A stretch of 64,000 bases of DNA from contig CAOKLO010000002.1 in NCBI GenBank assembly GCA_948469375.1, forward strand, positions 1 through 64,000, written 5' to 3'. A program made the translations under genes and the position numbers. Numbering within the stretch: position 1 is the stretch's first letter; every line of letters starts with the position of its first letter. This DNA comes from an uncultured bacterium (lineage in GTDB: Bacteria; Bacillota; Clostridia; Oscillospirales; Oscillospiraceae). Under the pieces are notes generated by a model. The model searched no databases, was not told the DNA's origin, and saw nothing but the letters and a program-made list of their open reading frames with translations. Of the stretch, positions 1 to 64,000 are shown one piece after another.

Positions 1-23
1 ATCCGCAGAAAGGAACGCCGAAC

Positions 24-71
24 ATGGAGAACAATCTGACCTACACCCAAGTGGGGGATTACTTAACCTAA
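24..71 (+). pseudogene. TnpV-like N-terminal fragment
   Basis: A 15-codon reading frame, MENNLTYTQVGDYLT, ends in TAA after an ATG preceded by AAAGGA. The peptide resembles the conserved start of the small TnpV proteins of Tn4451-type mobilizable transposons (TYTQVGDYL motif), which are normally much longer. It stops abruptly next to a relaxase-like sequence, so it is best read as the scar of a deletion that fused two mobile-element genes. The identification rests on one short motif and is tentative. Confidence 0.4.
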
Positions 72-74
72 AGG

Positions 75-521
75 TTGAGGGAAGTGTCCGACCGCTTATG
101 CCGAGAGTACGGTTTATCAGTGATTGAAAACCCCAAGAAAGCCCCGTCAAGACCGCTTTATCTGGACGAAAAAAGCGGAAAGCCGACACGGTACAACGTC
201 TATCGGGAGGATTTAAGGGAGGCAATCAATGGGAGCAGGGATTTACAGCAGATGGCGGCACAGTTCTCCGATGACCCGGAGCGGATATTGCCAGAGCCTG
301 GGCCGCTGGAGAGTGCCAAGTCCTACCGGGAGAAAAAGGCAAAGCCCCTGCTGGCGAAGATCGTCAAGGTGCTGCGCTCCCTATACCGGGCCTATGTCGA
401 GTTAAAAGGGATATCTCTGCGGGAGGCGGCGGAAGCCTGCGGCGTTCCGAGATCATCCTTTTATGACGCAGCCCTCCGCGTGGAAGGGCTGTGGGACGCA
501 CGGAGACATAATAAAAACTGA
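75..521 (+). pseudogene. Relaxase-derived chimeric fragment with resolvase-like C-terminus
   Basis: The first 50 or so residues (VSDRLCREYGLSVIENP and the following proline/lysine stretch) match the linker typical of MobA/VirD2-type relaxases of Firmicutes conjugative elements. The nickase domain that should precede them is absent. The last 35 residues (GISLREAAEACGVPRSSFYD) look like the helix-turn-helix end of a serine resolvase. The only start is a TTG with no convincing ribosome-binding site. What is seen is a truncated, internally deleted relaxase joined to a resolvase tail, probably not a functional protein. It marks the left part of the window as former conjugative or mobilizable DNA. 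Confidence 0.55.
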
Positions 522-658
522 CCGAGATTGTATGAAACCTCGGACGAAAAAATATTTTTGAAAAAGTCTTAATTTCAAAAGGACATTGCCGATATGTAGT
601 ACAGAACGGCAATTAGATTTCTGAAAAATCCGCTGACCGAAGTTGTATACAACCTCGG
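522..658 (+). repeat. Three-subsite res-like region (serine resolvase site)
   Basis: Three inverted repeats are spaced over 137 bases just upstream of the resolvase remnant. Subsite 1 (522-543) and subsite 3 (637-658) are near copies: both begin CCGA and end AACCTCGG, and subsite 3 is an almost perfect 22-base palindrome (CCGAAGTTGTA/TACAACCTCGG). Subsite 2 (585-613) has arms ATTGCCG and CGGCAAT. Three dyads of differing length in front of a resolvase gene is the usual plan of a res site, which binds resolvase dimers and may also control its promoter. The assignment to this resolvase is inferred from position. Confidence 0.55.
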
Positions 659-723
659 ACGATTTTTTTGCTTATCCAGCACAGAAAAGGAACGGTTTAT
701 GCAGCCTGTCGCAATGAGATCCG

Positions 724-1086
724 ATGATGAGAAACTGCAAGAGCAAATCCGCAGGCTGGCCCAGGAAGTCTTGTCCGAGATTTCAGACGCTGGATTCTTC
801 CCGCAGCAAAGAACTCCTCGGGACCTTCGTTTCAGAACTATTTCTTTCGGTTGCGGAACAGGAGCGCCGTCAAATGCGCCGCCAGAAACAGGCGGAAGGG
901 ATTGCGGCGGCAAGAGAACGCGGGGTACAGTTTGGCCGCCAGCACCTGCCTGTGCCGGACGGCTTCGAGGATCTGGCGCGGCAGTGGGAAAACGGCGGCA
1001 TCTCCGCCGGAAGCGCTGCCGCAAAGCTGGGTATGTCCCGGGACACGTTTCTGCGCAGGGCAAGGGAATACCGTACTGCCACATAA
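724..1086 (+). pseudogene. Serine resolvase C-terminal remnant
   Basis: From about residue 30 the frame reads like the end of a small serine resolvase: a long E-helix (VSELFLSVAEQERRQMR), the linker GIAAARERGVQFGR, and a C-terminal helix-turn-helix (SAAAKLGMSRDTFLRRA). The catalytic N-terminal domain, with its serine in a Y-x-R-V-S context, is missing, and the first 30 residues are unrelated low-quality sequence. It ends 14 bases before the dead TnpB gene. It could still be translated, but it cannot catalyse recombination. The intact res-like repeats upstream fit its origin as tnpR of a degraded transposon. Confidence 0.6.
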
Positions 1087-1100
1087 AAGGAGGGCTCGTC

Positions 1101-2282
1101 ATGCCGCGAAAGCCGAAAAAGCCGGTTGAGGACGGCAAAGCCCTCCAGTACACCACCCTCAAGGTCCGTCTCTATCCCACTCAGGCGCAGGCGGAGTTGT
1201 TTGAGAACACCTTCGGCTGCTGCCGCTACATCTGGAACCATATGCTGGCCGACCAGCAGCGGTTCTATCTGGAGACCGACAAGCACTTTATCCCCACCCC
1301 GGCCAAGTACAAGAAGGAAGCGCCGTTTTTGAAAGAGGTAGACAATCAGGCGCTGATTCAGGAGCACAATAAGCTGTCCCAGGCGTTTCGGGTGTTTTTC
1401 AAAGACCCCAGAACCTTTGGCCCGCCAAAGTTCAAAAAGAAAAAGACCGACAAGGATTCTTTCACCGCCTGTAACCACGAGTTTGAGTCCGGCCCAACCA
1501 TTTACATTACCAGGGACGGTATCCGCATGACCAAGGCCGGGATCATCCGGGCTAAGTTCTCCCGCCGCCCGCGAAACGGCTGGAAGCTGAAGCGGGTCAC
1601 GGTGGAGAAAACCAAATCAGGCAAATACTTCGCCTACATTCTTTATGAGTACATCGTAAAGGAGCCGGAGACAATTATCCCCACCCCGGAGACCACCGTA
1701 GGTTTGAAATATTCCATGGGCCACTTCTATGCGGCGGACAGCGGCGAACTGGCCGACCCGCCCCACTGGCTGAAAGCCTCCCAGGAAAAGCTGGCAAAAA
1801 TCCAGAAGCGGCTCAGCCGAATGGAACCAGGTTCCAAAAATTATCAGGAAGCAGTCCAGAAGTACCGCGAACTCCATGAGCACATCGCCAACCAGCGCCG
1901 CGACTTCATCCACAAGGAATCCAGCCGGATAGCCAACGGCTGGGACGCCGTGTGTGTGAGGGGCGATTCTATGCGGGAGGTATCAAAAAAGAAGGTGCTC
2001 CCGGGGAACGCGCTGGAAAGCGGATTCGGAATGTTCCGGGAGTGCCTGCGCTACAAGCTGGCGCGACAGGGCAAGACGCTGATCGTAGTAGACCGTGCGG
2101 CCCTCACCACAAAGACCTGTTCCGCCTGCGGGTTCGTCCGAAACGACAAACCCCACCGCAAGGGAACTTGGATCTGTCCCAAATGTGGTGTGGTACATGA
2201 CCGGGAGGTCAACGCGGCGAAAAACATCAAGGCCCAGGGGCTTGCCCAATATTCCAGTATGCAGGAGCGGGAAGCCGCTTAG
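1101..2282 (+). CDS. Nuclease-dead TnpB-family protein (TldR candidate)
   Basis: This 393-residue protein has the full TnpB/IS605 OrfB layout: an N-terminal wedge/REC region (TTLKVRLYPTQAQ, about 18-30; YIWNHMLADQ), a RuvC fold, and an intact four-cysteine zinc ribbon (C340, C343, C359, C362). The three catalytic acids are all replaced. The first aspartate of the usual GLDxSM motif is K203 (GLKYSM). The glutamate of IxIEDLxM is R287 (VCVRGDSM). The aspartate of DRDxNA is E369 (DREVNA). DNA cleavage is therefore not expected, while RNA and DNA binding may persist. TnpB-like nuclease-dead repressors (TldR) in Enterobacteriaceae sit beside flagellin genes and silence host flagellin using a guide RNA. 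Here csrA and flagellin follow on the same strand. No transposase TnpA is present. The ATG at 1101 has an AGGAGGG site; in-frame sequence extends upstream to 699 but is not TnpB-like. Confidence 0.85.
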   Translation: MPRKPKKPVEDGKALQYTTLKVRLYPTQAQAELFENTFGCCRYIWNHMLADQQRFYLETDKHFIPTPAKYKKEAPFLKEVDNQALIQEHNKLSQAFRVFFKDPRTFGPPKFKKKKTDKDSFTACNHEFESGPTIYITRDGIRMTKAGIIRAKFSRRPRNGWKLKRVTVEKTKSGKYFAYILYEYIVKEPETIIPTPETTVGLKYSMGHFYAADSGELADPPHWLKASQEKLAKIQKRLSRMEPGSKNYQEAVQKYRELHEHIANQRRDFIHKESSRIANGWDAVCVRGDSMREVSKKKVLPGNALESGFGMFRECLRYKLARQGKTLIVVDRAALTTKTCSACGFVRNDKPHRKGTWICPKCGVVHDREVNAAKNIKAQGLAQYSSMQEREAA

Positions 2283-2600
2283 CAGATAGCCCTTATTGGG
2301 GCCCCACACGAGCCCAGCGAAGCGGGTCGCGTGGGGAGAGGACGAGCAGCGAAATGAGCGAGCTTTCCCGTTTGCGGGGAAGTGAGGGATATGGAGCTTG
2401 CGAGGACGATATGCCGGTCGGAACGCCGGTGAACGCCCATGGTTCCGGCTGAGGAAGCGTTGATCGAAGCGAAACCATCTTTGATTTTGTTTCGATCAGC
2501 GTTATCCAAAGCCGTTGAGTGGGAAACGAGAGGCCGCCTTTCTTCTGAATCGCGGCTGAAAGCCCCTTGGGGCTGTTCAAAATATTATGACGATGAAAAG
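2283..2600 (+). ncRNA. Candidate omega-RNA scaffold and guide of the dead TnpB
   Basis: The 337 bases between the TnpB stop and csrA hold no gene but several strong hairpins: CCCCACACGA paired with TCGCGTGGGG (2302-2335), a stem around 2458-2502 (CGTTGATCGAA with TTCGATCAGCG), and a final AGCCCC-TT-GGGGCT hairpin (2561-2574) followed by TGTTCAA ending at 2580. TnpB guide RNAs start in the 3' end of tnpB and end in a GC-rich hairpin and a short TTCA-type motif at the old transposon right end. The guide is whatever follows. By that rule the guide starts at 2581 (AATATTATGACGATGAAAAG) and lies in the csrA leader. The 5' boundary and guide length are guesses; TldR guides can be shorter than 16 bases. 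Confidence 0.65.
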
Positions 2601-2619
2601 CAGGCGAAAGGAGTTTGCC

Positions 2620-2994
2620 ATGCTGTTTCTGCAACTCAAAACAGGAGAATACATGACCATCGGCGATGATGTGATTGTCCAGCTGAACGACGTTTCCGGC
2701 AATCACTGTAAGCTGATGGTCGAAGCCCCCAGGGAAGTCCCCGTCATGCGGGGCGAGTTGCTGGAACGCGCCGGGGCGGAACGCCCGGAATGCGTGATGG
2801 AAACGGCCCGCCAGCGCCGGTCGGGATCGGGATTGTCCTGGAATCGGAACAAACTCCAGGCGCTGATCACCATGCGGCGGCTGCTTGGGCAAATGGACGG
2901 CGGGGATGACCGCGTGAAGGATCTGCGCCGTCAGCTCGATTTTCTGTTCCCGCCCGAGTTCGCGTCCAACGAGACAGTCTACGCGCCAAAATAA
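2620..2994 (+). CDS. csrA: CsrA-like RNA-binding regulator with C-terminal extension
   Basis: Residues 1-50 align with CsrA along its whole core: MLFLQLKTGEYMTIGDD, then KLMVEAPREVPVMRGELLER. CsrA dimers bind GGA motifs in mRNA leaders and, in motile Firmicutes, repress flagellin translation. Leu4, Val42 and Arg44 of the RNA-binding surface are kept, but the usual Arg6 is Leu. Typical CsrA is 60-75 residues; this one is 124, with a charged, probably helical extension (about 55-124) that I do not recognise. The ATG at 2620 has a good AAAGGAG site and the family's normal MLxL start, so the further upstream ATG at 2587 is unlikely. It sits between the candidate omega RNA and flagellin, all on the same strand. 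Confidence 0.8.
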   Translation: MLFLQLKTGEYMTIGDDVIVQLNDVSGNHCKLMVEAPREVPVMRGELLERAGAERPECVMETARQRRSGSGLSWNRNKLQALITMRRLLGQMDGGDDRVKDLRRQLDFLFPPEFASNETVYAPK

Positions 2995-3162
2995 TTTCGG
3001 TTTCAAACGGTTGACGAGCCGGTTGAAATACAGCGCCGAGCCAATGTTCCAAAGGCCACGGAAACAGGCAAAGCGTGCCCTCCATTGTGCCGGATCCAGG
3101 GAATAGGTGAAAGCACAGTGAAGGAACCCCAGCAATCATTTTATTTATAGGAGGACTATAAA
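2995..3162 (+). promoter_or_regulatory. Flagellin leader with GGA motifs (candidate CsrA sites)
   Basis: The 168 bases before flagellin contain GGA at 3060, 3092, 3100, 3123, 3150 and 3153. The last two lie within the Shine-Dalgarno AGGAGGA (3149-3155), the position where CsrA blocks hag translation in Bacillus. No clear SigD/sigma-28 promoter (TAAA, spacer, GCCGATAT) is visible, so flagellin may be read from an upstream promoter together with csrA. CsrA binding is inferred from the motif and the neighbouring csrA gene. Confidence 0.5.
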
Positions 3163-4929
3163 ATGAGGATCCAACACAACATCATGGCTATGAACGCATA
3201 TCGCAACTACACCAACAACGTCTCCGCCATGAAGGCGAACCTGGAGAAGCTCTCCAGCGGCTATAAGATCAACCGCGCGGGCGACGACGCCGCCGGTCTG
3301 GCGATTTCTGAGAAGATGCGCGCCCAGATTACCGGCCTGGAGACCGCCCAGAAGAACGCCAAGGACGGCATCTCCCTGGTGCAGACCGCTGAGGGCGCTC
3401 TGACTGAGGTTCATGACATGCTCAACCGTATGGTGGAGCTGGCCACCCAGTCCGCCAACGGCACCTACGACGACACCACCGACCGCAACCAGATGCAGAA
3501 GGAGCTGGACCAGCTGCGCTCCGAGATCAACCGCATCGCCGACTCCTCCAACTTCAACGGCATCAAGCTGTTTGATGGCACCATGGAGGCCGACTCCGTG
3601 AAGTACGAGGTGGGCAGCAAGTCCGATCTGACCATTCTGGCTGGCGGCACCACCGCCGTCGGCCAAGCTGGCACCAGCACCATCGTCCACAAGGACGGCC
3701 AGCAGGCCGCCAAGACCAAGTTCGAGGTCGAGCTTGGGAACATCTCCTTCACCACCACTGCCACTGGCAACCAGACCGTTACTGTCACTATCGGCACCGA
3801 TACGGTTACCGCCTCCGTGGCCAACGGCGCGTCCGGCGCGGATCTGGCCAAGGGGATCGTGGGGAGCACCGGTGAAAAAGAGGTTCTCATTGGCGGCGTG
3901 AGCTACAACGTGACGGCCGATGGCTCCAAGCTGGTCTTTGAGATGACCGACGCCGCCAAGGATGCTTCCACTGCCGCGGCCAGCTTCACCGGTAACTTTG
4001 GCGTTTTGGTGTCGGGCGTTGGAGTCCAGGGCGGCACGGTCAACCTGGCCACCCAGGTCATCACTGAGGGCGCGCCCAAGACGGGCACCGTCTTGGCTAA
4101 CACCCAAACCGACGCCGCCTTTACCAAGGCCGATATTGTAGACGGCAAGGCCATCACCGTGGGCGACGTCACCTATGTGTTTGCCAGCAAGAAGGAGACC
4201 CTGGATGCCATTGCCGCCGCCGGCGACGGCTTCAAGGCCGTGGACATCAGCGACCTGGTGGATGACAACGGCGCGCTGGACGACAATAAGGCCGGCACCG
4301 GCGACGCCCTGTCCGAGGCCCTCAGCCGCCTGACCGTGGCCGCCAAGGACAACAAGATGTTCACCGTGGGCCAGACTAACGATTACAAGCTGACCTTCCA
4401 GGAGAAGGAAGACTATAACGGCAACGGCAAGGGCGGCCGGGCCGACCTGACCACCCAGGAGGGCGTCCAGAAGCAGATCCAGACCGGCACCTTCAACGCC
4501 GTCAAGGTCGCGGCCAAGAACGGCACCGGCAAGGGCCTGACCCTCCAGATCGGCGACACCGCCGACAGCTACAACCAGCTGAAGGTCAGCCTGGGCGATA
4601 TGCACACCAACTCCCTGGGCATCGCCGGCATCAGCATTGCCGATCAGGACAGCGCCGCCAAGGCTGTTGAGGCCATCAAGGCCGCCATCAACCAGGTGTC
4701 CGACGTCCGCGGTACTCTGGGCGCCACCCAGAACCGCTTGGACCACACCATCAACAACCTGTCCGTCATGACCGAGAACATCCAGGACGCCGAGTCCACC
4801 ATCCGCGACGTGGACGTGGCCGAGGAAATGATGGCCTACACCAAGAACAACATCCTGATCCAGTCCGCTCAGGCCATGCTGGCTCAGGCCAACCAGGTGC
4901 CTCAGGGCGTCCTCCAGCTCCTCCAGTAA
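3163..4929 (+). CDS. fliC: Flagellin
   Basis: This 588-residue flagellin, the filament subunit secreted by the flagellar type III system, has both conserved ends: MRIQHNIMAMNAYRN and LSSGYKINRAGDDAAGLAI at the N-terminus (D0/D1, about 1-140), and the C-terminal D1/D0 region (about 500-588) with LGATQNRLDHTINNL and MLAQANQVPQGVLQLL. Between them lies a long variable, surface-exposed segment rich in Thr, Ala, Gly and Asp, likely the site of modification. It is longer than the roughly 275-residue minimal Clostridia flagellins. The ATG at 3163 has an AGGAGGA site. It is followed at once by a terminator and by the modification island, which suggests that those enzymes act on this protein. Confidence 0.95.
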   Translation: MRIQHNIMAMNAYRNYTNNVSAMKANLEKLSSGYKINRAGDDAAGLAISEKMRAQITGLETAQKNAKDGISLVQTAEGALTEVHDMLNRMVELATQSANGTYDDTTDRNQMQKELDQLRSEINRIADSSNFNGIKLFDGTMEADSVKYEVGSKSDLTILAGGTTAVGQAGTSTIVHKDGQQAAKTKFEVELGNISFTTTATGNQTVTVTIGTDTVTASVANGASGADLAKGIVGSTGEKEVLIGGVSYNVTADGSKLVFEMTDAAKDASTAAASFTGNFGVLVSGVGVQGGTVNLATQVITEGAPKTGTVLANTQTDAAFTKADIVDGKAITVGDVTYVFASKKETLDAIAAAGDGFKAVDISDLVDDNGALDDNKAGTGDALSEALSRLTVAAKDNKMFTVGQTNDYKLTFQEKEDYNGNGKGGRADLTTQEGVQKQIQTGTFNAVKVAAKNGTGKGLTLQIGDTADSYNQLKVSLGDMHTNSLGIAGISIADQDSAAKAVEAIKAAINQVSDVRGTLGATQNRLDHTINNLSVMTENIQDAESTIRDVDVAEEMMAYTKNNILIQSAQAMLAQANQVPQGVLQLLQ

Positions 4930-4973
4930 GAGGCTGTTTGACACCCAAAGCACCATCAGCCCAACGCGTCAAT

Positions 4974-5007
4974 ACGGGGGCGGGCTTTTGCCCGTCCCCG
5001 TTCTTTT
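4974..5007 (+). terminator. Rho-independent terminator of flagellin
   Basis: The arms ACGGGGGCGGGC and GCCCGTCCCCGT close a TTTT loop and are followed by TCTTTT. It lies 45 bases after the flagellin stop, separating the abundant flagellin mRNA from the modification genes. Confidence 0.85.
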
Positions 5008-5081
5008 ATGAGGCATAGGGGAAAGCCGTTGAACGTCAGCGCCTTTCCCATGCGTCTCAGAACAAAAAGGAGAGATTTGCC

Positions 5082-7229
5082 ATGTCAAAGCCTCTGCTGT
5101 CCATTGGCATCATTTTTAAAAACGAGATCCGCTGTCTGGAGCGGTGCTTGAAGTCCCTCCAGCCCCTGCGGGACGCCCTGCCATGCGAACTGGTCATGGC
5201 GGACACCGGCGCTACAGATGGGAGCCGGGAGATCGCGGAGAAGTACGCGGACATTTTGTTTGACTTTCCCTGGATCAACGACTTCTCCGCTGCCCGCAAC
5301 GCGGTGATAGAGCGCTGTTCCGGGCAGTGGTACATGAGCATCGACTGTGACGAGTGGGTAGATCCCAACATCGAGGGATATGTCAAATTCCTCACCAGCG
5401 ACAAGGAGTTTGACTTCGCCTCGGTCATCATCCGCAACTACAGCACAGCGGGGCTGGAAAAGAGCGGGGGGTATTCCGACTTTCTGGCGGTGCGTCTGCT
5501 GCGCCTATCTTCCGGCATCCGGTATGAAGGCGCCATTCACGAGCACTTGCCTTACAAGGGCGATCTACATACCATGCTGATCCGGGGTGGTATTTTCCAT
5601 CACGATGGGTATGTATTCCAGGATCAGACGAGGCAAAAAGAAAAACAGCAACGGAACATGGAACTGCTGCGTGAGCAGCTAGAACGGGACCCGGATAACC
5701 TCATCATCCTGACTCAGTGCATTGAGTCGGGAGATGGACAGCCGGAGCAGTTGGATTATCTGCGTCGTGCCATGGCGGGGGTGGCCGAAAAGCGGTCCCA
5801 GTGGGAGCTGTTCGGCCCGGTGATCTACCGCCATGCGCTGCGTTATGCCATTGGGAAGGATCTGCCGGAATTTGAGGAGTGGCTTCAGACGGCGAAGGAT
5901 CAATTTCCCAGCTCCATCTTCGTCCGGGTGGAGATCGCCTATTTCGCCTTTGGCTATTACTGGAACAAGGACGACTACGCCAAGAGCATCTACTGGGGAG
6001 AGAAGTACCTTCAGGGGGTGGAGGACTACCACGCCGGGAAATTTAACAGAGCTGACTTGCTGGCCAGCTCGCTGTATAGGACAGAAGCCAGCAGCCGCCT
6101 CAGCGTAGCCTCAGTGCTGGCCTCCGGCTATCTCCATGAGAAGCAGCCGGAAAAATGCCTCAAACTGATGGAGACCTTCAACGGCCGGGAGCTGGACGCC
6201 AAGCAGGCCGGGGACTGCGTGCGCAACATCTGCAACCTGTACAGCCATTTTGAGGTGGACACCGCCCCCCTGCTGCTGCGGCTCTGGGAGGAGCTGAACG
6301 AGGCGGTCCCCACCCAGGCCCAGGCGGACCAGCGCCGCGCCGGGTTTGTCCAGGTGGGCGCGGAGATGTTTGAGGGGACGTTCATCCGCTCCGAGGAGAC
6401 GGAGGCGGACGTGGTTCACCACGCCTACACCGTGTTTCTGCCCTTGGGAGACAGGTGCGAGCTGGGGATTGCGGCGCAGATGCTGGGGACAGAGGCCGTC
6501 TCCGCCCTGGAAGCCCTGCTGGGTAAGGTGAAGGAGCTGGAAAAGCTGCCCGGACACGCGCTGGCCCACGCGCTGGGTTGCGGGGCGCGGTTCCCGCTGG
6601 AGAACCGCCCGCTGACCATTGAGCAAATGGATCTTCTGGCCGGCGGCATTGCCCAGGATAAGGACGAGCTGTACGGTTTGGTGCGGCAGGCGAGGGAGAA
6701 GGAGCTCCCTGACAGCGCGCAGGAGCTGGGCTGGGCCCGGGGGCTGTGCATGGCGGCGGTGAAGGTGTGCCCCTGGAAGGAGATTGACGGGGAGACCGGG
6801 CTATTGCTGTCCAGGGCTTTTGCCAGAGTGGAACGGGCGTATCTGCCGGTGTGCTACGCACCAGAGGTTTTGAACCGGGAAAACCTATTTCTGCTGCCGC
6901 CCCTGCACCGTTTCGGCTACTACTGCGCCCAGGCGTTTGACGCGCTGGACGTCGGAGACACGGCGGGCTATGTGCACTTGCTGCGGGAGGGCTTGTCCGT
7001 CTGCGAGGGTGTGAAGGATATGGTGGAGTTCCTCATCGACCACACGCCGGAATTGCGGACCCCGTCGGATGAGCTGAACGCCCTCGCGGAACAGATCCGG
7101 ACGGTGCTGGCGAACTTCCCGCCGGACGATCCTGCAGTGGCGGCGCTGAAGCAGAGCGAAGCATACCAGAAGGTGGCCTATCTGATCGAGGGTATTGAAG
7201 TTCCCGTTATGGGAGGGCTTGCCCAATGA
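5082..7229 (+). CDS. Family 2 glycosyltransferase with long helical repeat region
   Basis: Residues 1-230 form a GT-A fold: LLSIGIIFKNE at the start, DTGATDGS (41-48) for nucleotide binding, and the metal-binding DCDE (88-91) after MSI. The remaining 480 residues are predicted helical with TPR-like character and no recognised catalytic motif; similar tails in flagellin-associated transferases may hold the protein acceptor. It is the first gene after flagellin, so a role in adding or extending the flagellin glycan is likely. The acceptor and sugar cannot be told from sequence. The ATG at 5082 follows AAAGGAGAG. Its end overlaps the next gene by four bases, which implies translational coupling. 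Confidence 0.8.
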   Translation: MSKPLLSIGIIFKNEIRCLERCLKSLQPLRDALPCELVMADTGATDGSREIAEKYADILFDFPWINDFSAARNAVIERCSGQWYMSIDCDEWVDPNIEGYVKFLTSDKEFDFASVIIRNYSTAGLEKSGGYSDFLAVRLLRLSSGIRYEGAIHEHLPYKGDLHTMLIRGGIFHHDGYVFQDQTRQKEKQQRNMELLREQLERDPDNLIILTQCIESGDGQPEQLDYLRRAMAGVAEKRSQWELFGPVIYRHALRYAIGKDLPEFEEWLQTAKDQFPSSIFVRVEIAYFAFGYYWNKDDYAKSIYWGEKYLQGVEDYHAGKFNRADLLASSLYRTEASSRLSVASVLASGYLHEKQPEKCLKLMETFNGRELDAKQAGDCVRNICNLYSHFEVDTAPLLLRLWEELNEAVPTQAQADQRRAGFVQVGAEMFEGTFIRSEETEADVVHHAYTVFLPLGDRCELGIAAQMLGTEAVSALEALLGKVKELEKLPGHALAHALGCGARFPLENRPLTIEQMDLLAGGIAQDKDELYGLVRQAREKELPDSAQELGWARGLCMAAVKVCPWKEIDGETGLLLSRAFARVERAYLPVCYAPEVLNRENLFLLPPLHRFGYYCAQAFDALDVGDTAGYVHLLREGLSVCEGVKDMVEFLIDHTPELRTPSDELNALAEQIRTVLANFPPDDPAVAALKQSEAYQKVAYLIEGIEVPVMGGLAQ

Positions 7230-8002
7230 AGGTCGTAATTCTAGCCGGAGGCCTGGGTACCCGAATCAGTGAGGAGAGTTACTTGAAGCCCAAGCCTATG
7301 ATTACCATCGGCGACCAGCCGATTCTGTGGCACATTATGAAGTATTATTCCCACTTCGGGTTCCACGATTTCGTGATCTGCTGCGGTTATAAGGGCCATG
7401 TCATCAAGGAATATTTCGCGGATTATTACCTTTACCGCTCCGATGTGACCTTCGACTTTTCCGCTGAAAACCGCATGACGGTGCATCAAAATGTAGCCGA
7501 GCCGTGGCGGGTGACGCTGGTGGATACCGGTCTCAATACCCAGACAGGTGCCCGGGTGAAGCGGGTGCAAAAGTACATCGGAGACGAACCGTTCATGCTC
7601 ACCTACGGCGACGGGGTAAGCGACGTGGATCTGAATGCCTTGCTGGAACAGCACAAACGCTCCGGCAAAACCGTTACCCTCACCGGTGTCCAGCCCGGCG
7701 GGCGATTCGGCGTATTGGATCTGGAGGGCCAAACCGTCACCGGGTTCCGGGAGAAGGCCGGGGAGGACGGCGGCTGGATCAACGGCGGGTTCATGGTCAT
7801 GGAGCCGGAGGTTTTCGATTACCTGAGTGTGGAGGAGTCCTGCGTGTTGGAGCGCCAGCCAATGGAGACCCTCGTGCAGGAGGGTCAGCTGGGCATCTAT
7901 AAGCACCGGGAGTTCTGGCAGTGTATGGACACCCAGCGGGACCGGATCTGGCTGGAGGAGCGGTGGAAAAACGATACCGCACCGTGGAAGGTTTGGGCCT
8001 GA
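7226..8002 (+). CDS. rfbF: Glucose-1-phosphate cytidylyltransferase
   Basis: This enzyme makes CDP-glucose from CTP and glucose-1-phosphate, the first step of CDP-deoxyhexose synthesis. The nucleotidyltransferase signature AGGLGTR is at 7-13, with KPKPM just after, and YGDGVSDVD supplies the metal-binding aspartate. The long match through GGWINGGFMVMEPEVFDYL is typical of RfbF rather than RfbA. At 258 residues it has the usual family length. The start ATG overlaps the previous stop (ATGA). With rfbG two genes downstream it commits glucose-1-phosphate to CDP-4-keto-6-deoxyglucose. Confidence 0.92.
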   Translation: MKVVILAGGLGTRISEESYLKPKPMITIGDQPILWHIMKYYSHFGFHDFVICCGYKGHVIKEYFADYYLYRSDVTFDFSAENRMTVHQNVAEPWRVTLVDTGLNTQTGARVKRVQKYIGDEPFMLTYGDGVSDVDLNALLEQHKRSGKTVTLTGVQPGGRFGVLDLEGQTVTGFREKAGEDGGWINGGFMVMEPEVFDYLSVEESCVLERQPMETLVQEGQLGIYKHREFWQCMDTQRDRIWLEERWKNDTAPWKVWA

Positions 8003-8005
8003 GCG

Positions 8006-9298
8006 ATGAAAATTCTGCACATTGCCGCCCACTTGGGCGGCGGAGCGGGCAAGGCAATCTCCGGTATTGCAATTCAAGGCCAACAGTTTTTCAAAGATAC
8101 GCACCGGATCTTGTTGCTCCAACAACCGGAGAAGACAGTCTATGTTCAGGAGTGCTGGAGAAACGGCGTAGAGGTTAGCAACTGGAATGACAACCTGGTG
8201 CTTCTGGGCTGGGCAGATGTGGTTGTGGTCAGCTGGTGGAATCACCCGGTCATGGCGCGGTTTTTGAGGGAGCTTCCACCGCTAGAAGTTCCGTTGGTGT
8301 TGTGGTGCCATGTGAATGGTTGCCACTATCCCATGTTGCCCGCTGTGTTTGCGGAGGAATTTGACAGAATTTTGTTTACTTCTCCTTATTCGCTGGAAAA
8401 TTCGCTTTGGACTCAGGCGGAGCGGCTGAGAATCCGGGAAAAGTTTGAAATTGTCTGGGGGATGGGGCAGTTCGCACCAGAGGAAATGATCCCCAAGGGC
8501 GATTATAAAAACCGTGATATGTTTACTGTGGGCTATGTTGGGACCCTGAATTACGGGAAAATCCATCCGAATTTCGCTGCCTACTGCAAAGAAGCGTACA
8601 GCAGGATTCCAAATATAAAGTTTGTGCTGGCCGGAGACCAAGACGCGGTTCTGGAGCAGGAGATCCGCTCCGCCGGGCTGGCCGAACGGGCAACATTCAC
8701 CGGGTTTGTCTCTGACGCTCCGGCGCTGATGCGCACCTTTGATGTATTCGGCTACCTGCTGAATCCAGAGCACTACGGGACCACGGAAAACGTTCTTTTG
8801 GAGGCCATGGCCTGTGGTCTTCCGGTGATTGCGCTGCGGCAGAATGTAGAGCAGTATATCATTCCGCCGGAGGCTGGGGCGTTGGTGGAAGACGCGGCTG
8901 AGTATGTCCAGCAGTTGGAAACGCTGTGGAAGGACCCGGTCAAGCGGAGGAAGATGGGGCATTGTGCCCGAGCCTGTGTGATTGAGCGGTATGACGGGAG
9001 AAAAAATGCGAAAAACTTCCGAATTGCCTGCCGCAGCGCGGCGTCAGCCCGGGAAAGAGCGCATAGTTTCACTTTTTTGGGCGATTCTCCATGGGAGTGG
9101 TTTTTGCACTTTTTGGATGAGCGGAATCGCGCGCTGCTGGAGACAGCCCGGGAACTGGACGACCTTTTCGCGCGAGATGCGCTCCGGAAATGCTCCCCTA
9201 TCTTAAGGGAAAAGCGCAAGAGTTCCCTGCGGCATTTTGCCGCCATCTATCCTCAAGATGAAATCTTGCAAAGATTCGACAGCCTATTGAAAGAATAA
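8006..9298 (+). CDS. Family 4 (GT-B) glycosyltransferase
   Basis: This 430-residue protein has a GT-B shape: an N-terminal MKILHIAAHLGGGAGKA with the glycine-rich acceptor-domain start, and a C-terminal nucleotide-sugar domain with VGYVGTLNYGKI, a GFVSD turn and the E-x7-E motif in EHYGTTENVLLEAMACGLPVI. It is probably a retaining transferase. It lies between rfbF and rfbG, so a CDP-derived or other deoxyhexose is a possible donor, but specificity is not readable. The start is three bases after the previous stop, so it is in the same operon. The last 100 residues are charged and helical. Confidence 0.82.
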   Translation: MKILHIAAHLGGGAGKAISGIAIQGQQFFKDTHRILLLQQPEKTVYVQECWRNGVEVSNWNDNLVLLGWADVVVVSWWNHPVMARFLRELPPLEVPLVLWCHVNGCHYPMLPAVFAEEFDRILFTSPYSLENSLWTQAERLRIREKFEIVWGMGQFAPEEMIPKGDYKNRDMFTVGYVGTLNYGKIHPNFAAYCKEAYSRIPNIKFVLAGDQDAVLEQEIRSAGLAERATFTGFVSDAPALMRTFDVFGYLLNPEHYGTTENVLLEAMACGLPVIALRQNVEQYIIPPEAGALVEDAAEYVQQLETLWKDPVKRRKMGHCARACVIERYDGRKNAKNFRIACRSAASARERAHSFTFLGDSPWEWFLHFLDERNRALLETARELDDLFARDALRKCSPILREKRKSSLRHFAAIYPQDEILQRFDSLLKE

Positions 9299-9310
9299 GG
9301 AGAGGCGGTT

Positions 9311-10375
9311 ATGGCTGTGCAAATATCTGATTTGACGTTCTTCCAGGGGAAGCGGGTGTTTATTACCGGACACACCGGGTTTAAAGGGTCCTGGCTGTGC
9401 ACTGCCCTGACCTTGGCAGGCGCGGAGGTTTTCGGGTTTGCTTTGCCGCCCGCCGGTGCGGAAAACCTCTATATGCTGGCGGAGGTCGAAAAAGCCGTAC
9501 ATTCCACTTTTGGGAATATTCAGGATTTTCCCGCACTGAAAGCAGCTTTTGACCGGGCCTGCCCGGAAATCGTGTTCCATTTGGCGGCTCAGCCCATTGT
9601 CCGGGAGAGCTACCGGAACCCTGTGAGCACCTACCACACGAATGTGATGGGAACGGTCCACCTTCTGGAGTGCGTGCGTCAGTGTGATTGTGTGCGAAGC
9701 GTACTCAACGTGACCACGGACAAGGTCTATCAGAATAATCAATGGCACTGGGGTTATCGGGAAACCGACAGATTAAACGGGTATGACCCCTACTCCAATT
9801 CCAAATCCTGCTCAGAATTGGTGACGGAGAGCTACCGGAACAGTTTTTTCCCCGCCGGAACGGCGGCAGTCAGCACGGCCCGGGCGGGCAATGTCATCGG
9901 CGGCGGCGACTTTTCCGTTGACCGAATTGTTCCAGACTGTGTCCGTGCGGTGCGCGATGGAAGGCCTATTGCCATCCGCAACCCAAGTGCCATCCGCCCA
10001 TACCAGCACGTCCTGGAGCCGCTCAGTGCCTATCTGTTGATCGTCCAACGGCAGTGGGAGGACGGTGCGTTGGCGGGCAGCTACAACGTGGGTCCGGAGA
10101 ACAACGGCTGTGTCTCCACCGCCCGTTTGGCCAGCCTGTTCTGTCATGCGTGGGGAGATGGCGCTGCCTGGGAGCATGTGGGAGACCATGGCCCCCATGA
10201 AGATGCGGTGCTGAAGCTGGACTGCTCAAAAATCCAAGAGGTACTGGGCTGGCACCCCCGCTGGACAGCGGAGCGGGCGGTGCGGGAAACCGTGGACTGG
10301 ACAAAGGCATGGCTGGCGGGAGAAGAAATGTCCAGCTGGACGCGGCGGCAGATTGAGATGTTTTACACAGAGTGA
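9311..10375 (+). CDS. rfbG: CDP-glucose 4,6-dehydratase
   Basis: This short-chain dehydrogenase converts CDP-glucose to CDP-4-keto-6-deoxyglucose using bound NAD. FITGHTGFKGSWL carries the GxxGxxG dinucleotide motif near residue 18, NVTTDKVY is the active-site strand, and YSNSK is the YxxxK catalytic pair. The HLAAQPIVRESYRNP stretch is characteristic of RfbG. The 354 residues match the family. It lies 12 bases after the transferase with its own AAGGAGAGG site. It works directly after rfbF, and its product feeds the epimerase (22721) and reductase (24359) at the far end of the island. Confidence 0.92.
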   Translation: MAVQISDLTFFQGKRVFITGHTGFKGSWLCTALTLAGAEVFGFALPPAGAENLYMLAEVEKAVHSTFGNIQDFPALKAAFDRACPEIVFHLAAQPIVRESYRNPVSTYHTNVMGTVHLLECVRQCDCVRSVLNVTTDKVYQNNQWHWGYRETDRLNGYDPYSNSKSCSELVTESYRNSFFPAGTAAVSTARAGNVIGGGDFSVDRIVPDCVRAVRDGRPIAIRNPSAIRPYQHVLEPLSAYLLIVQRQWEDGALAGSYNVGPENNGCVSTARLASLFCHAWGDGAAWEHVGDHGPHEDAVLKLDCSKIQEVLGWHPRWTAERAVRETVDWTKAWLAGEEMSSWTRRQIEMFYTE

Positions 10376-10386
10376 GGACAGTTAAT

Positions 10387-11904
10387 ATGGCAGAAAAATT
10401 CATCGAAATCAACACAAATGGACTCCAGGGCCCCAGGGTGGGGGACGGGCTGTTTGAAAACCGCTCCGCAGTGGCGGAACAGCTTCGGCAAACGGTGTCG
10501 GCCGAGGTTACCATTATTATACAGGCATATGGGCGATTGGAAAAGACAAAACGTTGTGTTGAAAGTGTGCTAAACTATACAAATGGTATCGACTATGAGT
10601 TGATCCTGATAGACAATGGCTCTACAGACGACACATTGGAATACTTCCGATCCATTCCCTGGGAGAAGAAGACCGTTTTGCATGTCACACAGAATATCGG
10701 CGCAGGGTATCCATCCCTGATGCTTGGATTGGGCCATTTTGGTCAGTATGTGTGTATACTCGGCAGCGATATCATCGTTACGAACAATTGGTTGAGCAAT
10801 CTTTTGGACTGCCTAAGATCTGACTCAAAAATCGGCATGGTTGTGCCTGTTTCCTCTAACGTGTCCAATTTGCAGGAAGTAGAGATCCCATTTAAAAGCT
10901 ATGAGGAAATGCAGTCGGCGGCAAAGCGCTTTAATCAGCCGGACCCCAAAAAGTGGGAGGAGCGGCTGCGGCTTATCACTGTGGCTGCTGTCTATCGGAA
11001 GGAGGTTTTCCTTTCGCTGGGCTGGCCGCTGTCTGACTCCGGATTTTTCCATGATTTTGTCGATGACGATGTTAGCTTTGCCGTCCGGCGCGCGGGCTAT
11101 CGGACTATGGTAGCGGGGGATACCTGGGTGTGCCATGATCACGATTTTCGGCACAGCGAGGGGAAGGATCCGGCGGAATTTGAGCAGTCGTTGAAAATTG
11201 GGAAGGACAATTTTCGGGAAAAGTACCACGGTCTGGATGCCTGGGAGGATGTGAACAATTTTTACATCCCCTATCTGGATCGCCTGCCCTACAAAAGAAG
11301 CGCAGATGTTGCCTGGGTCTTGGGTGTGGATGTGAGGTGTGGTACTCCAATCTTGGACGTGAAAAATTGGCTGCGCCGATGTGGGACCGGACAAGCGGAA
11401 TTGTCTGCGTTTACACAGGACGCAAAATACTGGCTTGATTTGAAAACTATCTGCCAGGGCCCGGTGATTTGTGACCGGGAGGAGTTTTTGACGGACTCCT
11501 TCCCTCGAGAATATTTCGATTACGTGGTAGCCGACCGGCCGGTCAACCGCTACCACGAGCCCCAGAAGATGCTGAATGATCTCTTTTCGCTGTGTAAAAA
11601 AGGCGGTGTGGTTCTCTGCAAGGTGCAGAACGCCTTTTCTTTCCGGGAGTATATCCATCTCCTGGGACAAAGGGATGTGTGTGCTGAGGAATTTTCTTAC
11701 AATATTCCATTTGAGGCAGTTCAAGTGGCATTAAATAAGCTTGGAACGGTTAAGCATGTATTTGGCATTCCGTTTGTCACGCCAAATGGGCAGAAAGAGC
11801 TTCTCGAATCTTTGATTCCCGCCGCTTTTTCCAGCGCGGAGAAGGCGGATATTGTCAATCGAATGTGTTGTCAAGAGTTTATGCTTTTCGTGGAAAAAGC
11901 ATAG
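10387..11904 (+). CDS. Family 2 glycosyltransferase with C-terminal methyltransferase-like region
   Basis: The N-terminal half is a GT2 domain: VTIIIQAYGRLEKTKRC, then LIDNGSTDDT for nucleotide binding, ILGSDII as the acidic metal motif, and DDDVSFAVRRAGY near the acceptor loop. The C-terminal 200 residues (VLGVDVRCGTPILDV and DYVVADRPVNRY) resemble the tail of a SAM-dependent methyltransferase core without a complete SAM-binding motif. I chose ATG 10387 over the GTG at 10372 because the TGAGG stretch is properly spaced in front of it. Base composition is more AT-rich than rfbG just before it. It is likely a second glycan-extension step. Confidence 0.75.
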   Translation: MAEKFIEINTNGLQGPRVGDGLFENRSAVAEQLRQTVSAEVTIIIQAYGRLEKTKRCVESVLNYTNGIDYELILIDNGSTDDTLEYFRSIPWEKKTVLHVTQNIGAGYPSLMLGLGHFGQYVCILGSDIIVTNNWLSNLLDCLRSDSKIGMVVPVSSNVSNLQEVEIPFKSYEEMQSAAKRFNQPDPKKWEERLRLITVAAVYRKEVFLSLGWPLSDSGFFHDFVDDDVSFAVRRAGYRTMVAGDTWVCHDHDFRHSEGKDPAEFEQSLKIGKDNFREKYHGLDAWEDVNNFYIPYLDRLPYKRSADVAWVLGVDVRCGTPILDVKNWLRRCGTGQAELSAFTQDAKYWLDLKTICQGPVICDREEFLTDSFPREYFDYVVADRPVNRYHEPQKMLNDLFSLCKKGGVVLCKVQNAFSFREYIHLLGQRDVCAEEFSYNIPFEAVQVALNKLGTVKHVFGIPFVTPNGQKELLESLIPAAFSSAEKADIVNRMCCQEFMLFVEKA

Positions 11905-11947
11905 CGGTTCAAAACCATTACAGTGCTTAGAAAGGATGCAATTGAGA

Positions 11948-13081
11948 ATGATGAGTATTGGACTGTTTTTGGATGAGGAAACATCAAATATGATGTCATC
12001 TGTGCTGGAGGAAATCCGCCGCGGAAACAGGAAAATGATATTTTTTGGCGCCGGGCGTATGGCCAGAGCATTCATTAAGGCCTATTGTGGGGAAAAGGGA
12101 CAATTGCCGTTGCCAGCCTATATCTGTGACAACAATCAGAACCTGTGGGGAGAGACGATTGCGAGCGTGCCGATCGTTTCTCCGGAAACGCTAAAGCAGG
12201 AATCTCTGGAAGACACGGAGAACGTGGTGATCGTCCTGGCACAGGTGCTGCCGTTCACCATGCTGGAGACGCTGCAATCTACCTATGAGGATGGCGGTTT
12301 GCAGAAGTATTACCATCTCATGCTGCCGCTCAGTCAGTTGGAGACATATCTATTCTATTGCGAGAATCATGAACGGGTGGATCACGTCTATGCGGTCTTG
12401 GCAGACGATTGGTCAAAATATGCGTACAAAAGGTATTTTCAATATCTAATGGGAGGAAATCTGGTGTTCCCGACGATTTTTACGGCGAATGCGTATTGGG
12501 GAAACGATCTTAATGGAAGATTACGAGACAATGAAGTAGTGGTGTACGCTGGAGCCTATGACGGAAAGCATTTGGATCGGGCGCTGAAGAGTAATTCCAA
12601 TATCGAATTACATGGGTTTGAGCCTAACAAGAACTGCGCGGTGCTGTTAGACAAAAAATATGCGCATTTGCCCAATGTCCATATCCACAAATTCGGATTG
12701 GGCGATCAGGCAAAGCAGTTGCGTTTTGACAATACGGCGGGCTCCTCGGCCATGACAGTATCCGATACTGCACGGCCTGAGCGGGCATACGATACCATTG
12801 ATATTGAGCGTATGGACCGTGTTCTGAAAGGACGGGTAGATTTGATTGCGCTGGATATTGAAGGAGACGAAATTAAAGCGCTTCACGGTGCGGAGGGGAT
12901 CATTCGGGAGAGTAAGCCCGTGCTGGCCATATGCGTATATCATCGAATTGAACACTACGTTGAGGTGATGGAGGCCATTGAACGGATTTGCCCGGGCTAT
13001 GAGTTTCACTTCCGCCAGCACTCTATTGTTCCGCACGAATCGGTGCTGTACGCAGTTTATAAAGGGGATCGCCATGAATAA
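11948..13081 (+). CDS. FkbM-family methyltransferase (copy 1)
   Basis: The N-terminal 150 residues begin with a Rossmann-like MIFFGAGRMARAFI, a domain often fused to FkbM enzymes of flagellin loci. The C-terminal SAM domain has VYAGAYDGKHLDRAL, the acidic HGFEPN at the end of strand 2, and IALDIEGDEIKALHGAE, the FkbM hallmark. Such enzymes O-methylate sugars; here the likely substrate is a flagellin glycan residue. An upstream start at 11852 would overlap the previous gene; ATG 11948 with AAAGGA before it is preferred. It overlaps the next gene by eight bases. It is clearly more AT-rich than the 16-21 kb genes. Confidence 0.8.
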   Translation: MMSIGLFLDEETSNMMSSVLEEIRRGNRKMIFFGAGRMARAFIKAYCGEKGQLPLPAYICDNNQNLWGETIASVPIVSPETLKQESLEDTENVVIVLAQVLPFTMLETLQSTYEDGGLQKYYHLMLPLSQLETYLFYCENHERVDHVYAVLADDWSKYAYKRYFQYLMGGNLVFPTIFTANAYWGNDLNGRLRDNEVVVYAGAYDGKHLDRALKSNSNIELHGFEPNKNCAVLLDKKYAHLPNVHIHKFGLGDQAKQLRFDNTAGSSAMTVSDTARPERAYDTIDIERMDRVLKGRVDLIALDIEGDEIKALHGAEGIIRESKPVLAICVYHRIEHYVEVMEAIERICPGYEFHFRQHSIVPHESVLYAVYKGDRHE

Positions 13082-14357
13082 TCTGGAGCTTTGGGAAGAA
13101 TATGGGGAATATATTGCCCCGGTTTTTCAATTCAGTGAGCATATCTTTTGCAAAGGCCAAGGGAGCTATGTAAAGGATGCGAATGGAAACCGCTTCTTGG
13201 ATATGAGCGGCGGACAGTTTTGCTCTGTGCTTGGCCATGGGAATCCGAAGGTGGCTGAGAGGGCATTTATTCTGTCTCAGAATATCGTGAATGCGGGAGT
13301 GAACTTTCTCTGTGAGGAGGTTCTATATGCCGCGAAAGCTGTACATGAAATTTGTCCCGAAATGAACGGGAAGGCTTTTTTCTTGTCCACCGGTGCGGAA
13401 GCGAATGAATGCTGCCTGCGTTATGCAAAGCAAATGAGCGGGCACCGCAGCGGTGTGATTTCTTTTGATGTGGGCTACCATGGTCTCTCTCTTGGAACGG
13501 AGGGCTATTCCATGGGGAGAGCGTATGTAAAACCGCAGCTTAAAAATTCGTTTTCCATTCAAGCACCTGTGGTATATGACCCGGAATGTGCAGATAAGGT
13601 TGATTGGTGGTCATCTGTTGAGCAAATGGAGGACATTTTGAAAGCCCATCACGAGGAAATTGCGGCGGCAATTTTTGAGCCGATTGTTTCCACCGGAGGG
13701 CTTTTGTACCCACCAAAAGAATTCTGGGAAGAAATCCGCAATCTATGTGACCGGTATCGAGTATACCTAGCATTTGACGAATGTCAAACAGGCTTTGGCC
13801 GCACGGGCACGTGGTTCTACTATCAGCAGCTGGGCCGTTGTGTCCCTGACTTTCTGATTTGCGCAAAGGGAATAGGCCTTGGATATCCGGTCTCTGTGGT
13901 TGTGTTTAATGGGAATACGATTCCTGCATCTAGTTTTGTCATGAACCATGTTTCTTCCCATCAAAACGATCCTTTTGGTGCAGGGCTTGTGCGCTTTGGA
14001 ATTCAGCAGATTGAAGAGCAGGGGTATCTATCGCAGAATCGGGAAAAGGGCTACTACATATTGGATCAGCTGCGGCAGCTGGCCAGAGAATGTCCCGCGC
14101 TCAAGCATCCGCGTATGTGTGGATTGATAGGTGGGTTTGACCTTGATTTCGGTGGCGATGGCAAAGCGGAGGTCTTGGAAAAGAGTAGCCAGTTTTCAGA
14201 GGCCGGGTTGCACAACGGATTGTTGCTACAATTTGGAAATTATGGACGGACGGTACGTCTGCTCCCGCCATACAACATCAGCTACACAGAAATAGATTCT
14301 TTCGTAGCAAATCTAAAAAAGACATTGGATACTCAGCGGGGACTATTTTGCCAATAA
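13074..14357 (+). CDS. Class III PLP aminotransferase
   Basis: The fold-type I aminotransferase signatures are present: STGAEANECCLRYA for cofactor phosphate binding, FDECQTGFGRTG with the PLP-contacting aspartate, and CAKGIGLGYPVS with the Schiff-base lysine. Class III members usually aminate a terminal aldehyde or decarboxylate dialkylglycine. The substrate here is unknown. Together with the iron alcohol dehydrogenase next to it, it may interconvert an alcohol, aldehyde and amine attached to the glycan. The start is ATG 13074 with GGGGAT before it, overlapping the preceding methyltransferase by eight bases. It is 427 residues, normal for the class. Confidence 0.85.
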   Translation: MNNLELWEEYGEYIAPVFQFSEHIFCKGQGSYVKDANGNRFLDMSGGQFCSVLGHGNPKVAERAFILSQNIVNAGVNFLCEEVLYAAKAVHEICPEMNGKAFFLSTGAEANECCLRYAKQMSGHRSGVISFDVGYHGLSLGTEGYSMGRAYVKPQLKNSFSIQAPVVYDPECADKVDWWSSVEQMEDILKAHHEEIAAAIFEPIVSTGGLLYPPKEFWEEIRNLCDRYRVYLAFDECQTGFGRTGTWFYYQQLGRCVPDFLICAKGIGLGYPVSVVVFNGNTIPASSFVMNHVSSHQNDPFGAGLVRFGIQQIEEQGYLSQNREKGYYILDQLRQLARECPALKHPRMCGLIGGFDLDFGGDGKAEVLEKSSQFSEAGLHNGLLLQFGNYGRTVRLLPPYNISYTEIDSFVANLKKTLDTQRGLFCQ

Positions 14358-14375
14358 AAGGATAGGAAAACAGGT

Positions 14376-15551
14376 ATGGAAAATTTTATATATAGCATTC
14401 CTACCAAAGTCTACTTTGGCCGCGGAAAGTTGCAATCGTTGGGGGAGGAGCTGACCCAGTGCGGCAGCCGGGGACTTCTCGTATATGGTGGTGGCAGTAT
14501 TCGGGAAAACGGCTGTTATCAGGAGATTGTGGGTCAGTGCGAAAAGCATCGAATTGCTCTATGGGAGCTGAGTGGAGTAACCGTAAACCCGGATGTGCAG
14601 ATGGTCGAAATGGGAGCCGAACTGTGCAAAGAACACGGCATTGAATTTATTTTGGCTGCCGGGGGCGGCTCAGTGCTGGACTGTGGGAAAATGATTGCTG
14701 CTGCGGCAAAGTCGGAAGGAACAGCGTGGGAACTGGTGCAGTATCCGGAAAGGATTGAAGCGGTATTGCCCATTGTCGTGGTCTCGACGATTGCGGCCTC
14801 CGGATCAGAGATGGATTATACTGCCGTGATCAGTAACAAATCAATGCGGCAGAAGGTGGCTTGCGGCTGCAAACTGCTGCTGCCCAGGGTTGCTTTTCTG
14901 GATCCAACGTACAGCATGACAGTGGGAATGAAGGCGACAGCAGAGGGAATCGCAGACATTATGTCCCACTTGATAGAGATTTATTTTTCGGAGTCACGGG
15001 CCTTTTTGCAGGAAAGACTAAATGAAGGGGCTTTCCGCACCTGCATTGATTGCGGAAAAACACTGCTGAACGCACCGGACGATTATGAGGCCCGTGCGAA
15101 TTTGATGTGGACGGCGTGCTGGGCTATGAACGGTTTTTTGCGGTGGGGAAAGCCGGGGAACTGGACCTGCCACGTATTCGCGCATGAGCTTGGCGCCATG
15201 TATCCTGAGCTGTCCCATGGACAGATACTGTCTGTGTTGCTCCCACGATGGTTGCGGATTGTTGTTGAGCGTGGGAAGACAGGCCAAATAGTGGATTGGG
15301 CAAAGAATGTTTGGGATATCAGAGAGGAAAAACCGCTTCAATCTGTGGAAGCTGCTGTGGCAATGCTGGAACGCTATTTTCAGGATTTGGGACTTCCGGG
15401 GCATCTGGATATTGAGTTGACAAAGCAGGATATGCGGGAGCTGACGCGGCGTATTGTGCCGCAAGTGCAAAATGCGTATGTTGCGTTGACTGTGGGCGAT
15501 ATCGAGCGCATCCTGAAAGAGTCAATTGGCAAACAATCTGTGAGGGAATAG
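14376..15551 (+). CDS. Iron-containing alcohol dehydrogenase
   Basis: This 391-residue protein has the group III alcohol dehydrogenase pattern: an IPTKVYFGRGKL start, the NAD-binding GGGSVLDCGKMIA, and metal ligands in AEGIADIMSHLIEIYF and in the histidine-rich HVFAHELGAMYPELSHGQ. The closest type by eye is the BdhA-like NADH-dependent branch. It reduces an aldehyde or ketone or oxidises an alcohol. In this island it probably acts with the aminotransferase 18 bases upstream on a small non-sugar substituent or its precursor. No phosphonate-pathway partner such as PEP mutase is seen. Confidence 0.87.
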   Translation: MENFIYSIPTKVYFGRGKLQSLGEELTQCGSRGLLVYGGGSIRENGCYQEIVGQCEKHRIALWELSGVTVNPDVQMVEMGAELCKEHGIEFILAAGGGSVLDCGKMIAAAAKSEGTAWELVQYPERIEAVLPIVVVSTIAASGSEMDYTAVISNKSMRQKVACGCKLLLPRVAFLDPTYSMTVGMKATAEGIADIMSHLIEIYFSESRAFLQERLNEGAFRTCIDCGKTLLNAPDDYEARANLMWTACWAMNGFLRWGKPGNWTCHVFAHELGAMYPELSHGQILSVLLPRWLRIVVERGKTGQIVDWAKNVWDIREEKPLQSVEAAVAMLERYFQDLGLPGHLDIELTKQDMRELTRRIVPQVQNAYVALTVGDIERILKESIGKQSVRE

Positions 15552-15560
15552 GGAAGGTCT

Positions 15561-16694
15561 ATGAAAAACAGAGTGGATGCTTCTGTGGTTACGATAAACG
15601 CTCGTAGCTTTGAGAAAGCTATAGGCCTGCTGGCGGGGAAGGTTATCCTGCTCTATGGCGCGGGGGGCTTCGGCGTGGAGATGTTGCGGTATCTGGCGCG
15701 GGCGGGCCTGCCTGTGGCGGCAGTCCTGGACCGGCGGGCGGCGGAGATATGCTCTCTGGAGGGGGTTCCCGTGTACACAGCGGAGGAGGCTCCCTTTAAC
15801 CGGAGTGACTGTGTGGTGTTGTTCAGCATTGTGATGGACCGCGAGGCCCGGAGCGGGATTATAGCCCACCTGCGAGACCTGGGCTACGCTGAAATCCTGG
15901 AGTCCCAGTCCCTGCGCTGCCTGTTGGTTCAGCCGGACGACCGTGGGGAGGAGTCCATTTCAGACTATTACCACAGGCGGGCGGCAGATATCCGGCGGGC
16001 GGAAGGCCTGTTCACAGACAAGCGTAGCCTGGGCGTTTACCGCAGCTCCGTTTACGCCCACGCCACGGGGGACTACTCTGCCTGCGGGCAATGGGAGAGC
16101 CCTATGGCGGAGCAATATTTCCCGCTGGATATCTTGCTGACAAAGGGTTGCCAGCGTTTTCTGGACTGCGGCGGCTACACCGGGGACACGGTAGCACAGG
16201 TGTTGGAGCGGGAGCAAGCCATTGAGGCCTGCGCCGTCTTTGAGCCAGACAGCGGGAACTATGCCCGCATGGCCGGACGCTTGATGGGGCTGGAGGCGCG
16301 GATCGGCCAGCGGTGGCTGTTCCCCTGCGCCGTCTCGGACGGGGCAGGCATCTGCGGCTTTTCCCAAGGCACGGGTTCCGGAGTCCTGTCCCAACAGGGG
16401 GACTGCGCCGTGCAGACTGTGGCCCTGGACCAAGCGGTATACGATTTCCACCCCACTTTCCTCAAAATGGATATTGAGGGGGCGGAACTCGCCGCCCTGC
16501 GGGGCGCACGGGGAATAATCACTCGGGATCGGCCCGACCTGGCTATATGCGTCTACCATGCGGTGAACCACATCTGGGATATTCCTCTGCTGTTGGACGG
16601 CTGGGGATTGGGCTATCGCTTCTTCCTGAGAAGCTACAACGCATACACGATGGAAACGGTGCTGTATGCGGCCATTGACCGTGAAACGAGGTGA
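15561..16694 (+). CDS. FkbM-family methyltransferase (copy 2)
   Basis: It has the same two-part plan as copy 1. An N-terminal VILLYGAGGFGVEMLRYLA Rossmann-like region is followed by a SAM domain with FLDCGGYTGDTVAQVLE, the acidic FEPDSGNY and LKMDIEGAELAALRGAR. It probably methylates a hydroxyl on the flagellin glycan. It is only distantly similar to copies 1 and 3 and far richer in G and C, so the three copies are not a recent tandem duplication. The ATG at 15561 follows AGGGAAGG. Its end overlaps the GTG of the radical-SAM gene (GTGA), implying coupling. Confidence 0.8.
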   Translation: MKNRVDASVVTINARSFEKAIGLLAGKVILLYGAGGFGVEMLRYLARAGLPVAAVLDRRAAEICSLEGVPVYTAEEAPFNRSDCVVLFSIVMDREARSGIIAHLRDLGYAEILESQSLRCLLVQPDDRGEESISDYYHRRAADIRRAEGLFTDKRSLGVYRSSVYAHATGDYSACGQWESPMAEQYFPLDILLTKGCQRFLDCGGYTGDTVAQVLEREQAIEACAVFEPDSGNYARMAGRLMGLEARIGQRWLFPCAVSDGAGICGFSQGTGSGVLSQQGDCAVQTVALDQAVYDFHPTFLKMDIEGAELAALRGARGIITRDRPDLAICVYHAVNHIWDIPLLLDGWGLGYRFFLRSYNAYTMETVLYAAIDRETR

Positions 16695-17692
16695 TAAACT
16701 TGGCCTGTTCCATTCAGCGCGTGGCGCTTCATGAACATTTGCCGTTGAAACAGCCCTTTTCTCTCCATATCTACCCGTCCTTTTATTGCAATTTCAAGTG
16801 CGGCTACTGTCTGCACAGTTTGGACGCTGCCGCACTGGAGAAAAAGGGATTTCAGCGGCAGTATATGGACTTTGACCTGTACCGCAAGGCGGTGTACGAT
16901 GTGGCGGCCGAGGGCTGGCGCTTAAAGGCGATGATTTTTGCGGGGCACGGGGAGCCTCTGCTCCACAAGCGGATTGTCGATATGGTGGCCTACGCCAAAA
17001 ATGCGGGGATCACAGACCGAACCGAGATCGTCACCAACGGTTCCCTGCTGACCCACGAGCTGTCCGACGGGCTGATTGACGCCGGCCTGGACCGTCTGCG
17101 GGTGTCCATCCAGGGGGTGACTGCGGGGGCGTACCGAGATATGTCGGGGAGCACCATTGACTTTGAACAGCTGGTGGATCGGCTGCGCTATTTTTACGAG
17201 CACAAGGTGGACACCGACGTATACATCAAAATCATCGACGTGGCCCTGAAGGAGCCGGGGGATCAGGCCCGGTTTGAAGAGATTTTCCGGCCCATTGCGG
17301 ACACGGCGGCCATCGAGTACGCCATCCCCTTTGTGCCGGAGATTGACCTAGGCAAGCTGTCCGGAAACAGCAAGCAGGGCTGTGATGTGCACGCAGCCGT
17401 TTGCTCCATGCCCTTCTATATGCTGGTGCTGTATCCCAACGGCGATGTGCTGCCCTGCTGTTCCACAGAGGTGCCCGCGGTGTTCGGCAATGCGGCGCGG
17501 CAGAGCCTGGGAGAGATTTGGGCGGGCCGTTCCCGGACAGAGTTTCTGCTGCGGCAGTTGGACGGCGCGGGAACAGTGCCGGTGTGTGACAGGTGCAGCG
17601 TTCCAGCGTTCGGCCTACAGGAGGGAGACAGCCTGGAGGGTTACCAGGCGCGGCTGAGAAGGGCCTATAAAGCGAAGATGGCGGGAAAATAG
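16691..17692 (+). CDS. Radical SAM protein with SPASM-like C-terminus (copy 1)
   Basis: CNFKCGYC gives the CX3CX2C motif for the radical-SAM 4Fe-4S cluster, followed by the GHGEPLLHK segment that binds SAM and the LRVSIQG strand. The C-terminal part has cysteines in LPCCSTE and VCDRCSVPA, as in SPASM/twitch domains that hold extra clusters. Such enzymes act on peptides, proteins or sugars by radical chemistry. The neighbourhood suggests a flagellin or glycan substrate, but no reaction can be named. It starts with GTG 16691 overlapping the previous stop. It resembles the proteins at 19534 and 20558 in order and spacing of motifs. Confidence 0.85.
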   Translation: MINLACSIQRVALHEHLPLKQPFSLHIYPSFYCNFKCGYCLHSLDAAALEKKGFQRQYMDFDLYRKAVYDVAAEGWRLKAMIFAGHGEPLLHKRIVDMVAYAKNAGITDRTEIVTNGSLLTHELSDGLIDAGLDRLRVSIQGVTAGAYRDMSGSTIDFEQLVDRLRYFYEHKVDTDVYIKIIDVALKEPGDQARFEEIFRPIADTAAIEYAIPFVPEIDLGKLSGNSKQGCDVHAAVCSMPFYMLVLYPNGDVLPCCSTEVPAVFGNAARQSLGEIWAGRSRTEFLLRQLDGAGTVPVCDRCSVPAFGLQEGDSLEGYQARLRRAYKAKMAGK

Positions 17693-17703
17693 GGGGATTT
17701 GTT

Positions 17704-19521
17704 TTGAATTATTTGATTGTTATGCCAATTTTGACTGAGATTTTTGACCAGTCATACTCATTTCCATTGGGAATCGCCTATGTGGCGGCAAGTCTGAAGC
17801 AAACCGGGCGCAATGTGATCACCTACAACCTGAACTACAAGCCCGGGACGATCAAAGAAAATCTGGAAAAGGTGATTCATGAAAATCAGATTGATGTTAT
17901 CGCAACAGGGGGACTGACTGCCCAGTATTGGCAGCTGGAGCGCATTCTGGCGGCGGCCAGGGAGGTCAAGCCGGAGATTATCACCTGGGTGGGCGGCGGT
18001 ATCATCACCTCTGCGCCGGAGGCGGCTATGGAGGCGCTGTCCATTGCGGATTACGGCATGATCGGTGAGGGCGAAGCCACCATCTGTGAGCTGGCAGAGG
18101 TGGCGGAGGGCAAGCGGGCCCCCCATACGGTCAAGGGCCTGATTTTCCAGGAGAACGGCGGTTGGACGGTGACGGAACCCCGGCCGGAAATCATGGATCT
18201 GGACGCGCTGCCCTTCCCGGATTATGAGGGCTTTTCTTTCGGGGAACTGCTGGACAAGGAGCCCACGGACATTTACGCGCTGAATCAGGGTCGCTTCGGC
18301 ATGGTTTCCTTCGGACGGTCCTGTCCGTTTAACTGCACCTTCTGCTTCCATCCCAGCGGCGCAAGATATCGGAAACGTTCCATTGACAGCGTGTTTCAGG
18401 AAATCGATTATCTGATTGAGCACTATCACATCAAAAATATCGCTGTGACGGACGAGCTGTTTGTCCGGAAGATCGAGGACGCTAGGGAGTTTTGCCGGAG
18501 GATCTCGGAGCGGGGCATAGGGTTTGTGATCTCCCTGCGGGTGGACATGGTGAATCGGGAGATGCTCACTTTATTACGGGACAGCGGCTGCCTGTCCATC
18601 GGCTTTGGCCTGGAGAGTGCAGACAATTCCATTCTGACCAGCATGAAAAAGCACATTACCGTGGAGCAAATCGACTACGCGATGGGGCTGTGCCACGAGC
18701 TGGGACTGAACTGTATGGGAAACTTCATCTTCGGAGACCAAAATGAAACGGTGGAGACCGCCATGAACACCGTCAATTGGTGGAAGGCTCACCCTCAGTA
18801 CCGGATCGCGCTGCACATGATCATTCTCTATCCGGGCTCAGAGCTGTACCGCCTGGCCGTTGCCCGGGGAATCATTGGGGACCAGGTGGAATTCATTAAA
18901 AAGGGCTGCCCTGTGACCAACGTGTCTAAAATGAGCGAGCAGGAGTACCGGGGCATCGAGTTGATGACCAGCATGCTGAACCAGGGGCGCACGGACCGCC
19001 TGGAGGATGTACAGGTGGAGCATACCGGGTTCGGAAAGGCGGCGCTCACTGGGAATTGCCCCTGTTGCGGGGCAAAGAATATCTGGAAAAATCAGGATGT
19101 ATTTCGCTCGCTGGGCAACATCGTCTGTGATAGCTGCGGCGCAGCCATGAATGTCATTCCGGCGGATTATATCGGCACACGGGCGGAGGAGAACTATCGG
19201 AAGTTGGGGAAGCAGAAGGTGGCGCTGTGGTCCATGACAAACGCGGTGGCGGAATTCCTGGACGTCGTCCCCAGCGCACTGGGCGAGAATACGTTCCTGA
19301 TTGACTCGTCCAAGACGAAGCAGGGGGCCCTGTACCGGGGCAAACCTGTGTGCCCGCCCAGCGTCATCGACGAGGAGCAAATAGACACGGTATTCGTTTC
19401 AGTGACAACGTCGGTGGCGACGGAGATCATTGACGAGCTGAAGAACCAGCATCCATCTGTAAAACACATTTTGTTTTTGGGGGATGTTATCAGCGATTGC
19501 TTCCAGGAAATGACACAGTAG
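17704..19521 (+). CDS. B12-binding-domain radical SAM protein with zinc ribbon
   Basis: Residues 1-150 form a cobalamin-binding-like Rossmann domain (PLGIAYVAASLKQTG and WVGGGIITSAPEAAM). The radical-SAM domain has SCPFNCTFCFHPSG with its three cysteines and LSIGFGLESADNSIL. About residues 430-480 hold a zinc-ribbon-like pair (CPCCGAKN, CDSCGAA), and a further C-terminal region of 120 residues is of unknown kind. Class B radical-SAM methylases use this domain order to methylate unreactive carbon or phosphorus; others of the class do not methylate. A TTG start with a GGGGGAT site is preferred. The zinc ribbon and long tail are not standard for the class. Confidence 0.85.
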   Translation: MNYLIVMPILTEIFDQSYSFPLGIAYVAASLKQTGRNVITYNLNYKPGTIKENLEKVIHENQIDVIATGGLTAQYWQLERILAAAREVKPEIITWVGGGIITSAPEAAMEALSIADYGMIGEGEATICELAEVAEGKRAPHTVKGLIFQENGGWTVTEPRPEIMDLDALPFPDYEGFSFGELLDKEPTDIYALNQGRFGMVSFGRSCPFNCTFCFHPSGARYRKRSIDSVFQEIDYLIEHYHIKNIAVTDELFVRKIEDAREFCRRISERGIGFVISLRVDMVNREMLTLLRDSGCLSIGFGLESADNSILTSMKKHITVEQIDYAMGLCHELGLNCMGNFIFGDQNETVETAMNTVNWWKAHPQYRIALHMIILYPGSELYRLAVARGIIGDQVEFIKKGCPVTNVSKMSEQEYRGIELMTSMLNQGRTDRLEDVQVEHTGFGKAALTGNCPCCGAKNIWKNQDVFRSLGNIVCDSCGAAMNVIPADYIGTRAEENYRKLGKQKVALWSMTNAVAEFLDVVPSALGENTFLIDSSKTKQGALYRGKPVCPPSVIDEEQIDTVFVSVTTSVATEIIDELKNQHPSVKHILFLGDVISDCFQEMTQ

Positions 19522-19533
19522 GGAGGAACCCCA

Positions 19534-20565
19534 ATGCCTGCAAAAATCGAGGGCGGATATGACCATCAGCGGCAGATTCTTGCGGATATTGTGCCGCTGC
19601 CCGCACCTTTTACGTTGTTTATCTCCCCAACCCAAAGGTGCAATTTCCGTTGCTTTTACTGCACCCACAGCAAAACGGTGGAGGAGAAGCGGGCGTGCGG
19701 CTTCCAGGCGGTGGACATGGACCCAGGTCTGGTGGAGACGCTGGCCCGACAGGCCGCGGCCTTTGGCGGGAAAATCAAGCGGGTGGTGTTTACGGGCCTG
19801 GGTGAGCCGCTGGTCAATCCGGCGCTGCCGGATATGATCCAAACCTTTGCGGAGAAGGGTGTGGCCGGGGGGTACGAGGTGATCACCAATGCCTGCCTGC
19901 TGACACCCCAGATGACGGATCGACTTTTGGAGTCGGGGCTGACTTACCTGAGGGTATCTATCCAGGGAATCAACAGCACGCAGTACCAAAAGACAGCGGG
20001 GGTAGCCGTTGACTGCGACCGGCTGGTAAACCAGCTGCGGTACTTTTATGAGCGCAAGGGCAATTGCCAGCTGTACATCAAAACCATGGATGCTTCTCTG
20101 GAGCGGGAAGAGGACAAGGAGCAGTTCTTTGAAATCTTCTCGCCCATCTGTGACAAAGTATACATCGAGCACCTGGTGAAGGCCCAGCCCAGCATGATGG
20201 AGCAGTATGGGGAACACGTCAACAGCGAGTTCACCTTTTTCCGGGAGCCCTCCGAGTACCGGGCAGTTTGTCCCTACCTGTTCTATGTGTTGCAGGTGGA
20301 CAGCCAGGGACGAGTGTTCCCCTGCCCGCCGCTGGGTTTCGGGGAGGAATTCTCCCTGGGGAATGCGGCGCAGACCTCTCTCTATGACATCTGGCATGGG
20401 CGGAAGCTGCGGGCGCTGCAAATGCAGCACCTGAATCGGGAGCGGCACAGCCATCCCGTCTGCGGCAGCTGTGAGAACTACCTGTGCTTTACGCCCAAAG
20501 AGGACAACCTGGATCTGCGGGCGGAGGAAATCCGGAAACGATTGGAGTTGGAGCAGCTTGTCTGA
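19534..20565 (+). CDS. Radical SAM protein (copy 2)
   Basis: The CX3CX2C motif is CNFRCFYC, followed by FTGLGEPLVNP and LRVSIQGINS. C-terminal cysteines in VFPCPPLGF and VCGSCENYLC suggest a twitch-type auxiliary cluster. Its layout matches the proteins at 16691 and 20558, including an ADIVPLPAPFTLFISP lead-in shared almost word for word with copy 3 (ADVVPLSTPFTLNIFP). Duplication within the island is therefore likely. The reaction is unknown; nearby genes argue for flagellin or glycan modification. ATG 19534 with AGGGAGGA gives a strong start. The end overlaps copy 3 by eight bases. Confidence 0.85.
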   Translation: MPAKIEGGYDHQRQILADIVPLPAPFTLFISPTQRCNFRCFYCTHSKTVEEKRACGFQAVDMDPGLVETLARQAAAFGGKIKRVVFTGLGEPLVNPALPDMIQTFAEKGVAGGYEVITNACLLTPQMTDRLLESGLTYLRVSIQGINSTQYQKTAGVAVDCDRLVNQLRYFYERKGNCQLYIKTMDASLEREEDKEQFFEIFSPICDKVYIEHLVKAQPSMMEQYGEHVNSEFTFFREPSEYRAVCPYLFYVLQVDSQGRVFPCPPLGFGEEFSLGNAAQTSLYDIWHGRKLRALQMQHLNRERHSHPVCGSCENYLCFTPKEDNLDLRAEEIRKRLELEQLV

Positions 20566-21568
20566 GATCAAACCGTTCACCGGTGTGGATGATCGAGTGA
20601 GGCTGGCAGATGTAGTGCCGCTATCCACGCCTTTTACGCTGAATATTTTCCCGTCCAACATCTGTAACTTTAAGTGCTGCTACTGTGCCCAGTCCTTGGG
20701 CAGCGAGGTTTTACAACGAGAATACGATCTCCCGCCGCGGAATATGCCGCTGGAGGTAATGGAGCTGGTGGTCCGTCAGGCGGCGGAGTTTCCGAAGCCC
20801 TTCAAGCTGGTGTCGTTCATGGGCCACGGGGAGCCGTTGTGCAATCAGGAATTGCCGGAAATGATCCGCATGGTGAAGGCGGCTGGCATCACAGAGCGGG
20901 TGGACATTATCACCAATGCCTCTTTGCTGACGCCGGAGTACAGCGACCGTCTGTTGGAGGCAGGACTGGACGTGCTGCGAGTATCTCTGCAAGGTGTCAG
21001 CTCCGACGCATACTGGGAGACGAGCCGGGTGAAGCTGGATTTCGAGGAATTTTATCAGAACCTGGCCTATTTCTACCGCAGGCGCGGCAACTGCCGACTG
21101 TATGTGAAGGTGGTGGACGCGGCGCTGGGTCAGGGGGAGGAGGACCTATTCTTTGAGCGCTTCGCCTCCATCACAGATCGGATGTTCATCGACCGAATTA
21201 AGCCGGTGTACAGCGGAGTGGAGTACACGGAGAACCAACGAAACCTCAGCGTGGACCGGTATGGAAACGTGCATGATAAGCGGGTGGTCTGTCCGCAGCC
21301 CTTCTACATGCTCAGTGTGTGGGCTAATGGAGATGTGGCACCCTGCGACGCACTGTACAAGGCGTGTCCGCTGGGCAATGTGCGTGAGTCCACGCTGCGG
21401 ACCATGTGGGAATCAGAGCGGAAACGGGAGTTCTGCCGCCTGCACCTACGAGGCCTGCGGGAGAGTGACCCGGCCTGCGTGAAGTGCTGCGCGCCCGATG
21501 ATGTGCAGCATGAGGAGGACGTGCTGGATTACAGCAGAGCGGAGCTTCTGAAACATTTTTACCAATAG
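20558..21568 (+). CDS. Radical SAM protein (copy 3)
   Basis: CNFKCCYC is the cluster motif, with FMGHGEPLCNQ and LRVSLQGVSS after it. C-terminal cysteines in VAPCDALYKAC and CVKCCAPDD resemble a SPASM/twitch site. The frame is open further upstream to 20471, but that part is out-of-frame overlap with copy 2. The TTG at 20558, preceded by GGAGTTGGAG, gives the start LSEIKPFTG and an eight-base overlap. It is closest to copies 1 and 2. Three related enzymes in one locus could act on successive positions of one substrate or on different substrates. Confidence 0.83.
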   Translation: MSEIKPFTGVDDRVRLADVVPLSTPFTLNIFPSNICNFKCCYCAQSLGSEVLQREYDLPPRNMPLEVMELVVRQAAEFPKPFKLVSFMGHGEPLCNQELPEMIRMVKAAGITERVDIITNASLLTPEYSDRLLEAGLDVLRVSLQGVSSDAYWETSRVKLDFEEFYQNLAYFYRRRGNCRLYVKVVDAALGQGEEDLFFERFASITDRMFIDRIKPVYSGVEYTENQRNLSVDRYGNVHDKRVVCPQPFYMLSVWANGDVAPCDALYKACPLGNVRESTLRTMWESERKREFCRLHLRGLRESDPACVKCCAPDDVQHEEDVLDYSRAELLKHFYQ

Positions 21569-21585
21569 AGGGCATGGAGTAAATT

Positions 21586-22692
21586 ATGGATTTTTTTAAC
21601 GAATTAGATGCTGCCATTCGCAAGGAAGAAGCTCATTTCCAGATGTTGGATTGCGGGGGGGAGGAAGATATTGGAAATTACGGCGTATATATTTGGGGCG
21701 CAAGCTTGAGCGGCCTTTTACTGCGCTCAAGTTTAGCGGATATTAGAATAGACGCTGTATTTGACAGCAACCCAAATCTATGGAACGAAAAAGAGGGAAT
21801 ATGCTCCTTCGACAGCAAGTTGTGCACACCTCAGAGAAAAGCTCCGCTTATTCTTCTATGCATCTATAAATTTGCCGGGTATGAAGCTGTCGCGGCCCGG
21901 CTGTGCGAACTTCACATCCCATATATAAATGCGTGGGCGCTGATTTACAAGAGAAATTTTGAGCAGCTAAAATTTGTTCATGACCGTCTTTTGTCTGACT
22001 CCCGTTCAAAGGAAACCTATCAGGCTGTGATCAGGCGCAATATTTTCCACGACGACAGGTATGTGTGGGATGCTTGGTGTGACCATCAATATTTTGCACT
22101 GCCACAATTCAATCAGGTGTCCCCCCAAACCGTTTTTGTAGACTGTGGCGCATATGTAGGGGATACCCTGGAGGAATTTGTCCGCAGGAATAATTCTGGA
22201 TTTAAACGTTATATAGCCTTCGAGCCGGCTCATGCCCTGTTCCATGCCATGAGCCTGCGGACCGTGCGGCTTTGCGCAGAAAATCTCATTGATGAGCAGA
22301 GCATTGTTTTAGAAAACAGGGGCGTGGGGAAGGCGGAGAGCACCTTGACGCTTGCCGTCAACTCGGTTATAAAAAGCGGAAGCTCTGTTAGCGCTTCTGA
22401 TGAGGGAATCAGCGTCCCTATCGTGTCGTTGGACCAGTATTTTTCTCATTCAGATGATCGAGTCACTTGTATCAAAGCGGATATTGAAGGTGCTGAGTAT
22501 GATATGCTGACAGGAGCAAAAAAACTGATTCAGCGGGATCATCCCAATTTGGCAATTTCTATTTATCACGATATCCATGATCTGTTCCGAATTCCGCTGC
22601 TGGTGCACGAGCTTGTGCCTGAGTATAAAATGGCGGTTCGCCATCATTCTGTCAGCAATAATGAGACAATTTTGTATTGCTATATAGAGTAG
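21586..22692 (+). CDS. FkbM-family methyltransferase (copy 3)
   Basis: An N-terminal YGVYIWGASLSGLLLRS Rossmann-like region precedes a SAM domain with TVFVDCGAYVGDTLEEFV, AFEPAHALFH and CIKADIEGAEYDML. These are the FkbM signatures, with a probable sugar O-methyl transfer. The gene is markedly AT-richer than the radical-SAM genes before it and resembles the 10.4-14.3 kb genes in composition, so the island appears to be assembled from at least two sources. ATG 21586 follows GGCATGGAG. The next gene starts 28 bases downstream. Confidence 0.8.
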   Translation: MDFFNELDAAIRKEEAHFQMLDCGGEEDIGNYGVYIWGASLSGLLLRSSLADIRIDAVFDSNPNLWNEKEGICSFDSKLCTPQRKAPLILLCIYKFAGYEAVAARLCELHIPYINAWALIYKRNFEQLKFVHDRLLSDSRSKETYQAVIRRNIFHDDRYVWDAWCDHQYFALPQFNQVSPQTVFVDCGAYVGDTLEEFVRRNNSGFKRYIAFEPAHALFHAMSLRTVRLCAENLIDEQSIVLENRGVGKAESTLTLAVNSVIKSGSSVSASDEGISVPIVSLDQYFSHSDDRVTCIKADIEGAEYDMLTGAKKLIQRDHPNLAISIYHDIHDLFRIPLLVHELVPEYKMAVRHHSVSNNETILYCYIE

Positions 22693-22720
22693 CGGTGGTT
22701 TGTGCGAAGGGGAAAGCATT

Positions 22721-23296
22721 ATGGCTGATTTTACATTCCAAGAAACGACGATTGAAGGTCTTGTTTTGATTGACCCATTTGTAACAGGAGATTCCCGCGG
22801 GTACCTCTCCAAGCCCTTTGAAAAGTCCGTTTTTGAGGCCCACGGCATCTATTTGCAGCCCTGGGAGGAACTGCGCTCCTGTTCAAAAAAGGGTGTTCTA
22901 CGCGGCCTCCATTTTCAACGAGAGCATTGGCAGGACAAGCTGGTGCAGGTTCTCCATGGCGCAGTATATGATGTGGCGGTGGATCTGCGGGCTGGTTCGG
23001 AGACCTTTGGCAAATGGGAAGGCTTCTTCCTTACGGCAGAGAACCGGCAAATGCTGTACATACCGAAGGGGTTTGCCCACGGCTTTTTGGCGCTGGAGGA
23101 GGACACCCTGTTCAGCTATTTGTGCGGGGATCGGTACGACCCGGAGTCGGACGGCGGCATCCGATGGGATGACCCACAACTGGCCGTCCGGTGGCCGCTG
23201 GAGCGAGAGGATCGGCCGATCCTCTCGGAAAAAGATACTGCCCTGCCAAGTCTGCGGGAGTTCCTGGAGCGGCATGGGCCGCTAAAAAAGTGTTAA
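22721..23296 (+). CDS. dTDP/CDP-4-keto-6-deoxyhexose 3,5-epimerase (RfbC-like)
   Basis: A cupin-fold epimerase: LIDPFVTGDSRGYLSKPFEK, then the catalytic region CSKKGVLRGLHFQ with its histidine, VYDVAVDLRAGSETFGKW, and YIPKGFAHGFLAL. RfbC epimerises carbons 3 and 5 of 4-keto-6-deoxy sugars. Because the island holds rfbF and rfbG but no dTDP-glucose genes, its likely substrate is the CDP-linked ketosugar, as in CDP-6-deoxyaltrose or related pathways; that is inference. ATG 22721 with AAGGGGAAAG is chosen over an in-frame start at 22700. It is 191 residues, the usual length. Confidence 0.82.
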   Translation: MADFTFQETTIEGLVLIDPFVTGDSRGYLSKPFEKSVFEAHGIYLQPWEELRSCSKKGVLRGLHFQREHWQDKLVQVLHGAVYDVAVDLRAGSETFGKWEGFFLTAENRQMLYIPKGFAHGFLALEEDTLFSYLCGDRYDPESDGGIRWDDPQLAVRWPLEREDRPILSEKDTALPSLREFLERHGPLKKC

Positions 23297-23311
23297 GGTG
23301 ACCGTACAAAT

Positions 23312-24349
23312 ATGGAGGTGGACGTTTTGATTCAGCGACTATCTATTAATTCTGGCCAGATTAAGAATTACAGATGCATGAATTTGAATGCGTCAGGGCC
23401 ACTTAATGGCTTTCCATTCTTATCGATCGACCAGGACAGTTATGTTGTAGGGATTGAGGTGCAGAGTGGAATCAATTTTGATCCTGAGAGTGGCAGACAC
23501 TGTATTTTGATCGGAAAAGGCTGCTCCTTGGCCGATGCAATCACTTTTATGGTAGACCTTAATCATGATTATAATTCCGTCTCTCAAGGAGAAATGTCAT
23601 TTTTACAGGGTATATCGCGGCCGACCAGAATCGTTCGAAAAGGCACCATTATAATTCAGAATGATGTTTGGATAGGGCATGGAGCAACGATTATGGCGGG
23701 AGTCACACTGCATAATGGTTGCGTTGTGGCGGCAGACTCTGTTATAACCAAAGATGTGCCACCCTATGCGGTCGTAGGTGGAAATCCCGCTAAAATTTTG
23801 CGCTGGCGGTTTGATGAAAAGACGGTAGAAGGAATCCAAAAAATTGCGTGGTGGAACTGGTCACCTGCCCTCCAGTACTCTCGCAGGAACGATTTTACCA
23901 TGCCTGTACCAGAATTTATAGAAAAATATTTACCAGAAGCAGAAACTCTGCTAGAGAAAGTTAATATTGCCCCCCGGACATGCGTCCGCGAGCAGGAGAC
24001 AGTCCTGTTCATTCCCGACTTTTCTGATCCACACCCACTTTATCGAAAAGTGTTTTCACAGTACTTCGCTGAGGATTATCTGGACAGAAAGCTGCTGATT
24101 TATCTGCCGGAAAGCGACTCTATACCAGATAACATTCAGACGCTGGAAACCATTTTGCAGGAGTATAGAGAGCGAGACTGTGATGTGGTTCTTCAAACCG
24201 GCGAAACATGGGATGAACATATTTTATTTCAACTCGCTGACTATTTTATTACAACTAGGAGCCGTGAGACTGTGTATCGTACGTGTCTTGCGGATCTGTA
24301 TCATGTTCAAATACTCTATGGGACAGATGAACCGCTGTTTTATCTATGA
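23312..24349 (+). CDS. Hexapeptide-repeat acetyltransferase with extra C-terminal domain
   Basis: Residues 60-170 carry left-handed beta-helix repeats ending in IIIQNDVWIGHGATIMAGV and VVGGNPAKILRWRF, the CatB/xenobiotic acetyltransferase signature, with the conserved histidine in DLNHDYNS. It probably acetylates the glycan. The last 140 residues (from about 205) are an unrecognised extension, ending DEPLFYL. Two starts are possible: ATG 23312, or TTG 23327 which has an ideally spaced GGAGGTG. The gene is AT-rich. It is eight bases from the next gene. Confidence 0.78.
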   Translation: MEVDVLIQRLSINSGQIKNYRCMNLNASGPLNGFPFLSIDQDSYVVGIEVQSGINFDPESGRHCILIGKGCSLADAITFMVDLNHDYNSVSQGEMSFLQGISRPTRIVRKGTIIIQNDVWIGHGATIMAGVTLHNGCVVAADSVITKDVPPYAVVGGNPAKILRWRFDEKTVEGIQKIAWWNWSPALQYSRRNDFTMPVPEFIEKYLPEAETLLEKVNIAPRTCVREQETVLFIPDFSDPHPLYRKVFSQYFAEDYLDRKLLIYLPESDSIPDNIQTLETILQEYRERDCDVVLQTGETWDEHILFQLADYFITTRSRETVYRTCLADLYHVQILYGTDEPLFYL

Positions 24350-24358
24350 GGAATTTTT

Positions 24359-25255
24359 ATGAAACGCGTTTTAATCACCGGCATCACCGGCTATATTGGC
24401 TCCCATTTGGCCCGGCAACTTTTGACGGACTGCGAGGTCTACGGTTTGGTCCGCGAACCGCTCCACACAGAGTATATTTTGGAGTTTCAGGATCGGCTCC
24501 ATCTTGAGACCACAGACGGTGACTACACTAGCATTGAGGCTGCAATGCGGAAAATCCAACCCGATATTGTCTATCACTTAGCCACGTATTACACAGGTGG
24601 CCATGGGCCAGAGGCAACTCCAGCACTCATTGCATCGAATATCACCTTTAGTGCATATCTTTTAGAGGCCATGTCCACCTGCGGCTGCTCCGCTCTGGTT
24701 TATGCAAGCACGATAATGGCCCACTATCGTGGAGAGGCTTATTGTCCGCTGAATCTCTATGCGGCGACAAAGCAGGCGTTTTCCGATCTGCTGGCTTATT
24801 ACACCGATGCGGGACTAGTGAAGGCGGTTACGCTGGTCCTGTCTGATACCTACGGCCCCGGCGACCGGCGCCCCAAGATTTTGAATTTGGTCGCAAAAGC
24901 GGCGCGGACAGGAGAGTGGCTGGCCCTGTCCGACGGCGAGCAGGATTTCGATACGGTCTATATCGACGATGTGACCGCCGCATTTGCGCAAGCCGGGGAG
25001 CAGCTTGTCTGCAATCGGGACTGGAAGAACGAGACCTTCCAGGTCTGCGCTTCCGCCCCACTCACTCTGCGGCAGACGGTGGAAAAGATGATCAAGATTA
25101 ACGGCCTGATGCTCCATGCGACCTGGGGAAAGAGACCACAGCCTGAGCGGGAGATCCGCCGTGCGGTCAGGCGGTACCCGCAGCTACCCGGCTGGGATCA
25201 GCAGGTGTCTTTGGATGAGGGACTATCTTGTTTTATAGGCGGAGGTTTGCCTTGA
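24359..25255 (+). CDS. NAD-dependent sugar epimerase/reductase (SDR)
   Basis: An extended short-chain dehydrogenase: VLITGITGYIGSHLA holds GxxGxxG near residue 8, YASTIMAHY is the active-site strand, and YAATK is the YxxxK pair. DTYGPGDRRPKILN is typical of sugar 4-epimerases and 4-ketoreductases such as RfbJ. It most likely reduces the CDP-4-keto-6-deoxyhexose made by rfbG and the epimerase, giving the final activated sugar. It is the last gene of the island; the next recognisable sequence is an insertion-sequence scar 88 bases downstream. It is 298 residues. Confidence 0.82.
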   Translation: MKRVLITGITGYIGSHLARQLLTDCEVYGLVREPLHTEYILEFQDRLHLETTDGDYTSIEAAMRKIQPDIVYHLATYYTGGHGPEATPALIASNITFSAYLLEAMSTCGCSALVYASTIMAHYRGEAYCPLNLYAATKQAFSDLLAYYTDAGLVKAVTLVLSDTYGPGDRRPKILNLVAKAARTGEWLALSDGEQDFDTVYIDDVTAAFAQAGEQLVCNRDWKNETFQVCASAPLTLRQTVEKMIKINGLMLHATWGKRPQPEREIRRAVRRYPQLPGWDQQVSLDEGLSCFIGGGLP

Positions 25256-25343
25256 ATTAGGGAACATGAAAGGGACTGAGTACGACTAGGGCTTGTTTGA
25301 AAATAAATATTGCACAAACGATAAACAAGTGTAAAATAGGGGC

Positions 25344-25604
25344 ATGAAACGATATGAATTGACAAAAGAACAATGGGAACGCGTAAAAGCGGTGCTGCCG
25401 CCGGAAAGAACAGGGAAGCGAGGGCGTCCCCGGAAAGAAGATGGGAGGATGCTCAATGGTATGCTCTGGATTGTTCGCAGCGGAGCGCAGTGGAGGGAAT
25501 TGCCGGAAAGGTATGGCCCCTGGCAGTCTGTGTACGCCCGGTTTGCCAAATGGCGGGACGACGGCACATTGCACGCCGTGTTCTGGAAAAAGTTAAAATT
25601 ATAG
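25344..25604 (+). pseudogene. IS5-family (IS427-like) transposase OrfA fragment
   Basis: The first 80 residues, MKRYELTKEQWERVKAVLPP and GRMLNGMLWIVRSGAQWREL, match the N-terminal DUF4096-type half of IS5-family transposases. The catalytic DDE half is absent: the frame breaks after FWKKL and runs into a recombinase tail. A promoter-like TTGCAC/TAAAAT pair (16-base spacer) lies just upstream at 25306-25333. GGGCTTGTTTGAAAAT near 25288 may be what is left of the terminal repeat. The element cannot transpose by itself. Confidence 0.75.
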
Positions 25605-25663
25605 ATGGGGAACATCTGCTGGTAACCTTTAAAGGCGGCATTGAGATGGAGCAAATGTTCTGA
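25592..25663 (+). pseudogene. Serine recombinase C-terminal scrap
   Basis: In a second frame the 24 residues beginning VKIIDGEHLLVTFKGG and ending EMEQMF before TGA resemble the extreme C-terminus of large serine recombinases, which commonly end in a valine-phenylalanine-lysine-glycine-glycine strand. It joins directly to the truncated transposase, so the insertion sequence apparently landed in, or was deleted into, an old recombinase gene. The identification rests on a short stretch. Confidence 0.4.
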
Positions 25664-25672
25664 CATATAGAG

Positions 25673-25734
25673 AGAATGAGCCAAAACAATTTGGGTAAGC
25701 GAAAAGTATCGGCCCAATTGTTTTGGCTCATTCT
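25673..25734 (+). repeat. 18-bp perfect inverted repeat (large hairpin)
   Basis: AGAATGAGCCAAAACAAT (25673-25690) and its exact complement (25717-25734) flank a 26-base centre; the stem extends about four further pairs with one bulge (TGGG with CCCA). No T-run follows, so it is not a normal terminator. It may be the paired ends of a deleted insertion sequence, or a recombinase site. It lies between the recombinase scrap and the HipA-associated remnant. Confidence 0.6.
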
Positions 25735-25801
25735 TGATTATTCGTACCGAATACCGTATAATGAGGTAAGAACATGGAACGGCGTATCGCAGACGAAAAT
25801 T

Positions 25802-26179
25802 ATGATGTCCCGCATACTCAGCGGTTCTGAGTTCGCGGAGCAGCAGCTGGCACAGGGCCATGAGGTATGTGCTTTACGTCTCTATGATCGGGATGCCCTA
25901 TGCTCTACAATTTATGCGGATTTTACCGCACAGACGGTGATCGTAGAGAACCAGGCGGTCCCTACCATAAAAACCGCATTTGGAAATAATCTGCCGCCCA
26001 ACTGGGAGGATTTCCAACGTTTTCTTCAAGAGCGTTGCATCCCCCGGCAACGAGCCGGACTGCGGGAGTATTTAGAAACCTTGGGATTGGATGAGTACGA
26101 TCCCTTGGCCATCATTGAGAAAACCAGTGGACGTATGGCGGAGGATCAGCAGTGGCTGACCATTGAGGTGCTAAAATGA
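25802..26179 (+). CDS. Small conserved protein of a HipA-like pair, possibly 5' truncated
   Basis: The C-terminal 80 residues (PNWEDFQRFLQERCIPRQRA, then YDPLAIIEKTSGRMAEDQQW) resemble a small uncharacterised protein that, as I recall, often precedes HipA-like kinase genes in Clostridia. The function is not established. No good ribosome-binding site is seen at ATG 25802. An in-frame start at 25676 would lie in the hairpin. The 5' end may therefore have been lost to the rearrangement upstream. It overlaps the next frame by four bases. Confidence 0.4.
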   Translation: MMSRILSGSEFAEQQLAQGHEVCALRLYDRDALCSTIYADFTAQTVIVENQAVPTIKTAFGNNLPPNWEDFQRFLQERCIPRQRAGLREYLETLGLDEYDPLAIIEKTSGRMAEDQQWLTIEVLK

Positions 26180-26496
26180 CGATCCGGCTTGTAACAGATG
26201 AAAAAATTGCGGAAACCTCTGTACGCTATCATATGGAACGCCTGCAAGTCCATGGCCGGGAGCGCACAGGATGCTCCAGCTCTTTGATAACGGTGCAGAT
26301 CTTTCGGCACTACGTTCACCCGGCAGATGAATACGGCTCGGAGCCTGTATGGGACACAATTAGCAGTACCAAAACTAACACCAAACGATATTCAAAAAGT
26401 TTGCAGCCAATTTTGGAATATTATCTCCAGCGAGACCATGGCATTATCACGGATCGCGTTGAGGCTTGTATTCTTACAAGACAGAAAAAATTATGA
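26176..26496 (+). pseudogene. Decayed HipA-like kinase remnant
   Basis: No single frame gives a convincing protein. One frame contains MLQLFDNGADLSAL (about 26270-26312), like the IFDNG segment of HipA-family kinases. A second holds the in-frame start of this entry, and a third contains a helical end (LTPNDIQKVCSQFW and ALRLVFLQDRKNY). The pieces are in the order expected of a short HipA C-terminus broken by frameshifts. With the upstream small gene it looks like a dead toxin-antitoxin-like pair. The family call is tentative. Confidence 0.35.
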
Positions 26497-26513
26497 AATA
26501 TGGAGGAACTGAC

Positions 26514-27131
26514 ATGAACAAATTTCGAAAAACGCTTTTCATTTTTCTGATGCTGTCTTTGGTTCTGCTTGGTGGCTGCGCCGGGGACAACAGCAAACTG
26601 CCGGCCGCAGATACTCCCAAAGCGGAAACAGCAGGTGTCACCCCTGACCAAGATGGGACATCTTCGGAGTCCGCGCCGCCTGACCAGGAAGAAACGGCCC
26701 CTATTTTCATCACTTTTGAGGGAACAGATCTGGATGGAAACACGGTTTCCCAGGAGATTTTTACCCAGTCTAAACTTACCATGGTCAACGTGTGGGCCAC
26801 TTACTGCAATCCCTGCCTCAGCGAGATGCCAGGGCTGGGCGAATTGGCGGCGGAGTATGACCCGGCGGAGTTCCAGCTCATCGGCATCGTCAGCGATGTG
26901 ATGGAAGGCGAGGATCAGTCGCTCGTGGAAAGCCTGATTCAGGAAACTGGAGCGGATTATCTCCACCTGCTGGCCAACGACTCCATCGGTCAGGCGATTC
27001 TTTCCAGCGTGAGCGGCGTACCTACCACCTTCTTTTTTGACGGAGAGGGGGCATACCTGGGCGGCGTTGCCGGTCCTGCAGAAAAAGAGAAGTGGGTGGA
27101 GATCATTCATGGGCTTCTGGAAGAAATGTAA
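26514..27131 (+). CDS. TlpA-like thioredoxin-fold lipoprotein
   Basis: A lipoprotein signal (basic start, hydrophobic 8-19, lipobox LLGGC with Cys22) is followed by a low-complexity linker of Pro, Asp, Ser and Ala, then a thioredoxin fold with MVNVWATYCNPCLSEMPGL (CxxC redox pair) and the cis-proline segment SGVPTTFFF. It is membrane-anchored on the outside and probably reduces disulfides or passes electrons with the two genes that follow. ATG 26514 with TGGAGGA is clear. The same three-gene order (thioredoxin-like, CD1871A, polyferredoxin) is known from Clostridioides. Its end overlaps the next gene by 23 bases. Confidence 0.85.
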   Translation: MNKFRKTLFIFLMLSLVLLGGCAGDNSKLPAADTPKAETAGVTPDQDGTSSESAPPDQEETAPIFITFEGTDLDGNTVSQEIFTQSKLTMVNVWATYCNPCLSEMPGLGELAAEYDPAEFQLIGIVSDVMEGEDQSLVESLIQETGADYLHLLANDSIGQAILSSVSGVPTTFFFDGEGAYLGGVAGPAEKEKWVEIIHGLLEEM

Positions 27132-27255
27132 CGGCTGGAGCTTGGGCGTTCTGATCGGGGCGGCGTTTCTCGGCCTGGGGGCGGCTCAGGGGCAGCTTGA
27201 GGTGATCTGGAGAAAGGCAGTCATGATCTGCCTGGAGTGCATCGGAATCGGGTGA
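27109..27255 (+). CDS. CD1871A-family CXXC-motif small membrane protein
   Basis: This 48-residue protein has one hydrophobic segment (LGVLIGAAFLGLGAA) and ends ICLECIGIG, the CXXC-containing tail that defines the CD1871A family. The ATG at 27109 lies inside the end of the preceding gene in another frame. The small CXXC protein probably relays electrons between the membrane polyferredoxin and the external thioredoxin-like lipoprotein. No biochemical role is established. Confidence 0.8.
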   Translation: MGFWKKCNGWSLGVLIGAAFLGLGAAQGQLEVIWRKAVMICLECIGIG

Positions 27256-27258
27256 CCT

Positions 27259-28107
27259 ATGAAAAGACTTCGACTGACAGTACAGCTGCTGTTCACCATC
27301 GTAACGAATGGATATGTATACGGCTTTGCAAACGGGAAAATCTATCGCGGCAGCTTAAAATACGCCTGTGTTCCGGGATTGAATTGCTATTCCTGCCCCG
27401 GAGCTGTGGCCTCTTGCCCAATAGGGGCGTTGCAGGCGCTGTTGAATCAAAGAGGGTTTCATGTTCCTTTCGCTGCCTTGGGTGTCTTCTTCGTGTTCGG
27501 CAGCCTGCTGGGGCGCTTTGTCTGCGGCTGGCTGTGCCCCTTTGGGCTGGTACAGGATCTTTTGCACAAAATCCCTATCTTCAATAAGAAAAAGCGCCTG
27601 CCCTATCACCACATCCTGAAGTATGGAAAATACGCAGTGCTGATTCTTTTGGTGTGTGTCGGTTCCATGTTTTTGTTTGGGGGATTGGCGAAAGTCCCCG
27701 CATTCTGTAAATATCTGTGTCCCTCCGGCACCTTGTTCGGTGCAATCCCTCTGCTTAGCACGAACGAGGCTCTTCAGGACCAAGCCGGCGGTCTGTTTCT
27801 GTGGAAGTTGGGGATTTTGATTGCCGTTGTACTGTTGTCTATGAAAATATACCGGCCTTTTTGCCAATATCTGTGCCCGCTGGGGGCAATCTATGGCTGG
27901 TTCAACCGGTTCAGCCTTGTGCAAATCCAATGGGAAAAGGAACTGTGCGTCTCCTGTATGGCCTGTGAAAAAGCCTGTCCAGTGGACCTCTCTCTGCAAG
28001 AAATCTCCCGCTCCCCGGAGTGTATCCGGTGCGGAAAATGTGTGGATGCCTGTCCGCAGAAGTGCCTTCATTTTTGCGGCATCAGGACGAAAAGCACAAA
28101 GAGTTAA
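27259..28107 (+). CDS. Membrane 4Fe-4S protein (NapH/CcoG-like polyferredoxin)
   Basis: Several transmembrane segments (for example FAALGVFFVFGSLLGRF and AVLILLVCVGSMFLFGG) alternate with CGWLCPFG and CQYLCPLGAIYG, the paired CxxxCP motifs of NapH-type proteins. Two classical ferredoxin motifs close the protein (CVSCMACEKACP, CIRCGKCVDACP). It likely carries electrons across or to the membrane for the thioredoxin-like lipoprotein upstream. It is 282 residues, start ATG 27259, four bases after the CXXC gene, and is followed by a strong terminator. Confidence 0.88.
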   Translation: MKRLRLTVQLLFTIVTNGYVYGFANGKIYRGSLKYACVPGLNCYSCPGAVASCPIGALQALLNQRGFHVPFAALGVFFVFGSLLGRFVCGWLCPFGLVQDLLHKIPIFNKKKRLPYHHILKYGKYAVLILLVCVGSMFLFGGLAKVPAFCKYLCPSGTLFGAIPLLSTNEALQDQAGGLFLWKLGILIAVVLLSMKIYRPFCQYLCPLGAIYGWFNRFSLVQIQWEKELCVSCMACEKACPVDLSLQEISRSPECIRCGKCVDACPQKCLHFCGIRTKSTKS

Positions 28108-28124
28108 TCAAATGATTACAAATC

Positions 28125-28162
28125 AAATGTCAGGCGGAATTGCTCCGCCTGACATTTTTTTA
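28125..28162 (+). terminator. Rho-independent terminator
   Basis: AAATGTCAGGCGGA pairs with TCCGCCTGACATTT over a five-base loop, followed by a run of T. It ends the redox operon. Confidence 0.9.
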
Positions 28163-28198
28163 TTTCTACCACATATTTATGAACTGAGGTGATGCAAA

Positions 28199-28393
28199 TT
28201 GGAAAGCGCACAGCGAGAATTGGTCGGCGTCCTGTTGGATCATATCCGTTCCCTTGGCCTTATATCACATTCCACCTATTCCGGGGCGGTTGATTTGGTA
28301 CATTCTGCGATAGACTTCCCGGCGTTTTTCCGGTATCCTGTGTGCTTGACGAGGGAGGCGAGCGGACATGAATGTACTCAGGATACGCAATGA
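28199..28393 (+). CDS. Small protein preceding the recombinase
   Basis: A TTG after GAGGTGATGCAAA opens a 64-residue frame, ESAQRELVGVLLDHIRSLGL with an FPAFFRYPVC motif, that overlaps the recombinase start by 26 bases. Small acidic proteins in this position often precede TnpX-like recombinases. I do not recognise a domain and no catalytic function is claimed. It might be an excision or directionality partner, but that is only inferred from position. An ATG at 28192 in another frame gives a short unrelated peptide. Confidence 0.45.
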   Translation: MESAQRELVGVLLDHIRSLGLISHSTYSGAVDLVHSAIDFPAFFRYPVCLTREASGHECTQDTQ

Positions 28394-29999
28394 GATGCGC
28401 AGTGGGAAAACCATCTTTGATCTGCCCTTACGGGTAACCTTTTACGCCAGAGTTTCCACCGAAAAAGACGAACAGATCAATAGTCTGGAAAACCAAATTC
28501 AATATTATACCGAGTTGATTCAGTCGAAACCCAACTGGACCTACATAGAAGGGTACATCGACGAGGGCATCAGCGGCACCAGCACCAAAAAGCGGGACAG
28601 CTTCAATCGGATGATAAGGGACGCCAAAGCAGGGCGGTTTGACTTCATCATCACGAAGGAGATATCCCGCTTTTCCCGTTCCACACTGGACAGCATCAAG
28701 TATACCCAGGAGCTGCTGGAGCATGATGTGGGGGTGCTGTTCCAGAATGACAACATCAACACCCTGGACAGCGACAGCGAGTTCCGGCTGGTAGTCATGG
28801 CCGGAGTGGCCCAGGACGAGGTGCGCAAGCTGTCGGAGCGACTGAAATTTGGCTTCCGGCAGGCCATCAAAAACGGCCATGTGCTGGGCAACGACAAGCT
28901 GTGGGGGTACGATAAAAAGGACTGCGTCCTCACTGTCAATGAGGAGGAGGCCCAGGTGGTGCGGCGGATTTTTGACCTCTACGCCAACCAGCGGATTGGC
29001 ATTCGCCGGATCTCGCAGACGCTGTACGACGAGGGCTTCACCAGCCGGAAGGGCAACGTCTTCAACGTCCTGACCATCCGGCACATCCTCTGTAACCCTA
29101 AGTATAAAGGCTGGTACTGCGCCAATAAATCCCAGACAGTAGATTACCGCAGCAAGCGGAAGATTTTTCTGGACGAGAGCGAGTGGGTCATGTACCCGGA
29201 CCCGTCTATCCCGGCAATTGTGTCGGAGGAGCTGTGGGACCGGGCCAACGCCCTGTACAAGCGCCGCAGTCAGCAGATGATGTCCCATCAGAGCGCCGCC
29301 GTGTTCCACAACCGCTACCCCTACAGCGGCAAGATCATCTGTGAGGAACACGGCACCAGCTTCCACCGCCAGGTACTAAAAAGCGCCAAAGGAGAAAAAG
29401 AGGTCTGGCAGTGCCGGGAGTACCGGAACCGGGGCCGGGCGGCCTGTTCCGCCCCCCAGCTCTACACCGCTGAGCTGAACCAAATCATGGCCGGCATCTT
29501 CAATCAGCTTGCCCAGGACAAACAGGCCATCATTGACGCGGTGGTCGCCGTCCTCCAGTCCGTCCCAGACGAGCACGACTATGCCCAGGACCTCCGTCAC
29601 ATTGAGGAAGACCTATCCGCCATCCAGGCAAAAAAAGACCGCCTGCTGGAGATGAGCATTGAGGGCGTCATCTCCATGGCGGAGTTCAAACAGCGCAACG
29701 ACGGCTTTAATGAGCAAATCAAGACCCTGGAGGAAAAGCTGGCGGTAATCCAGATGGAATCAGAAAAAGGCAAACAGACCACAGCACAGTTGGGGGAAAT
29801 CCGTACCGCGCTGGAACAGGAGCTAGCCTTTCAAAACGGGATCAATTCCGCCCTGGTCACCACAATTTTAGATAAGATCGTGGTCAAAAAGGGAAGTACG
29901 AAAGAGGAACTCCATCTGGACATCCACCTGAAATTCGGCGCCCCTTGGGGGGGCGTTTTTGAGCGGGAAAATTCCTCCTTCCGCTTCAATCCTTGTTGA
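28368..29999 (+). CDS. Large serine recombinase of the sigK-intervening element
   Basis: The N-terminal resolvase domain has FYARVSTEKDEQ with catalytic Ser30, plus EISRFSRSTLDSI. A recombinase domain follows (GYDKKDCVLTVNEEEAQVVRRI and ISQTLYDEGFTSRKGN), then a zinc ribbon with cysteines in CEEHG and RAACSAPQ, and a coiled coil (about 410-500). The size (543 residues) and all catalytic elements look intact. Its stop codon overlaps the broken end of sigK by 14 bases. In Bacillus and Clostridioides the skin element that interrupts sigK is cut out in the mother cell by a serine recombinase encoded within the element. This protein is the obvious candidate for that role here. Confidence 0.88.
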   Translation: MNVLRIRNEMRSGKTIFDLPLRVTFYARVSTEKDEQINSLENQIQYYTELIQSKPNWTYIEGYIDEGISGTSTKKRDSFNRMIRDAKAGRFDFIITKEISRFSRSTLDSIKYTQELLEHDVGVLFQNDNINTLDSDSEFRLVVMAGVAQDEVRKLSERLKFGFRQAIKNGHVLGNDKLWGYDKKDCVLTVNEEEAQVVRRIFDLYANQRIGIRRISQTLYDEGFTSRKGNVFNVLTIRHILCNPKYKGWYCANKSQTVDYRSKRKIFLDESEWVMYPDPSIPAIVSEELWDRANALYKRRSQQMMSHQSAAVFHNRYPYSGKIICEEHGTSFHRQVLKSAKGEKEVWQCREYRNRGRAACSAPQLYTAELNQIMAGIFNQLAQDKQAIIDAVVAVLQSVPDEHDYAQDLRHIEEDLSAIQAKKDRLLEMSIEGVISMAEFKQRNDGFNEQIKTLEEKLAVIQMESEKGKQTTAQLGEIRTALEQELAFQNGINSALVTTILDKIVVKKGSTKEELHLDIHLKFGAPWGGVFERENSSFRFNPC

Positions 30000-30010
30000 C
30001 GATATGCGCC
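29985..30010 (+). other. Putative attachment-site junction inside sigK
   Basis: Read on the minus strand, sigK matches its family up to LRLVAHIV (codons ending near 29998) and then leaves it, giving NKD and a stop. The crossover should lie in the sequence ATATCGTCAACAAG or directly beside it. The recombinase stop falls in the same few bases. The partner site, with the sigK 3' part, is not in the window, so the core cannot be defined by comparison. Confidence 0.55.
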
Positions 30011-30192
30011 ACCAGCCGCAGGTTGTGCTCGATGAGCATATCCCGGGCGTCGTCGTCGCCCTTTGCCATCCGTTCCAGGCAATCCTGCTCCTCCTCCCGG
30101 GTGAGAGCCCGGGGAAAGGAGCCCGTATTTCCCGCCAGCCGCAGGGTAAAAAATAGTCCGTTCAGGGTTAATAACAGCCATGCAGTCCACAT
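29986..30192 (-). pseudogene. sigK: Sporulation sigma factor SigK, 5' part (interrupted)
   Basis: The 68 residues starting MWTAWLLLTLNGLFF include the hydrophobic pro-sequence, then SFPRALTREEEQDCLERMAKGDDDARDMLIEHNLRLVAHIV. This matches the start of SigK; SigE has IERNLRLVVYIA instead. Region 2 beyond this point and all of region 4 are missing, replaced by the recombinase gene on the other strand. The frame stops three codons past the junction. The rest of sigK should lie to the left beyond the window if the element is skin-like. ATG at 30192 has GGTGG upstream. SigK directs late mother-cell genes, so the gene must be rejoined or duplicated elsewhere for normal sporulation. Confidence 0.85.
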
Positions 30193-30261
30193 GGACACCA
30201 CCTCCACCTTGAATGTATGCAGAGGCGGCGTGTCCCTATTAAAGCCGGCCCAGAACAGCAT

Positions 30262-31023
30262 TTAGATATACAGCTCGTTTCCTTTCCTCTGGGAGCACGC
30301 CTTTTTGAGTGCCATTGCGGCGACCGAAACCATGGTCCCGTTCACTTTGCGGGCTGACTGCGGGCATTGCGCCACGCACCGCATACATGCGATGCACTTG
30401 CTTTTATCCGCCGTTTTGAGCTTTTCTTTGTGGATAGCTTCCGCTGGACATCGCTCAGCACACAGTCCGCAGCCCGTGCAATTCCCATCTGCTTTGGGCG
30501 CCAGGCCGATCCCTCCTGCGCTTTTATACGGGCGGTTTCCAGGAAGCCTTGGCGCGGTCATATCACCGCGATTGATTTTTTCAAGTATCCTTGAGGTAAT
30601 ATCCCGCAGCTCATCCTGATCCTGCCGGTCGGGCCTCCCTGCGGCGTATTGGCGTATGATTGAGTGCTCCGCCACGGCTGAGACGGCGGCAGCCACACGA
30701 AAACCGCTTTGCTCCGCGAGATCGCTCAGTTCCACCAGGGTGTCCTCATACGCACGGTTTCCATATACGCAGACAATAACGCAGAGCGCTCCGCCGCCAT
30801 GGATTGCGCTGAGCCTTTCAGCGGCGAGCGATGGAACACGGCCTCCATAGGAGGGGACGGCAATCAACGCGGTATCAGACGCTTGCAGGCTGACGGCGGA
30901 AAAATCGAGCCTGGCGTCGGTTAAGTCGATTTTTCCGGCAGACGTTCCCAGCTTTGCCGCAATGATATCCGCCACACGCTGAGTTCCCCCGGTCGGACTG
31001 AACACAATTTGGACTACAGCCAT
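30262..31023 (-). CDS. Flavodoxin-ferredoxin fusion (EFR1 family)
   Basis: The N-terminus is a flavodoxin fold with the FMN phosphate loop FSPTGGTQRVAD (8-19) and VPSYGGRVP. The C-terminus has two 4Fe-4S motifs, CTGCGLCAERCP and CIACMRCVAQCP. The 253-residue protein presumably carries electrons between an iron-sulfur pair and FMN; partners are unknown. ATG at 31023 has an ideal AGGAGGT. It diverges from the Rrf2 gene across a 115-base region holding a dyad, so it is probably a target of that regulator. Confidence 0.85.
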   Translation of the reverse strand: MAVVQIVFSPTGGTQRVADIIAAKLGTSAGKIDLTDARLDFSAVSLQASDTALIAVPSYGGRVPSLAAERLSAIHGGGALCVIVCVYGNRAYEDTLVELSDLAEQSGFRVAAAVSAVAEHSIIRQYAAGRPDRQDQDELRDITSRILEKINRGDMTAPRLPGNRPYKSAGGIGLAPKADGNCTGCGLCAERCPAEAIHKEKLKTADKSKCIACMRCVAQCPQSARKVNGTMVSVAAMALKKACSQRKGNELYI

Positions 31024-31049
31024 ATGTATGACCTCCTGTCATTTTTAAT

Positions 31050-31118
31050 ACTACACCAATTACAACAGCGCGGAGGTGTAGTGTCAATATTTACATTTCT
31101 GTTTGCCTGTGATAAAAT
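31050..31118 (+). promoter_or_regulatory. Divergent promoter region with dyad operator
   Basis: ACTACACC (31050-31057) and GGTGTAGT (31075-31082) form a perfect 8-base dyad. Next to it TTTACA (31090-31095) and TAAAAT (31113-31118), 17 bases apart, make a good housekeeping promoter for the Rrf2 gene. The dyad lies towards the divergent flavodoxin gene and is a plausible operator for the regulator. Confidence 0.55.
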
Positions 31119-31138
31119 AACCATAAAGGGGTGGGATG

Positions 31139-31567
31139 ATGCACATCAGCGTGAAATGTTCTGTTGCCGTCCATTGCCTTGTCTTTATCCATGAATATGG
31201 CGGAGAGAAGAAAGTGACCAGCGAGCTGCTGTCGCTGTCCTCCGGGAGCAATCCGGTTACCATCCGGACGATTCTCAGCGCTCTGAAAAGGGACGGCATC
31301 ATATCGATCAAAAACGGTACCGGCGGCGCGACGCTCAGCTGCCCGCCCGGCGAAATTACCCTATACCGGATTTGCAAAGCCATTGAGCCGGACTTTTCCT
31401 CCAAATTGATTGGCCTTCATCCGCTGCCGTCGCCTCTGTGCCCGGTAGGGAGGAGCATCCACAGGGTGCTGGACTCCTCCTACCAGAAGGTGCGGGATGA
31501 TTTTTGCCGCAGTTTGGAAAGCATCACATTGGAGGATATGCTTGTGGATTATAATCAAACAACTTGA
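31139..31567 (+). CDS. Rrf2-family transcriptional regulator
   Basis: HISVKCSVAVHCLVFIHEY is the usual Rrf2 start; a winged helix follows with NPVTIRTILSALKRDGII and the wing KNGTGGATLS. C-terminal cysteines (SCPPGE, RICKA, PLCPVG) may hold an iron-sulfur cluster as in IscR and NsrR, but the exact ligand set is not certain. It probably senses redox state and controls itself and the divergent flavodoxin-ferredoxin gene. I prefer ATG 31139, giving the typical MHIS start, over the adjacent ATG 31136. AAAGGGG lies at good distance. Confidence 0.85.
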   Translation: MHISVKCSVAVHCLVFIHEYGGEKKVTSELLSLSSGSNPVTIRTILSALKRDGIISIKNGTGGATLSCPPGEITLYRICKAIEPDFSSKLIGLHPLPSPLCPVGRSIHRVLDSSYQKVRDDFCRSLESITLEDMLVDYNQTT

Positions 31568-31589
31568 ATTTGACTGCGGCATCAATGCT

Positions 31590-31624
31590 GAACACCCTCC
31601 GCCGGACATAGGCGGAGGGTGTTC
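31590..31624 (+). terminator. Hairpin after the Rrf2 gene
   Basis: A perfect 14-base stem (GAACACCCTCCGCC with GGCGGAGGGTGTTC) surrounds a seven-base loop. The T-run is weak and 15 bases later, so termination is likely but not certain. The rest of the 244-base gap up to 31811 shows no convincing gene on either strand. Confidence 0.5.
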
Positions 31625-31811
31625 ACCGGCTTTCTGTACTGTTTTTCTCTGACCGCTGGTCTGCTCGTCCACTGCCCTTTGCAGCTGGGCGAAGGGAAAT
31701 GGTTGCAGCCGCAGCGCTCCACTTCCTGCCGGGTCACGCCGCATATCTGGTTTGGGGCTTGATTTTTTCCGTCCGGTCCCTCCCCCATGTGCTGCGGGAC
31801 AGAGGGGAAGT

Positions 31812-32897
31812 TTATCGTTTGATGTCGTAATTCATATTCATCAGGTTGCGGATGACATCAGCGTCGTCGGTGATGTTGCCGTCGCCGTGAATGGTGTGCT
31901 TAATAACGCTGCTGGCCACGGCAAAATTCACCATGTCCATGGGTTTGTAACTGTTCATCATGGCGTAGATGAGGCCGCTGGCGAAAGCGTCGCCGCCGCC
32001 CACCCGGTCCAGAATGTTGAAGGTGAAGCGCTTGCTCTCAAAGGTGTGGCCCTGATACCACATGTAAGCCATCAGGCTGTTTTCGCTGCCGCTGTGGGCG
32101 TAGCGGACGTGACGGGCAATACATTTTAGGTTGGGGTAGCGCTCCACAAAATGCTGGAACACCTCGTCCTGCTGTTCGTAGCTGGGCTGGAGAGGCACGC
32201 CGTCCTTCCAATCCCCCTTGGCATGGTTTTCCTCATCCTTCCAGAGGTGGTAGGGCTCAATGCCCAGCAGCACATCCACATAGGGCAGGCACTGGGTGCA
32301 GAAATCCCGGGCCTCCTCCCAGCTCCACAGCGCGGAGCGGAAGTTGCCGTCGAAGCTGATGGTCATGCCCTTTTCCCGGCCCGCCTTGAGGCAGTCCAGA
32401 ATGAGCTTGGCACAGCTGGGGGACAGGGCGGGCGTGATGCCGCTGAGGTGGAGCCAGTCAAAGCCGGACAGCAGGGCGTTCAGGTCTATGTGGTCAAAGT
32501 CGTACTCAGTAATGGCGGAGTGCTTGCGGTCGTAGGTCACCTTGCTGGCCCGGATGCCGTAGCCGGTCTCCAGGTAGTAGCTTCCCAGACGGTGGGTGGG
32601 GGTCTCCTCCGGGGTGGACAGCACCATGGGGGTACAGTGTACGTCGTTGGAGCGCAGCGCTCGCACGGCGCTTTTGCCCAGGCTGTTGTTGGGCACCACG
32701 CTGAAGAAGGTGCTATCGATGCCCAGGTTGGCCAGGGCCAGGGCGATGTTGGCCTCGCTGCCGCCGTAGCTGGCTTCGAAGCTGTTGCTGACGCGAATCT
32801 TCCCATAGTTGGGCGGGGTGAGCCGGAGCATGATTTCCCCTACGGTGATGAATTTCTGGGAACTTTTGCCTTTGAGCAGCGGATTGGAATGTTCCAT
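31812..32897 (-). CDS. kdgK: PfkB-family sugar kinase, probably 2-keto-3-deoxygluconokinase
   Basis: A ribokinase-fold kinase: FITVGEIMLRLTPPNYGKI and ASYGGSEANIALALANLG at the start, ISFDGNFRSALWSWEEA in the middle, and DRVGGGDAFASGLIYAM with the catalytic aspartate at the end. The features best fit KdgK, which phosphorylates 2-keto-3-deoxygluconate in hexuronate breakdown. No KDPG aldolase gene is adjacent, so another sugar acid is possible. It is 361 residues and stands alone on the minus strand. Confidence 0.8.
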   Translation of the reverse strand: MEHSNPLLKGKSSQKFITVGEIMLRLTPPNYGKIRVSNSFEASYGGSEANIALALANLGIDSTFFSVVPNNSLGKSAVRALRSNDVHCTPMVLSTPEETPTHRLGSYYLETGYGIRASKVTYDRKHSAITEYDFDHIDLNALLSGFDWLHLSGITPALSPSCAKLILDCLKAGREKGMTISFDGNFRSALWSWEEARDFCTQCLPYVDVLLGIEPYHLWKDEENHAKGDWKDGVPLQPSYEQQDEVFQHFVERYPNLKCIARHVRYAHSGSENSLMAYMWYQGHTFESKRFTFNILDRVGGGDAFASGLIYAMMNSYKPMDMVNFAVASSVIKHTIHGDGNITDDADVIRNLMNMNYDIKR

Positions 32898-33056
32898 AAA
32901 CAGTACCCCCGTAAATGTTGATTGTACAGGCCTATTCTATCACTATTATTTGGTGATTTCAACCAGAGACTGCCCAGTATACCCCATTATTTTTTTCGGG
33001 AAAATATAAAAATCAAGAAGAGGGAACGGGGGCTATCTTTACGGCGGATGGTCTGA

Positions 33057-33062
33057 TATAAT
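33057..33062 (+). promoter_or_regulatory. Probable -10 element of the M24 peptidase gene
   Basis: TATAAT at 33057 lies 55 bases upstream of the peptidase start. No good -35 hexamer is seen at the usual spacing. The 220-base gap from 32898 to 33117 otherwise shows no gene. Confidence 0.4.
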
Positions 33063-33117
33063 ATCCCCGGCGCGGTCCCTATGGACGCGGTTTTAATGTA
33101 TGGAAAGAGGAAAGAGC

Positions 33118-34380
33118 ATGACAAAGGATTTTTTTAAGGGAAACAGAGACCGGCTGTACAGCCGGATGAAGGAAAATTCCCTGCTGGTGCTGTTCTCCGG
33201 AACAGAGGTCCGCAAGACCAACGACGAATATTATCCGTTTTATGCCGACCGGAGCTTTTTGTACCTCACCGGACTGGATGGGAAGGAACTGGCTCTGCTG
33301 GCCCGCAAGGACGGTCGGGGCAGGGTGGAGGAGAAGGCATTTTTGCTCCCGCCCGACCCTATGGCGGAGCGCTGGACGGGCCGGCGCATCAAGCCTGATG
33401 AGGCGTCGGAGCGCTCCGGCGTCGAACAAATCGGCTTTGCGGCGGACTTTGAGGCGGAGCTCCACCGGCTGGCGGTGAGCGGGAACTATGAGCGCCTGTA
33501 TCTGGACCTCTACCGGGCGGCTCCCGGCGACCGGGACGCCCCCGCGCACCGCCTGTTAAGGCGCGTGGCCTCAGACTACCCGTTTTGGAAGGTGGAGAAT
33601 GCCAACGCCCTCATCCGCGGTCTGCGCCTCATTAAGCAGCCCTGTGAAATTGAGGCCATGCGTCGGGCAGAGCAGATCACCTGCGAGGGCATTACCGCCA
33701 TGATGAAGGCGTCCAAGCCCGGTATGTACGAGTACCAGTACAAGGCGGTGTTCGACTACGTGCTGGGGCAGTATGGACCCCAGGGTCCCGGGTTTCCGTC
33801 CATCATCTCGGCGGGCAGAAACAACTTCTGCATTCACTATAATTCCTACACCGGACAGGCGCTGGACGGCGACATGGTGCTCAACGACGTGGGGGCGTGG
33901 CACGACTGTCTCATGACCGATGTGTCCCGGGGCTGGCCCTGCAACGGGAAATATACCGACCGCCAGCGGCTGTTGTATGAGTGCGCGCTGAACACGTCCA
34001 ACCACATGTTCCGCATCATCAAGCCCGGTATGCCTATGGGCGAGGTGGACGGCGAGATCCGCCGGTATAACGCCGCTTTGCTGAAGGATGCGGGAGTGCT
34101 GGACGATGTGAAGGATGTGGGCAGGTACATGTGGCATGGCGGCGCCCACCACGTGGGCTTTGACGTCCACGACGTGGTGGCGGTGCCGGACGTCGTGGCG
34201 CCCGGCATGGTATTCTGTGTGGACGTGGGCATCTATCACGAGGAATGGGGCATCGGCTTCCGGCTGGAGGACAACTGTCTGGTCACCGAGACCGGCTGCG
34301 AGAACCTGTCCGCAATGACGCCCCGGACCATTCAGGAGATTGAGGACGCCATGCGCCAGGGGTTTGCGGCCCTGTCATGA
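33118..34380 (+). CDS. Xaa-Pro aminopeptidase-like M24B metallopeptidase
   Basis: The N-terminal creatinase-like domain (FSGTEVRKTNDEYYPFYADRSFLYLTGL) is followed by the pita-bread catalytic domain. Metal ligands can be seen: aspartates in VLNDVGAWHDCLMTDVSRGWP, a histidine in HHVGFDVHD, and glutamates in YHEEWGIGFRLED. These remove N-terminal residues before proline in short peptides. The first listed methionine upstream is not preferred; ATG 33118 follows AGAGGAAAG. Its stop overlaps the EutH start by four bases. It is 420 residues, normal for PepP-like proteins. Confidence 0.85.
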   Translation: MTKDFFKGNRDRLYSRMKENSLLVLFSGTEVRKTNDEYYPFYADRSFLYLTGLDGKELALLARKDGRGRVEEKAFLLPPDPMAERWTGRRIKPDEASERSGVEQIGFAADFEAELHRLAVSGNYERLYLDLYRAAPGDRDAPAHRLLRRVASDYPFWKVENANALIRGLRLIKQPCEIEAMRRAEQITCEGITAMMKASKPGMYEYQYKAVFDYVLGQYGPQGPGFPSIISAGRNNFCIHYNSYTGQALDGDMVLNDVGAWHDCLMTDVSRGWPCNGKYTDRQRLLYECALNTSNHMFRIIKPGMPMGEVDGEIRRYNAALLKDAGVLDDVKDVGRYMWHGGAHHVGFDVHDVVAVPDVVAPGMVFCVDVGIYHEEWGIGFRLEDNCLVTETGCENLSAMTPRTIQEIEDAMRQGFAALS

Positions 34381-35447
34381 TGGAACGGGTGCTGATGACC
34401 GTCATGGCCGCCGGAGCGGTGCTGGGCGGCGCGGACCGCATTCTGGGCGGCAGGCTGGGCCTGGGCGGGCAGTTTGAGAAGGGCTTTATGCTCCTGGGGC
34501 CCATGGCTTTGTCCATGGCGGGGATGATCTGCCTGGCTCCGGTGCTGGCCGGTGTGCTGGGACGGGTGATCGTGCCCCTTTACCAGCTCATGGGCGTGGA
34601 CCCTGCTATGTTCGGAAGCCTGCTGGCCATCGACATGGGAGGCTATCAACTGGCAAAGGAGCTGGCGGCGGACGCTCAGATCGGCAGCTACGCGGGGTTG
34701 ATCGTATCGGCGATTTTTGGCTGTACGCTGGTATTTACCATCCCCGTGGGCATGGGGATGCTTCCACAGGCCGATCGGGGATTCTTTGCCCGGGGCGTCA
34801 TGCTGGGGCTGACCGCCATGCCGGTGGGCCTAATCGTGGGCGGGATGCTGTCGGGACTGTCCCTGTCTGTCTGCGCATGGCAGAACCTGCCCATTTTTGC
34901 CTTGGCCCTGCTGCTCTTGCTGGGGCTGCGGAGCGCCCCGGAGAGGATGGTAAAGGGTTTTTGCCTGCTGGCGGAGGGGCTCAAGGCGCTTATCACGGCA
35001 GGGTTGGCGCTGGCGGCGGTGGAGAGCCTCACCGGCTGGAATCCGGTCCGGGGGATGGCCCCCATTGAGAAGGCCATGGGCGTGGTGGCCTCCATCGGCG
35101 TGGTCATGCTGGGAAGCCTGCCCATGGCCGAGCTGCTGCGCCGCGCTTTGGAGCGGCCCTTCGCCCGGCTGGGCGAAAGGCTGGGGGTAAGCCCCCAGAG
35201 CCTGACCGGAATGCTGGTCAGCCTGGCCACGCCCCTGCCCACCCTGTCCATGTACCCGGATATGGACAGCCGGGGCAAGGTAGCGGCGGGAGCCTTTTTG
35301 GTCAGCGGGACCAGCCTGCTGGCCGCCCACATGGGTTTCGTTGTGAGCACGGAGCCGGAGCTGCTGGCTGCGCTGGTCGGCGGGAAGCTCAGCGGAGCCC
35401 TTGCCGCCGCGGCGCTGGCACTGTGGGTGCAGCGAAAGGAAGCTTAA
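34377..35447 (+). CDS. eutH: EutH-family membrane transporter
   Basis: About ten transmembrane helices and the family stretch FGSLLAIDMGGYQLAKEL with SAIFGCTLVFTIPVGMGML place this with EutH, an ethanolamine transporter. LATPLPTLSMYPDMD and VSGTSLLAAHMGFV are also typical. No other eut gene (ammonia lyase or microcompartment) lies nearby. The real substrate in this genome may differ. It is translationally coupled to the peptidase. At 356 residues it has the expected length, and a shared terminator follows. Confidence 0.85.
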   Translation: MMERVLMTVMAAGAVLGGADRILGGRLGLGGQFEKGFMLLGPMALSMAGMICLAPVLAGVLGRVIVPLYQLMGVDPAMFGSLLAIDMGGYQLAKELAADAQIGSYAGLIVSAIFGCTLVFTIPVGMGMLPQADRGFFARGVMLGLTAMPVGLIVGGMLSGLSLSVCAWQNLPIFALALLLLLGLRSAPERMVKGFCLLAEGLKALITAGLALAAVESLTGWNPVRGMAPIEKAMGVVASIGVVMLGSLPMAELLRRALERPFARLGERLGVSPQSLTGMLVSLATPLPTLSMYPDMDSRGKVAAGAFLVSGTSLLAAHMGFVVSTEPELLAALVGGKLSGALAAAALALWVQRKEA

Positions 35448-35448
35448 A

Positions 35449-35486
35449 AAAACCGCCCTGGACCGTGCTTGGTCCAGGGCGGTTTT
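35449..35486. terminator. Bidirectional terminator between eutH and ppdK
   Basis: A 16-base perfect stem, AAAACCGCCCTGGACC with GGTCCAGGGCGGTTTT, has A and T tracts at its two ends. It can stop transcription from both converging genes. Confidence 0.9.
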
Positions 35487-35509
35487 GGAGCTATGCAGTG
35501 ATTGCGAGA

Positions 35510-38143
35510 TTAAAACTGCGGGTTGGCAATGGCGGCCTGCGCGGCGGCCAGCCGGGCGATGGGCACCCGGAAGGGAGAGCAGGACACATAGTCCAACCCG
35601 ATCTTGTGGCAGAACTCCACGGAGGAGGGATCGCCGCCGTGCTCGCCGCAGATGCCTAGGTGGAGGTCGGGGTTGGTGGACCGGCCCCAGCGGGCGGCGT
35701 TGGAAATCAAACGGCCCACGCCGTGCTGGTCCAGCTTGGCGAAGGGATCGTTCTCATAGATCTTCTTGTCATAGTAGGCGTCCAGGAACTTCCCGGCGTC
35801 GTCGCGGCTAAAGCCGAACACCAGCTGGGTCAGGTCGTTGGAGCCGAAGGAGAAGAAGTCGGAGATGGGGGCGATGTCGTCGGCGGTCATGGCGGCCCGG
35901 GGGGTCTCGATCATGTTGCCCACCTTATAGGTCATGCTGGAGCCCGCCTCCTTCAGCAACTGGTCGGCCACGCTGGTGACGATGCTCTTCACATAGGCGA
36001 ACTCCTTCAGCTCGCCCACCAGGGGGATCATGATCTCGGGAACGATGGTCCACTCCGGATGGCGGGCCTGAACGGCCAGGGCGGCCTTGATGACGGCCTT
36101 GGTCTGCATTCTGGCGATCTCGGGGAAGGTGACGCTCAGACGGCAGCCGCGGTGGCCCATCATGGGATTGAACTCGTGGAGTCCGGCTATGATGGCCTTG
36201 ATGTCCTCCACAGATTTGCCCATCTCCTTGGCCATGGCCGCGATGTCGGCCTCCTCGGTGGGGACAAACTCGTGCAGGGGGGGATCCAGGTAGCGGATGG
36301 TGACGGGGCAGCCCTCCATAGCCTCATAAATGCCCTCAAAATCGCCCTGCTGCATGGGTTCCAGCTTGGCCAGGGCCTTCTCACGCTGCTCCACGGTGTC
36401 GGAGCAGATCATCTCGCGGATGGCCTGGATGCGGTCGTCGTTGAAGAACATATGCTCGGTGCGGCACAGGCCGATGCCCTCCGCGCCGAACTTCCGGGCC
36501 TGAGCGGCGTCGTGGGGGGTGTCGGCGTTGGTCCGGACGCCCAGGCGGCGGTACTTGTCCGCCCAGCCCATGACCCGGGCGAACTCGCCGCCGATGGTGG
36601 CGTCCACGGTGGGGACGGCCCCGTCGTAGATCTTGCCGGTGGAGCCGTCCAGGCTCAGCCAGTCGCCCTCATGGAAGGTTTTGCCCTTCAGCTCGAACTG
36701 CTTGTTCTCCTCGTCCATCTTGATCTCGCCGCAGCCGGACACGCAGCAGCGGCCCATGCCCCGGGCCACGACCGCCGCGTGGGAGGTCATGCCGCCGCGC
36801 ACGGTGAGGATGCCTTGGGCGGCCTTCATGCCCTCAATGTCCTCGGGAGAGGTCTCCAGGCGGACCAGGACCACTTTCTCACCCCGGGCGGCCCATGCCT
36901 TGGCGTCCTCGGCGGAGAAAACGATCTTGCCGCAACCGGCGCCGGGGGAGGCGCCCAGAGCGGTGGCCAGCAGGGGGGCGTTCTTCAGGGCCTCGGCGTC
37001 GAACTGGGGATGGAGCAGGGCGTCCAGAGAGCGGGGCTCGATCATGGCCACGGCCCGCTTCTCATCGATCATGCCCTCGTCCACCAGGTCGCAGGCGATT
37101 TTCAGGGCGGCGGCGGGGGTGCGCTTGCCGTTGCGGGTCTGGAGCATGTACAGCTTGCCCGCCTCCACGGTGAACTCCATGTCCTGCATGTCGCGGTAGT
37201 GGTCCTCCAGGGTCTTGCACACGTTCTCAAACTGGGCGAAGGCCTCGGGGAACTTGTCCGCCATCTCGCTGATGGGCATGGGGGTGCGCACGCCGGCCAC
37301 CACGTCCTCGCCCTGGGCGTTGGTCAGGAACTCGCCGAACAGCTTCTTCTCGCCGGTGGCGGGGTTGCGGGTAAAGGCCACGCCGGTGCCGCAGTCGTCG
37401 CCCATGTTGCCGAAGGCCATGGACTGCACGTTGACGGCGGTGCCCCAGGAGTAGGGGATGTCGTTGTCCCGGCGGTACACGTTGGCCCGGGGGTTGTCCC
37501 AGGAGCGGAACACGGCCTTGATGGCGCCCATCAGCTGCTCCTTGGGGTCGGTGGGGAAGTCCTGGCCGATTTTGGCCTTGTACTCGGCCTTGAACTGGCC
37601 GGCCAGCTCCTTCAGATCGTCGGCGGTGAGGTCCACGTCCTGGGTGACGCCCTTCTTCTCCTTCATCTGGTCGATGAGCTGCTCGAAGTACTTCTTGCCC
37701 ACCTCCATGACCACGTCGGAGTACATCTGGATGAAGCGGCGGTAGCAGTCCCAGGCCCAGCGGGGGTTGCCGGACTTGCGGGAGAGGACCTCCACCACGT
37801 CCTCATTGAGACCCAGATTCAGGATGGTGTCCATCATACCGGGCATGGAGGCCCGGGCGCCGGAGCGCACGGACACCAGCAGGGGGTTCTCCTGATCGCC
37901 GAACTTCTTGCCGGTAATACCCTCCATCTTGACGATATACTCCATAATTTCGGCCTGGATCTCGTCATTGATCTTCTGCCCGTCCTCATAGTACTGGGTG
38001 CACGCCTCAGTGGTAATGGTGAAGCCCTGGGGCACGGGCAGACCGATGTTGGTCATCTCGGCCAGATTGGCGCCCTTGCCGCCCAGGAGCTCGCGCATGT
38101 TGGCGTTGCCCTCTGAGAACAGATAGACATATTTGTGAGCCAT
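35510..38143 (-). CDS. ppdK: Pyruvate, phosphate dikinase
   Basis: This protein of about 877 residues interconverts pyruvate, ATP and phosphate with phosphoenolpyruvate, AMP and pyrophosphate. The N-terminal ATP-grasp part starts YLFSEGNANMRELLGGKGANLAEM; the swivelling phosphohistidine domain has GGMTSHAAVVARGMG; the C-terminal barrel ends with the catalytic cysteine in LGICGEHGGDP. In anaerobes it links glycolysis and gluconeogenesis. The start at 38143 (MAHKYVYLFSE) has an ideal GGAGGA; the open frame continues to 38236 but that part is promoter. It is a single-gene unit. Confidence 0.95.
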   Translation of the reverse strand: MAHKYVYLFSEGNANMRELLGGKGANLAEMTNIGLPVPQGFTITTEACTQYYEDGQKINDEIQAEIMEYIVKMEGITGKKFGDQENPLLVSVRSGARASMPGMMDTILNLGLNEDVVEVLSRKSGNPRWAWDCYRRFIQMYSDVVMEVGKKYFEQLIDQMKEKKGVTQDVDLTADDLKELAGQFKAEYKAKIGQDFPTDPKEQLMGAIKAVFRSWDNPRANVYRRDNDIPYSWGTAVNVQSMAFGNMGDDCGTGVAFTRNPATGEKKLFGEFLTNAQGEDVVAGVRTPMPISEMADKFPEAFAQFENVCKTLEDHYRDMQDMEFTVEAGKLYMLQTRNGKRTPAAALKIACDLVDEGMIDEKRAVAMIEPRSLDALLHPQFDAEALKNAPLLATALGASPGAGCGKIVFSAEDAKAWAARGEKVVLVRLETSPEDIEGMKAAQGILTVRGGMTSHAAVVARGMGRCCVSGCGEIKMDEENKQFELKGKTFHEGDWLSLDGSTGKIYDGAVPTVDATIGGEFARVMGWADKYRRLGVRTNADTPHDAAQARKFGAEGIGLCRTEHMFFNDDRIQAIREMICSDTVEQREKALAKLEPMQQGDFEGIYEAMEGCPVTIRYLDPPLHEFVPTEEADIAAMAKEMGKSVEDIKAIIAGLHEFNPMMGHRGCRLSVTFPEIARMQTKAVIKAALAVQARHPEWTIVPEIMIPLVGELKEFAYVKSIVTSVADQLLKEAGSSMTYKVGNMIETPRAAMTADDIAPISDFFSFGSNDLTQLVFGFSRDDAGKFLDAYYDKKIYENDPFAKLDQHGVGRLISNAARWGRSTNPDLHLGICGEHGGDPSSVEFCHKIGLDYVSCSPFRVPIARLAAAQAAIANPQF

Positions 38144-38207
38144 TGTACATTCCTCCAAATTTTTTATCGGATGTGCGGGGAAAGCAGGGGAAAAGTTACA
38201 TGCTGTT

Positions 38208-38236
38208 ATTTTATCAGAACATGGAAGAATGGTCAA
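38208..38236 (-). promoter_or_regulatory. SigA-type promoter of ppdK
   Basis: On the minus strand TTGACC (38236-38231) and TAAAAT (38213-38208) are separated by 17 bases, 65 bases before the start codon. Confidence 0.75.
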
Positions 38237-38341
38237 GTAAGAGTTGCCGCTGGATTCATTTTTTTCCAGGAAATAATTTGATGGGAGTTTGACAGATTTC
38301 CCCGCCCTATGTTGTTATATAGACGGAAGGAAGTGAGGCGG

Positions 38342-38671
38342 ATGGACAGCGGACGGGCGGAATACCTGGTGGAGCGGTACGCGGACCTGCTGGTGCGTAT
38401 TGGACGTACCAGGCTGGGGGACTGGGACGACGCACAGGACATCTGTCAGCAGGTGCTCATCAAGCTGCTGGAGGACCCGCGGGAGTTTCCGGACCGGAGC
38501 CAGGAGCGGACCTGGGTGGTGCGCCTGGGGGTGAACCAGTGCAAGAACTGGAAAAAGAGCGCCTGGGCGCGGCGCCGCGCGCCGCTGGAGGAGGGGCTTT
38601 CCCTTGCCCCGGACTCAGCCTCCAAGACTGGTTCACCAACGCGGCGGAGGAGATCTGCGCGCCGTATTTAG
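38342..38671 (+). pseudogene. Truncated ECF-type sigma factor
   Basis: The first 85 residues look like region 2 of a sigma-70/ECF factor: LVERYADLLVRIGRTRLGDW, DAQDICQQVLIKLLE, RTWVVRLGVNQCKNWKK. After APLEEGL the expected region 4 helix-turn-helix never appears; the frame runs through arginine-rich sequence to a stop at 38671. A frame change may have occurred near 38600, but no region 4 is visible in the other frames either. The start ATG 38342 follows GGAAGTGAGG. It is probably non-functional. Confidence 0.65.
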
Positions 38672-38800
38672 CGCGGATTCGCCCAGCGGAGGGGACCTAT
38701 GAGACGCAGACGCCCCCGGCGGATATCGCCTCTCTCCCCCAATTTCCCTGAGTCGGGGAAGGACCGGGAGCGGCAGCTTTGACCATCATGTGACATATGA

Positions 38801-38839
38801 CAAAAAACGGGTTTCGGCAGGCGAGAAACCTGTTTTTTG
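38801..38839 (+). terminator. Terminator before the glnA promoter
   Basis: CAAAAAACGGGTTTC pairs with GAAACCTGTTTTTTG (one mismatch) and ends in a T-run. It insulates glnA from the sigma-factor remnant. Other than this hairpin, the promoter and the leader hairpin, the 378-base gap 38672-39049 holds nothing recognisable. Confidence 0.8.
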
Positions 38840-38870
38840 CACTAAAATTTTGCACCGGCGCAAAAAACAG

Positions 38871-38898
38871 TTGACAAAAACCGGGTTTATGCTATACT
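38871..38898 (+). promoter_or_regulatory. SigA-type promoter of glnA
   Basis: TTGACA (38871-38876) and TATACT (38893-38898) are separated by 16 bases. Transcription should start near 38905, leaving a leader of about 145 bases. Confidence 0.8.
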
Positions 38899-38919
38899 AA
38901 AACTCGTAATCGAGAGAAC

Positions 38920-38958
38920 AAAGGCGTTCCCGACCGGCAAGGTTAGGAACGCCTTTTT
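38920..38958 (+). promoter_or_regulatory. Leader attenuator hairpin of glnA
   Basis: AAAGGCGTTCC and GGAACGCCTTT, followed by two more T, form an intrinsic terminator about 15 bases after the predicted transcription start and 90 bases before glnA. A small stem, CTCG-TAAT-CGAG (38903-38914), comes just before it. Such a leader fits control by antitermination; the ANTAR protein encoded after glnA is the natural candidate. I could not identify the hexaloop pair usual for ANTAR RNAs with certainty. Confidence 0.6.
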
Positions 38959-39049
38959 GTATCTCGGCCATCCCAAGAGCGTTGGCCGCCGCGGGAGAGG
39001 GAGAATCAATCGCCTGGCGGACCAATATAAATGAAAGGGGAAGTCAACA

Positions 39050-40381
39050 ATGGGATACTCCAAGGAAGATATCATCCGCATCGTGAAGGAAGAGGACGTC
39101 AAGTTCATCCGGATGCAGTTCACCGACATTTTCGGTCAATTGAAGAATGTGGCCATCACCGCCTCCCAGATCGAGCGGGCGGTCAACAATGAGATCATGC
39201 TGGACGGTTCGTCCATCGAGGGCTTTGTCCGCATCAACGAGTCCGACCAGTACCTGTACCCAGACCTGGACAGCTTCGTCATTTTCCCCTGGCGGCCCCA
39301 GCACGGCAAGGTGGCCCGCCTGATTTGCGACGTGCACAACCCCGACGGCTCCTCCTTTGTAGGCGACCCCCGGGGTGTGCTGGAGCGGGTGCTGGAAAAG
39401 GCCAAGGCCATGGGCTACGACACCTTCAACGTGGGTCCTGAGGCCGAGTTCTTCCTGTTCCAGACCGACGAGGAGGGCAAGCCCACCACCAAGACCAACG
39501 ACGAGGCGGGCTACTTTGACCTGGGCCCCCTGGACCACGGCGAGTCCACCCGGCGGGAGATTTGTCTGGCTCTGGAGCAGATGGGCTATGAGATCGAGGC
39601 GTCCCACCACGAGGTGGCCCGGGGCCAGCACGAGATCGATTTCAAGTACGCCCCCGCCCTGGAGTGCGCCGACAAGATTATGACCTTCAAGCTGACGGTC
39701 AAGACCCTGGCCCAGAAGAACGGCCTTCACGCCACCTTTATGCCCAAGCCTATCTTCGGCATCAACGGTTCGGGAATGCACACCAATATGTCTCTGTATA
39801 AAAACGGCCAGAACGTGTTCTTTGATCCCAACGGCGAGAAGCAGTTGTCCAAAGAGTGCTACTCCTTTATCGCCGGACTCCTGGCCCACATGAAGGGGAT
39901 GGCCGCCATCACCAACCCGCTGGTCAACTCCTACAAGCGGCTGGTTCCCGGCTACGAGGCTCCCTGCTACATGGCCTGGTCCGCCTCCAACCGCTCCGCT
40001 CTGATCCGTATCCCCGCCAGCCGCGGGCAGGGTACCCGTGTGGAGCTGCGCTGTCCCGACCCCGCCTGCAACCCCTATCTGTCCCTGGCCGTGTGCCTGG
40101 CCGCCGGTCTGGACGGCATTGAGAAGGGTATGACCCCGCCCCCCGAGATCACCGAAAACATCTTTGCCATGACCCCCGCCACCCGCCGCCGCCGGGGCAT
40201 CGAGGCCCTGCCCGGCTCCCTGGAGGAGGCGCTGGCCGCGCTGAAGAAGGATAAGCTGGTGATGGACACTCTGGGCGGACATGTCAGCTCCCAGTATATC
40301 GCCGGCAAGGAGAAGGAGTGGGACGAGTACCGCACCCGCGTGTCCAGCTGGGAAGTGGACAAATACATGATTAACTACTGA
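39050..40381 (+). CDS. glnA: Glutamine synthetase type I
   Basis: This 443-residue enzyme makes glutamine from glutamate, ammonia and ATP. Signatures: [13 protein letters not shown], the ATP/metal region in [44 protein letters not shown] and [15 protein letters not shown]. It has the Bacillus-like GSI length. ATG 39050 follows AAAGGGGAAG. The leader terminator and the downstream ANTAR gene suggest that expression is set by antitermination in response to nitrogen. GltBD, encoded 3 kb downstream, completes the GS-GOGAT cycle. Confidence 0.95.
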
Positions 40382-40421
40382 GCATTCCGTTTGCGGACCG
40401 GTTTAAGGAAGGTGAACGGGT

Positions 40422-40961
40422 ATGCGGCAGGTGATCGTGGCCTTTGAGCGCCAGAGCAACTGCGACAGGCTCCAGGAGATTATAGAGAGCAGCGGCGAGT
40501 TTTCCTGTGTTGTCTGCCGCAGCGCGGCCCAGGTGAAGCGGGCGGTGCGCAAGTTGAGGCTGGACCTTGTGGTGTGCGGCTTCAAGCTGGCGGACGAGAG
40601 CTGTGAGTCGCTGTTCTGCGATCTGCCCCAGCGGTGCTCTATGCTGATGATCGGCCCTCAGGCCCAGCTGGAGCTGTGCGAGACGGAGGGTATCTTCAAG
40701 CTCCAGGCTCCCGTACGCCGCTCGGAGCTGCTGGCTTCGGTGCGGCTACTGGCTCAGCTACACCGCCTCGGGCGGGACGGGGAGAACCCCCCCGCCCAGC
40801 GCTCTCAGGAGGAGCGGGAGCTGGTGCGGCGGGCCAAGGCGGTGCTGATGGACCGCCACGGCATGACGGAGGAGCAGGCCCACCGTTTTTTACAAAAACA
40901 GAGCATGGACAATGGCGCCCGGCTCACTGATACGGCCAAGCTTGTGCTGGCGGATCAGTGA
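40422..40961 (+). CDS. ANTAR-domain antiterminator
   Basis: The N-terminal 120 residues have a receiver-like fold (VIVAFERQSNCDRLQEII, LDLVVCGFKLADES) without the normal phospho-acceptor aspartate. The C-terminus is an ANTAR helical domain (RRAKAVLMDRHGMTEEQAHRFLQKQSMD). ANTAR proteins bind twin-hairpin RNA and prevent termination. Proteins like this beside glnA in Clostridia are thought to control nitrogen genes. Here the target is most likely the glnA leader terminator. ATG 40422 follows AAGGAAGG. It is 179 residues, 40 bases after glnA. Confidence 0.88.
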   Translation: MRQVIVAFERQSNCDRLQEIIESSGEFSCVVCRSAAQVKRAVRKLRLDLVVCGFKLADESCESLFCDLPQRCSMLMIGPQAQLELCETEGIFKLQAPVRRSELLASVRLLAQLHRLGRDGENPPAQRSQEERELVRRAKAVLMDRHGMTEEQAHRFLQKQSMDNGARLTDTAKLVLADQ

Positions 40962-40970
40962 CAGATAACC

Positions 40971-41001
40971 CAGGGCGGCAGTTGTCTCGACTGCCGCCCT
41001 G
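40971..41001 (+). terminator. Hairpin after the ANTAR gene
   Basis: A perfect 12-base stem (CAGGGCGGCAGT with ACTGCCGCCCTG) has a seven-base loop, but no T-run follows. It could be a weak terminator or an mRNA processing or attenuation structure before dapF. Confidence 0.5.
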
Positions 41002-41045
41002 CTGTGCCCGCTTGACTTCCCAATTCGTGAACAGGAGGGATGACC

Positions 41046-41840
41046 ATGGACTTTACCAAGATGCACGGTCTGGGAAACGACTACATCTTTTTGAACTGCA
41101 TGGAGTCCACACCTGAGAATCTGGGCGAACTGGCCCGCCGCCTGTCCGACCGCCGCTTCGGCGTGGGGGGAGACGGCATCATCTGCATCTGCCCGTCTAA
41201 CCGGGCGGATTTCAAAATGCGGATGTTCAACGCCGACGGCTCCGAAGGGACCATGTGCGGCAACGGCATCCGGTGCTTTGGCAAGTATGTATACGATAAA
41301 AAGCTGACAGACAAGCAGCACCTTACCATTGAGACTCTGTCAGGGGAGCGGGAGCTTTCCCTGATGGTCCGGGAGAAACAAGTTTATTCGGCTGTGGTGA
41401 ATATGGGAATACCTGTTATCAAACCGTCCGTTTCGCTTCAAATCAAGGGGGCTGAATATGCTGCCGTTCCTGTTTCTATGGGCAACCCCCATGCGGTGAT
41501 TGAGGTGGAGGACCCTGCTGCGCTGGATTTACAGGTCACAGGCCCTGCTGTGGAGCATCACCCGGCTTTTCCCGGCAGGGTCAACGCGGAGTTTATAAGG
41601 GTGCTGAATCGTACCGAGCTTCAAATGCGCGTCTGGGAGCGGGGCAGCGGCGAGACCCTGGCCTGCGGCACCGGGGCCTGCGCCTCCGCAGCGGCAACGA
41701 TGAGCGCAGGCAAACTGGACCGGGAGGCCGTAGTCCACCTGTCCGGCGGTGATCTGACCGTCCGTTGGGATGAAAAATCCGGCCATATGTTCATGACAGG
41801 CCCCGCTGTGACCGTTTTTGATGGCAAACTTGACGATTGA
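41046..41840 (+). CDS. dapF: Diaminopimelate epimerase
   Basis: This enzyme converts LL- to meso-diaminopimelate for lysine and peptidoglycan. Both catalytic cysteines are in place: MCGNGIRCFGKY and LACGTGACASA. The start FTKMHGLGNDYIF is characteristic. The ATG at 41046 has AGGAGG seven bases before it; the ATG at 41040 is too close to that site. The direct partner DapL is encoded next. At 264 residues it has the usual size. Confidence 0.94.
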   Translation: MDFTKMHGLGNDYIFLNCMESTPENLGELARRLSDRRFGVGGDGIICICPSNRADFKMRMFNADGSEGTMCGNGIRCFGKYVYDKKLTDKQHLTIETLSGERELSLMVREKQVYSAVVNMGIPVIKPSVSLQIKGAEYAAVPVSMGNPHAVIEVEDPAALDLQVTGPAVEHHPAFPGRVNAEFIRVLNRTELQMRVWERGSGETLACGTGACASAAATMSAGKLDREAVVHLSGGDLTVRWDEKSGHMFMTGPAVTVFDGKLDD

Positions 41841-41866
41841 CCGCACCCGCGTTTTTGTTGTACAAT
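41837..41866 (+). promoter_or_regulatory. SigA-type promoter of dapL
   Basis: TTGACC (41837-41842) and TACAAT (41861-41866) are 18 bases apart, overlapping the dapF stop codon. dapL can thus be transcribed separately from dapF. Confidence 0.65.
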
Positions 41867-41899
41867 AATTTAACCAGATAAAGCGAAGGAGTGATCCCA

Positions 41900-43120
41900 A
41901 TGGCCCACATCAATCAGAATTTTCTCAAGCTGCCGGGCGGCTACCTGTTCCCGGAGATCGGCCGCCGGGTGCGGGCCTTTTCAGCGGAGAATCCGCCCAT
42001 GCCCCTCATCCGTTTGGGCATCGGCGACGTGACCCAGCCCCTGGCCCCCGTGGTGGTGGAGGCTATGGTGAAGGCCTCCAAAGAGATGGGGGCGAAGGAG
42101 ACCTTCCGGGGCTACTGCGAGGAGACCTGCACCGCTTATGACTTCCTCCGCTTTGCCATCCGGGACTCCTATAAGGAGCGAGGGGTGAACATCGCTGACG
42201 ACGAAATTTTCGTTTCCGACGGCGCCAAAAGCGACTGCGGCAGCATCGGCGACATCTTCTCGGTGGACAACGTGGTGGCGGTGTGCGACCCGGTGTATCC
42301 GGTGTACGTGGACACCAGCGCCATGGCCGGCCGGGCCGGTGAGTACGACGGGGAGAAGTGGACCGACCTGGTCTATCTGCCCTGTACGGCGGAAAACGGC
42401 TTTTTCCCTGAACTGCCCGCGGGGGACAAAGTGCCCGACCTCATCTACATCTGCTCCCCCAACAATCCCACAGGAGCGGCGGCCACCTATGAACAGCTCA
42501 AGGTCTGGGTGGACTATGCCAACGCCCGCGGTAGCGTGATCCTGTTCGACTCCGCCTACGAGGCGTTCATCAGCGAGGATGGCATCCCTCACAGCATCTT
42601 TGAGGTGGAGGGGGCCAAGACCTGCGCCATTGAGTTCCGCTCCTTCTCCAAGTCCGCCGGGTTTACCGGCAACCGCTGCGCCTACACCGTGATTCCCAAG
42701 GCGCTGGAGCGGGAGGGTGCGTCCCTCAACGCCCTGTGGAACCGCCGCCAGGGCAGCAAATTCAACGGCGTGCCCTACGTCATCCAGCGGGCGGCGGAGG
42801 CGGCGTTGAGCCCCGAGGGCAGGGCGCAGACAAGGGTGGCCATCGACTACTACCTGAACAACGCCAAGGTGATCCGGGAGGGCCTTACCAATGCGGGCCT
42901 GACGGTTTACGGCGGTGTGAACGCCCCTTATCTTTGGGTCAAGACCCCCAGCAGCGTGCCGTCCTGGGACTTCTTCGACCTGCTGCTGAAAAAGGCATGC
43001 GTGGTCACCACCCCCGGCGCGGGCTTCGGCCCCAGCGGAGAGGGCTACATCCGGGTCACCGCCTTCGGCGATGCGGACGCGACGAAGGAAGCGGTCCGGC
43101 GTATCGTGTCGGTGCTGTAA
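41900..43120 (+). CDS. dapL: LL-diaminopimelate aminotransferase
   Basis: A fold-type I aminotransferase that forms LL-diaminopimelate from tetrahydrodipicolinate and glutamate in one step, bypassing the acyl pathways. Features: IRLGIGDVTQPLAPVVVEAM, KETFRGYCEETCTAYDFLR, CSPNNPTGAAATYEQL and FSKSAGFTGNRCAYTV with the PLP lysine. The 406 residues match the family. ATG 41900 follows GAAGGAG. With dapF it defines the DapL variant of lysine synthesis used by many anaerobic Clostridia. Confidence 0.95.
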   Translation: MAHINQNFLKLPGGYLFPEIGRRVRAFSAENPPMPLIRLGIGDVTQPLAPVVVEAMVKASKEMGAKETFRGYCEETCTAYDFLRFAIRDSYKERGVNIADDEIFVSDGAKSDCGSIGDIFSVDNVVAVCDPVYPVYVDTSAMAGRAGEYDGEKWTDLVYLPCTAENGFFPELPAGDKVPDLIYICSPNNPTGAAATYEQLKVWVDYANARGSVILFDSAYEAFISEDGIPHSIFEVEGAKTCAIEFRSFSKSAGFTGNRCAYTVIPKALEREGASLNALWNRRQGSKFNGVPYVIQRAAEAALSPEGRAQTRVAIDYYLNNAKVIREGLTNAGLTVYGGVNAPYLWVKTPSSVPSWDFFDLLLKKACVVTTPGAGFGPSGEGYIRVTAFGDADATKEAVRRIVSVL

Positions 43121-43130
43121 AAAGAAATCA

Positions 43131-43193
43131 AAAACCGGCCCAACGGGGGGCAGGGAAAGGGGGCAACCCTTTTGTCCCCGTTGGGCCGGTTTT
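43131..43193 (+). terminator. Long hairpin between dapL and gltB
   Basis: An 18-base perfect outer stem starts AAAACCGGCCCAACGGGG and closes with its complement ending GGTTTT; inside it is a smaller AAAGGG/CCCTTT hairpin. It ends 18 bases before gltB, within the distance of the Shine-Dalgarno site. It can be a terminator for dapL and also an attenuator for gltB. Confidence 0.65.
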
Positions 43194-43210
43194 CATTTGG
43201 AGGATTCAAC

Positions 43211-46200
43211 ATGAAGCAAGAGCGGGAACAGGTGCGGGGGCCGCTGTACGACCCTCGGTTCGAGCACGACAACTGCGGCATCGGCGCGGTGGTGGACATC
43301 AAAGGCAGAAAAACCCATCAGACGGTGGACGACGCGCTGAAAATTGTGGAAAAGCTGGAGCATCGGGCGGGCAAGGACGCTGAGGGCCGGACCGGTGACG
43401 GCGTGGGCATCCTGCTGCAAATTTCCCATGAGTTTTTTGTGAAAGCGGCGGGAGAGTGCGGCCTGACCCTGGGCGGTGAGCGGGACTACGGTATTGGAGT
43501 GTTCTTCTTCCCCCAGGAGACCCTGCGCCGGAACCAGGCCATGAAGATGTTCGAGCTCATTGTGGCCCGGGAGGGCATGGAGTTCATCGGCTGGCGGGAG
43601 GTGCCCGTGTGCCCGGAGGTGCTGGGCCACAAGGCGCTGGCGAAAATGCCCCGCATCATGCAGGGCTTTGTCCGCCGTCCGGAAAATTTGGCGAAGGGCC
43701 TGGAATTCGACCGCCGCCTGTACATCGCCCGCCGGGAGTTCGAGCAGTCTAACGACAACACCTACGTGGCGTCCCTGTCCAGCCGGACCATCGTGTACAA
43801 AGGTATGTTCTTAGTAGGTCAGCTGCGGCAGTTCTACCCGGATTTACAGAGCGGGGAGTACACCTCCGCCATCGCTCTGGTCCACTCCCGGTTCTCCACC
43901 AACACCAACCCCTCCTGGGAGCGGGCCCACCCCAACCGTTTTATTCTCCACAACGGGGAGATCAACACCATCCGGGGCAACGTGGGCCGGATGCTGGCCC
44001 GGGAGGAGACCATGCATGCCCCTGTGTGGGATAAGGACATCGACAAGGTGTTCCCGGTGGTGAATGTGGACGGGTCCGACTCCGCCATGCTGGACAACAC
44101 CCTGGAATTTCTGGTGATGAGCGGCATGGAGTTGCCCCTGGCGGTGATGATCTGCATCCCGGAGCCCTGGACGAATGACGAAAACCTGTCCCGTGCCCGC
44201 CGGGACCTGTACCAGTATTACGCCGCTATGATGGAGCCCTGGGACGGCCCGGCCTCCATCCTGTTTTCCGACGGCGACCAGGTGGGGGCAGTGCTGGACC
44301 GCAACGGCCTGCGCCCCTCCCGGTACTATGTCACCGACGACGACCGTCTCATTCTGTCCTCCGAGGTGGGGGTGCTGGACATCGACCCGGCCCATATCGT
44401 GCGCAAATCCCGGCTGGAGCCGGGGAAGATGCTCCTGGTAGACACCGTTTCGGGTCGCATCATTGACGACGGTGAGATCAAGGAGGGCTACGCCGCCCGC
44501 AACCCTTACGGCGAGTGGCTGGACCGGAACCTGGTGCGTCTCAAAGACCTGCCCATCCCCAACCGCCGAGTGGAAAAGTACACCCCCGAGCGCCGCACCC
44601 AGGTGCAAAAGGCCTTCGGCTATACTTATGAGGATTTGAAGGATACCATCCTCCCCATGGCCCGCACCGGCGCGGAGAGCACCGCCGCCATGGGCGCGGA
44701 CATCCCCCTGGCGGTGCTGTCCAGCCACGACCAGCCGCTGTTTAACTATTTCCGGCAACTCTTCGCCCAGGTGACCAATCCGCCTATCGACGCCATCCGG
44801 GAGGAGATCGTCACCGACACCACCGTCTACGTGGGCGACGACGGCAACCTGCTGGAGGAGAGCGCTGACAATTGCCGGGTACTCCAGATCCACAGCCCCA
44901 TTTTGACCTCCGTGGACCTGATGAAGATCAAGACCATGGACAAGCCCGGCTTCCATGTGGAGACGGTATCCCTGCTCTACTTCAAAAATATGCCCCTGAA
45001 GCGGGCGCTGGACCAGATGAAGATCGCCGCCGACCGGGCCTACCGCAACGGGGCAAACATCATCATCCTGTCCGACCGGGGCGTGGACGAGAACCACGTG
45101 GCCATCCCGTCCCTGCTGGCGGTGTCCGCCCTGGAACAGCACCTGGTGCGCACCCGCAAACGCACGGCGGTTTCCGTGATTCTGGAGTCCGCCGAGCCGA
45201 GAGACGTCCACCACTTTGCCGCCCTGCTGGGCTACGGGGCCCGGGCTATCAACCCCTATCTGGCCCAGGAGACTATCGGCCAGCTCATCGACGAGGGGCT
45301 TCTGGACAAGGACTTCGGCGCGGCGGTGGACGACTACGACAGGGCCATTTTGAAAGGCATCGTGAAAATCGCCTCCAAAATGGGCATTTCCACCATCCAA
45401 TCTTATCAGTCCGCCCAGATTTTTGAGGCCATCGGCATTGCCAAGGACGTGGTGGACGAATATTTCACCAACACCGTTTCCCGCGTGGGCGGCATCGGGC
45501 TGAAAGAGATCGAACAGCTGGTGGACAAGAACCACAGCCGCGCCTTTGACCCCCTGGGCCTGGGGGTGGATACGACCTTGGATTCCTCCGGCGCGCACAA
45601 GGCCCGCGCGGGCCAGGAGGACCATATGTACAATCCCCAGACCATCCACCTGCTCCAGCAGTCCACCCGTACCGGGGATTACGGCCTGTTCAAGCAGTAC
45701 AGCGCCCTGGTGGACGACGAGACCTGTCCCCACACCCTCCGGGGGCTGATGGAGATGAAATATGCCCACCAGCCCATTCCCATCGATGAAGTGGAGAGTG
45801 TGGACTCTATTGTCAAGCGTTTCAAGACCGGGGCCATGAGCTACGGCTCCATCTCTCAGGAGGCCCACGAGTGCATGGCAGTCGCCATGAATATGCTGGG
45901 GGGCAAGTCCAACTCCGGCGAGGGCGGTGAGCGGCCCGAGCGGTTGAAATCCGACCGCTGTTCCGCCATCAAGCAGGTGGCCTCCGGGCGGTTCGGCGTC
46001 ACCAGCGAGTATCTGGTGAGCGCAAAGGAGATTCAAATCAAAATGGCCCAGGGGGCCAAGCCGGGGGAGGGCGGGCACCTGCCCGGGAAGAAGGTGTACC
46101 CCTGGATTGCCAAGACCCGGTACTCCACCCCCGGTGTGTCCCTGATCTCCCCGCCGCCCCATCACGATATTTACTCCATTGAGGACCTGGCCCAGCTCAT

Positions 46201-47749
46201 TTACGACCTGAAAAATGCCAACCGTCTGGCCCGTATTTCCGTCAAGCTGGTGAGCGAGGCGGGCGTGGGCACCGTGGCTGCGGGCGTGGCAAAGGCGGGC
46301 GCCCAGGTGGTGCTGATTTCCGGCTGGGACGGCGGCACCGGGGCCGCCCCCCGCACCTCCATCCACAACGCGGGCCTGCCCTGGGAACTGGGGCTGGCGG
46401 AGACCCATCAAACGCTGATTCAAAACGACCTGCGTTCCCGTGTGGTGGTGGAGACCGACGGCAAGCTGATGACGGGCCGGGATGTGGCAATCGCTTGTAT
46501 GCTGGGGGCGGAGGAGTTCGGCTTCGCCACCGCGCCGCTGGTCACCATGGGCTGTGTCATGATGCGGGTGTGCAATCTGGATACCTGCCCTGTGGGCGTG
46601 GCTACCCAAAACCCCGAGCTGCGCAAGCGCTTCCAGGGCAAGCCGGAATACGTGGTCAACTTCATGCGCTTCATTGCCCAGGAGTTGCGGGAGCACATGG
46701 CAAAGCTGGGTGTGCGCACTGTGGAGGAGCTGGTGGGCCGCACCGATTTGCTGAAAAAGCGGGACCACGCCGTCAGCGACCGGGCCGCAACCGTGGACCT
46801 GTCCGCCATTCTGGGTAATCCCTATGTGGGCGAGGGCTATAAGACCCACTTTGACCCGGCCGACGTGTACGACTTTGAGCTGGAAAAAACGGTGGACCAG
46901 TCCGTTCTGCTGGCGAAAATGGGCGGCGCGTTGAAAAAGGGCCAAAAGAAACAGCTTTCCCTGGACGTGACCTCTACCGACCGGGCCGTGGGTACCATAT
47001 TCGGCGCAGACGTCACCCGCCTTCACGGGGAAGGGCTGGAGGAGGACACCTTCACCGTCCACTGTTCCGGCGGCGGGGGGCAGTCCTTTGGCGCGTTTAT
47101 CCCCAAGGGCCTGACCCTGGAGCTGGAGGGCGACTCCAACGACTATTTCGGCAAGGGCCTGTCCGGCGGCAAGCTGGTGGTGTACCCGCCGAAAACCGCA
47201 AATTACAAAGCGGATGAGAACATCATCGTGGGCAACGTGGCGTTGTACGGGGCCACTTCCGGCAAAGCGTTTATTGCAGGCGTGGCGGGAGAGCGTTTCT
47301 GTGTGCGCAATTCCGGCGCTTACGCCGTCGTAGAGGGCGTAGGAGACCACGGCTGCGAGTACATGACCGGGGGCCGCGTGGTGGTCCTGGGCGAGACGGG
47401 CAAGAACTTTGCCGCTGGTATGAGCGGCGGCATCGCCTACGTATGGGACCCCCGCCGGGACCTGTACCTGCGGGTCAACAAGGAGCTTGTATCCATCGAG
47501 CCGGTGACAGAGAAGCACGACCTGGAGGAGCTGCGCTCCCTCATCGCCCAACATGTGGAGGCCACAGGTTCGGAGAAGGGCAAAGCCATCCTGGCGGACT
47601 TCGAGCACAGCGCCGCCAGCTTCAAAAAGATACTGCCCAGGGACTATGACCGCATTTTGAAAGCCATTGCCCAGTTCGAGGAGCGGGGCATGACCCACGA
47701 CGAGGCAGAGATCGAGGCGTTCTACGCCGTGACGGGAGGTGCGAGATAA
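43211..47749 (+). CDS. gltB: Glutamate synthase large subunit
   Basis: At 1512 residues it carries all parts of GltB: an N-terminal amidotransferase whose catalytic Cys22 (HDNCGIGAVV) is exposed after removal of a 21-residue propeptide, a central domain, an FMN/2-oxoglutarate barrel (SGWDGGTGAAPRTSI), the 3Fe-4S cysteines (CVMMRVCNLDTCPVGVA) and a C-terminal beta-helix (GGGGQSFGAFIPKG and GGRVVVLGETGKNF). It makes two glutamates from glutamine and 2-oxoglutarate. ATG 43211 follows TGGAGGA; the open frame upstream is inside the hairpin. The stop overlaps gltD in TAATG. Confidence 0.96.
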   Translation: MKQEREQVRGPLYDPRFEHDNCGIGAVVDIKGRKTHQTVDDALKIVEKLEHRAGKDAEGRTGDGVGILLQISHEFFVKAAGECGLTLGGERDYGIGVFFFPQETLRRNQAMKMFELIVAREGMEFIGWREVPVCPEVLGHKALAKMPRIMQGFVRRPENLAKGLEFDRRLYIARREFEQSNDNTYVASLSSRTIVYKGMFLVGQLRQFYPDLQSGEYTSAIALVHSRFSTNTNPSWERAHPNRFILHNGEINTIRGNVGRMLAREETMHAPVWDKDIDKVFPVVNVDGSDSAMLDNTLEFLVMSGMELPLAVMICIPEPWTNDENLSRARRDLYQYYAAMMEPWDGPASILFSDGDQVGAVLDRNGLRPSRYYVTDDDRLILSSEVGVLDIDPAHIVRKSRLEPGKMLLVDTVSGRIIDDGEIKEGYAARNPYGEWLDRNLVRLKDLPIPNRRVEKYTPERRTQVQKAFGYTYEDLKDTILPMARTGAESTAAMGADIPLAVLSSHDQPLFNYFRQLFAQVTNPPIDAIREEIVTDTTVYVGDDGNLLEESADNCRVLQIHSPILTSVDLMKIKTMDKPGFHVETVSLLYFKNMPLKRALDQMKIAADRAYRNGANIIILSDRGVDENHVAIPSLLAVSALEQHLVRTRKRTAVSVILESAEPRDVHHFAALLGYGARAINPYLAQETIGQLIDEGLLDKDFGAAVDDYDRAILKGIVKIASKMGISTIQSYQSAQIFEAIGIAKDVVDEYFTNTVSRVGGIGLKEIEQLVDKNHSRAFDPLGLGVDTTLDSSGAHKARAGQEDHMYNPQTIHLLQQSTRTGDYGLFKQYSALVDDETCPHTLRGLMEMKYAHQPIPIDEVESVDSIVKRFKTGAMSYGSISQEAHECMAVAMNMLGGKSNSGEGGERPERLKSDRCSAIKQVASGRFGVTSEYLVSAKEIQIKMAQGAKPGEGGHLPGKKVYPWIAKTRYSTPGVSLISPPPHHDIYSIEDLAQLIYDLKNANRLARISVKLVSEAGVGTVAAGVAKAGAQVVLISGWDGGTGAAPRTSIHNAGLPWELGLAETHQTLIQNDLRSRVVVETDGKLMTGRDVAIACMLGAEEFGFATAPLVTMGCVMMRVCNLDTCPVGVATQNPELRKRFQGKPEYVVNFMRFIAQELREHMAKLGVRTVEELVGRTDLLKKRDHAVSDRAATVDLSAILGNPYVGEGYKTHFDPADVYDFELEKTVDQSVLLAKMGGALKKGQKKQLSLDVTSTDRAVGTIFGADVTRLHGEGLEEDTFTVHCSGGGGQSFGAFIPKGLTLELEGDSNDYFGKGLSGGKLVVYPPKTANYKADENIIVGNVALYGATSGKAFIAGVAGERFCVRNSGAYAVVEGVGDHGCEYMTGGRVVVLGETGKNFAAGMSGGIAYVWDPRRDLYLRVNKELVSIEPVTEKHDLEELRSLIAQHVEATGSEKGKAILADFEHSAASFKKILPRDYDRILKAIAQFEERGMTHDEAEIEAFYAVTGGAR

Positions 47750-49227
47750 TGGGAAAGCCCACTGGATTTTTAGAGTACAGCCGCCAAGGCAACCCTGGCC
47801 AGCCGCCCTTGGAGCGCATCAGGCACTGGAACGAGTTCCACCCCATGCTCCCCGAGGAGGAGCGCCGGAAGCAGGGCGCCCGGTGCATGGAGTGCGGCGT
47901 GCCCTTCTGTCAGTCCAGGGTGCAGTTGGCGGGGATGTTCACCGGGTGTCCCCTCCATAACCTGGTGCCGGAGTGGAACGACCTGATGTATACCGGCAAC
48001 CTGGGCCACGCCCTGAGCCGCTTGACCAAGACCAACAGCTTCCCGGAGTTCACTGGGCGGGTTTGTCCGGCCTTGTGCGAGGCGGCGTGTAGCTGCGGAC
48101 TCAACGGCGATCCGGTGACGGTGAAGGAAAACGAGCTTGCCATCGTCGAGGCGGGCTTTGCCTCCGGAGCCATGGAGCCCCAGCCGCCCAAGGTCCGCAC
48201 TGGAAGGCGTGTGGCAGTGGTAGGCAGCGGCCCTGCGGGCCTAGCCGCCGCCCAGCAGCTCAACCGCCGGGGCCACACCGTCACCGTGTTCGAGCGGGAG
48301 GACCGGGTGGGGGGCCTGCTGATGTACGGCATCCCCAACATGAAGCTGCAAAAGGAGGTCGTGGCCCGCCGGGCAGATCTGATGGCGGCGGAGGGCGTGG
48401 AGTTCCGCGTTTCCTGCGACGTGGGCCGGGATGTGCCCGCCCAGGCGCTTTTGGACGAATATGACGCGATCATCCTGTGCTGCGGCGCGAAAAAGCCCCG
48501 CGGTCTGCCTGTGGCGGAGGGGGTGGACGGCGCGTATTACGCTGTGGATTTCCTTGCCTCCACCACGAAATCCCTGCTGGACAGCGGCCTTGCCAAAGGG
48601 ACCTATATCGATGCTGGGGGCAAGGATGTGGTCATCGTAGGCGGCGGTGACACGGGCAATGACTGTGTGGGCACCTCCATCCGTCATGGCTGTAAGTCTG
48701 TCGTTCAACTGGAGATGATGCCAAAAGCCCCTGACGGCCGCGCTGCCGACAACCCCTGGCCCCAGTGGCCTAAGGTCTGCAAAACAGACTATGGCCAGGA
48801 GGAGGCCATCGCCGTGTTCGGCGCGGACCCCCGCCGCTATCAGACCACGGTGAAGGAGTGCCGCACCGATGAAAATGGGGCCCTGTCCTCCATCGTCACC
48901 GTGCGCCTGGAGCCCAAGGTGGAGGATGGCCGCCGCATCATGGTCGAGGTCGCCGGCTCTGAGGAGGAGCTGCCCTGCCAGCTGCTGCTGATTGCGGCGG
49001 GCTTCCTGGGCCCGGAGGACTACGCCGCCGACGCCTTCGGCGTGGACCGGGATGGGCGCTCCAACGTGGCCACCGCTCCCGGAACCTATGCCGCAGGCAT
49101 AGATAAGGTATTCGCCGCCGGAGACATGCGCCGGGGCCAGTCCCTGGTGGTATGGGGTATCGCCGAGGGCCGGGCTGCGGCCAAGGAAGTGGACGAGTAT
49201 TTAATGGGGTATACAAACCTAACTTAA
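47749..49227 (+). CDS. gltD: Glutamate synthase small subunit
   Basis: The iron-sulfur flavoprotein that feeds NAD(P)H electrons to GltB. N-terminal cysteines for two 4Fe-4S clusters are in [10 protein letters not shown] and [12 protein letters not shown]. The FAD loop is [17 protein letters not shown] and the NAD(P) loop [15 protein letters not shown]. It ends with the shared FAD motif ([17 protein letters not shown]). It is 492 residues, as usual, and coupled to gltB. A strong terminator begins at its stop codon. Confidence 0.96.
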
Positions 49228-49262
49228 AAAACTCCCACCAGCTTTGCTGGTGGGAGTTTTTT
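49226..49262 (+). terminator. Terminator of gltBD
   Basis: AAAAAACTCCCACCAGC pairs perfectly with GCTGGTGGGAGTTTTTT over a TTT loop. The A and T ends could also allow reverse-direction termination. Confidence 0.93.
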
Positions 49263-49464
49263 GCATTTCACAAAATATTATTCCACGATGATAGCCCGGC
49301 TTCCCATGGCGGAAAAGCTGCTCCAGAACAGGTCTTTGGTGAAGCTGGCGATGGGGTCGGCAAGAAATGGTATCGAAGTTGTAAAGGAAAACGCTGGAAA
49401 CATCCGCACCAATAAAGTCCTCCGCCGGCAAAGCCGTCGGGGAAACTTTATTGGCAGCGCATCG

Positions 49465-49493
49465 GAATATTGTGGGACACGCCCTCATATGAT
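49465..49493 (+). promoter_or_regulatory. Candidate SigE promoter of the spoIIIA operon
   Basis: GAATATT (49465-49471) and CATATGAT (49486-49493), 14 bases apart, match the mother-cell SigE pattern (ATATT then CATACAAT-like, spacing 14-15). The first spoIIIA codon is 29 bases downstream. In Bacillus spoIIIA is a SigE operon. The 260 bases from 49263 show no other gene. Confidence 0.6.
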
Positions 49494-49521
49494 GGAGGCA
49501 AGACGTGAGGTGATGAACGGT

Positions 49522-50424
49522 ATGAACGAAAGAAAACCTTGGGAACAGGCGGCGTCGGTGCTGCCGGGGCCGCTGGGCAGGGGCCTGCTTGCTCTGGGGA
49601 CGGACAGGCTGGACGGACTGGAGGAGCTGCGGCTGCGCCGGGGCTTTCCGATGACGGCTCTGCTGCAATCGGTTGAGGAAGAGACGGACGGTCCGCCCGT
49701 CTGGGAGGAGGAGCTTCGCCAGGTGCTGGAGAACGCCACCCAGTCCTCCGCCCATACGGCGCTGGACAAGGTGTGCCAGGGCTTTGTCACCCTCCGGGGC
49801 GGCCACCGGGTGGGGCTGTGCGGTACAGTGGTGAAAAAAGACGGACGCATCGTCACCCTGCGGGAGCTGTCCTCCCTGTCTATCCGGGTGGCGCGGCCCA
49901 TAACGGGGTTTGCGGGACCCCTTCTGCCCAGGCTGACGGAGGACAAGCAGTTTTTGAGCACCCTCATTGTGGCTCCGCCGGGGGCAGGCAAAACCACCCT
50001 TCTGCGGGACCTGGTGCGGGCGCTGTCCGACGGAGAGGCGGGAGCGCCTCTGCGGGTGTCCGTGGCCGATGAGCGGGGGGAAATCGCCGCTTTATGGCGG
50101 GGGGCGCCCCAGCTGTACGTGGGCCGCCGCACCGATGTGCTGGACGGCTGCGCCAAGGCGGAGGGACTGTCCATCCTCATCCGGGGGATGAATCCGCAGG
50201 TGGCGGCGGTGGACGAGATTACCAGGCCGGAGGACGCTCAAGCTGTTATCGAGGCGGCGGGCTGCGGCGTAGCCCTCATCGCCACCGCCCACGGAGGGGG
50301 TGCGGAGGATTTGAACCGCCGCCCCGCCTATCGGGCGCTGCTGGAGGCAAGGGTATTCCGGCGGCTGGTGGTGCTGGAGCGCCGTGGCGCGGCCCGGTCC
50401 ACCCGTGTGGAGGTCTTGCCATGA
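49522..50424 (+). CDS. spoIIIAA: Stage III sporulation ATPase SpoIIIAA
   Basis: This secretion-ATPase-like protein powers or assembles the SpoIIIA-SpoIIQ channel between mother cell and forespore. Walker A is VAPPGAGKTTLLRD and the Walker B region is AAVDEITRPEDAQ; the segment GFVTLRGGHRVGLCGTVV is family-typical. The open frame runs back to 49261, but ATG 49522 with GAGGTG nine bases before is the best start (alternative ATG 49513). It overlaps spoIIIAB by four bases, and eight genes follow in operon order. Confidence 0.93.
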   Translation: MNERKPWEQAASVLPGPLGRGLLALGTDRLDGLEELRLRRGFPMTALLQSVEEETDGPPVWEEELRQVLENATQSSAHTALDKVCQGFVTLRGGHRVGLCGTVVKKDGRIVTLRELSSLSIRVARPITGFAGPLLPRLTEDKQFLSTLIVAPPGAGKTTLLRDLVRALSDGEAGAPLRVSVADERGEIAALWRGAPQLYVGRRTDVLDGCAKAEGLSILIRGMNPQVAAVDEITRPEDAQAVIEAAGCGVALIATAHGGGAEDLNRRPAYRALLEARVFRRLVVLERRGAARSTRVEVLP

Positions 50425-50933
50425 CGCGTCTGTTTGGGGCGGTTCTGGTCATCGCCGGGTGCGGAGCCCTGGGCTTGGCGGGCGTGGCCCGCCTGGACGG
50501 CCGGGTCCGGGATCTGGGTGAGTTGGCGGCTGGGCTGGATGTACTCCAGCGGGAGCTTGGGTGGCGGTTGGCTCCGTTACCCCAGGCACTGGAGGCGGCG
50601 GCGAAGGCTGCACATGGTCCGGCTGCGCAATTTTTCGCCCGAAGTGCCCAGAGAGTGGGGCAGTCAGATGGACAGGCATTCCAGCAGGTGTGGCGGGATA
50701 GTCTGTCAGCTGTTCCCCTTCGCCTGACGGAGGAGGACCAGGCCCTGTTGGACCGCTTGGGCCTGGTGCTGGGCCGGTATGACGGTGACAGCCAGCGTGT
50801 AGCCTTGGAGGATGCGGCGGCAAGTTTACGCAGTCTGCAAGGGGAGGCGTCAGACGACCGTCGGAGGCTGGGCCGTGTGTACGGCGTGCTGGGAATGACG
50901 GCGGGATTATTCCTTGCGATTTTACTGATTTGA
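50421..50933 (+). CDS. spoIIIAB: Stage III sporulation protein SpoIIIAB
   Basis: At 170 residues it is a membrane protein with an N-terminal helix (LFGAVLVIAGCGALGLAG) and a C-terminal one (GVLGMTAGLFLAILLI), flanking a helical domain with LAAGLDVLQRELGWRLAPL. This is the SpoIIIAB pattern, related to type II secretion GspF. ATG 50421 overlaps the spoIIIAA stop (ATGA). It is a component of the mother cell-forespore feeding channel. An earlier open frame in the same phase is ignored because it lies inside spoIIIAA. Confidence 0.9.
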   Translation: MTRLFGAVLVIAGCGALGLAGVARLDGRVRDLGELAAGLDVLQRELGWRLAPLPQALEAAAKAAHGPAAQFFARSAQRVGQSDGQAFQQVWRDSLSAVPLRLTEEDQALLDRLGLVLGRYDGDSQRVALEDAAASLRSLQGEASDDRRRLGRVYGVLGMTAGLFLAILLI

Positions 50934-50952
50934 TTACATAGGAGGACAGACG

Positions 50953-51147
50953 ATGGATGTGGACCTGATTTTCAAAATTGCTGCCATCGGAATTCTGGTG
51001 TCGGTGCTCAACCAGGTACTCACCCGGTCGGGCCGGGACGAGATGGCCACCATGACCACCCTGGTGGCGCTGGTGGTGGTGCTGATGATCGTGGTGCAGC
51101 AGATCAACGACCTGTTTACCCTGGTCAAGGACCTGTTCGGGCTGTGA
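50953..51147 (+). CDS. spoIIIAC: Stage III sporulation protein SpoIIIAC
   Basis: A 64-residue membrane protein starting MDVDLIFKIAAIGILVSVLN with two transmembrane helices, ending LFTLVKDLFGL. These match SpoIIIAC exactly in length and sequence type. ATG 50953 has AGGAGGACA. The stop overlaps the GTG of spoIIIAD. Confidence 0.93.
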   Translation: MDVDLIFKIAAIGILVSVLNQVLTRSGRDEMATMTTLVALVVVLMIVVQQINDLFTLVKDLFGL

Positions 51148-51530
51148 GCGGCGCGGTCAAAATTGCGGCGGCGGCGGTGACGGCGGCGCTGTGCGCGGTG
51201 GTGGTACGCAAGCAGTCGCCGGAAATCGCCCTGGCTCTGGGGCTGAGCGCCTGCGCCCTCATTGTGCTGTACTGCGGCCGGGCCCTCGCTGCCGTGGTGG
51301 GGCTGGCGGACAAGCTGGCGGAGACCGGGGGACTGTCCGCCCAGGTGGTGGAGCCGGTGATGAAGACGGCGGGCATCGCCATCGTCACCCGCCTTGCGGC
51401 GGAGTTCTGCAAGGACGCGAAGGAGGGGGGGCTGGCCTCGGCGGTGGAGCTGGCGGGAACGGTGTTGGCCCTGTCGGCCACGCTGCCCTTGATGACGGCG
51501 GTGCTGGACATGCTCACCCGGCTGTTATGA
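51144..51530 (+). CDS. spoIIIAD: Stage III sporulation protein SpoIIIAD
   Basis: A 128-residue membrane protein with several helices; VVVRKQSPEIALALGLSACAL and MKTAGIAIVTRLAAEFCKDA are the usual SpoIIIAD signatures. It starts with GTG 51144 overlapping the previous stop and ends overlapping spoIIIAE (ATGA). It is similar to SpoIIIAC in fold. Confidence 0.93.
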   Translation: MSGAVKIAAAAVTAALCAVVVRKQSPEIALALGLSACALIVLYCGRALAAVVGLADKLAETGGLSAQVVEPVMKTAGIAIVTRLAAEFCKDAKEGGLASAVELAGTVLALSATLPLMTAVLDMLTRLL

Positions 51531-52642
51531 GGGCGGGGAGTATGGGCAGGCAGCGGGCCGTTTTAGCGGCCGTGGCGCTTGTGTCTGTTCTGTGCCTGCC
51601 CGCCCAGGCCCTGACCGGAGAGGAGGCGCTCCGGCGCCAGGAGGAGCTTGTTGAGGTGGACGAGCTCCGGCGGGCGGCGGAGCAGAACGGCGGACAGGCG
51701 GAATATGGCGCAAGTCTGGACGAGGGGCTGGAAAACCTGCTGAACACAGGCACACAGGAGCTGGGGGGCGCGGTGCGCCGGGCGGCGCGGTCGGGGGCGC
51801 TGCTGCTGGTGATTCTGTTGTTCTGCGCCCTGGCGGAGTCGGTGGGTGAGCTGGGCGGGAGTAAGGTGAGCGCCGCCTCCCTGGCCGGGACGCTGGCGGT
51901 GACGGCGGTGGCGGTGGCGGATGTGAACTCCCTGCTGGGTCTGGGCACCGGAGCCATTGAGAAAATGAGCTCCTTTGCCAATGTGCTGCTGCCTACGGTG
52001 GCGGCGCTGACGGCGGCCACAGGGGCCGTGACCGGCGCGGCGGCCCGTCAGCTGGCGGCGGCGCTGTTCTCCGATTTGCTGATCAACCTGATTCACGGTT
52101 TGCTGGTGCCGCTGCTGTACGGCTATATCGCCGCCTCAGTGGCCCGGGCGGCGCTGGGAAGGGAGGAGCTGAAGCGCATGGCGGAGCTGTTGAAATGGGC
52201 GGTGACCACCGTGCTCACCATCATGACCATTGTCTTTGTGAGCTATCTCACCGCCAGCGGCGTGGTGGCGGGGACGGCGGACGCGGCGGCGGTCAAGGCG
52301 ACGAAATTCGCCATTTCCGGGGCGGTCCCGGTGGTGGGAGGAATTTTGTCCGACGCGGCGGAGACGGTGCTGGCCTCGGCGGGGGTGCTGCGGGGGACGG
52401 TGGGCGTGTTCGGCATGGTCACGATCCTGGGGCTGTGCCTGGCGCCGCTGCTGAGGCTGGCGGTGCACTATTTGGCCTATAAACTGGTGGCGGCTTTGGC
52501 CTCGGCTCTGGGCAGTGGTCCGGCCTGTACGCTGGTGGACCAGCTCAGCTCCGCCTTTGGGCTGGTGCTTGGGATGACGGGGGCGTGCTGTCTGCTGCTG
52601 CTCATCACCCTGGTGTCCTGCGTGTCGGTGAGCGCCGTATGA
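51527..52642 (+). CDS. spoIIIAE: Stage III sporulation protein SpoIIIAE
   Basis: This 371-residue polytopic protein begins with a signal-like segment (AVLAAVALVSVLCLPAQA), then a charged region and seven or so helices with FANVLLPTVAALTAATGAV and AISGAVPVVGGILSDAAETVLA. These mark SpoIIIAE, the largest membrane component of the channel. ATG 51527 overlaps the spoIIIAD stop. The frame further upstream (51191) lies inside spoIIIAD and is rejected. Like the rest of the operon it is very GC-rich. Confidence 0.92.
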   Translation: MRAGSMGRQRAVLAAVALVSVLCLPAQALTGEEALRRQEELVEVDELRRAAEQNGGQAEYGASLDEGLENLLNTGTQELGGAVRRAARSGALLLVILLFCALAESVGELGGSKVSAASLAGTLAVTAVAVADVNSLLGLGTGAIEKMSSFANVLLPTVAALTAATGAVTGAAARQLAAALFSDLLINLIHGLLVPLLYGYIAASVARAALGREELKRMAELLKWAVTTVLTIMTIVFVSYLTASGVVAGTADAAAVKATKFAISGAVPVVGGILSDAAETVLASAGVLRGTVGVFGMVTILGLCLAPLLRLAVHYLAYKLVAALASALGSGPACTLVDQLSSAFGLVLGMTGACCLLLLITLVSCVSVSAV

Positions 52643-53133
52643 TGGGGCTGGTACGGCGGTGGCTGCTGGGGGTGACGGCGGCGGCGCTGGTGCTGGCGCT
52701 GGCGGAGACCCTGGCCTGGTCGGGCCCCGTGAAAAAGGTGTGCAGGCTGGCGGGGGGGCTGGCCCTGCTGCTGGCGGCGGTGGGGCCCGTGACGGGTGTG
52801 CTGGACGGCTCCGCCCTGACGCAGGTGATCTACAACTGGCGAAATGAGGCCAAGGGCTATGAGCTGGAGCTGGAGGAACAAAAGGACCAATTTTATCTGA
52901 CTATCATAGAGGAGGAAACCGCCGCATATGTTATGGACAAGGCGAGAGAGTTTGGCTTTGAATGTTCGGCGGAGGTGACCTATGGCTATGACGAGGACGG
53001 CGTACCCTGCCCCTGGGAGGTCACCGCCCAAGGCGTTTGGACGCAGGAGCAGCGCGCCCGGCTGGAGCGGCTGCTGGAGGAGGAGCTGGGCGTGCCCGCC
53101 CAGCGGCAGTATTACGAGGAGATACGGCCATGA
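52639..53133 (+). CDS. spoIIIAF: Stage III sporulation protein SpoIIIAF
   Basis: Two N-terminal transmembrane helices (WLLGVTAAALVLALAETLA and LAGGLALLLAAVGPV) and a soluble ring-forming domain with YELELEEQKDQFYLTIIEEE make up SpoIIIAF. The 164 residues are close to the family size. ATG 52639 overlaps the spoIIIAE stop; ATG 52642 next to it is also possible. It is less conserved than its neighbours, as in other species. Confidence 0.88.
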   Translation: MMGLVRRWLLGVTAAALVLALAETLAWSGPVKKVCRLAGGLALLLAAVGPVTGVLDGSALTQVIYNWRNEAKGYELELEEQKDQFYLTIIEEETAAYVMDKAREFGFECSAEVTYGYDEDGVPCPWEVTAQGVWTQEQRARLERLLEEELGVPAQRQYYEEIRP

Positions 53134-53648
53134 AGTTCCAATGGAAGCCGCCGGAGGCGGAGCAGCTGTGGAAGCTGCTGGACAAATACAAATATGTGCT
53201 CCTTCTGCTGGCAGCGGGGCTGCTCCTGCTGCTGTGGCCAGCCGGCGAGCGGGAAGCGCCCCAGGAGAACGGTTCCGGCGGCGGATTGGAGGAATTCGAC
53301 CTGGCCGCCCTGGAGGAAAAGCTGTCCCAGACCCTGTCCCGGGTGGAGGGAGCCGGGAAGGTGACGGTAGCGCTCACGGTGAAAAGCGGCATGGAGCAGG
53401 TGCCCCTCACCGACCGCTCCACCTCCGTCACCGAGCGGGGGAACAGCGTAGAGGAGAAAACGGTGGTCATCAACACCGGCTCAGGCCAGGAGGCGATTGT
53501 GCGCGTCCAACGCGGTCCCGTATTCCAGGGCGCGGTGGTGGTGAGCGAGGGGGGGGACCGGGCAGAGGTGAAGCTGCTGCTGACCCAGGCGGTGGCGGCG
53601 CTCACGGGCCTGGGAGCGGATCGGATCACAATATGCAAAGGGGGATGA
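53130..53648 (+). CDS. spoIIIAG: Stage III sporulation protein SpoIIIAG
   Basis: A single-pass protein (YVLLLLAAGLLLLLWPAG at 24-41) followed by a ring-building motif domain: LSRVEGAGKVTVALTV, a loop with TERGNSVEEKTVVI, then VQRGPVFQGAVVVSEGG. SpoIIIAG forms a large ring in the space between the two sporulation membranes. ATG 53130 overlaps spoIIIAF by four bases. It is 172 residues. Confidence 0.92.
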   Translation: MKFQWKPPEAEQLWKLLDKYKYVLLLLAAGLLLLLWPAGEREAPQENGSGGGLEEFDLAALEEKLSQTLSRVEGAGKVTVALTVKSGMEQVPLTDRSTSVTERGNSVEEKTVVINTGSGQEAIVRVQRGPVFQGAVVVSEGGDRAEVKLLLTQAVAALTGLGADRITICKGG

Positions 53649-53682
53649 GATCCCCAACATTGAAACATGGGAGGACAGAAGC

Positions 53683-54282
53683 ATGAGTGTATGGAAAAGA
53701 AACGCGGTCGTGGTGGCCATCGTGCTCTTTGTGGGAGCGGCGGTGTATCTGAATTGGTCCTACGGCAAGGAGGCGGCGGCGGACGGCGCCGGTCAGGGCG
53801 GCGGCAAGCTGCTGGGTCAGGCGGCGCTGGTCAACGGAGGGGACGGCGCGGCGGCAGGAGACGCCCAGTCCAGCGCCCAGCCCTCCGCCGACCCCAGCGC
53901 CTCTCCCAGTGCGGCGGGGGAGCAGACGGGCTATTTTGCCTCCGCCCGGCTGAACCGCCAGCAGGCCCGGGACAGCGCCCTCCAGCTCCTTCAGCAGGCG
54001 GCGGCGGACGCGGGGGCCCAGCAGGAGATCATCGACGAGGCCAACGCCTCCATCCAGACCATGGCGGCCCAGACCATCTCGGAGGCCAATATTGAGAATC
54101 TCGTCACCGCCAAGGGCTACGGCGACTGCATCTGCTTTATCAACGACAACAGCGCCAGCGTGGTGGTGTCGTCCACGGAGAGCGGACTGAACGAGAACGA
54201 TGTGACCAAGATCATGAGCATCGTCAAGGAGGAGACCGGTCTGGCGGCGGACAAAATCACCGTCATTGAGACAGAGCCGTAA
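53683..54282 (+). CDS. spoIIIAH: Stage III sporulation protein SpoIIIAH
   Basis: The mother-cell partner that binds forespore SpoIIQ. One transmembrane helix (NAVVVAIVLFVGAAVYLNWSY) is followed by an Ala/Ser/Pro/Gly-rich linker, then the YscJ-like ring domain with QQEIIDEANASIQTMAAQTI and ENLVTAKGYGDCICFI. At 199 residues it is as expected. ATG 53683 follows GGGAGGA. It is the last gene of spoIIIA; 81 bases later yqhY starts with its own promoter. Confidence 0.92.
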   Translation: MSVWKRNAVVVAIVLFVGAAVYLNWSYGKEAAADGAGQGGGKLLGQAALVNGGDGAAAGDAQSSAQPSADPSASPSAAGEQTGYFASARLNRQQARDSALQLLQQAAADAGAQQEIIDEANASIQTMAAQTISEANIENLVTAKGYGDCICFINDNSASVVVSSTESGLNENDVTKIMSIVKEETGLAADKITVIETEP

Positions 54283-54300
54283 AGGAAACAAAATCCGGGA

Positions 54301-54329
54301 TTGTAATTTGATGGACAGGGTGGTATAAT
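54301..54329 (+). promoter_or_regulatory. SigA-type promoter of yqhY
   Basis: TTGTAA (54301-54306) and TATAAT (54324-54329) are 17 bases apart, 33 bases before the start codon. This separates the vegetative gene from the sporulation operon. Confidence 0.75.
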
Positions 54330-54362
54330 AGCCTCAGCATTGGTAAAGGAGCGTGAGGCGAA

Positions 54363-54731
54363 ATGGCCGAAGGCAGAGAATATATCTCTCACGAGAGTGA
54401 GCTGGGCAGCGTTAGCATTTCCGAGGAGGTGCTCACCATCATTGCCGCCGCTGCGGCGGTGGATGTGGAGGGCGTCAGCTCCCTGGGCTCCGGCTTGAGC
54501 AGCGAGGGCACCGCCACCGCCAACCGCAAGGCCCTGACCAAGGGCGTGCGCCTGGAGGTGGAGGACGAGCGGGTGACTGTGGACCTGCCCATCCTGGTGC
54601 GCTACGGCTACGTAGTCACCGACGTGGCCAAGGCGGTGCAGGAGGCGGTGTTCAGCGCCGTGGAAAACACCAGCGGGCTGGAGGTGGCCCAGGTAAACGT
54701 TACCGTGGTGGGCGTAACCTTCCAGAAGTAA
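54363..54731 (+). CDS. yqhY: Asp23/Gls24-family protein YqhY
   Basis: This 122-residue alkaline-shock-like protein has SVSISEEVLTIIAAAAAVDVEGV at the start and VTDVAKAVQEAVFSAVENTSG in the helical end, both typical of Asp23 proteins. In Firmicutes it sits between spoIIIA or acc genes and nusB, and in Bacillus it influences acetyl-CoA carboxylase. The exact role is unknown. ATG 54363 follows GGAGCGTGAGG. It has its own promoter and terminator. Confidence 0.88.
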   Translation: MAEGREYISHESELGSVSISEEVLTIIAAAAAVDVEGVSSLGSGLSSEGTATANRKALTKGVRLEVEDERVTVDLPILVRYGYVVTDVAKAVQEAVFSAVENTSGLEVAQVNVTVVGVTFQK

Positions 54732-54743
54732 GCGGGCCGATCC

Positions 54744-54774
54744 AAAGAGCCGGGGGTAAAGCCCCGGCTCTTTT
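54744..54774 (+). terminator. Terminator of yqhY
   Basis: AAAGAGCCGGGG pairs with CCCCGGCTCTTT around a six-base loop, followed by T. Confidence 0.88.
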
Positions 54775-54832
54775 CCCTGTATTTCTCCTCTTTTTCTTGG
54801 AAAAGGGGGTTTCTTTTTTTGGGGTGTTCGTG

Positions 54833-54838
54833 TATAAT
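54833..54838 (+). promoter_or_regulatory. Probable -10 element of the nusB operon
   Basis: TATAAT at 54833 lies 81 bases before nusB, after the yqhY terminator. No strong -35 is visible among the T-rich bases upstream. Confidence 0.5.
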
Positions 54839-54919
54839 AGAGTGAATATGCAAAATGGCTTTTTATGGCCCACAGGAGAGCGCGCCGGCGGCGTAAGCGC
54901 CGGGAGAGGAGGAGTCCCC

Positions 54920-55375
54920 ATGAACAGAAGCACCGCCAGAGAGATTGCCGTCCATTTTGCCTTTGAGCTGGCCTTTTCCGACGAAAGGGCCCAACAGCTG
55001 CTGGAACGGGAGCTGACTGCGGAGTCCTTTGCCCAGCGGGCTCAGGAAGAGCCCGTGTACGCCGAATTTCCCGGCGAAAGGGAGCTGGACTACATCACCA
55101 GGCTGGTGATGGGCGTGGGCGGACACGGCGCGGAGCTGGACGGCTACATTGCTAAGTACGCTAAGGGGTGGAGGTTCGCCCGTATCGACCGGGTGGCCGC
55201 GGCCATCATGCGGGTAACTATGTATGAGATTTTGTACATGCCCGACGTGCCCAATAAGGTGGCCATCAACGAGGCGGTGGAGATCGCCAAAAAATATGTG
55301 GATGACGACGTTGTGAAATTTATCAACGGCATTTTGGGCTCCTTTGTGCGCTCGGAGCTGCCGGAGCAGGAGTGA
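54920..55375 (+). CDS. nusB: Transcription antitermination factor NusB
   Basis: A 151-residue all-helical protein: STAREIAVHFAFELAF at the start, RFARIDRVAAAIMRVTMYEIL and VPNKVAINEAVEIAKKY then FINGILGSFV, the NusB core. It binds boxA RNA with S10 to protect ribosomal RNA transcription. The insertion between the halves (QQLLERELTAESFAQRAQEE) is longer than in Escherichia coli. ATG 54920 follows AGAGGAGGAG. It begins a tight operon running to recN. Confidence 0.92.
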   Translation: MNRSTAREIAVHFAFELAFSDERAQQLLERELTAESFAQRAQEEPVYAEFPGERELDYITRLVMGVGGHGAELDGYIAKYAKGWRFARIDRVAAAIMRVTMYEILYMPDVPNKVAINEAVEIAKKYVDDDVVKFINGILGSFVRSELPEQE

Positions 55376-55380
55376 GGAGC

Positions 55381-56325
55381 ATGGACGCACAGTGCCTGGG
55401 CTTTGACACCAGCAATTATACCACCTCTGCCGCCGTGTTTGGAAACGGCAGGGCTGAAAACCGGGGGAAGCTGCTCACCGTGCCCGAGGGGGCGCTGGGG
55501 CTGCGGCAGAGCGACGCGCTGTTCCAGCACGTCAAGCGGCTGCACCTGATGGTGGAACAGCTCCGGGCGGATGGAGCGGTCGGCCAAATTGCCGCCGTGG
55601 GGGCCTCCACCCGGCCCAGGGAGGTGGAGGGCTCCTATATGCCCTGCTTTCTGGTGGGCGAGGGGGAAGGCCGTGCCCTGGCGGCGGCCCTAGGGGTGCC
55701 CTTCTACCCCTGTTCCCATCAGCAGGGACATGTGGCCGCCGCGGCCTGGTCCGCAGGTCGGGAGGCTCTGCTGGACAAGCCCCATTTGGCGTGGCACCTG
55801 TCCGGCGGCACCACCGAGCTTCTGCGGGTGGAGCCGGAGGGCCACACCGTCCGGGCGGAAGTGGTCGGCGGCACCAGCGACATTGCTGCGGGGCAGCTGG
55901 TGGACCGGGCCGGGGTGTTGCTGGGGCTGTCCTTCCCTGCGGGGAAGGCGCTGGACGCGCTGTATCCCGAGGCAGATGATACCAGCTTTTTCCAGGTAAA
56001 GCTGAACGAGTTGACCTTCTCCCTGTCCGGCATGGAAAACAAGGTGAAGGAGCTGGCGGAGCGGGGCGAAAAGCCCCCCAATATCGCTCGATTCACCATC
56101 GACACCATCATGAATGTGCTCCTGCGGGCTACGCAGGAGGCACAAAAGCGCTGGCCGGGGCTTCCGGTGCTGTGCTCCGGGGGTGTGGCCTCCAACCGGC
56201 AAATCCGAGAAGCTATGGAGCATATCTGCGGCGCGGTGTTTGCCCAGCCCCAGTACGCCACCGACAATGCCCTGGGCGTGGCCATCCTCACCCACCGGGC
56301 GTTGGAGCGGGGGGTGCCGGGGTGA
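55381..56325 (+). CDS. Kae1/TsaD-like paralogue
   Basis: An ASKHA-fold protein starting LGFDTSNYTTSAAVF with LRQSDALFQHVKRLHLMVEQL, and VLCSGGVASNRQIREAMEH near the end. It resembles TsaD, which adds threonylcarbamoyl to tRNA, but the usual HxxxH metal pair of true TsaD is not clear: the region reads CSHQQGHVAAAAWS, with two histidines spaced differently. Clostridia often carry such a second, shorter copy in this operon. The function is unknown. ATG 55381 is close to its AGGAG; GTG 55372 is an alternative. Confidence 0.75.
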   Translation: MDAQCLGFDTSNYTTSAAVFGNGRAENRGKLLTVPEGALGLRQSDALFQHVKRLHLMVEQLRADGAVGQIAAVGASTRPREVEGSYMPCFLVGEGEGRALAAALGVPFYPCSHQQGHVAAAAWSAGREALLDKPHLAWHLSGGTTELLRVEPEGHTVRAEVVGGTSDIAAGQLVDRAGVLLGLSFPAGKALDALYPEADDTSFFQVKLNELTFSLSGMENKVKELAERGEKPPNIARFTIDTIMNVLLRATQEAQKRWPGLPVLCSGGVASNRQIREAMEHICGAVFAQPQYATDNALGVAILTHRALERGVPG

Positions 56326-57608
56326 ATATCGCAAATATTCCTGTCTATACTGTATCTCAGGTCAACAGCTATGTGAAGTCGCTGATGGATGAGGACGACC
56401 TGCTCACCGGTCTGCTGGTGCGGGGGGAGATTTCCAACTATAAGTGCTACCCCTCCGGACACCACTACTTTTCTCTGAAGGATGAGCAGGGCTCCCTGCG
56501 GTGCGTCATGTTCCGAGGGGAGGCGTCAAGGCTGCGCTTCCGCCCCGCCAACGGAATGCGTGTGGTGGCCTTTGGCCGTGTGTCCGTGTTTCCCCGGGAC
56601 GGACAGTATCAGCTCTATTGCAATGAGCTGATGCAGGACGGCCGGGGGGCGCTGGACGAGGCGTTTGAGCGCCTGCGCCGCCGTCTGGAGGCGGAGGGGC
56701 TGTTTTCTCCGGAAAACAAGCAGCCCTTGCCCAAATATCCGAAAAAAATCGCCCTGGTTACCTCCCCGGCGGGGGCGGCGGTGCGGGATATGCTGCGCAT
56801 TTTAGGGGTACGGTGGCCGTTGGCGGAGGTGCTGGTGGTTCCTGTCCGGGTCCAGGGTCAGGAGGCGGCGGGGGAGATATCCGATGCCATCCACCGCGTC
56901 AACAACCGGGCGGATATCGACCTTATCATCACCGGACGGGGCGGCGGCTCCAAGGAGGACCTTTGGGCCTTCAACGAGGAGGTGGTGGCCCGGGCCATCT
57001 ACCTGTCCAACATCCCGGTGATCTCCGCCGTGGGTCACGAGCCGGATGTGACCATCGCCGACTACGTGGCGGACATGCGGGCGGCCACGCCTTCCAACGG
57101 GGCGGAGCTGGCGGCGCCCGACCAGAACGAGGAGCGGACGCGGCTGGTTCATCTTTCCGCCCGGCTGGCCCAGGCGTTGCAGGGGCGGCTGGCAGCGGGA
57201 CGGCGGGAGCTGAACCGGTTGAAGAACAGCCGCGCCCTGACCAATATCAAGGCCCCGATCCAGGACCGGAGGCTGTTGGTGGACAATTTACAGCGGCGCA
57301 TGAGCCTTGCTCTGAGAAGTGAGACGGAGCGGGGACGGCAGGCGCTGAACGCCCAAAAGGGACGGCTCCCGCTGGCGCTGAAAACGAAGCTGACCCGGCA
57401 GAGGGGCCAGCTGGGCCGTCTGGCAGCGGGGCTTGACGCCATGAGTCCGCTGAAGGTGCTGGGGCGGGGGTATGCAATCGCCCGAAAGGGTGAGAACGTG
57501 GTGTCGTCCGTCGCTCAGGTCCGGCTTGGGGAGCGGTTGGACGTGCTGGTATCCGACGGCGCTTTGTGCTGTGAGGTCAAGGAGAAGGAGGAGCGGACAT
57601 GGCAGTGA
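56322..57608 (+). CDS. xseA: Exodeoxyribonuclease VII large subunit
   Basis: An N-terminal OB fold (YTVSQVNSYVKSLMDED and VRGEISNYKCYPSGHHYFSLKD) is followed by the catalytic region with ITGRGGGSKEDLWAFNEE and ISAVGHEPDVTIADYVADMRAATPSNGAEL, and a coiled-coil tail. It degrades single-stranded DNA with XseB. The GTG start at 56322 overlaps the previous stop (GTGA). It is 428 residues. The stop overlaps xseB by ten bases. Confidence 0.94.
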   Translation: MNIANIPVYTVSQVNSYVKSLMDEDDLLTGLLVRGEISNYKCYPSGHHYFSLKDEQGSLRCVMFRGEASRLRFRPANGMRVVAFGRVSVFPRDGQYQLYCNELMQDGRGALDEAFERLRRRLEAEGLFSPENKQPLPKYPKKIALVTSPAGAAVRDMLRILGVRWPLAEVLVVPVRVQGQEAAGEISDAIHRVNNRADIDLIITGRGGGSKEDLWAFNEEVVARAIYLSNIPVISAVGHEPDVTIADYVADMRAATPSNGAELAAPDQNEERTRLVHLSARLAQALQGRLAAGRRELNRLKNSRALTNIKAPIQDRRLLVDNLQRRMSLALRSETERGRQALNAQKGRLPLALKTKLTRQRGQLGRLAAGLDAMSPLKVLGRGYAIARKGENVVSSVAQVRLGERLDVLVSDGALCCEVKEKEERTWQ

Positions 57609-57832
57609 AAAAGCAGTCCTTTGAGGAGTCTATGGAGCGGCTTTCGTCCATCGTGGCCCAGCTGGAGAAGGGTGAGTGCGGTTTGGACCAGTCTCTGAAG
57701 CTGTTTGAGGAGGGGGCCAAGCTGGCGGGCCAGTGCGAGGAACTGTTGGACAAGGCGGAGCAGAAGGTGAGCCTCCTTCTGGCCAACGACGGGGAGGTCC
57801 CCTTTGCGGAGGATGCCGGCGATGGACTTTAA
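57599..57832 (+). CDS. xseB: Exodeoxyribonuclease VII small subunit
   Basis: A 77-residue helical protein with FEESMERLSSIVAQLEKGEC and LDQSLKLFEEGAKLAGQCE, the standard XseB pattern; several copies bind one XseA. It overlaps both neighbours, so all three genes are translationally linked. Confidence 0.93.
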   Translation: MAVKKQSFEESMERLSSIVAQLEKGECGLDQSLKLFEEGAKLAGQCEELLDKAEQKVSLLLANDGEVPFAEDAGDGL

Positions 57833-58715
57833 GCGGGAGTATCAGAAGGCCCTGGCCCTGGTGGAAGGAGAGCTGCACGGCGCCTTTGCCGACACGATGG
57901 ACGGCCCTCACCGGGAGCTGCTGGAGGCCATGCGCTATAGCCTGCTGGCTGGAGGCAAGCGGGTGCGGCCCGTTCTGACGCTGAAATTCTGCGAGGCGTT
58001 GTGCGGCCAAATGGAGCCCGCCCTGGACTATGCCTGTGGTGTGGAGATGCTCCACACCTACTCTTTGATTCACGACGACCTGCCCTGTATGGACGATGAC
58101 GAGCTGCGCCGGGGCAAGCCCACCTGTCATGTGAAATACGGCGAATGGCTGGCGTTGCTGGCGGGGGACGCCCTCCAGGCAGCGGCCTTTGAGCGGCTGG
58201 CCATGTCCAAGCGAACCACCCTCGCCGCCAACGGCAAGGCCTGCGCTGTTCTGGCCGAGGCGGCGGGACAAAACGGAATGTGCGCGGGGCAATATCTGGA
58301 CATCAAATGGGAGAGGCAGGAGCCGCCGGACGGCTACGGTCTGGAGCAAATCGACGCTTGGAAAACCGGGGCTCTGCTGGAGGCGGCCTGCCTTCTGGGG
58401 CTGACCGCCTCCCCTGTGGAGTCCACCCAGGAACAGTGGGAGGCGGCGCGGCGGTACGCCCAGCAGCTGGGGCTGGCCTTCCAAATCCGGGACGACATGC
58501 TGGACGTGGAGTCCACCGAGGAGGAGCTGGGCAAGCCCATTGGCTCAGACGTGGAGAACGGGAAGAATACCTATGCTGCCGAGTATGGCCTGGACAGATG
58601 CCGGGAGCTGGTGGAATTGCTGACGGAAAGGGCGAAGCATAGTGTGCGGGGGGCTTTTGAGCGCCCGGAGTTCCTGTGCGCCCTGGCTGATTCTCTGGCG
58701 ACGCGAAAAAATTAA
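57822..58715 (+). CDS. ispA: Farnesyl/geranyl diphosphate synthase
   Basis: A short-chain polyprenyl synthase with the first aspartate motif DDLPCMDDD, GGKRVRPVL at the binding site for isopentenyl diphosphate, and the second motif DDMLD. The chain length cannot be fixed by eye, but the C15 type is most common here. The 297-residue size fits. ATG 57822 lies within the end of xseB and follows GGAGGATG. It uses products of the dxs pathway, encoded two genes on. Confidence 0.92.
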   Translation: MDFKREYQKALALVEGELHGAFADTMDGPHRELLEAMRYSLLAGGKRVRPVLTLKFCEALCGQMEPALDYACGVEMLHTYSLIHDDLPCMDDDELRRGKPTCHVKYGEWLALLAGDALQAAAFERLAMSKRTTLAANGKACAVLAEAAGQNGMCAGQYLDIKWERQEPPDGYGLEQIDAWKTGALLEAACLLGLTASPVESTQEQWEAARRYAQQLGLAFQIRDDMLDVESTEEELGKPIGSDVENGKNTYAAEYGLDRCRELVELLTERAKHSVRGAFERPEFLCALADSLATRKN

Positions 58716-58739
58716 GGCGGGTGGACCGTTGGTCCGTCC

Positions 58740-59204
58740 ATGATGAAGGAGAGATATGAGATGGTGTGCCCGGTATTGTTGATCGCCGTCGCTGCCTGGG
58801 CGGTGGCTCAAGTGCTGAAGCTGCTGATCGCCACGGCGGTTTATCGGAAGTTCGACATCACCTATCTCACCACTGGCGGAGGAATGCCCAGCTCCCACTC
58901 GGCCCTGGTGTGCGCCACCGCCGTATCCACCGCCATATGCTCCGGGCTTGACTCGCCGGTATTTGCCGTGGCGGCGGTAGTAGCTTTCATCGTCATGTAC
59001 GACGCTGCGCATGTCCGGCTGGAGACTGGAAAACAGGCCAAGGTGCTCAATCAGCTCATGCGTAGCTGGGGTGAGGGCAGGCCGGAGGCCTTTGAGGCGG
59101 ATTTAAAGGAGCTGATCGGCCATACGCCGCTCCAGGTGGCGGTGGGCGGCGTTTTGGGTCTGGCGGTGGGCCTGGCGGGTGGATTTGTGGCCTACGGCTT
59201 TTGA
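58740..59204 (+). CDS. Divergent PAP2-family membrane protein
   Basis: This 154-residue protein has the YuiD-like layout: WAVAQVLKLLIATAVY, GGMPSSHSALVCATA (the phosphatase-type SxxH motif), then IVMYDAAHVRLETGKQA, with three to four membrane helices. It lacks parts of the full PAP2 phosphatase motif, so activity is uncertain. A role on prenyl phosphates would fit its place between ispA and dxs, but this is inferred. ATG 58740 or 58743 may be the start. Confidence 0.82.
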   Translation: MMKERYEMVCPVLLIAVAAWAVAQVLKLLIATAVYRKFDITYLTTGGGMPSSHSALVCATAVSTAICSGLDSPVFAVAAVVAFIVMYDAAHVRLETGKQAKVLNQLMRSWGEGRPEAFEADLKELIGHTPLQVAVGGVLGLAVGLAGGFVAYGF

Positions 59205-59240
59205 AGAGGACCCAATCAAAACAGAAGGGAGGCGCGGTCC

Positions 59241-61076
59241 ATGGACCCGGATCGGATGAATACCCTTACCGATTTACAGGCGAAGCTGCTGTGCGACAAG
59301 CTGCGGGAGCAGATCATCGACAGCGTGTCCAAAACGGGAGGCCATCTGGCCTCCAGCCTGGGGGTGGTGGAGGCCACGGTGGCCGTTCACCGCGTCTTTG
59401 ATTTGGAGACCGACCGGCTGGTGTTCGACGTAGGGCACCAATGCTACGCCCACAAAATTCTGACCCAGCGGGACGGCCAAATGGACACGCTGCGCAGGCT
59501 GGGGGGCCTGTCCGGCTTTCCCAAGCCCCGGGAGCACCGGGCGGACGCCTTTATTGCGGGCCATGCTTCCAATGCGGTGTCGGTGGCGCTGGGCATGGCC
59601 CGGGCAAGAACGCTGAGCGGGGAGGATTACAGCGTTCTCGCCATGCTAGGCGACGGGGCCATGACGGGGGGGCTGGCCTATGAGGGCCTGTCCGACGCGG
59701 GGCAGAGTGGGGAACAGCTGGTGATCATCCTCAACGACAACGGCATGTCCATTACCAAAAATGTGGGCGGCGTGGCAAACCATCTGGCCCAGCAGCGGCT
59801 CAAGCCACAGTACCTGCAATTTAAGAAGGTTTACCGGAGGGTCACCGAGCTGACTGCCGCAGGCCGGGGACTGTACCGCTTTACCCACCGGGCCAAGCAG
59901 GCGGTGAAGGACGCCGTGCTCCATTGTAGCATGTTCGAGGATATGGGCTTTACATATCTTGGCCCGGTGGACGGCCACGATGTGAATTATCTGACCCGGC
60001 TGCTGCGGTATGCCAAGGAGCTGAGATGTCCGGTTCTGCTCCACATCAAGACCATCAAGGGAAGGGGTTACGGTCCCGCTGAGAGAGAACCGGACCGCTT
60101 CCACGGTGTAGGGCCCTTTGACAAGGAGACCGGCGCGCCGCTGAATCGGGTTCGCGAGAGCTTTTCTTCCGTATTCGGCGACACCCTGTGCAAGCTGGCC
60201 CGGGAGCGGGACGACGTGGCCGCCGTCACCGCCGCCATGCCGGACGGCACGGGGCTGGTGGAGTTTTCCAGGGAATTCCCCAGCCGTTTTTTCGATGTGG
60301 GCATTGCCGAGGGCCACGCCGTCACGATGGCGGCGGGTATGGCCAAGCAGCGGATTGTCCCGGTGGCGGCCATCTATTCCACCTTCCTGCAAAGGGCTTA
60401 CGATATGCTCATACACGACGTGGCCATCCAGGGGCTGCATGTGGTGCTGTGCGTGGACCGGGCGGGCCTGTCCGGCGAGGACGGCGAGACCCATCACGGC
60501 GTGTTTGACGTGGCCTATCTCAGTTCAGTACCCGGGATGAAAATTTTCTGCCCTGCCAGCTTTGAGGAGCTGCGGGTCACGCTGCGCTACGCCGTGGAAA
60601 AGGTGCGCGGCCCGGTGGCGGTGCGCTACCCCAAGGGGGGCGAGGGGGGGTTCACTGCCGTGTGCGGCGTTGTGGCCTCCAGCGTGGTCCGCCCTGGTAC
60701 GGATGTGGCCATCGCTGCATACGGCACCATGATTAACGAGGCTCTGGAGGCGGCGAGACTGCTGGAGGAGCAGGGAAAATCCGCCCAGGTGGTGAAGCTG
60801 AACAGCATTGCTCCCCTGGACGTGGACACCATAGTTGCCTGTGCCCAAAAGACCGGGACGCTGGTGGTGGCGGAGGAATGCGTGGACGCAGGCTGTGTGG
60901 GGCGGCGGATTGCCGCTGAGTTCACCCTCCGGGGCATCAGCGGTGTCAAGCTGGCCCTGGTGAACTTGGGGGACCGCTTTGTCCAGCACGGTACTGTGGC
61001 GGAGCTGCGCCAGCTGTGCGGCGTCGACGGCGCGTCCATTGCCCGCCGGGCGCTGGAGGTGATGGAGCGTGGCTAA
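59241..61076 (+). CDS. dxs: 1-deoxy-D-xylulose-5-phosphate synthase
   Basis: The first enzyme of the MEP isoprenoid pathway (pyruvate and glyceraldehyde-3-phosphate to DXP). TPP-binding signatures are present: GDGAMTGGLAYEGL and LNDNGMSI. GHQCYAHKILTQR lies near the start; FDVGIAEGHAVTMAAGMA holds the second-domain glutamate; DRAGLSGEDGETHHG follows. The 611 residues match the family. ATG 59241 has AGGGAGG. It overlaps tlyA by eight bases. Confidence 0.96.
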   Translation: MDPDRMNTLTDLQAKLLCDKLREQIIDSVSKTGGHLASSLGVVEATVAVHRVFDLETDRLVFDVGHQCYAHKILTQRDGQMDTLRRLGGLSGFPKPREHRADAFIAGHASNAVSVALGMARARTLSGEDYSVLAMLGDGAMTGGLAYEGLSDAGQSGEQLVIILNDNGMSITKNVGGVANHLAQQRLKPQYLQFKKVYRRVTELTAAGRGLYRFTHRAKQAVKDAVLHCSMFEDMGFTYLGPVDGHDVNYLTRLLRYAKELRCPVLLHIKTIKGRGYGPAEREPDRFHGVGPFDKETGAPLNRVRESFSSVFGDTLCKLARERDDVAAVTAAMPDGTGLVEFSREFPSRFFDVGIAEGHAVTMAAGMAKQRIVPVAAIYSTFLQRAYDMLIHDVAIQGLHVVLCVDRAGLSGEDGETHHGVFDVAYLSSVPGMKIFCPASFEELRVTLRYAVEKVRGPVAVRYPKGGEGGFTAVCGVVASSVVRPGTDVAIAAYGTMINEALEAARLLEEQGKSAQVVKLNSIAPLDVDTIVACAQKTGTLVVAEECVDAGCVGRRIAAEFTLRGISGVKLALVNLGDRFVQHGTVAELRQLCGVDGASIARRALEVMERG

Positions 61077-61866
61077 AAAACGCGTGGATATGCTGCTGGT
61101 GGAGCGGGGACTTGCCGAGACCCGTCAGAAGGCCCAGGCCGTCATCATGGCGGGACAGGTGTACTCCGGTGAGCGCCGCTGCGATAAGGCGGGAATGACG
61201 CTGGACGAGGACGCGGCCCTGGAGGTGCGGGGGCAGCTGCGCTACGTCAGCCGGGGCGGGCTGAAGCTGGAAAAGGCGATGCAGTGTTTTCCCATCACGC
61301 TGACGAATAAAACCGCCGCCGACATCGGCGCCTCCACCGGCGGCTTTACCGACTGTATGCTGCAAAACGGCGCGAAAAGGGTATATGCCGTGGATGTGGG
61401 CTACGGCCAGCTGGCCTGGTCCATCCGAAATGATCCCCGGGTGGTGTGCCTGGAGCGCACCAACGCCCGGTATCTCACGGCAGAGCAGATCCCCGAGCCG
61501 CTGGACTTTGCCTCCATCGACGTGTCCTTTATCTCCTTGGGACTGATTCTGCCCGCCCTGCGGCCGCTGATGGCCCCGTCGGGACAGGTCGCCGCCCTGG
61601 TGAAGCCCCAATTCGAGGCGGGAAAGGACAAGGTGGGCAAAAAGGGCGTGGTCCGGGACCCGGCAGTCCATCTGGAGGTGCTGGAGCGTTTTTTGGTCCA
61701 CGCCGGGGAGGCCAGGTTCACGGTGAAGGGCCTGGACTTTTCGCCCATCCGGGGTCCGGAGGGGAACATTGAATATCTGGGCTTTCTCCATGCGGAGGCG
61801 GGGGAGAAGGCCGATTTGGATTTGAAGGAGCTGGTGGACCGCTCCCACCAGGCGCTGAAGGGGTGA
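61069..61866 (+). CDS. tlyA: TlyA-family rRNA 2'-O-methyltransferase
   Basis: An N-terminal S4 RNA-binding domain (KRVDMLLVERGLAETRQKAQ and VSRGGLKLEKAM) is followed by an FtsJ-type SAM domain (AADIGASTGGFTDCMLQNGA, VYAVDVGYGQLAW). TlyA methylates cytidines in 16S and 23S rRNA. The GTG start at 61069 overlaps dxs. It is 265 residues, the common size. Confidence 0.92.
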   Translation: MAKKRVDMLLVERGLAETRQKAQAVIMAGQVYSGERRCDKAGMTLDEDAALEVRGQLRYVSRGGLKLEKAMQCFPITLTNKTAADIGASTGGFTDCMLQNGAKRVYAVDVGYGQLAWSIRNDPRVVCLERTNARYLTAEQIPEPLDFASIDVSFISLGLILPALRPLMAPSGQVAALVKPQFEAGKDKVGKKGVVRDPAVHLEVLERFLVHAGEARFTVKGLDFSPIRGPEGNIEYLGFLHAEAGEKADLDLKELVDRSHQALKG

Positions 61867-61873
61867 GGGAAGC

Positions 61874-62740
61874 ATGAAAATCGTACTGTGCCCCAATCCC
61901 TACCGGGACCGGGGGCTGCGGGCAGCCCAGTCCGCCCAGCGTATTTTGGAAAACGCCGGAGCCCAGACCGCCATCTGCCTTCCCTTCGAGGTGGACCCGG
62001 GAAGCCGGCTGGAGCTGCCCGCCGGAGTGACGCTGGGACGGATGAGGGAGGAGCTGGAGGACGCCGGGGTGCTGGTGTGCTTCGGCGGAGACGGCACCAT
62101 CCTCCATGCCGCCCAGGACGCCAACGCCCGGGGCATTCCCATCCTGGGGGTGAACCTGGGCAGCATCGGCTTTATGGCGGAGCTTGAGCATGGAGAGCTG
62201 TCCCTGTTGGCCCGGCTTGCCGGAGGAAAATTCGGCATCGAGCGGCGAATGATGCTGGATGTGTCCGTCCGCCGGGAGGGGCGGCGGGTGTTTGAGCAGC
62301 AGGCCCTCAACGACGCGGTGCTCACCAAGGGTGCAGTGGCCCGGGTGCTGGATTTGGAGGTGACGGGTGACCGGGTGACCATCTCCTCTTTCTCCGGGGA
62401 CGGGCTGGTGGTGGCCACGCCCACCGGGTCCACCGCCTACTCCATGGCGGCGGGGGGGCCCATCGTGGAGCCCACTGCGGAAAACATTATCATCGCCCCT
62501 ATCTGTGCCCACTCCCTCCACGCAAAGCCCTTTGTGCTGGGGGCAAACCGTTCGGTGGGGGTGCGGCTTGCGCCGGGGAGCAAAAAGACCGCTTACCTAT
62601 CGGTGGACGGGGGCCGTGCCTTCCGGGTGGGGCCGGGGGACTGGGTGGAGTGCCGCCGGTCCCGTCAGACCACCCAGCTGGTGAAGCTCACCGGGCGGAG
62701 CTTTTACGAGCGGATCAATCAGAAACTGGGAAAGGCGTGA
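61874..62740 (+). CDS. nadK: NAD kinase
   Basis: The only source of NADP. The diagnostic VCFGGDGTILHAAQ (GGDGT) and NLGSIGFMAELE are present, followed by GDGLVVATPTGSTAYSMAAGG. It is 288 residues, slightly more divergent at the N-terminus (RDRGLRAAQSAQRILENAGA). ATG 61874 follows GTGAGGGAAGC. Confidence 0.94.
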   Translation: MKIVLCPNPYRDRGLRAAQSAQRILENAGAQTAICLPFEVDPGSRLELPAGVTLGRMREELEDAGVLVCFGGDGTILHAAQDANARGIPILGVNLGSIGFMAELEHGELSLLARLAGGKFGIERRMMLDVSVRREGRRVFEQQALNDAVLTKGAVARVLDLEVTGDRVTISSFSGDGLVVATPTGSTAYSMAAGGPIVEPTAENIIIAPICAHSLHAKPFVLGANRSVGVRLAPGSKKTAYLSVDGGRAFRVGPGDWVECRRSRQTTQLVKLTGRSFYERINQKLGKA

Positions 62741-62747
62741 GGGAGAT

Positions 62748-63209
62748 TTGAAGTCCAAGCGACAGGCGGAGATTCTGCGCATCATCAATGAGCGGGACAT
62801 CGAGACCCAGGAGCAGATGCTGGACCAGCTGCGCCGGTGCGGCATCCGGGCCACTCAGGCCACCATTTCCCGGGACATCAAGGAGCTGAACCTGGTGAAG
62901 CAGCCGGGGGAGGGGAGCAGCTACCGCTACGTGGTGTCCGCCGCCCGCCCGCCCAGGAGGGCCATCGCGGGGCGGCTCCAGAACATTTTTAAGGAGGGGG
63001 TCACCTCCTGCGACGTGGCCCAGAACATCGTGGTGGTCAAGACCATGCCCGGTCTGGCCCCCGCCGCCGGGGCCGCCCTGGACGGCATGGAGCTGGAGGG
63101 ATTGGTGGGTTCCCTGGCGGGGGACGACACCGTCATCCTCATCATGCGCACCAATCAGGTGGCGGAGGCGCTGGCCCGGGAGATCGAATCCATGCTGGAG
63201 GGTGAGTAA
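62748..63209 (+). CDS. argR: Arginine repressor ArgR/AhrC
   Basis: An N-terminal winged helix (KRQAEILRIINERDIETQEQ and RATQATISRDIKELNLVK) and a C-terminal arginine-binding oligomer domain with VVVKTMPGLAPAAGAALDG and GLVGSLAGDDTVILIM. It represses arginine synthesis genes when arginine binds. The TTG start at 62748 after GAGGGAGAT is the only one that gives the full domain. In Firmicutes argR often sits directly before recN, as here. It is 153 residues. Confidence 0.93.
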   Translation: MKSKRQAEILRIINERDIETQEQMLDQLRRCGIRATQATISRDIKELNLVKQPGEGSSYRYVVSAARPPRRAIAGRLQNIFKEGVTSCDVAQNIVVVKTMPGLAPAAGAALDGMELEGLVGSLAGDDTVILIMRTNQVAEALAREIESMLEGE

Positions 63210-63211
63210 TC

Positions 63212-64000
63212 ATGCTCAGCTTGCTGCATATTGAGAATATTGCGGTGATCTCCCAGGCGGACATCACCTTTGACGAGGGGTTCAATGTCCTCACCGGCGA
63301 GACCGGCGCGGGCAAATCCATCGTTATCGACTCCATCGGGGCCATTATGGGGGAGCGCACCAGCCGGGATTTGATCCGCACCGGGGCCAAATCCGCCCGG
63401 GTGTCGGCGCTGTTTCGGGAGCTTCCCAAGCTGGCATGGTTTGAGGAGCAGGGGATCGGCCCGGACGAAAACGGGGAGCTGCTCATTGAGCGTTCCATTC
63501 AGGCGGACGGTAAGAATACCTGCCGGGTGAACGGGCGGCCTCTGCTGGTTACCCAGCTGCGGGAGCTGGGCCGGCAGCTGGTGAACGTCCACGGCCAGCA
63601 CGACGGCCAGCAGCTGCTGGATGAGGAGTGCCACCTGGGCTATCTGGACAGCTTCGGCAGGACGGAGCAGGAGCTGGAGGCCTTTTCTCTGGCTTACGCT
63701 CAGGTGCGGGATTTGCGCCGGGAGTTGGAGCGGCTCCAGATGGACGACGGAGAGAAGGCCCGTCGGATGGATACGCTGACGTACCAAATTGAGGAGCTGG
63801 AGCGGGCCGGGCTGCGGGAGGGCGAGGACGAGGAGCTGTCCCAGCGCCGGGAGGTGCTGCGCAACGCCGAGCGGCTCACCGACGCGGTGGACGGGGCATG
63901 GCAGGCACTGACCGGGGGCGAGGACGGCGAGGGCGCCGTGCCTCTGCTGATGGAGGCGGAAAACCGGCTGGCCCAAGGGGGCCGGTACAGCGGAGATTTG
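63212..64000 (+). CDS. recN: DNA repair ATPase RecN (N-terminal part)
   Basis: The first 263 residues are visible and the frame is still open at the window edge. LLHIENIAVISQADITFDEGFNVLTGETGAGKSIVI contains Walker A (GETGAGKS), and NVHGQHDGQQLLDE is the Q-loop region; a coiled coil begins around residue 150. RecN is an SMC-like protein that binds DNA ends during double-strand break repair. ATG 63212 is three bases after the argR stop. Confidence 0.94.
   Translation, partial: MLSLLHIENIAVISQADITFDEGFNVLTGETGAGKSIVIDSIGAIMGERTSRDLIRTGAKSARVSALFRELPKLAWFEEQGIGPDENGELLIERSIQADGKNTCRVNGRPLLVTQLRELGRQLVNVHGQHDGQQLLDEECHLGYLDSFGRTEQELEAFSLAYAQVRDLRRELERLQMDDGEKARRMDTLTYQIEELERAGLREGEDEELSQRREVLRNAERLTDAVDGAWQALTGGEDGEGAVPLLMEAENRLAQGGRYSGDL

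Follow-up and report, generated by a model that had tools for sequence, protein, structure and literature searches.

A predicted RNA-guided flagellin-silencing cassette in an Oscillospiraceae genome

We found that a tldR gene, a guide RNA, a csrA gene and a flagellin gene follow one another on the plus strand of the window (the whole 64,000-nucleotide stretch of Oscillospiraceae DNA analysed here), in the order originally predicted. The locus is probably a flagellin cassette that silences another flagellin of the cell, encoded at C72, by means of TldR and CsrA, so that its own flagellin is used instead. The genome holds three tldR loci in total (the window, C13 and C72). The csrA-linked form of TldR is already published (PMC13418256, Nat Microbiol 2026), and the window locus is of that kind.

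Parts of the locus and their known counterparts

The tldR frame (1101–2282, +) scores above cut-off with three Pfam families and NCBIfam guided_TnpB in profile searches. The prediction of a TnpB devoid of catalytic residues held: in the residue alignment its RuvC positions are occupied by K, R and D, against D, E and D in two Ectobacillus TnpBs of the same alignment, and the window TldR lacks the D-E-D triad of active IS200/IS605 TnpB. The three own loci all share K and R at these first two positions, as do 64 of the 78 relatives in the alignment, and nuclease activity has presumably been lost. Oscillibacter sp. 1-3 and Flavonifractor plautii contribute loci to the relatives, names that also occur, as genus or species, in PMC13418256; phage records compared with the window protein all fall below 60% identity to it.

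Upstream lies a remnant of a Hin-like serine recombinase (790–1077, +), which in a tblastn comparison covers only residues 101–199 of the 201-aa C13 protein at 49% identity. The catalytic half is missing, and a Pfam search of this frame gave no match; the C13 Hin is intact and matches PF00239 (Resolvase). A script scan further detected two inverted, dyad-symmetric 22-bp sites (522–543 and 637–658; 18 of 22 bases agree), which enclose a candidate sigma-D-like promoter with a −35 element at 570–573 and a −10 element, GCCGATAT, at 588–595, facing tldR. The segment 522–658 is possibly an invertible promoter, and its inversion may serve as on/off control of the cassette. Hin/fljBA is the flagellar phase variation system of Salmonella, in which an invertible promoter is combined with a repressor of the other flagellin, much as predicted for the window cassette; here, in contrast, the repressor would be RNA-guided, and inversion is predicted from the sites. 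Hin/fljBA is also mentioned in PMC13418256, whose csrA-associated TldRs have Hin and promoter inversion upstream, where the window has candidate sites and the Hin remnant.

Between tldR and the guide RNA scaffold, genome matches and folding delimit a dispersed palindromic repeat (2295–2409), which is not conserved as guide-RNA sequence and recurs at 14 other places in the genome, so that the scaffold proper begins near 2413. The many short genome matches downstream of tldR had suggested a dozen extra solo guide RNAs acting in trans, a possibility that we rejected in favour of the dispersed repeat because the matches end at 2409 and the scaffold aligns after them; one repeat copy sits between csrA and flagellin at C13. 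The structured RNA proposed to precede the guide is thus present but shorter than first delimited, with alignment and fold placing the scaffold at 2413–2580 (+). The segment 2408–2600 folds at −81.4 kcal/mol (z −5.67; none of 200 shuffles as low), and across 27 related scaffolds 23 of 40 predicted pairs display at least one compensatory change, pointing to a conserved scaffold. Its long stem at 2453–2507 (24 pairs, one bulge) resembles a stem of an Oscillibacter homologue for which PMC13418256 reports cleavage by RNase III.

The csrA gene (2620–2994, +) encodes 124 aa, with a C-terminal extension past the CsrA domain (residues 1–50; PF02599, 59 bits against a cut-off of 27); solved CsrA structures align to residues 1–57, and the protein scores under the NCBIfam equivalog cut-off. 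A canonical-type csrA of the genome is found on contig C1, beside a FliW-like frame recognised by eye, and one of the three own tldR loci is without csrA. The cassette ends with a flagellin of 588 aa (3163–4929, +) that has both end domains by Pfam.

PMC13418256 reports seven csrA-associated TldR proteins, with several loci per Oscillibacter genome and cross-targeting; the Oscillibacter homologues bind DNA in a guide-dependent manner at target sites within flagellin reading frames, and their CsrA binds the target leader. With those systems, as described there, the window shares a RuvC-mutated TnpB, an adjoining guide RNA, csrA and flagellin, and the genome shares multiple loci, a target within a flagellin reading frame and an enlarged scaffold stem. 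It differs from them in that one own locus lacks csrA and the best target adjoins a tldR of its own.

The phage-borne fliC TldRs of Enterobacteriaceae are those reportedly described by Wiegand et al. 2024. In these, a nuclease-dead TnpB with a guide silences a flagellin of the host so that the one encoded by the element is used, the same logic as predicted here; their guide matches the flagellin promoter, whereas the window guide matches codons 6–11, and csrA is an addition of the window cassette.

The guide, its target and the related loci

The guide, AATATTATGACGATGAA (2581–2597, +), was recognised by comparison with flagellins and resembles their codons 6–11. It starts where the original prediction placed it but ends at about 2597 rather than 2600, as agreement with the flagellins stops at position 16–17. 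A match to another flagellin was indeed found, not at a promoter as expected but in the coding start of the C72 gene, where positions 1–9 are exact and two of the 17 mismatch. Guides aside, this is the only place within two mismatches of the 17-base pattern in a whole-genome search; with up to three mismatches there are 17 places against 8 for the reversed pattern, so genome matches are not rare by count alone. Against the guide, the flagellin of the window itself has mismatches at seed positions 3 and 6; the C13 guide and the C72 start disagree at position 3. The C72 flagellin adjoins its own tldR with the same guide as the window, and C72 would consequently silence itself too.

Of 79 loci (76 related and 3 own), 65 with a readable guide were retained (62 related, 3 own); dropped were L123, L135, L143, L147, L148, L152 and L155 as truncated or cut by contig ends, L145, L146 and L150 as a second clade, the Ectobacillus TnpBs L153, L154 and L156, and the Trichodesmium locus L157. 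Since guides were sought by similarity to a reference guide, divergent ones could have been missed. Linkage is conserved, as the original prediction required: a flagellin is present at 64 of the 65 loci, and both csrA and flagellin lie within 2.5 kb downstream at 56.

Within 49 genomes (48 related and our own, fewer than the genomes of all 76 related loci), the 9-base seed AATATTATG is found in 34 of 40 unlinked flagellins against 5 of 60 linked to the window's tldR clade. For this count we entered 76 tldR-like rows and omitted 22 with at most 48% identity; a separate tally was kept of 10 flagellins with linkage to the second clade (<60% identity) and of 4 lying at contig edges, and flagellins outside the search pattern were missed. 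By this pattern 11 of the 49 genomes, ours included, have no flagellin outside linkage to the clade. In 31 of 40 loci, guide positions 1–6 agree completely with an unlinked flagellin from the locus's own genome, the other 9 having a mismatch there to the best unlinked flagellin; the own linked flagellin mismatches within these positions in 60 of 64 loci and matches fully in 4. Where the two fits were compared, the guide suits the other flagellin better than its own in 36 of 44 loci, equally in 8 and worse in none. Position 10 is mismatched in 41 of 44 loci and position 3 in 11 of 44.

Guides covary with their targets, the fit exceeding all 20,000 genome shuffles (over 13 positions, without 10 and 12, and ignoring relatedness), and in G160 guide, target and linked flagellin have all been exchanged jointly. 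On a quick, long-branched tree of 37 of the 40 unlinked and 57 of the 64 linked flagellins (three contig-edge starts unused), the two groups interleave with at least 15 forced changes, and 15 independent pairs agree with the seed difference (median p 0.001). A Thr-type target, with guides reading ACN against GCN in flagellins, was rejected, no flagellin start with a Thr codon at that site being found in any of 150 family genomes, whether flagellin-bearing or not; as the flagellin pattern demanded G there, starts with any other base were sought too, and none occurred in the 49 genomes.

Proposed silencing and its alternatives

We propose that TldR with its guide RNA would bind codons 6–11 of the C72 flagellin gene and block its transcription, while the cassette CsrA likely represses its translation, presumably by acting on the target leader. 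The cassette's own flagellin, which departs from the guide twice within positions 1–6, would then be used in place of that of C72. The predicted switch acting on another flagellin is supported by the guide match and by the gene order kept in relatives, with its target corrected to the C72 coding start. A GGA hairpin in the leader is present at C72 and absent at C2 and C13; as a marker of CsrA targets it was rejected, being about equally frequent in both flagellin groups, with 17 of 30 leaders outside the window's tldR clade (29 unlinked and one at a contig edge; shuffle rate 0.27) against 34 of 64 linked ones (0.18).

It is quite unlikely that the module mainly autoregulates, with TldR and CsrA setting the level of their own flagellin in a homeostasis loop devoid of switching. 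CsrA-FliW-flagellin homeostasis occurs in other bacteria, where CsrA acts on flagellin mRNA as proposed for the cassette CsrA, and the guides of C72 and three related loci (L125, L128, L134) match their own flagellin in positions 1–6; against this stand the mismatch to the own guide in the other 60 of 64 linked flagellins and the presence of the seed in unlinked ones. The cassette csrA is, unlike the homeostatic gene, a separate, extended copy, distinct from the canonical-type one on C1. Still less probable is a decaying, functionless IS605 remnant beside an independent csrA and flagellin, as might be read from the lost catalytic residues, the repeat between tldR and scaffold and the broken Hin gene, since the tldR frame is open with 81% identity to C13, scaffold and guide are conserved, and gene order is kept in 56 of 65 loci.

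The seed difference itself might be inherited from two flagellin lineages or reflect codon use at the start, rather than selection for exemption, an explanation to which we give a small chance. Linked and unlinked genes also differ at other start codons: at codon 2, 51 of 60 linked genes have AGG or AGA and 30 of 40 unlinked ones have CGT or CGC, and codon 3 is ATT in 33 of 40 unlinked flagellins. For the Asn at codon 6, 19 of 64 linked genes use AAT, a codon seldom seen elsewhere in the domain; codons near the start are thus AT-rich in any case. When guides were shuffled among the linked flagellins, avoidance of the own flagellin was likewise not significant (2036/20,000), as the guides hardly vary, and an association at position 3 (p 0.049) is post hoc and weak. 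Weighing against inheritance are the interleaving of the groups and the agreement of independent pairs, the joint exchange in G160, and the use of ATA, through which linked flagellins often avoid the seed: 14 of 58 linked genes have it at codon 7 but none of 59 at codon 3, and it is absent from the 432 other Ile codons of the flagellin domain.

Codon choice, self-exemption and significance

From this pattern we predict that linked flagellins exempt themselves by synonymous codons. With slightly less than even confidence, we further read the cassettes jointly as self-exempting exclusion modules, in which each RNA-guided silencer would be directed against the start codons of rival flagellins and synonymous changes in the seed would protect the cassette's own flagellin, an immunity-like arrangement that selection would maintain. 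It may have arisen several times, including in a second TldR lineage that lacks csrA and whose guides would be set in different registers along the same flagellin start. The almost fixed mismatch at position 10 of the guide could be kept because the A there can pair with an invariant scaffold U, which would hold the seed in a loop. Across the family we describe guide-target covariation, a predicted self-exemption and the position-10 mismatch; the text passages of PMC13418256, figures and tables aside, make no mention of them.

The recently published RNA-guided flagellin switch is now placed in a further gut-type genome that carries three tldR loci. Comparison across the family yields a simple, testable rule by which one silent codon change would determine the flagellin that is silenced. 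If this is true, ATT versus ATA at codon 7 would determine targeting, the flagellin made by the cell would be predictable from sequence in many Oscillospiraceae, and a repressor together with a product immune to it could spread jointly as one unit.

A TnpB homologue with altered catalytic residues and its predicted guide RNA

All four parts of the predicted module were confirmed in the window, which starts at a contig end in a genome of 143 contigs (91.6% complete, 6.24% contamination). The tldR gene (1101-2282) codes for a TnpB homologue of 393 aa. In an alignment with its relatives the three RuvC residues read K, R, D; two Ectobacillus TnpBs included there carry D, E, D. It is followed by a structured RNA (2413-2580) with the guide at its 3′ end (2581 to about 2597), csrA (2620-2994) and flagellin (3163-4929). 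The RNA folds far below shuffled sequences (z -5.67), and at least one compensatory change is seen in 23 of its 40 predicted pairs across 27 related scaffolds. Its long stem of 24 pairs (2453-2507) is similar to the enlarged stem of an Oscillibacter homologue, which the text of PMC13418256 reports to be cut by RNase III. Between tldR and the scaffold lies a dispersed palindromic repeat (2295-2409; about 115 bases, REP-like by fold) that recurs at 14 further places in the genome; on contig C13, one copy sits between csrA and flagellin. The cassette csrA displays a C-terminal extension (2770-2994), also found in related loci, and 38 of the 55 cassette csrA frames measured reach at least 111 aa. 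At the contig start, a 148-aa frame (75-521) gave no match in Pfam and NCBIfam. Downstream of the flagellin (5082-13081) are glycosyltransferases, a nucleotidyl transferase, a sugar dehydratase and a methyltransferase, whereas the corresponding place on C13 features an APS-kinase-like gene instead; each flagellin cassette may be accompanied by its own glycan genes.

Related loci in the same genome and across the family

Cas12f1-like TNB domains turned up at three places in the genome, on the window's contig (C2), C13 and C72, and the first two RuvC positions are K and R in all three proteins. The four-part order is repeated on C13, and C72 lacks csrA. The Flagellin N domain scores above the cut-off on these contigs, on C62 and weakly on C40; the C62 flagellin (G000:C62:11550-11963, in the window's genome) carries one in-frame TAG close to its start. 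With GC 0.58 and tetranucleotide r 0.954, C72 is inside the window's own range of composition, which speaks against its being a contaminant, if short of excluding it.

An alignment of the three TldRs, scanned against named genomes, recovered 76 loci, four of them from Ectobacillus or Trichodesmium and the remainder mostly titled as Oscillospiraceae, other Clostridia or uncultured gut records. Together with the three from the window's genome this makes 79 loci; in 65 of them the guide could be read by similarity to a reference guide, and all 65 have T at -5 and C at -3 before it. A flagellin lies downstream in 64 of these 65, and csrA plus flagellin in 56, such that the predicted gene order is borne out in relatives. 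Hin-like recombinases are found in 31 of the 49 loci having at least 2 kb upstream. A strict scan gave, as raw counts, 39 of 65 loci with a candidate dyad-site pair upstream; in 10 the candidate sites enclose a promoter, directed toward tldR in two (the window and locus L129) and away in eight. Two loci (L086, L106) feature a tandem csrA pair between tldR and flagellin, and in Oscillibacter sp. 1-3 (L149) a gap of about 3.7 kb separates the two parts of a split tldR (6001-6648 and 10401-10592).

A second TnpB clade (49-55% identity) also has its catalytic residues replaced, with N and K or R in the three members that were aligned; it comprises L145, L146 and L150, and further loci at G153:C40, G173:C2, G174:C77 and C110, G186:C1, G187:C92 and G190:C113 (genome:contig). 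No csrA match was found beside L145, L146 or L150. Read by eye, the guides of this clade begin at TCARCATAATAT or at the start codon's G, in registers of the flagellin start that differ from the first clade's.

Flagellin starts as predicted targets and the proposed exemption of the linked gene

The three guides of the window's genome share AAYATTATGACGATGAA. Searching the genome for the guide, as originally proposed, did yield another flagellin: guides aside, the sole place with at most two mismatches to this pattern is the C72 flagellin start, codons 6-11. Against the start of the window's own flagellin, the shared pattern has three mismatches and the window's guide four. At up to three mismatches there are 17 places, versus 8 for the reversed pattern. 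Judged by number alone, such matches are not rare; targeting of C72 is argued from the position of the match and the family evidence.

The family evidence covers 49 genomes, with 114 flagellin starts and the positions of tldR; in 11 of these genomes, the window's included, no flagellin was found outside linkage to this tldR clade. The nine-base seed AATATTATG is present in 34 of 40 flagellins without tldR versus 5 of 60 linked to this clade (Fisher p 2e-15). Of the 10 flagellins linked to the second clade 5 have it, as do all 4 at contig edges. In 36 of 44 loci the guide is closer to the best other flagellin of the genome than to its own linked one; the two tie in the remaining 8, and the linked one never fits better. 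Positions 1-6 correspond to the seed length that the text of PMC13418256 reports for Enterobacter TldR; they perfectly match an unlinked flagellin in 31 of 40 loci and are mismatched in 60 of 64 linked flagellins. Guides and targets vary together across genomes: the observed fit amounts to 16 mismatches, which none of 20,000 genome shuffles (mean 23.6) reached. A telling case is the swap in G160, where the guide has AACATCATG, as does one unlinked flagellin, and the linked flagellin has AATATTATG. In another genome, an exact guide-like 15-mer (G165:C100:30423-30437) lies some 165 bases ahead of a flagellin with no tldR found within reach, possibly a guide remaining after tldR loss.

In the linked flagellins the seed is interrupted by several different synonymous changes. 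The Ile codon ATA occurs at codon 7 in 14 of 58 linked genes, versus 0 of 59 at codon 3 (p 2e-5) and none of 432 Ile codons at codons 8-140 of 64 linked genes; ATT is rarer at codon 7 (8/58) than at codon 3 (27/59; p 2e-4). Linked and unlinked genes interleave in a tree of 94 flagellins from which codons 1-12 were left out, with 32 changes, of which at least 15 are forced; a sign test over 15 independent pairs has a median p of 0.001 (0.0005 to 0.02). Against self-exemption, the two groups also differ otherwise in start-proximal codons, and shuffling guides among linked flagellins gave no significance.

The guide equals the best other flagellin at positions 1, 2, 4, 5, 11, 14 and 15 in all 44 loci, at position 3 in 33 and at position 10 in only 3. 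Position 10 (window 2590) is A in 61 of 65 guides and G in the flagellins, an almost fixed mismatch: no flagellin start with a different base there was found in the 49 genomes, nor did 150 family genomes yield one with a matching Thr codon. In the RNAalifold model this A is paired with U at -5 of the scaffold; 64 of 65 loci allow the pair, but as this U is invariant the pair offers no covariation evidence.

Relation to described TldRs

The text of PMC13418256, which refers to earlier reports (its references 5 and 8), already describes csrA-linked TldRs with flagellin and with targets within reading frames, binding of CsrA to the leader of the target, a two-part guide RNA, Hin with promoter inversion, and one Oscillibacter strain with four loci. 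The window locus belongs to this published kind. The flagellin-switch reading was right in kind and needs corrections; that the window module would repress its target is what we infer. The words "synonymous" and "escape" are absent from the main text of PMC13418256, and "mismatch" occurs in it twice, in the passage on Enterobacter TldR; on this main-text basis we do not claim self-exemption as unpublished. The gain here is a rule across the family, covering target match and the proposed self-exemption of the cassette's own flagellin.
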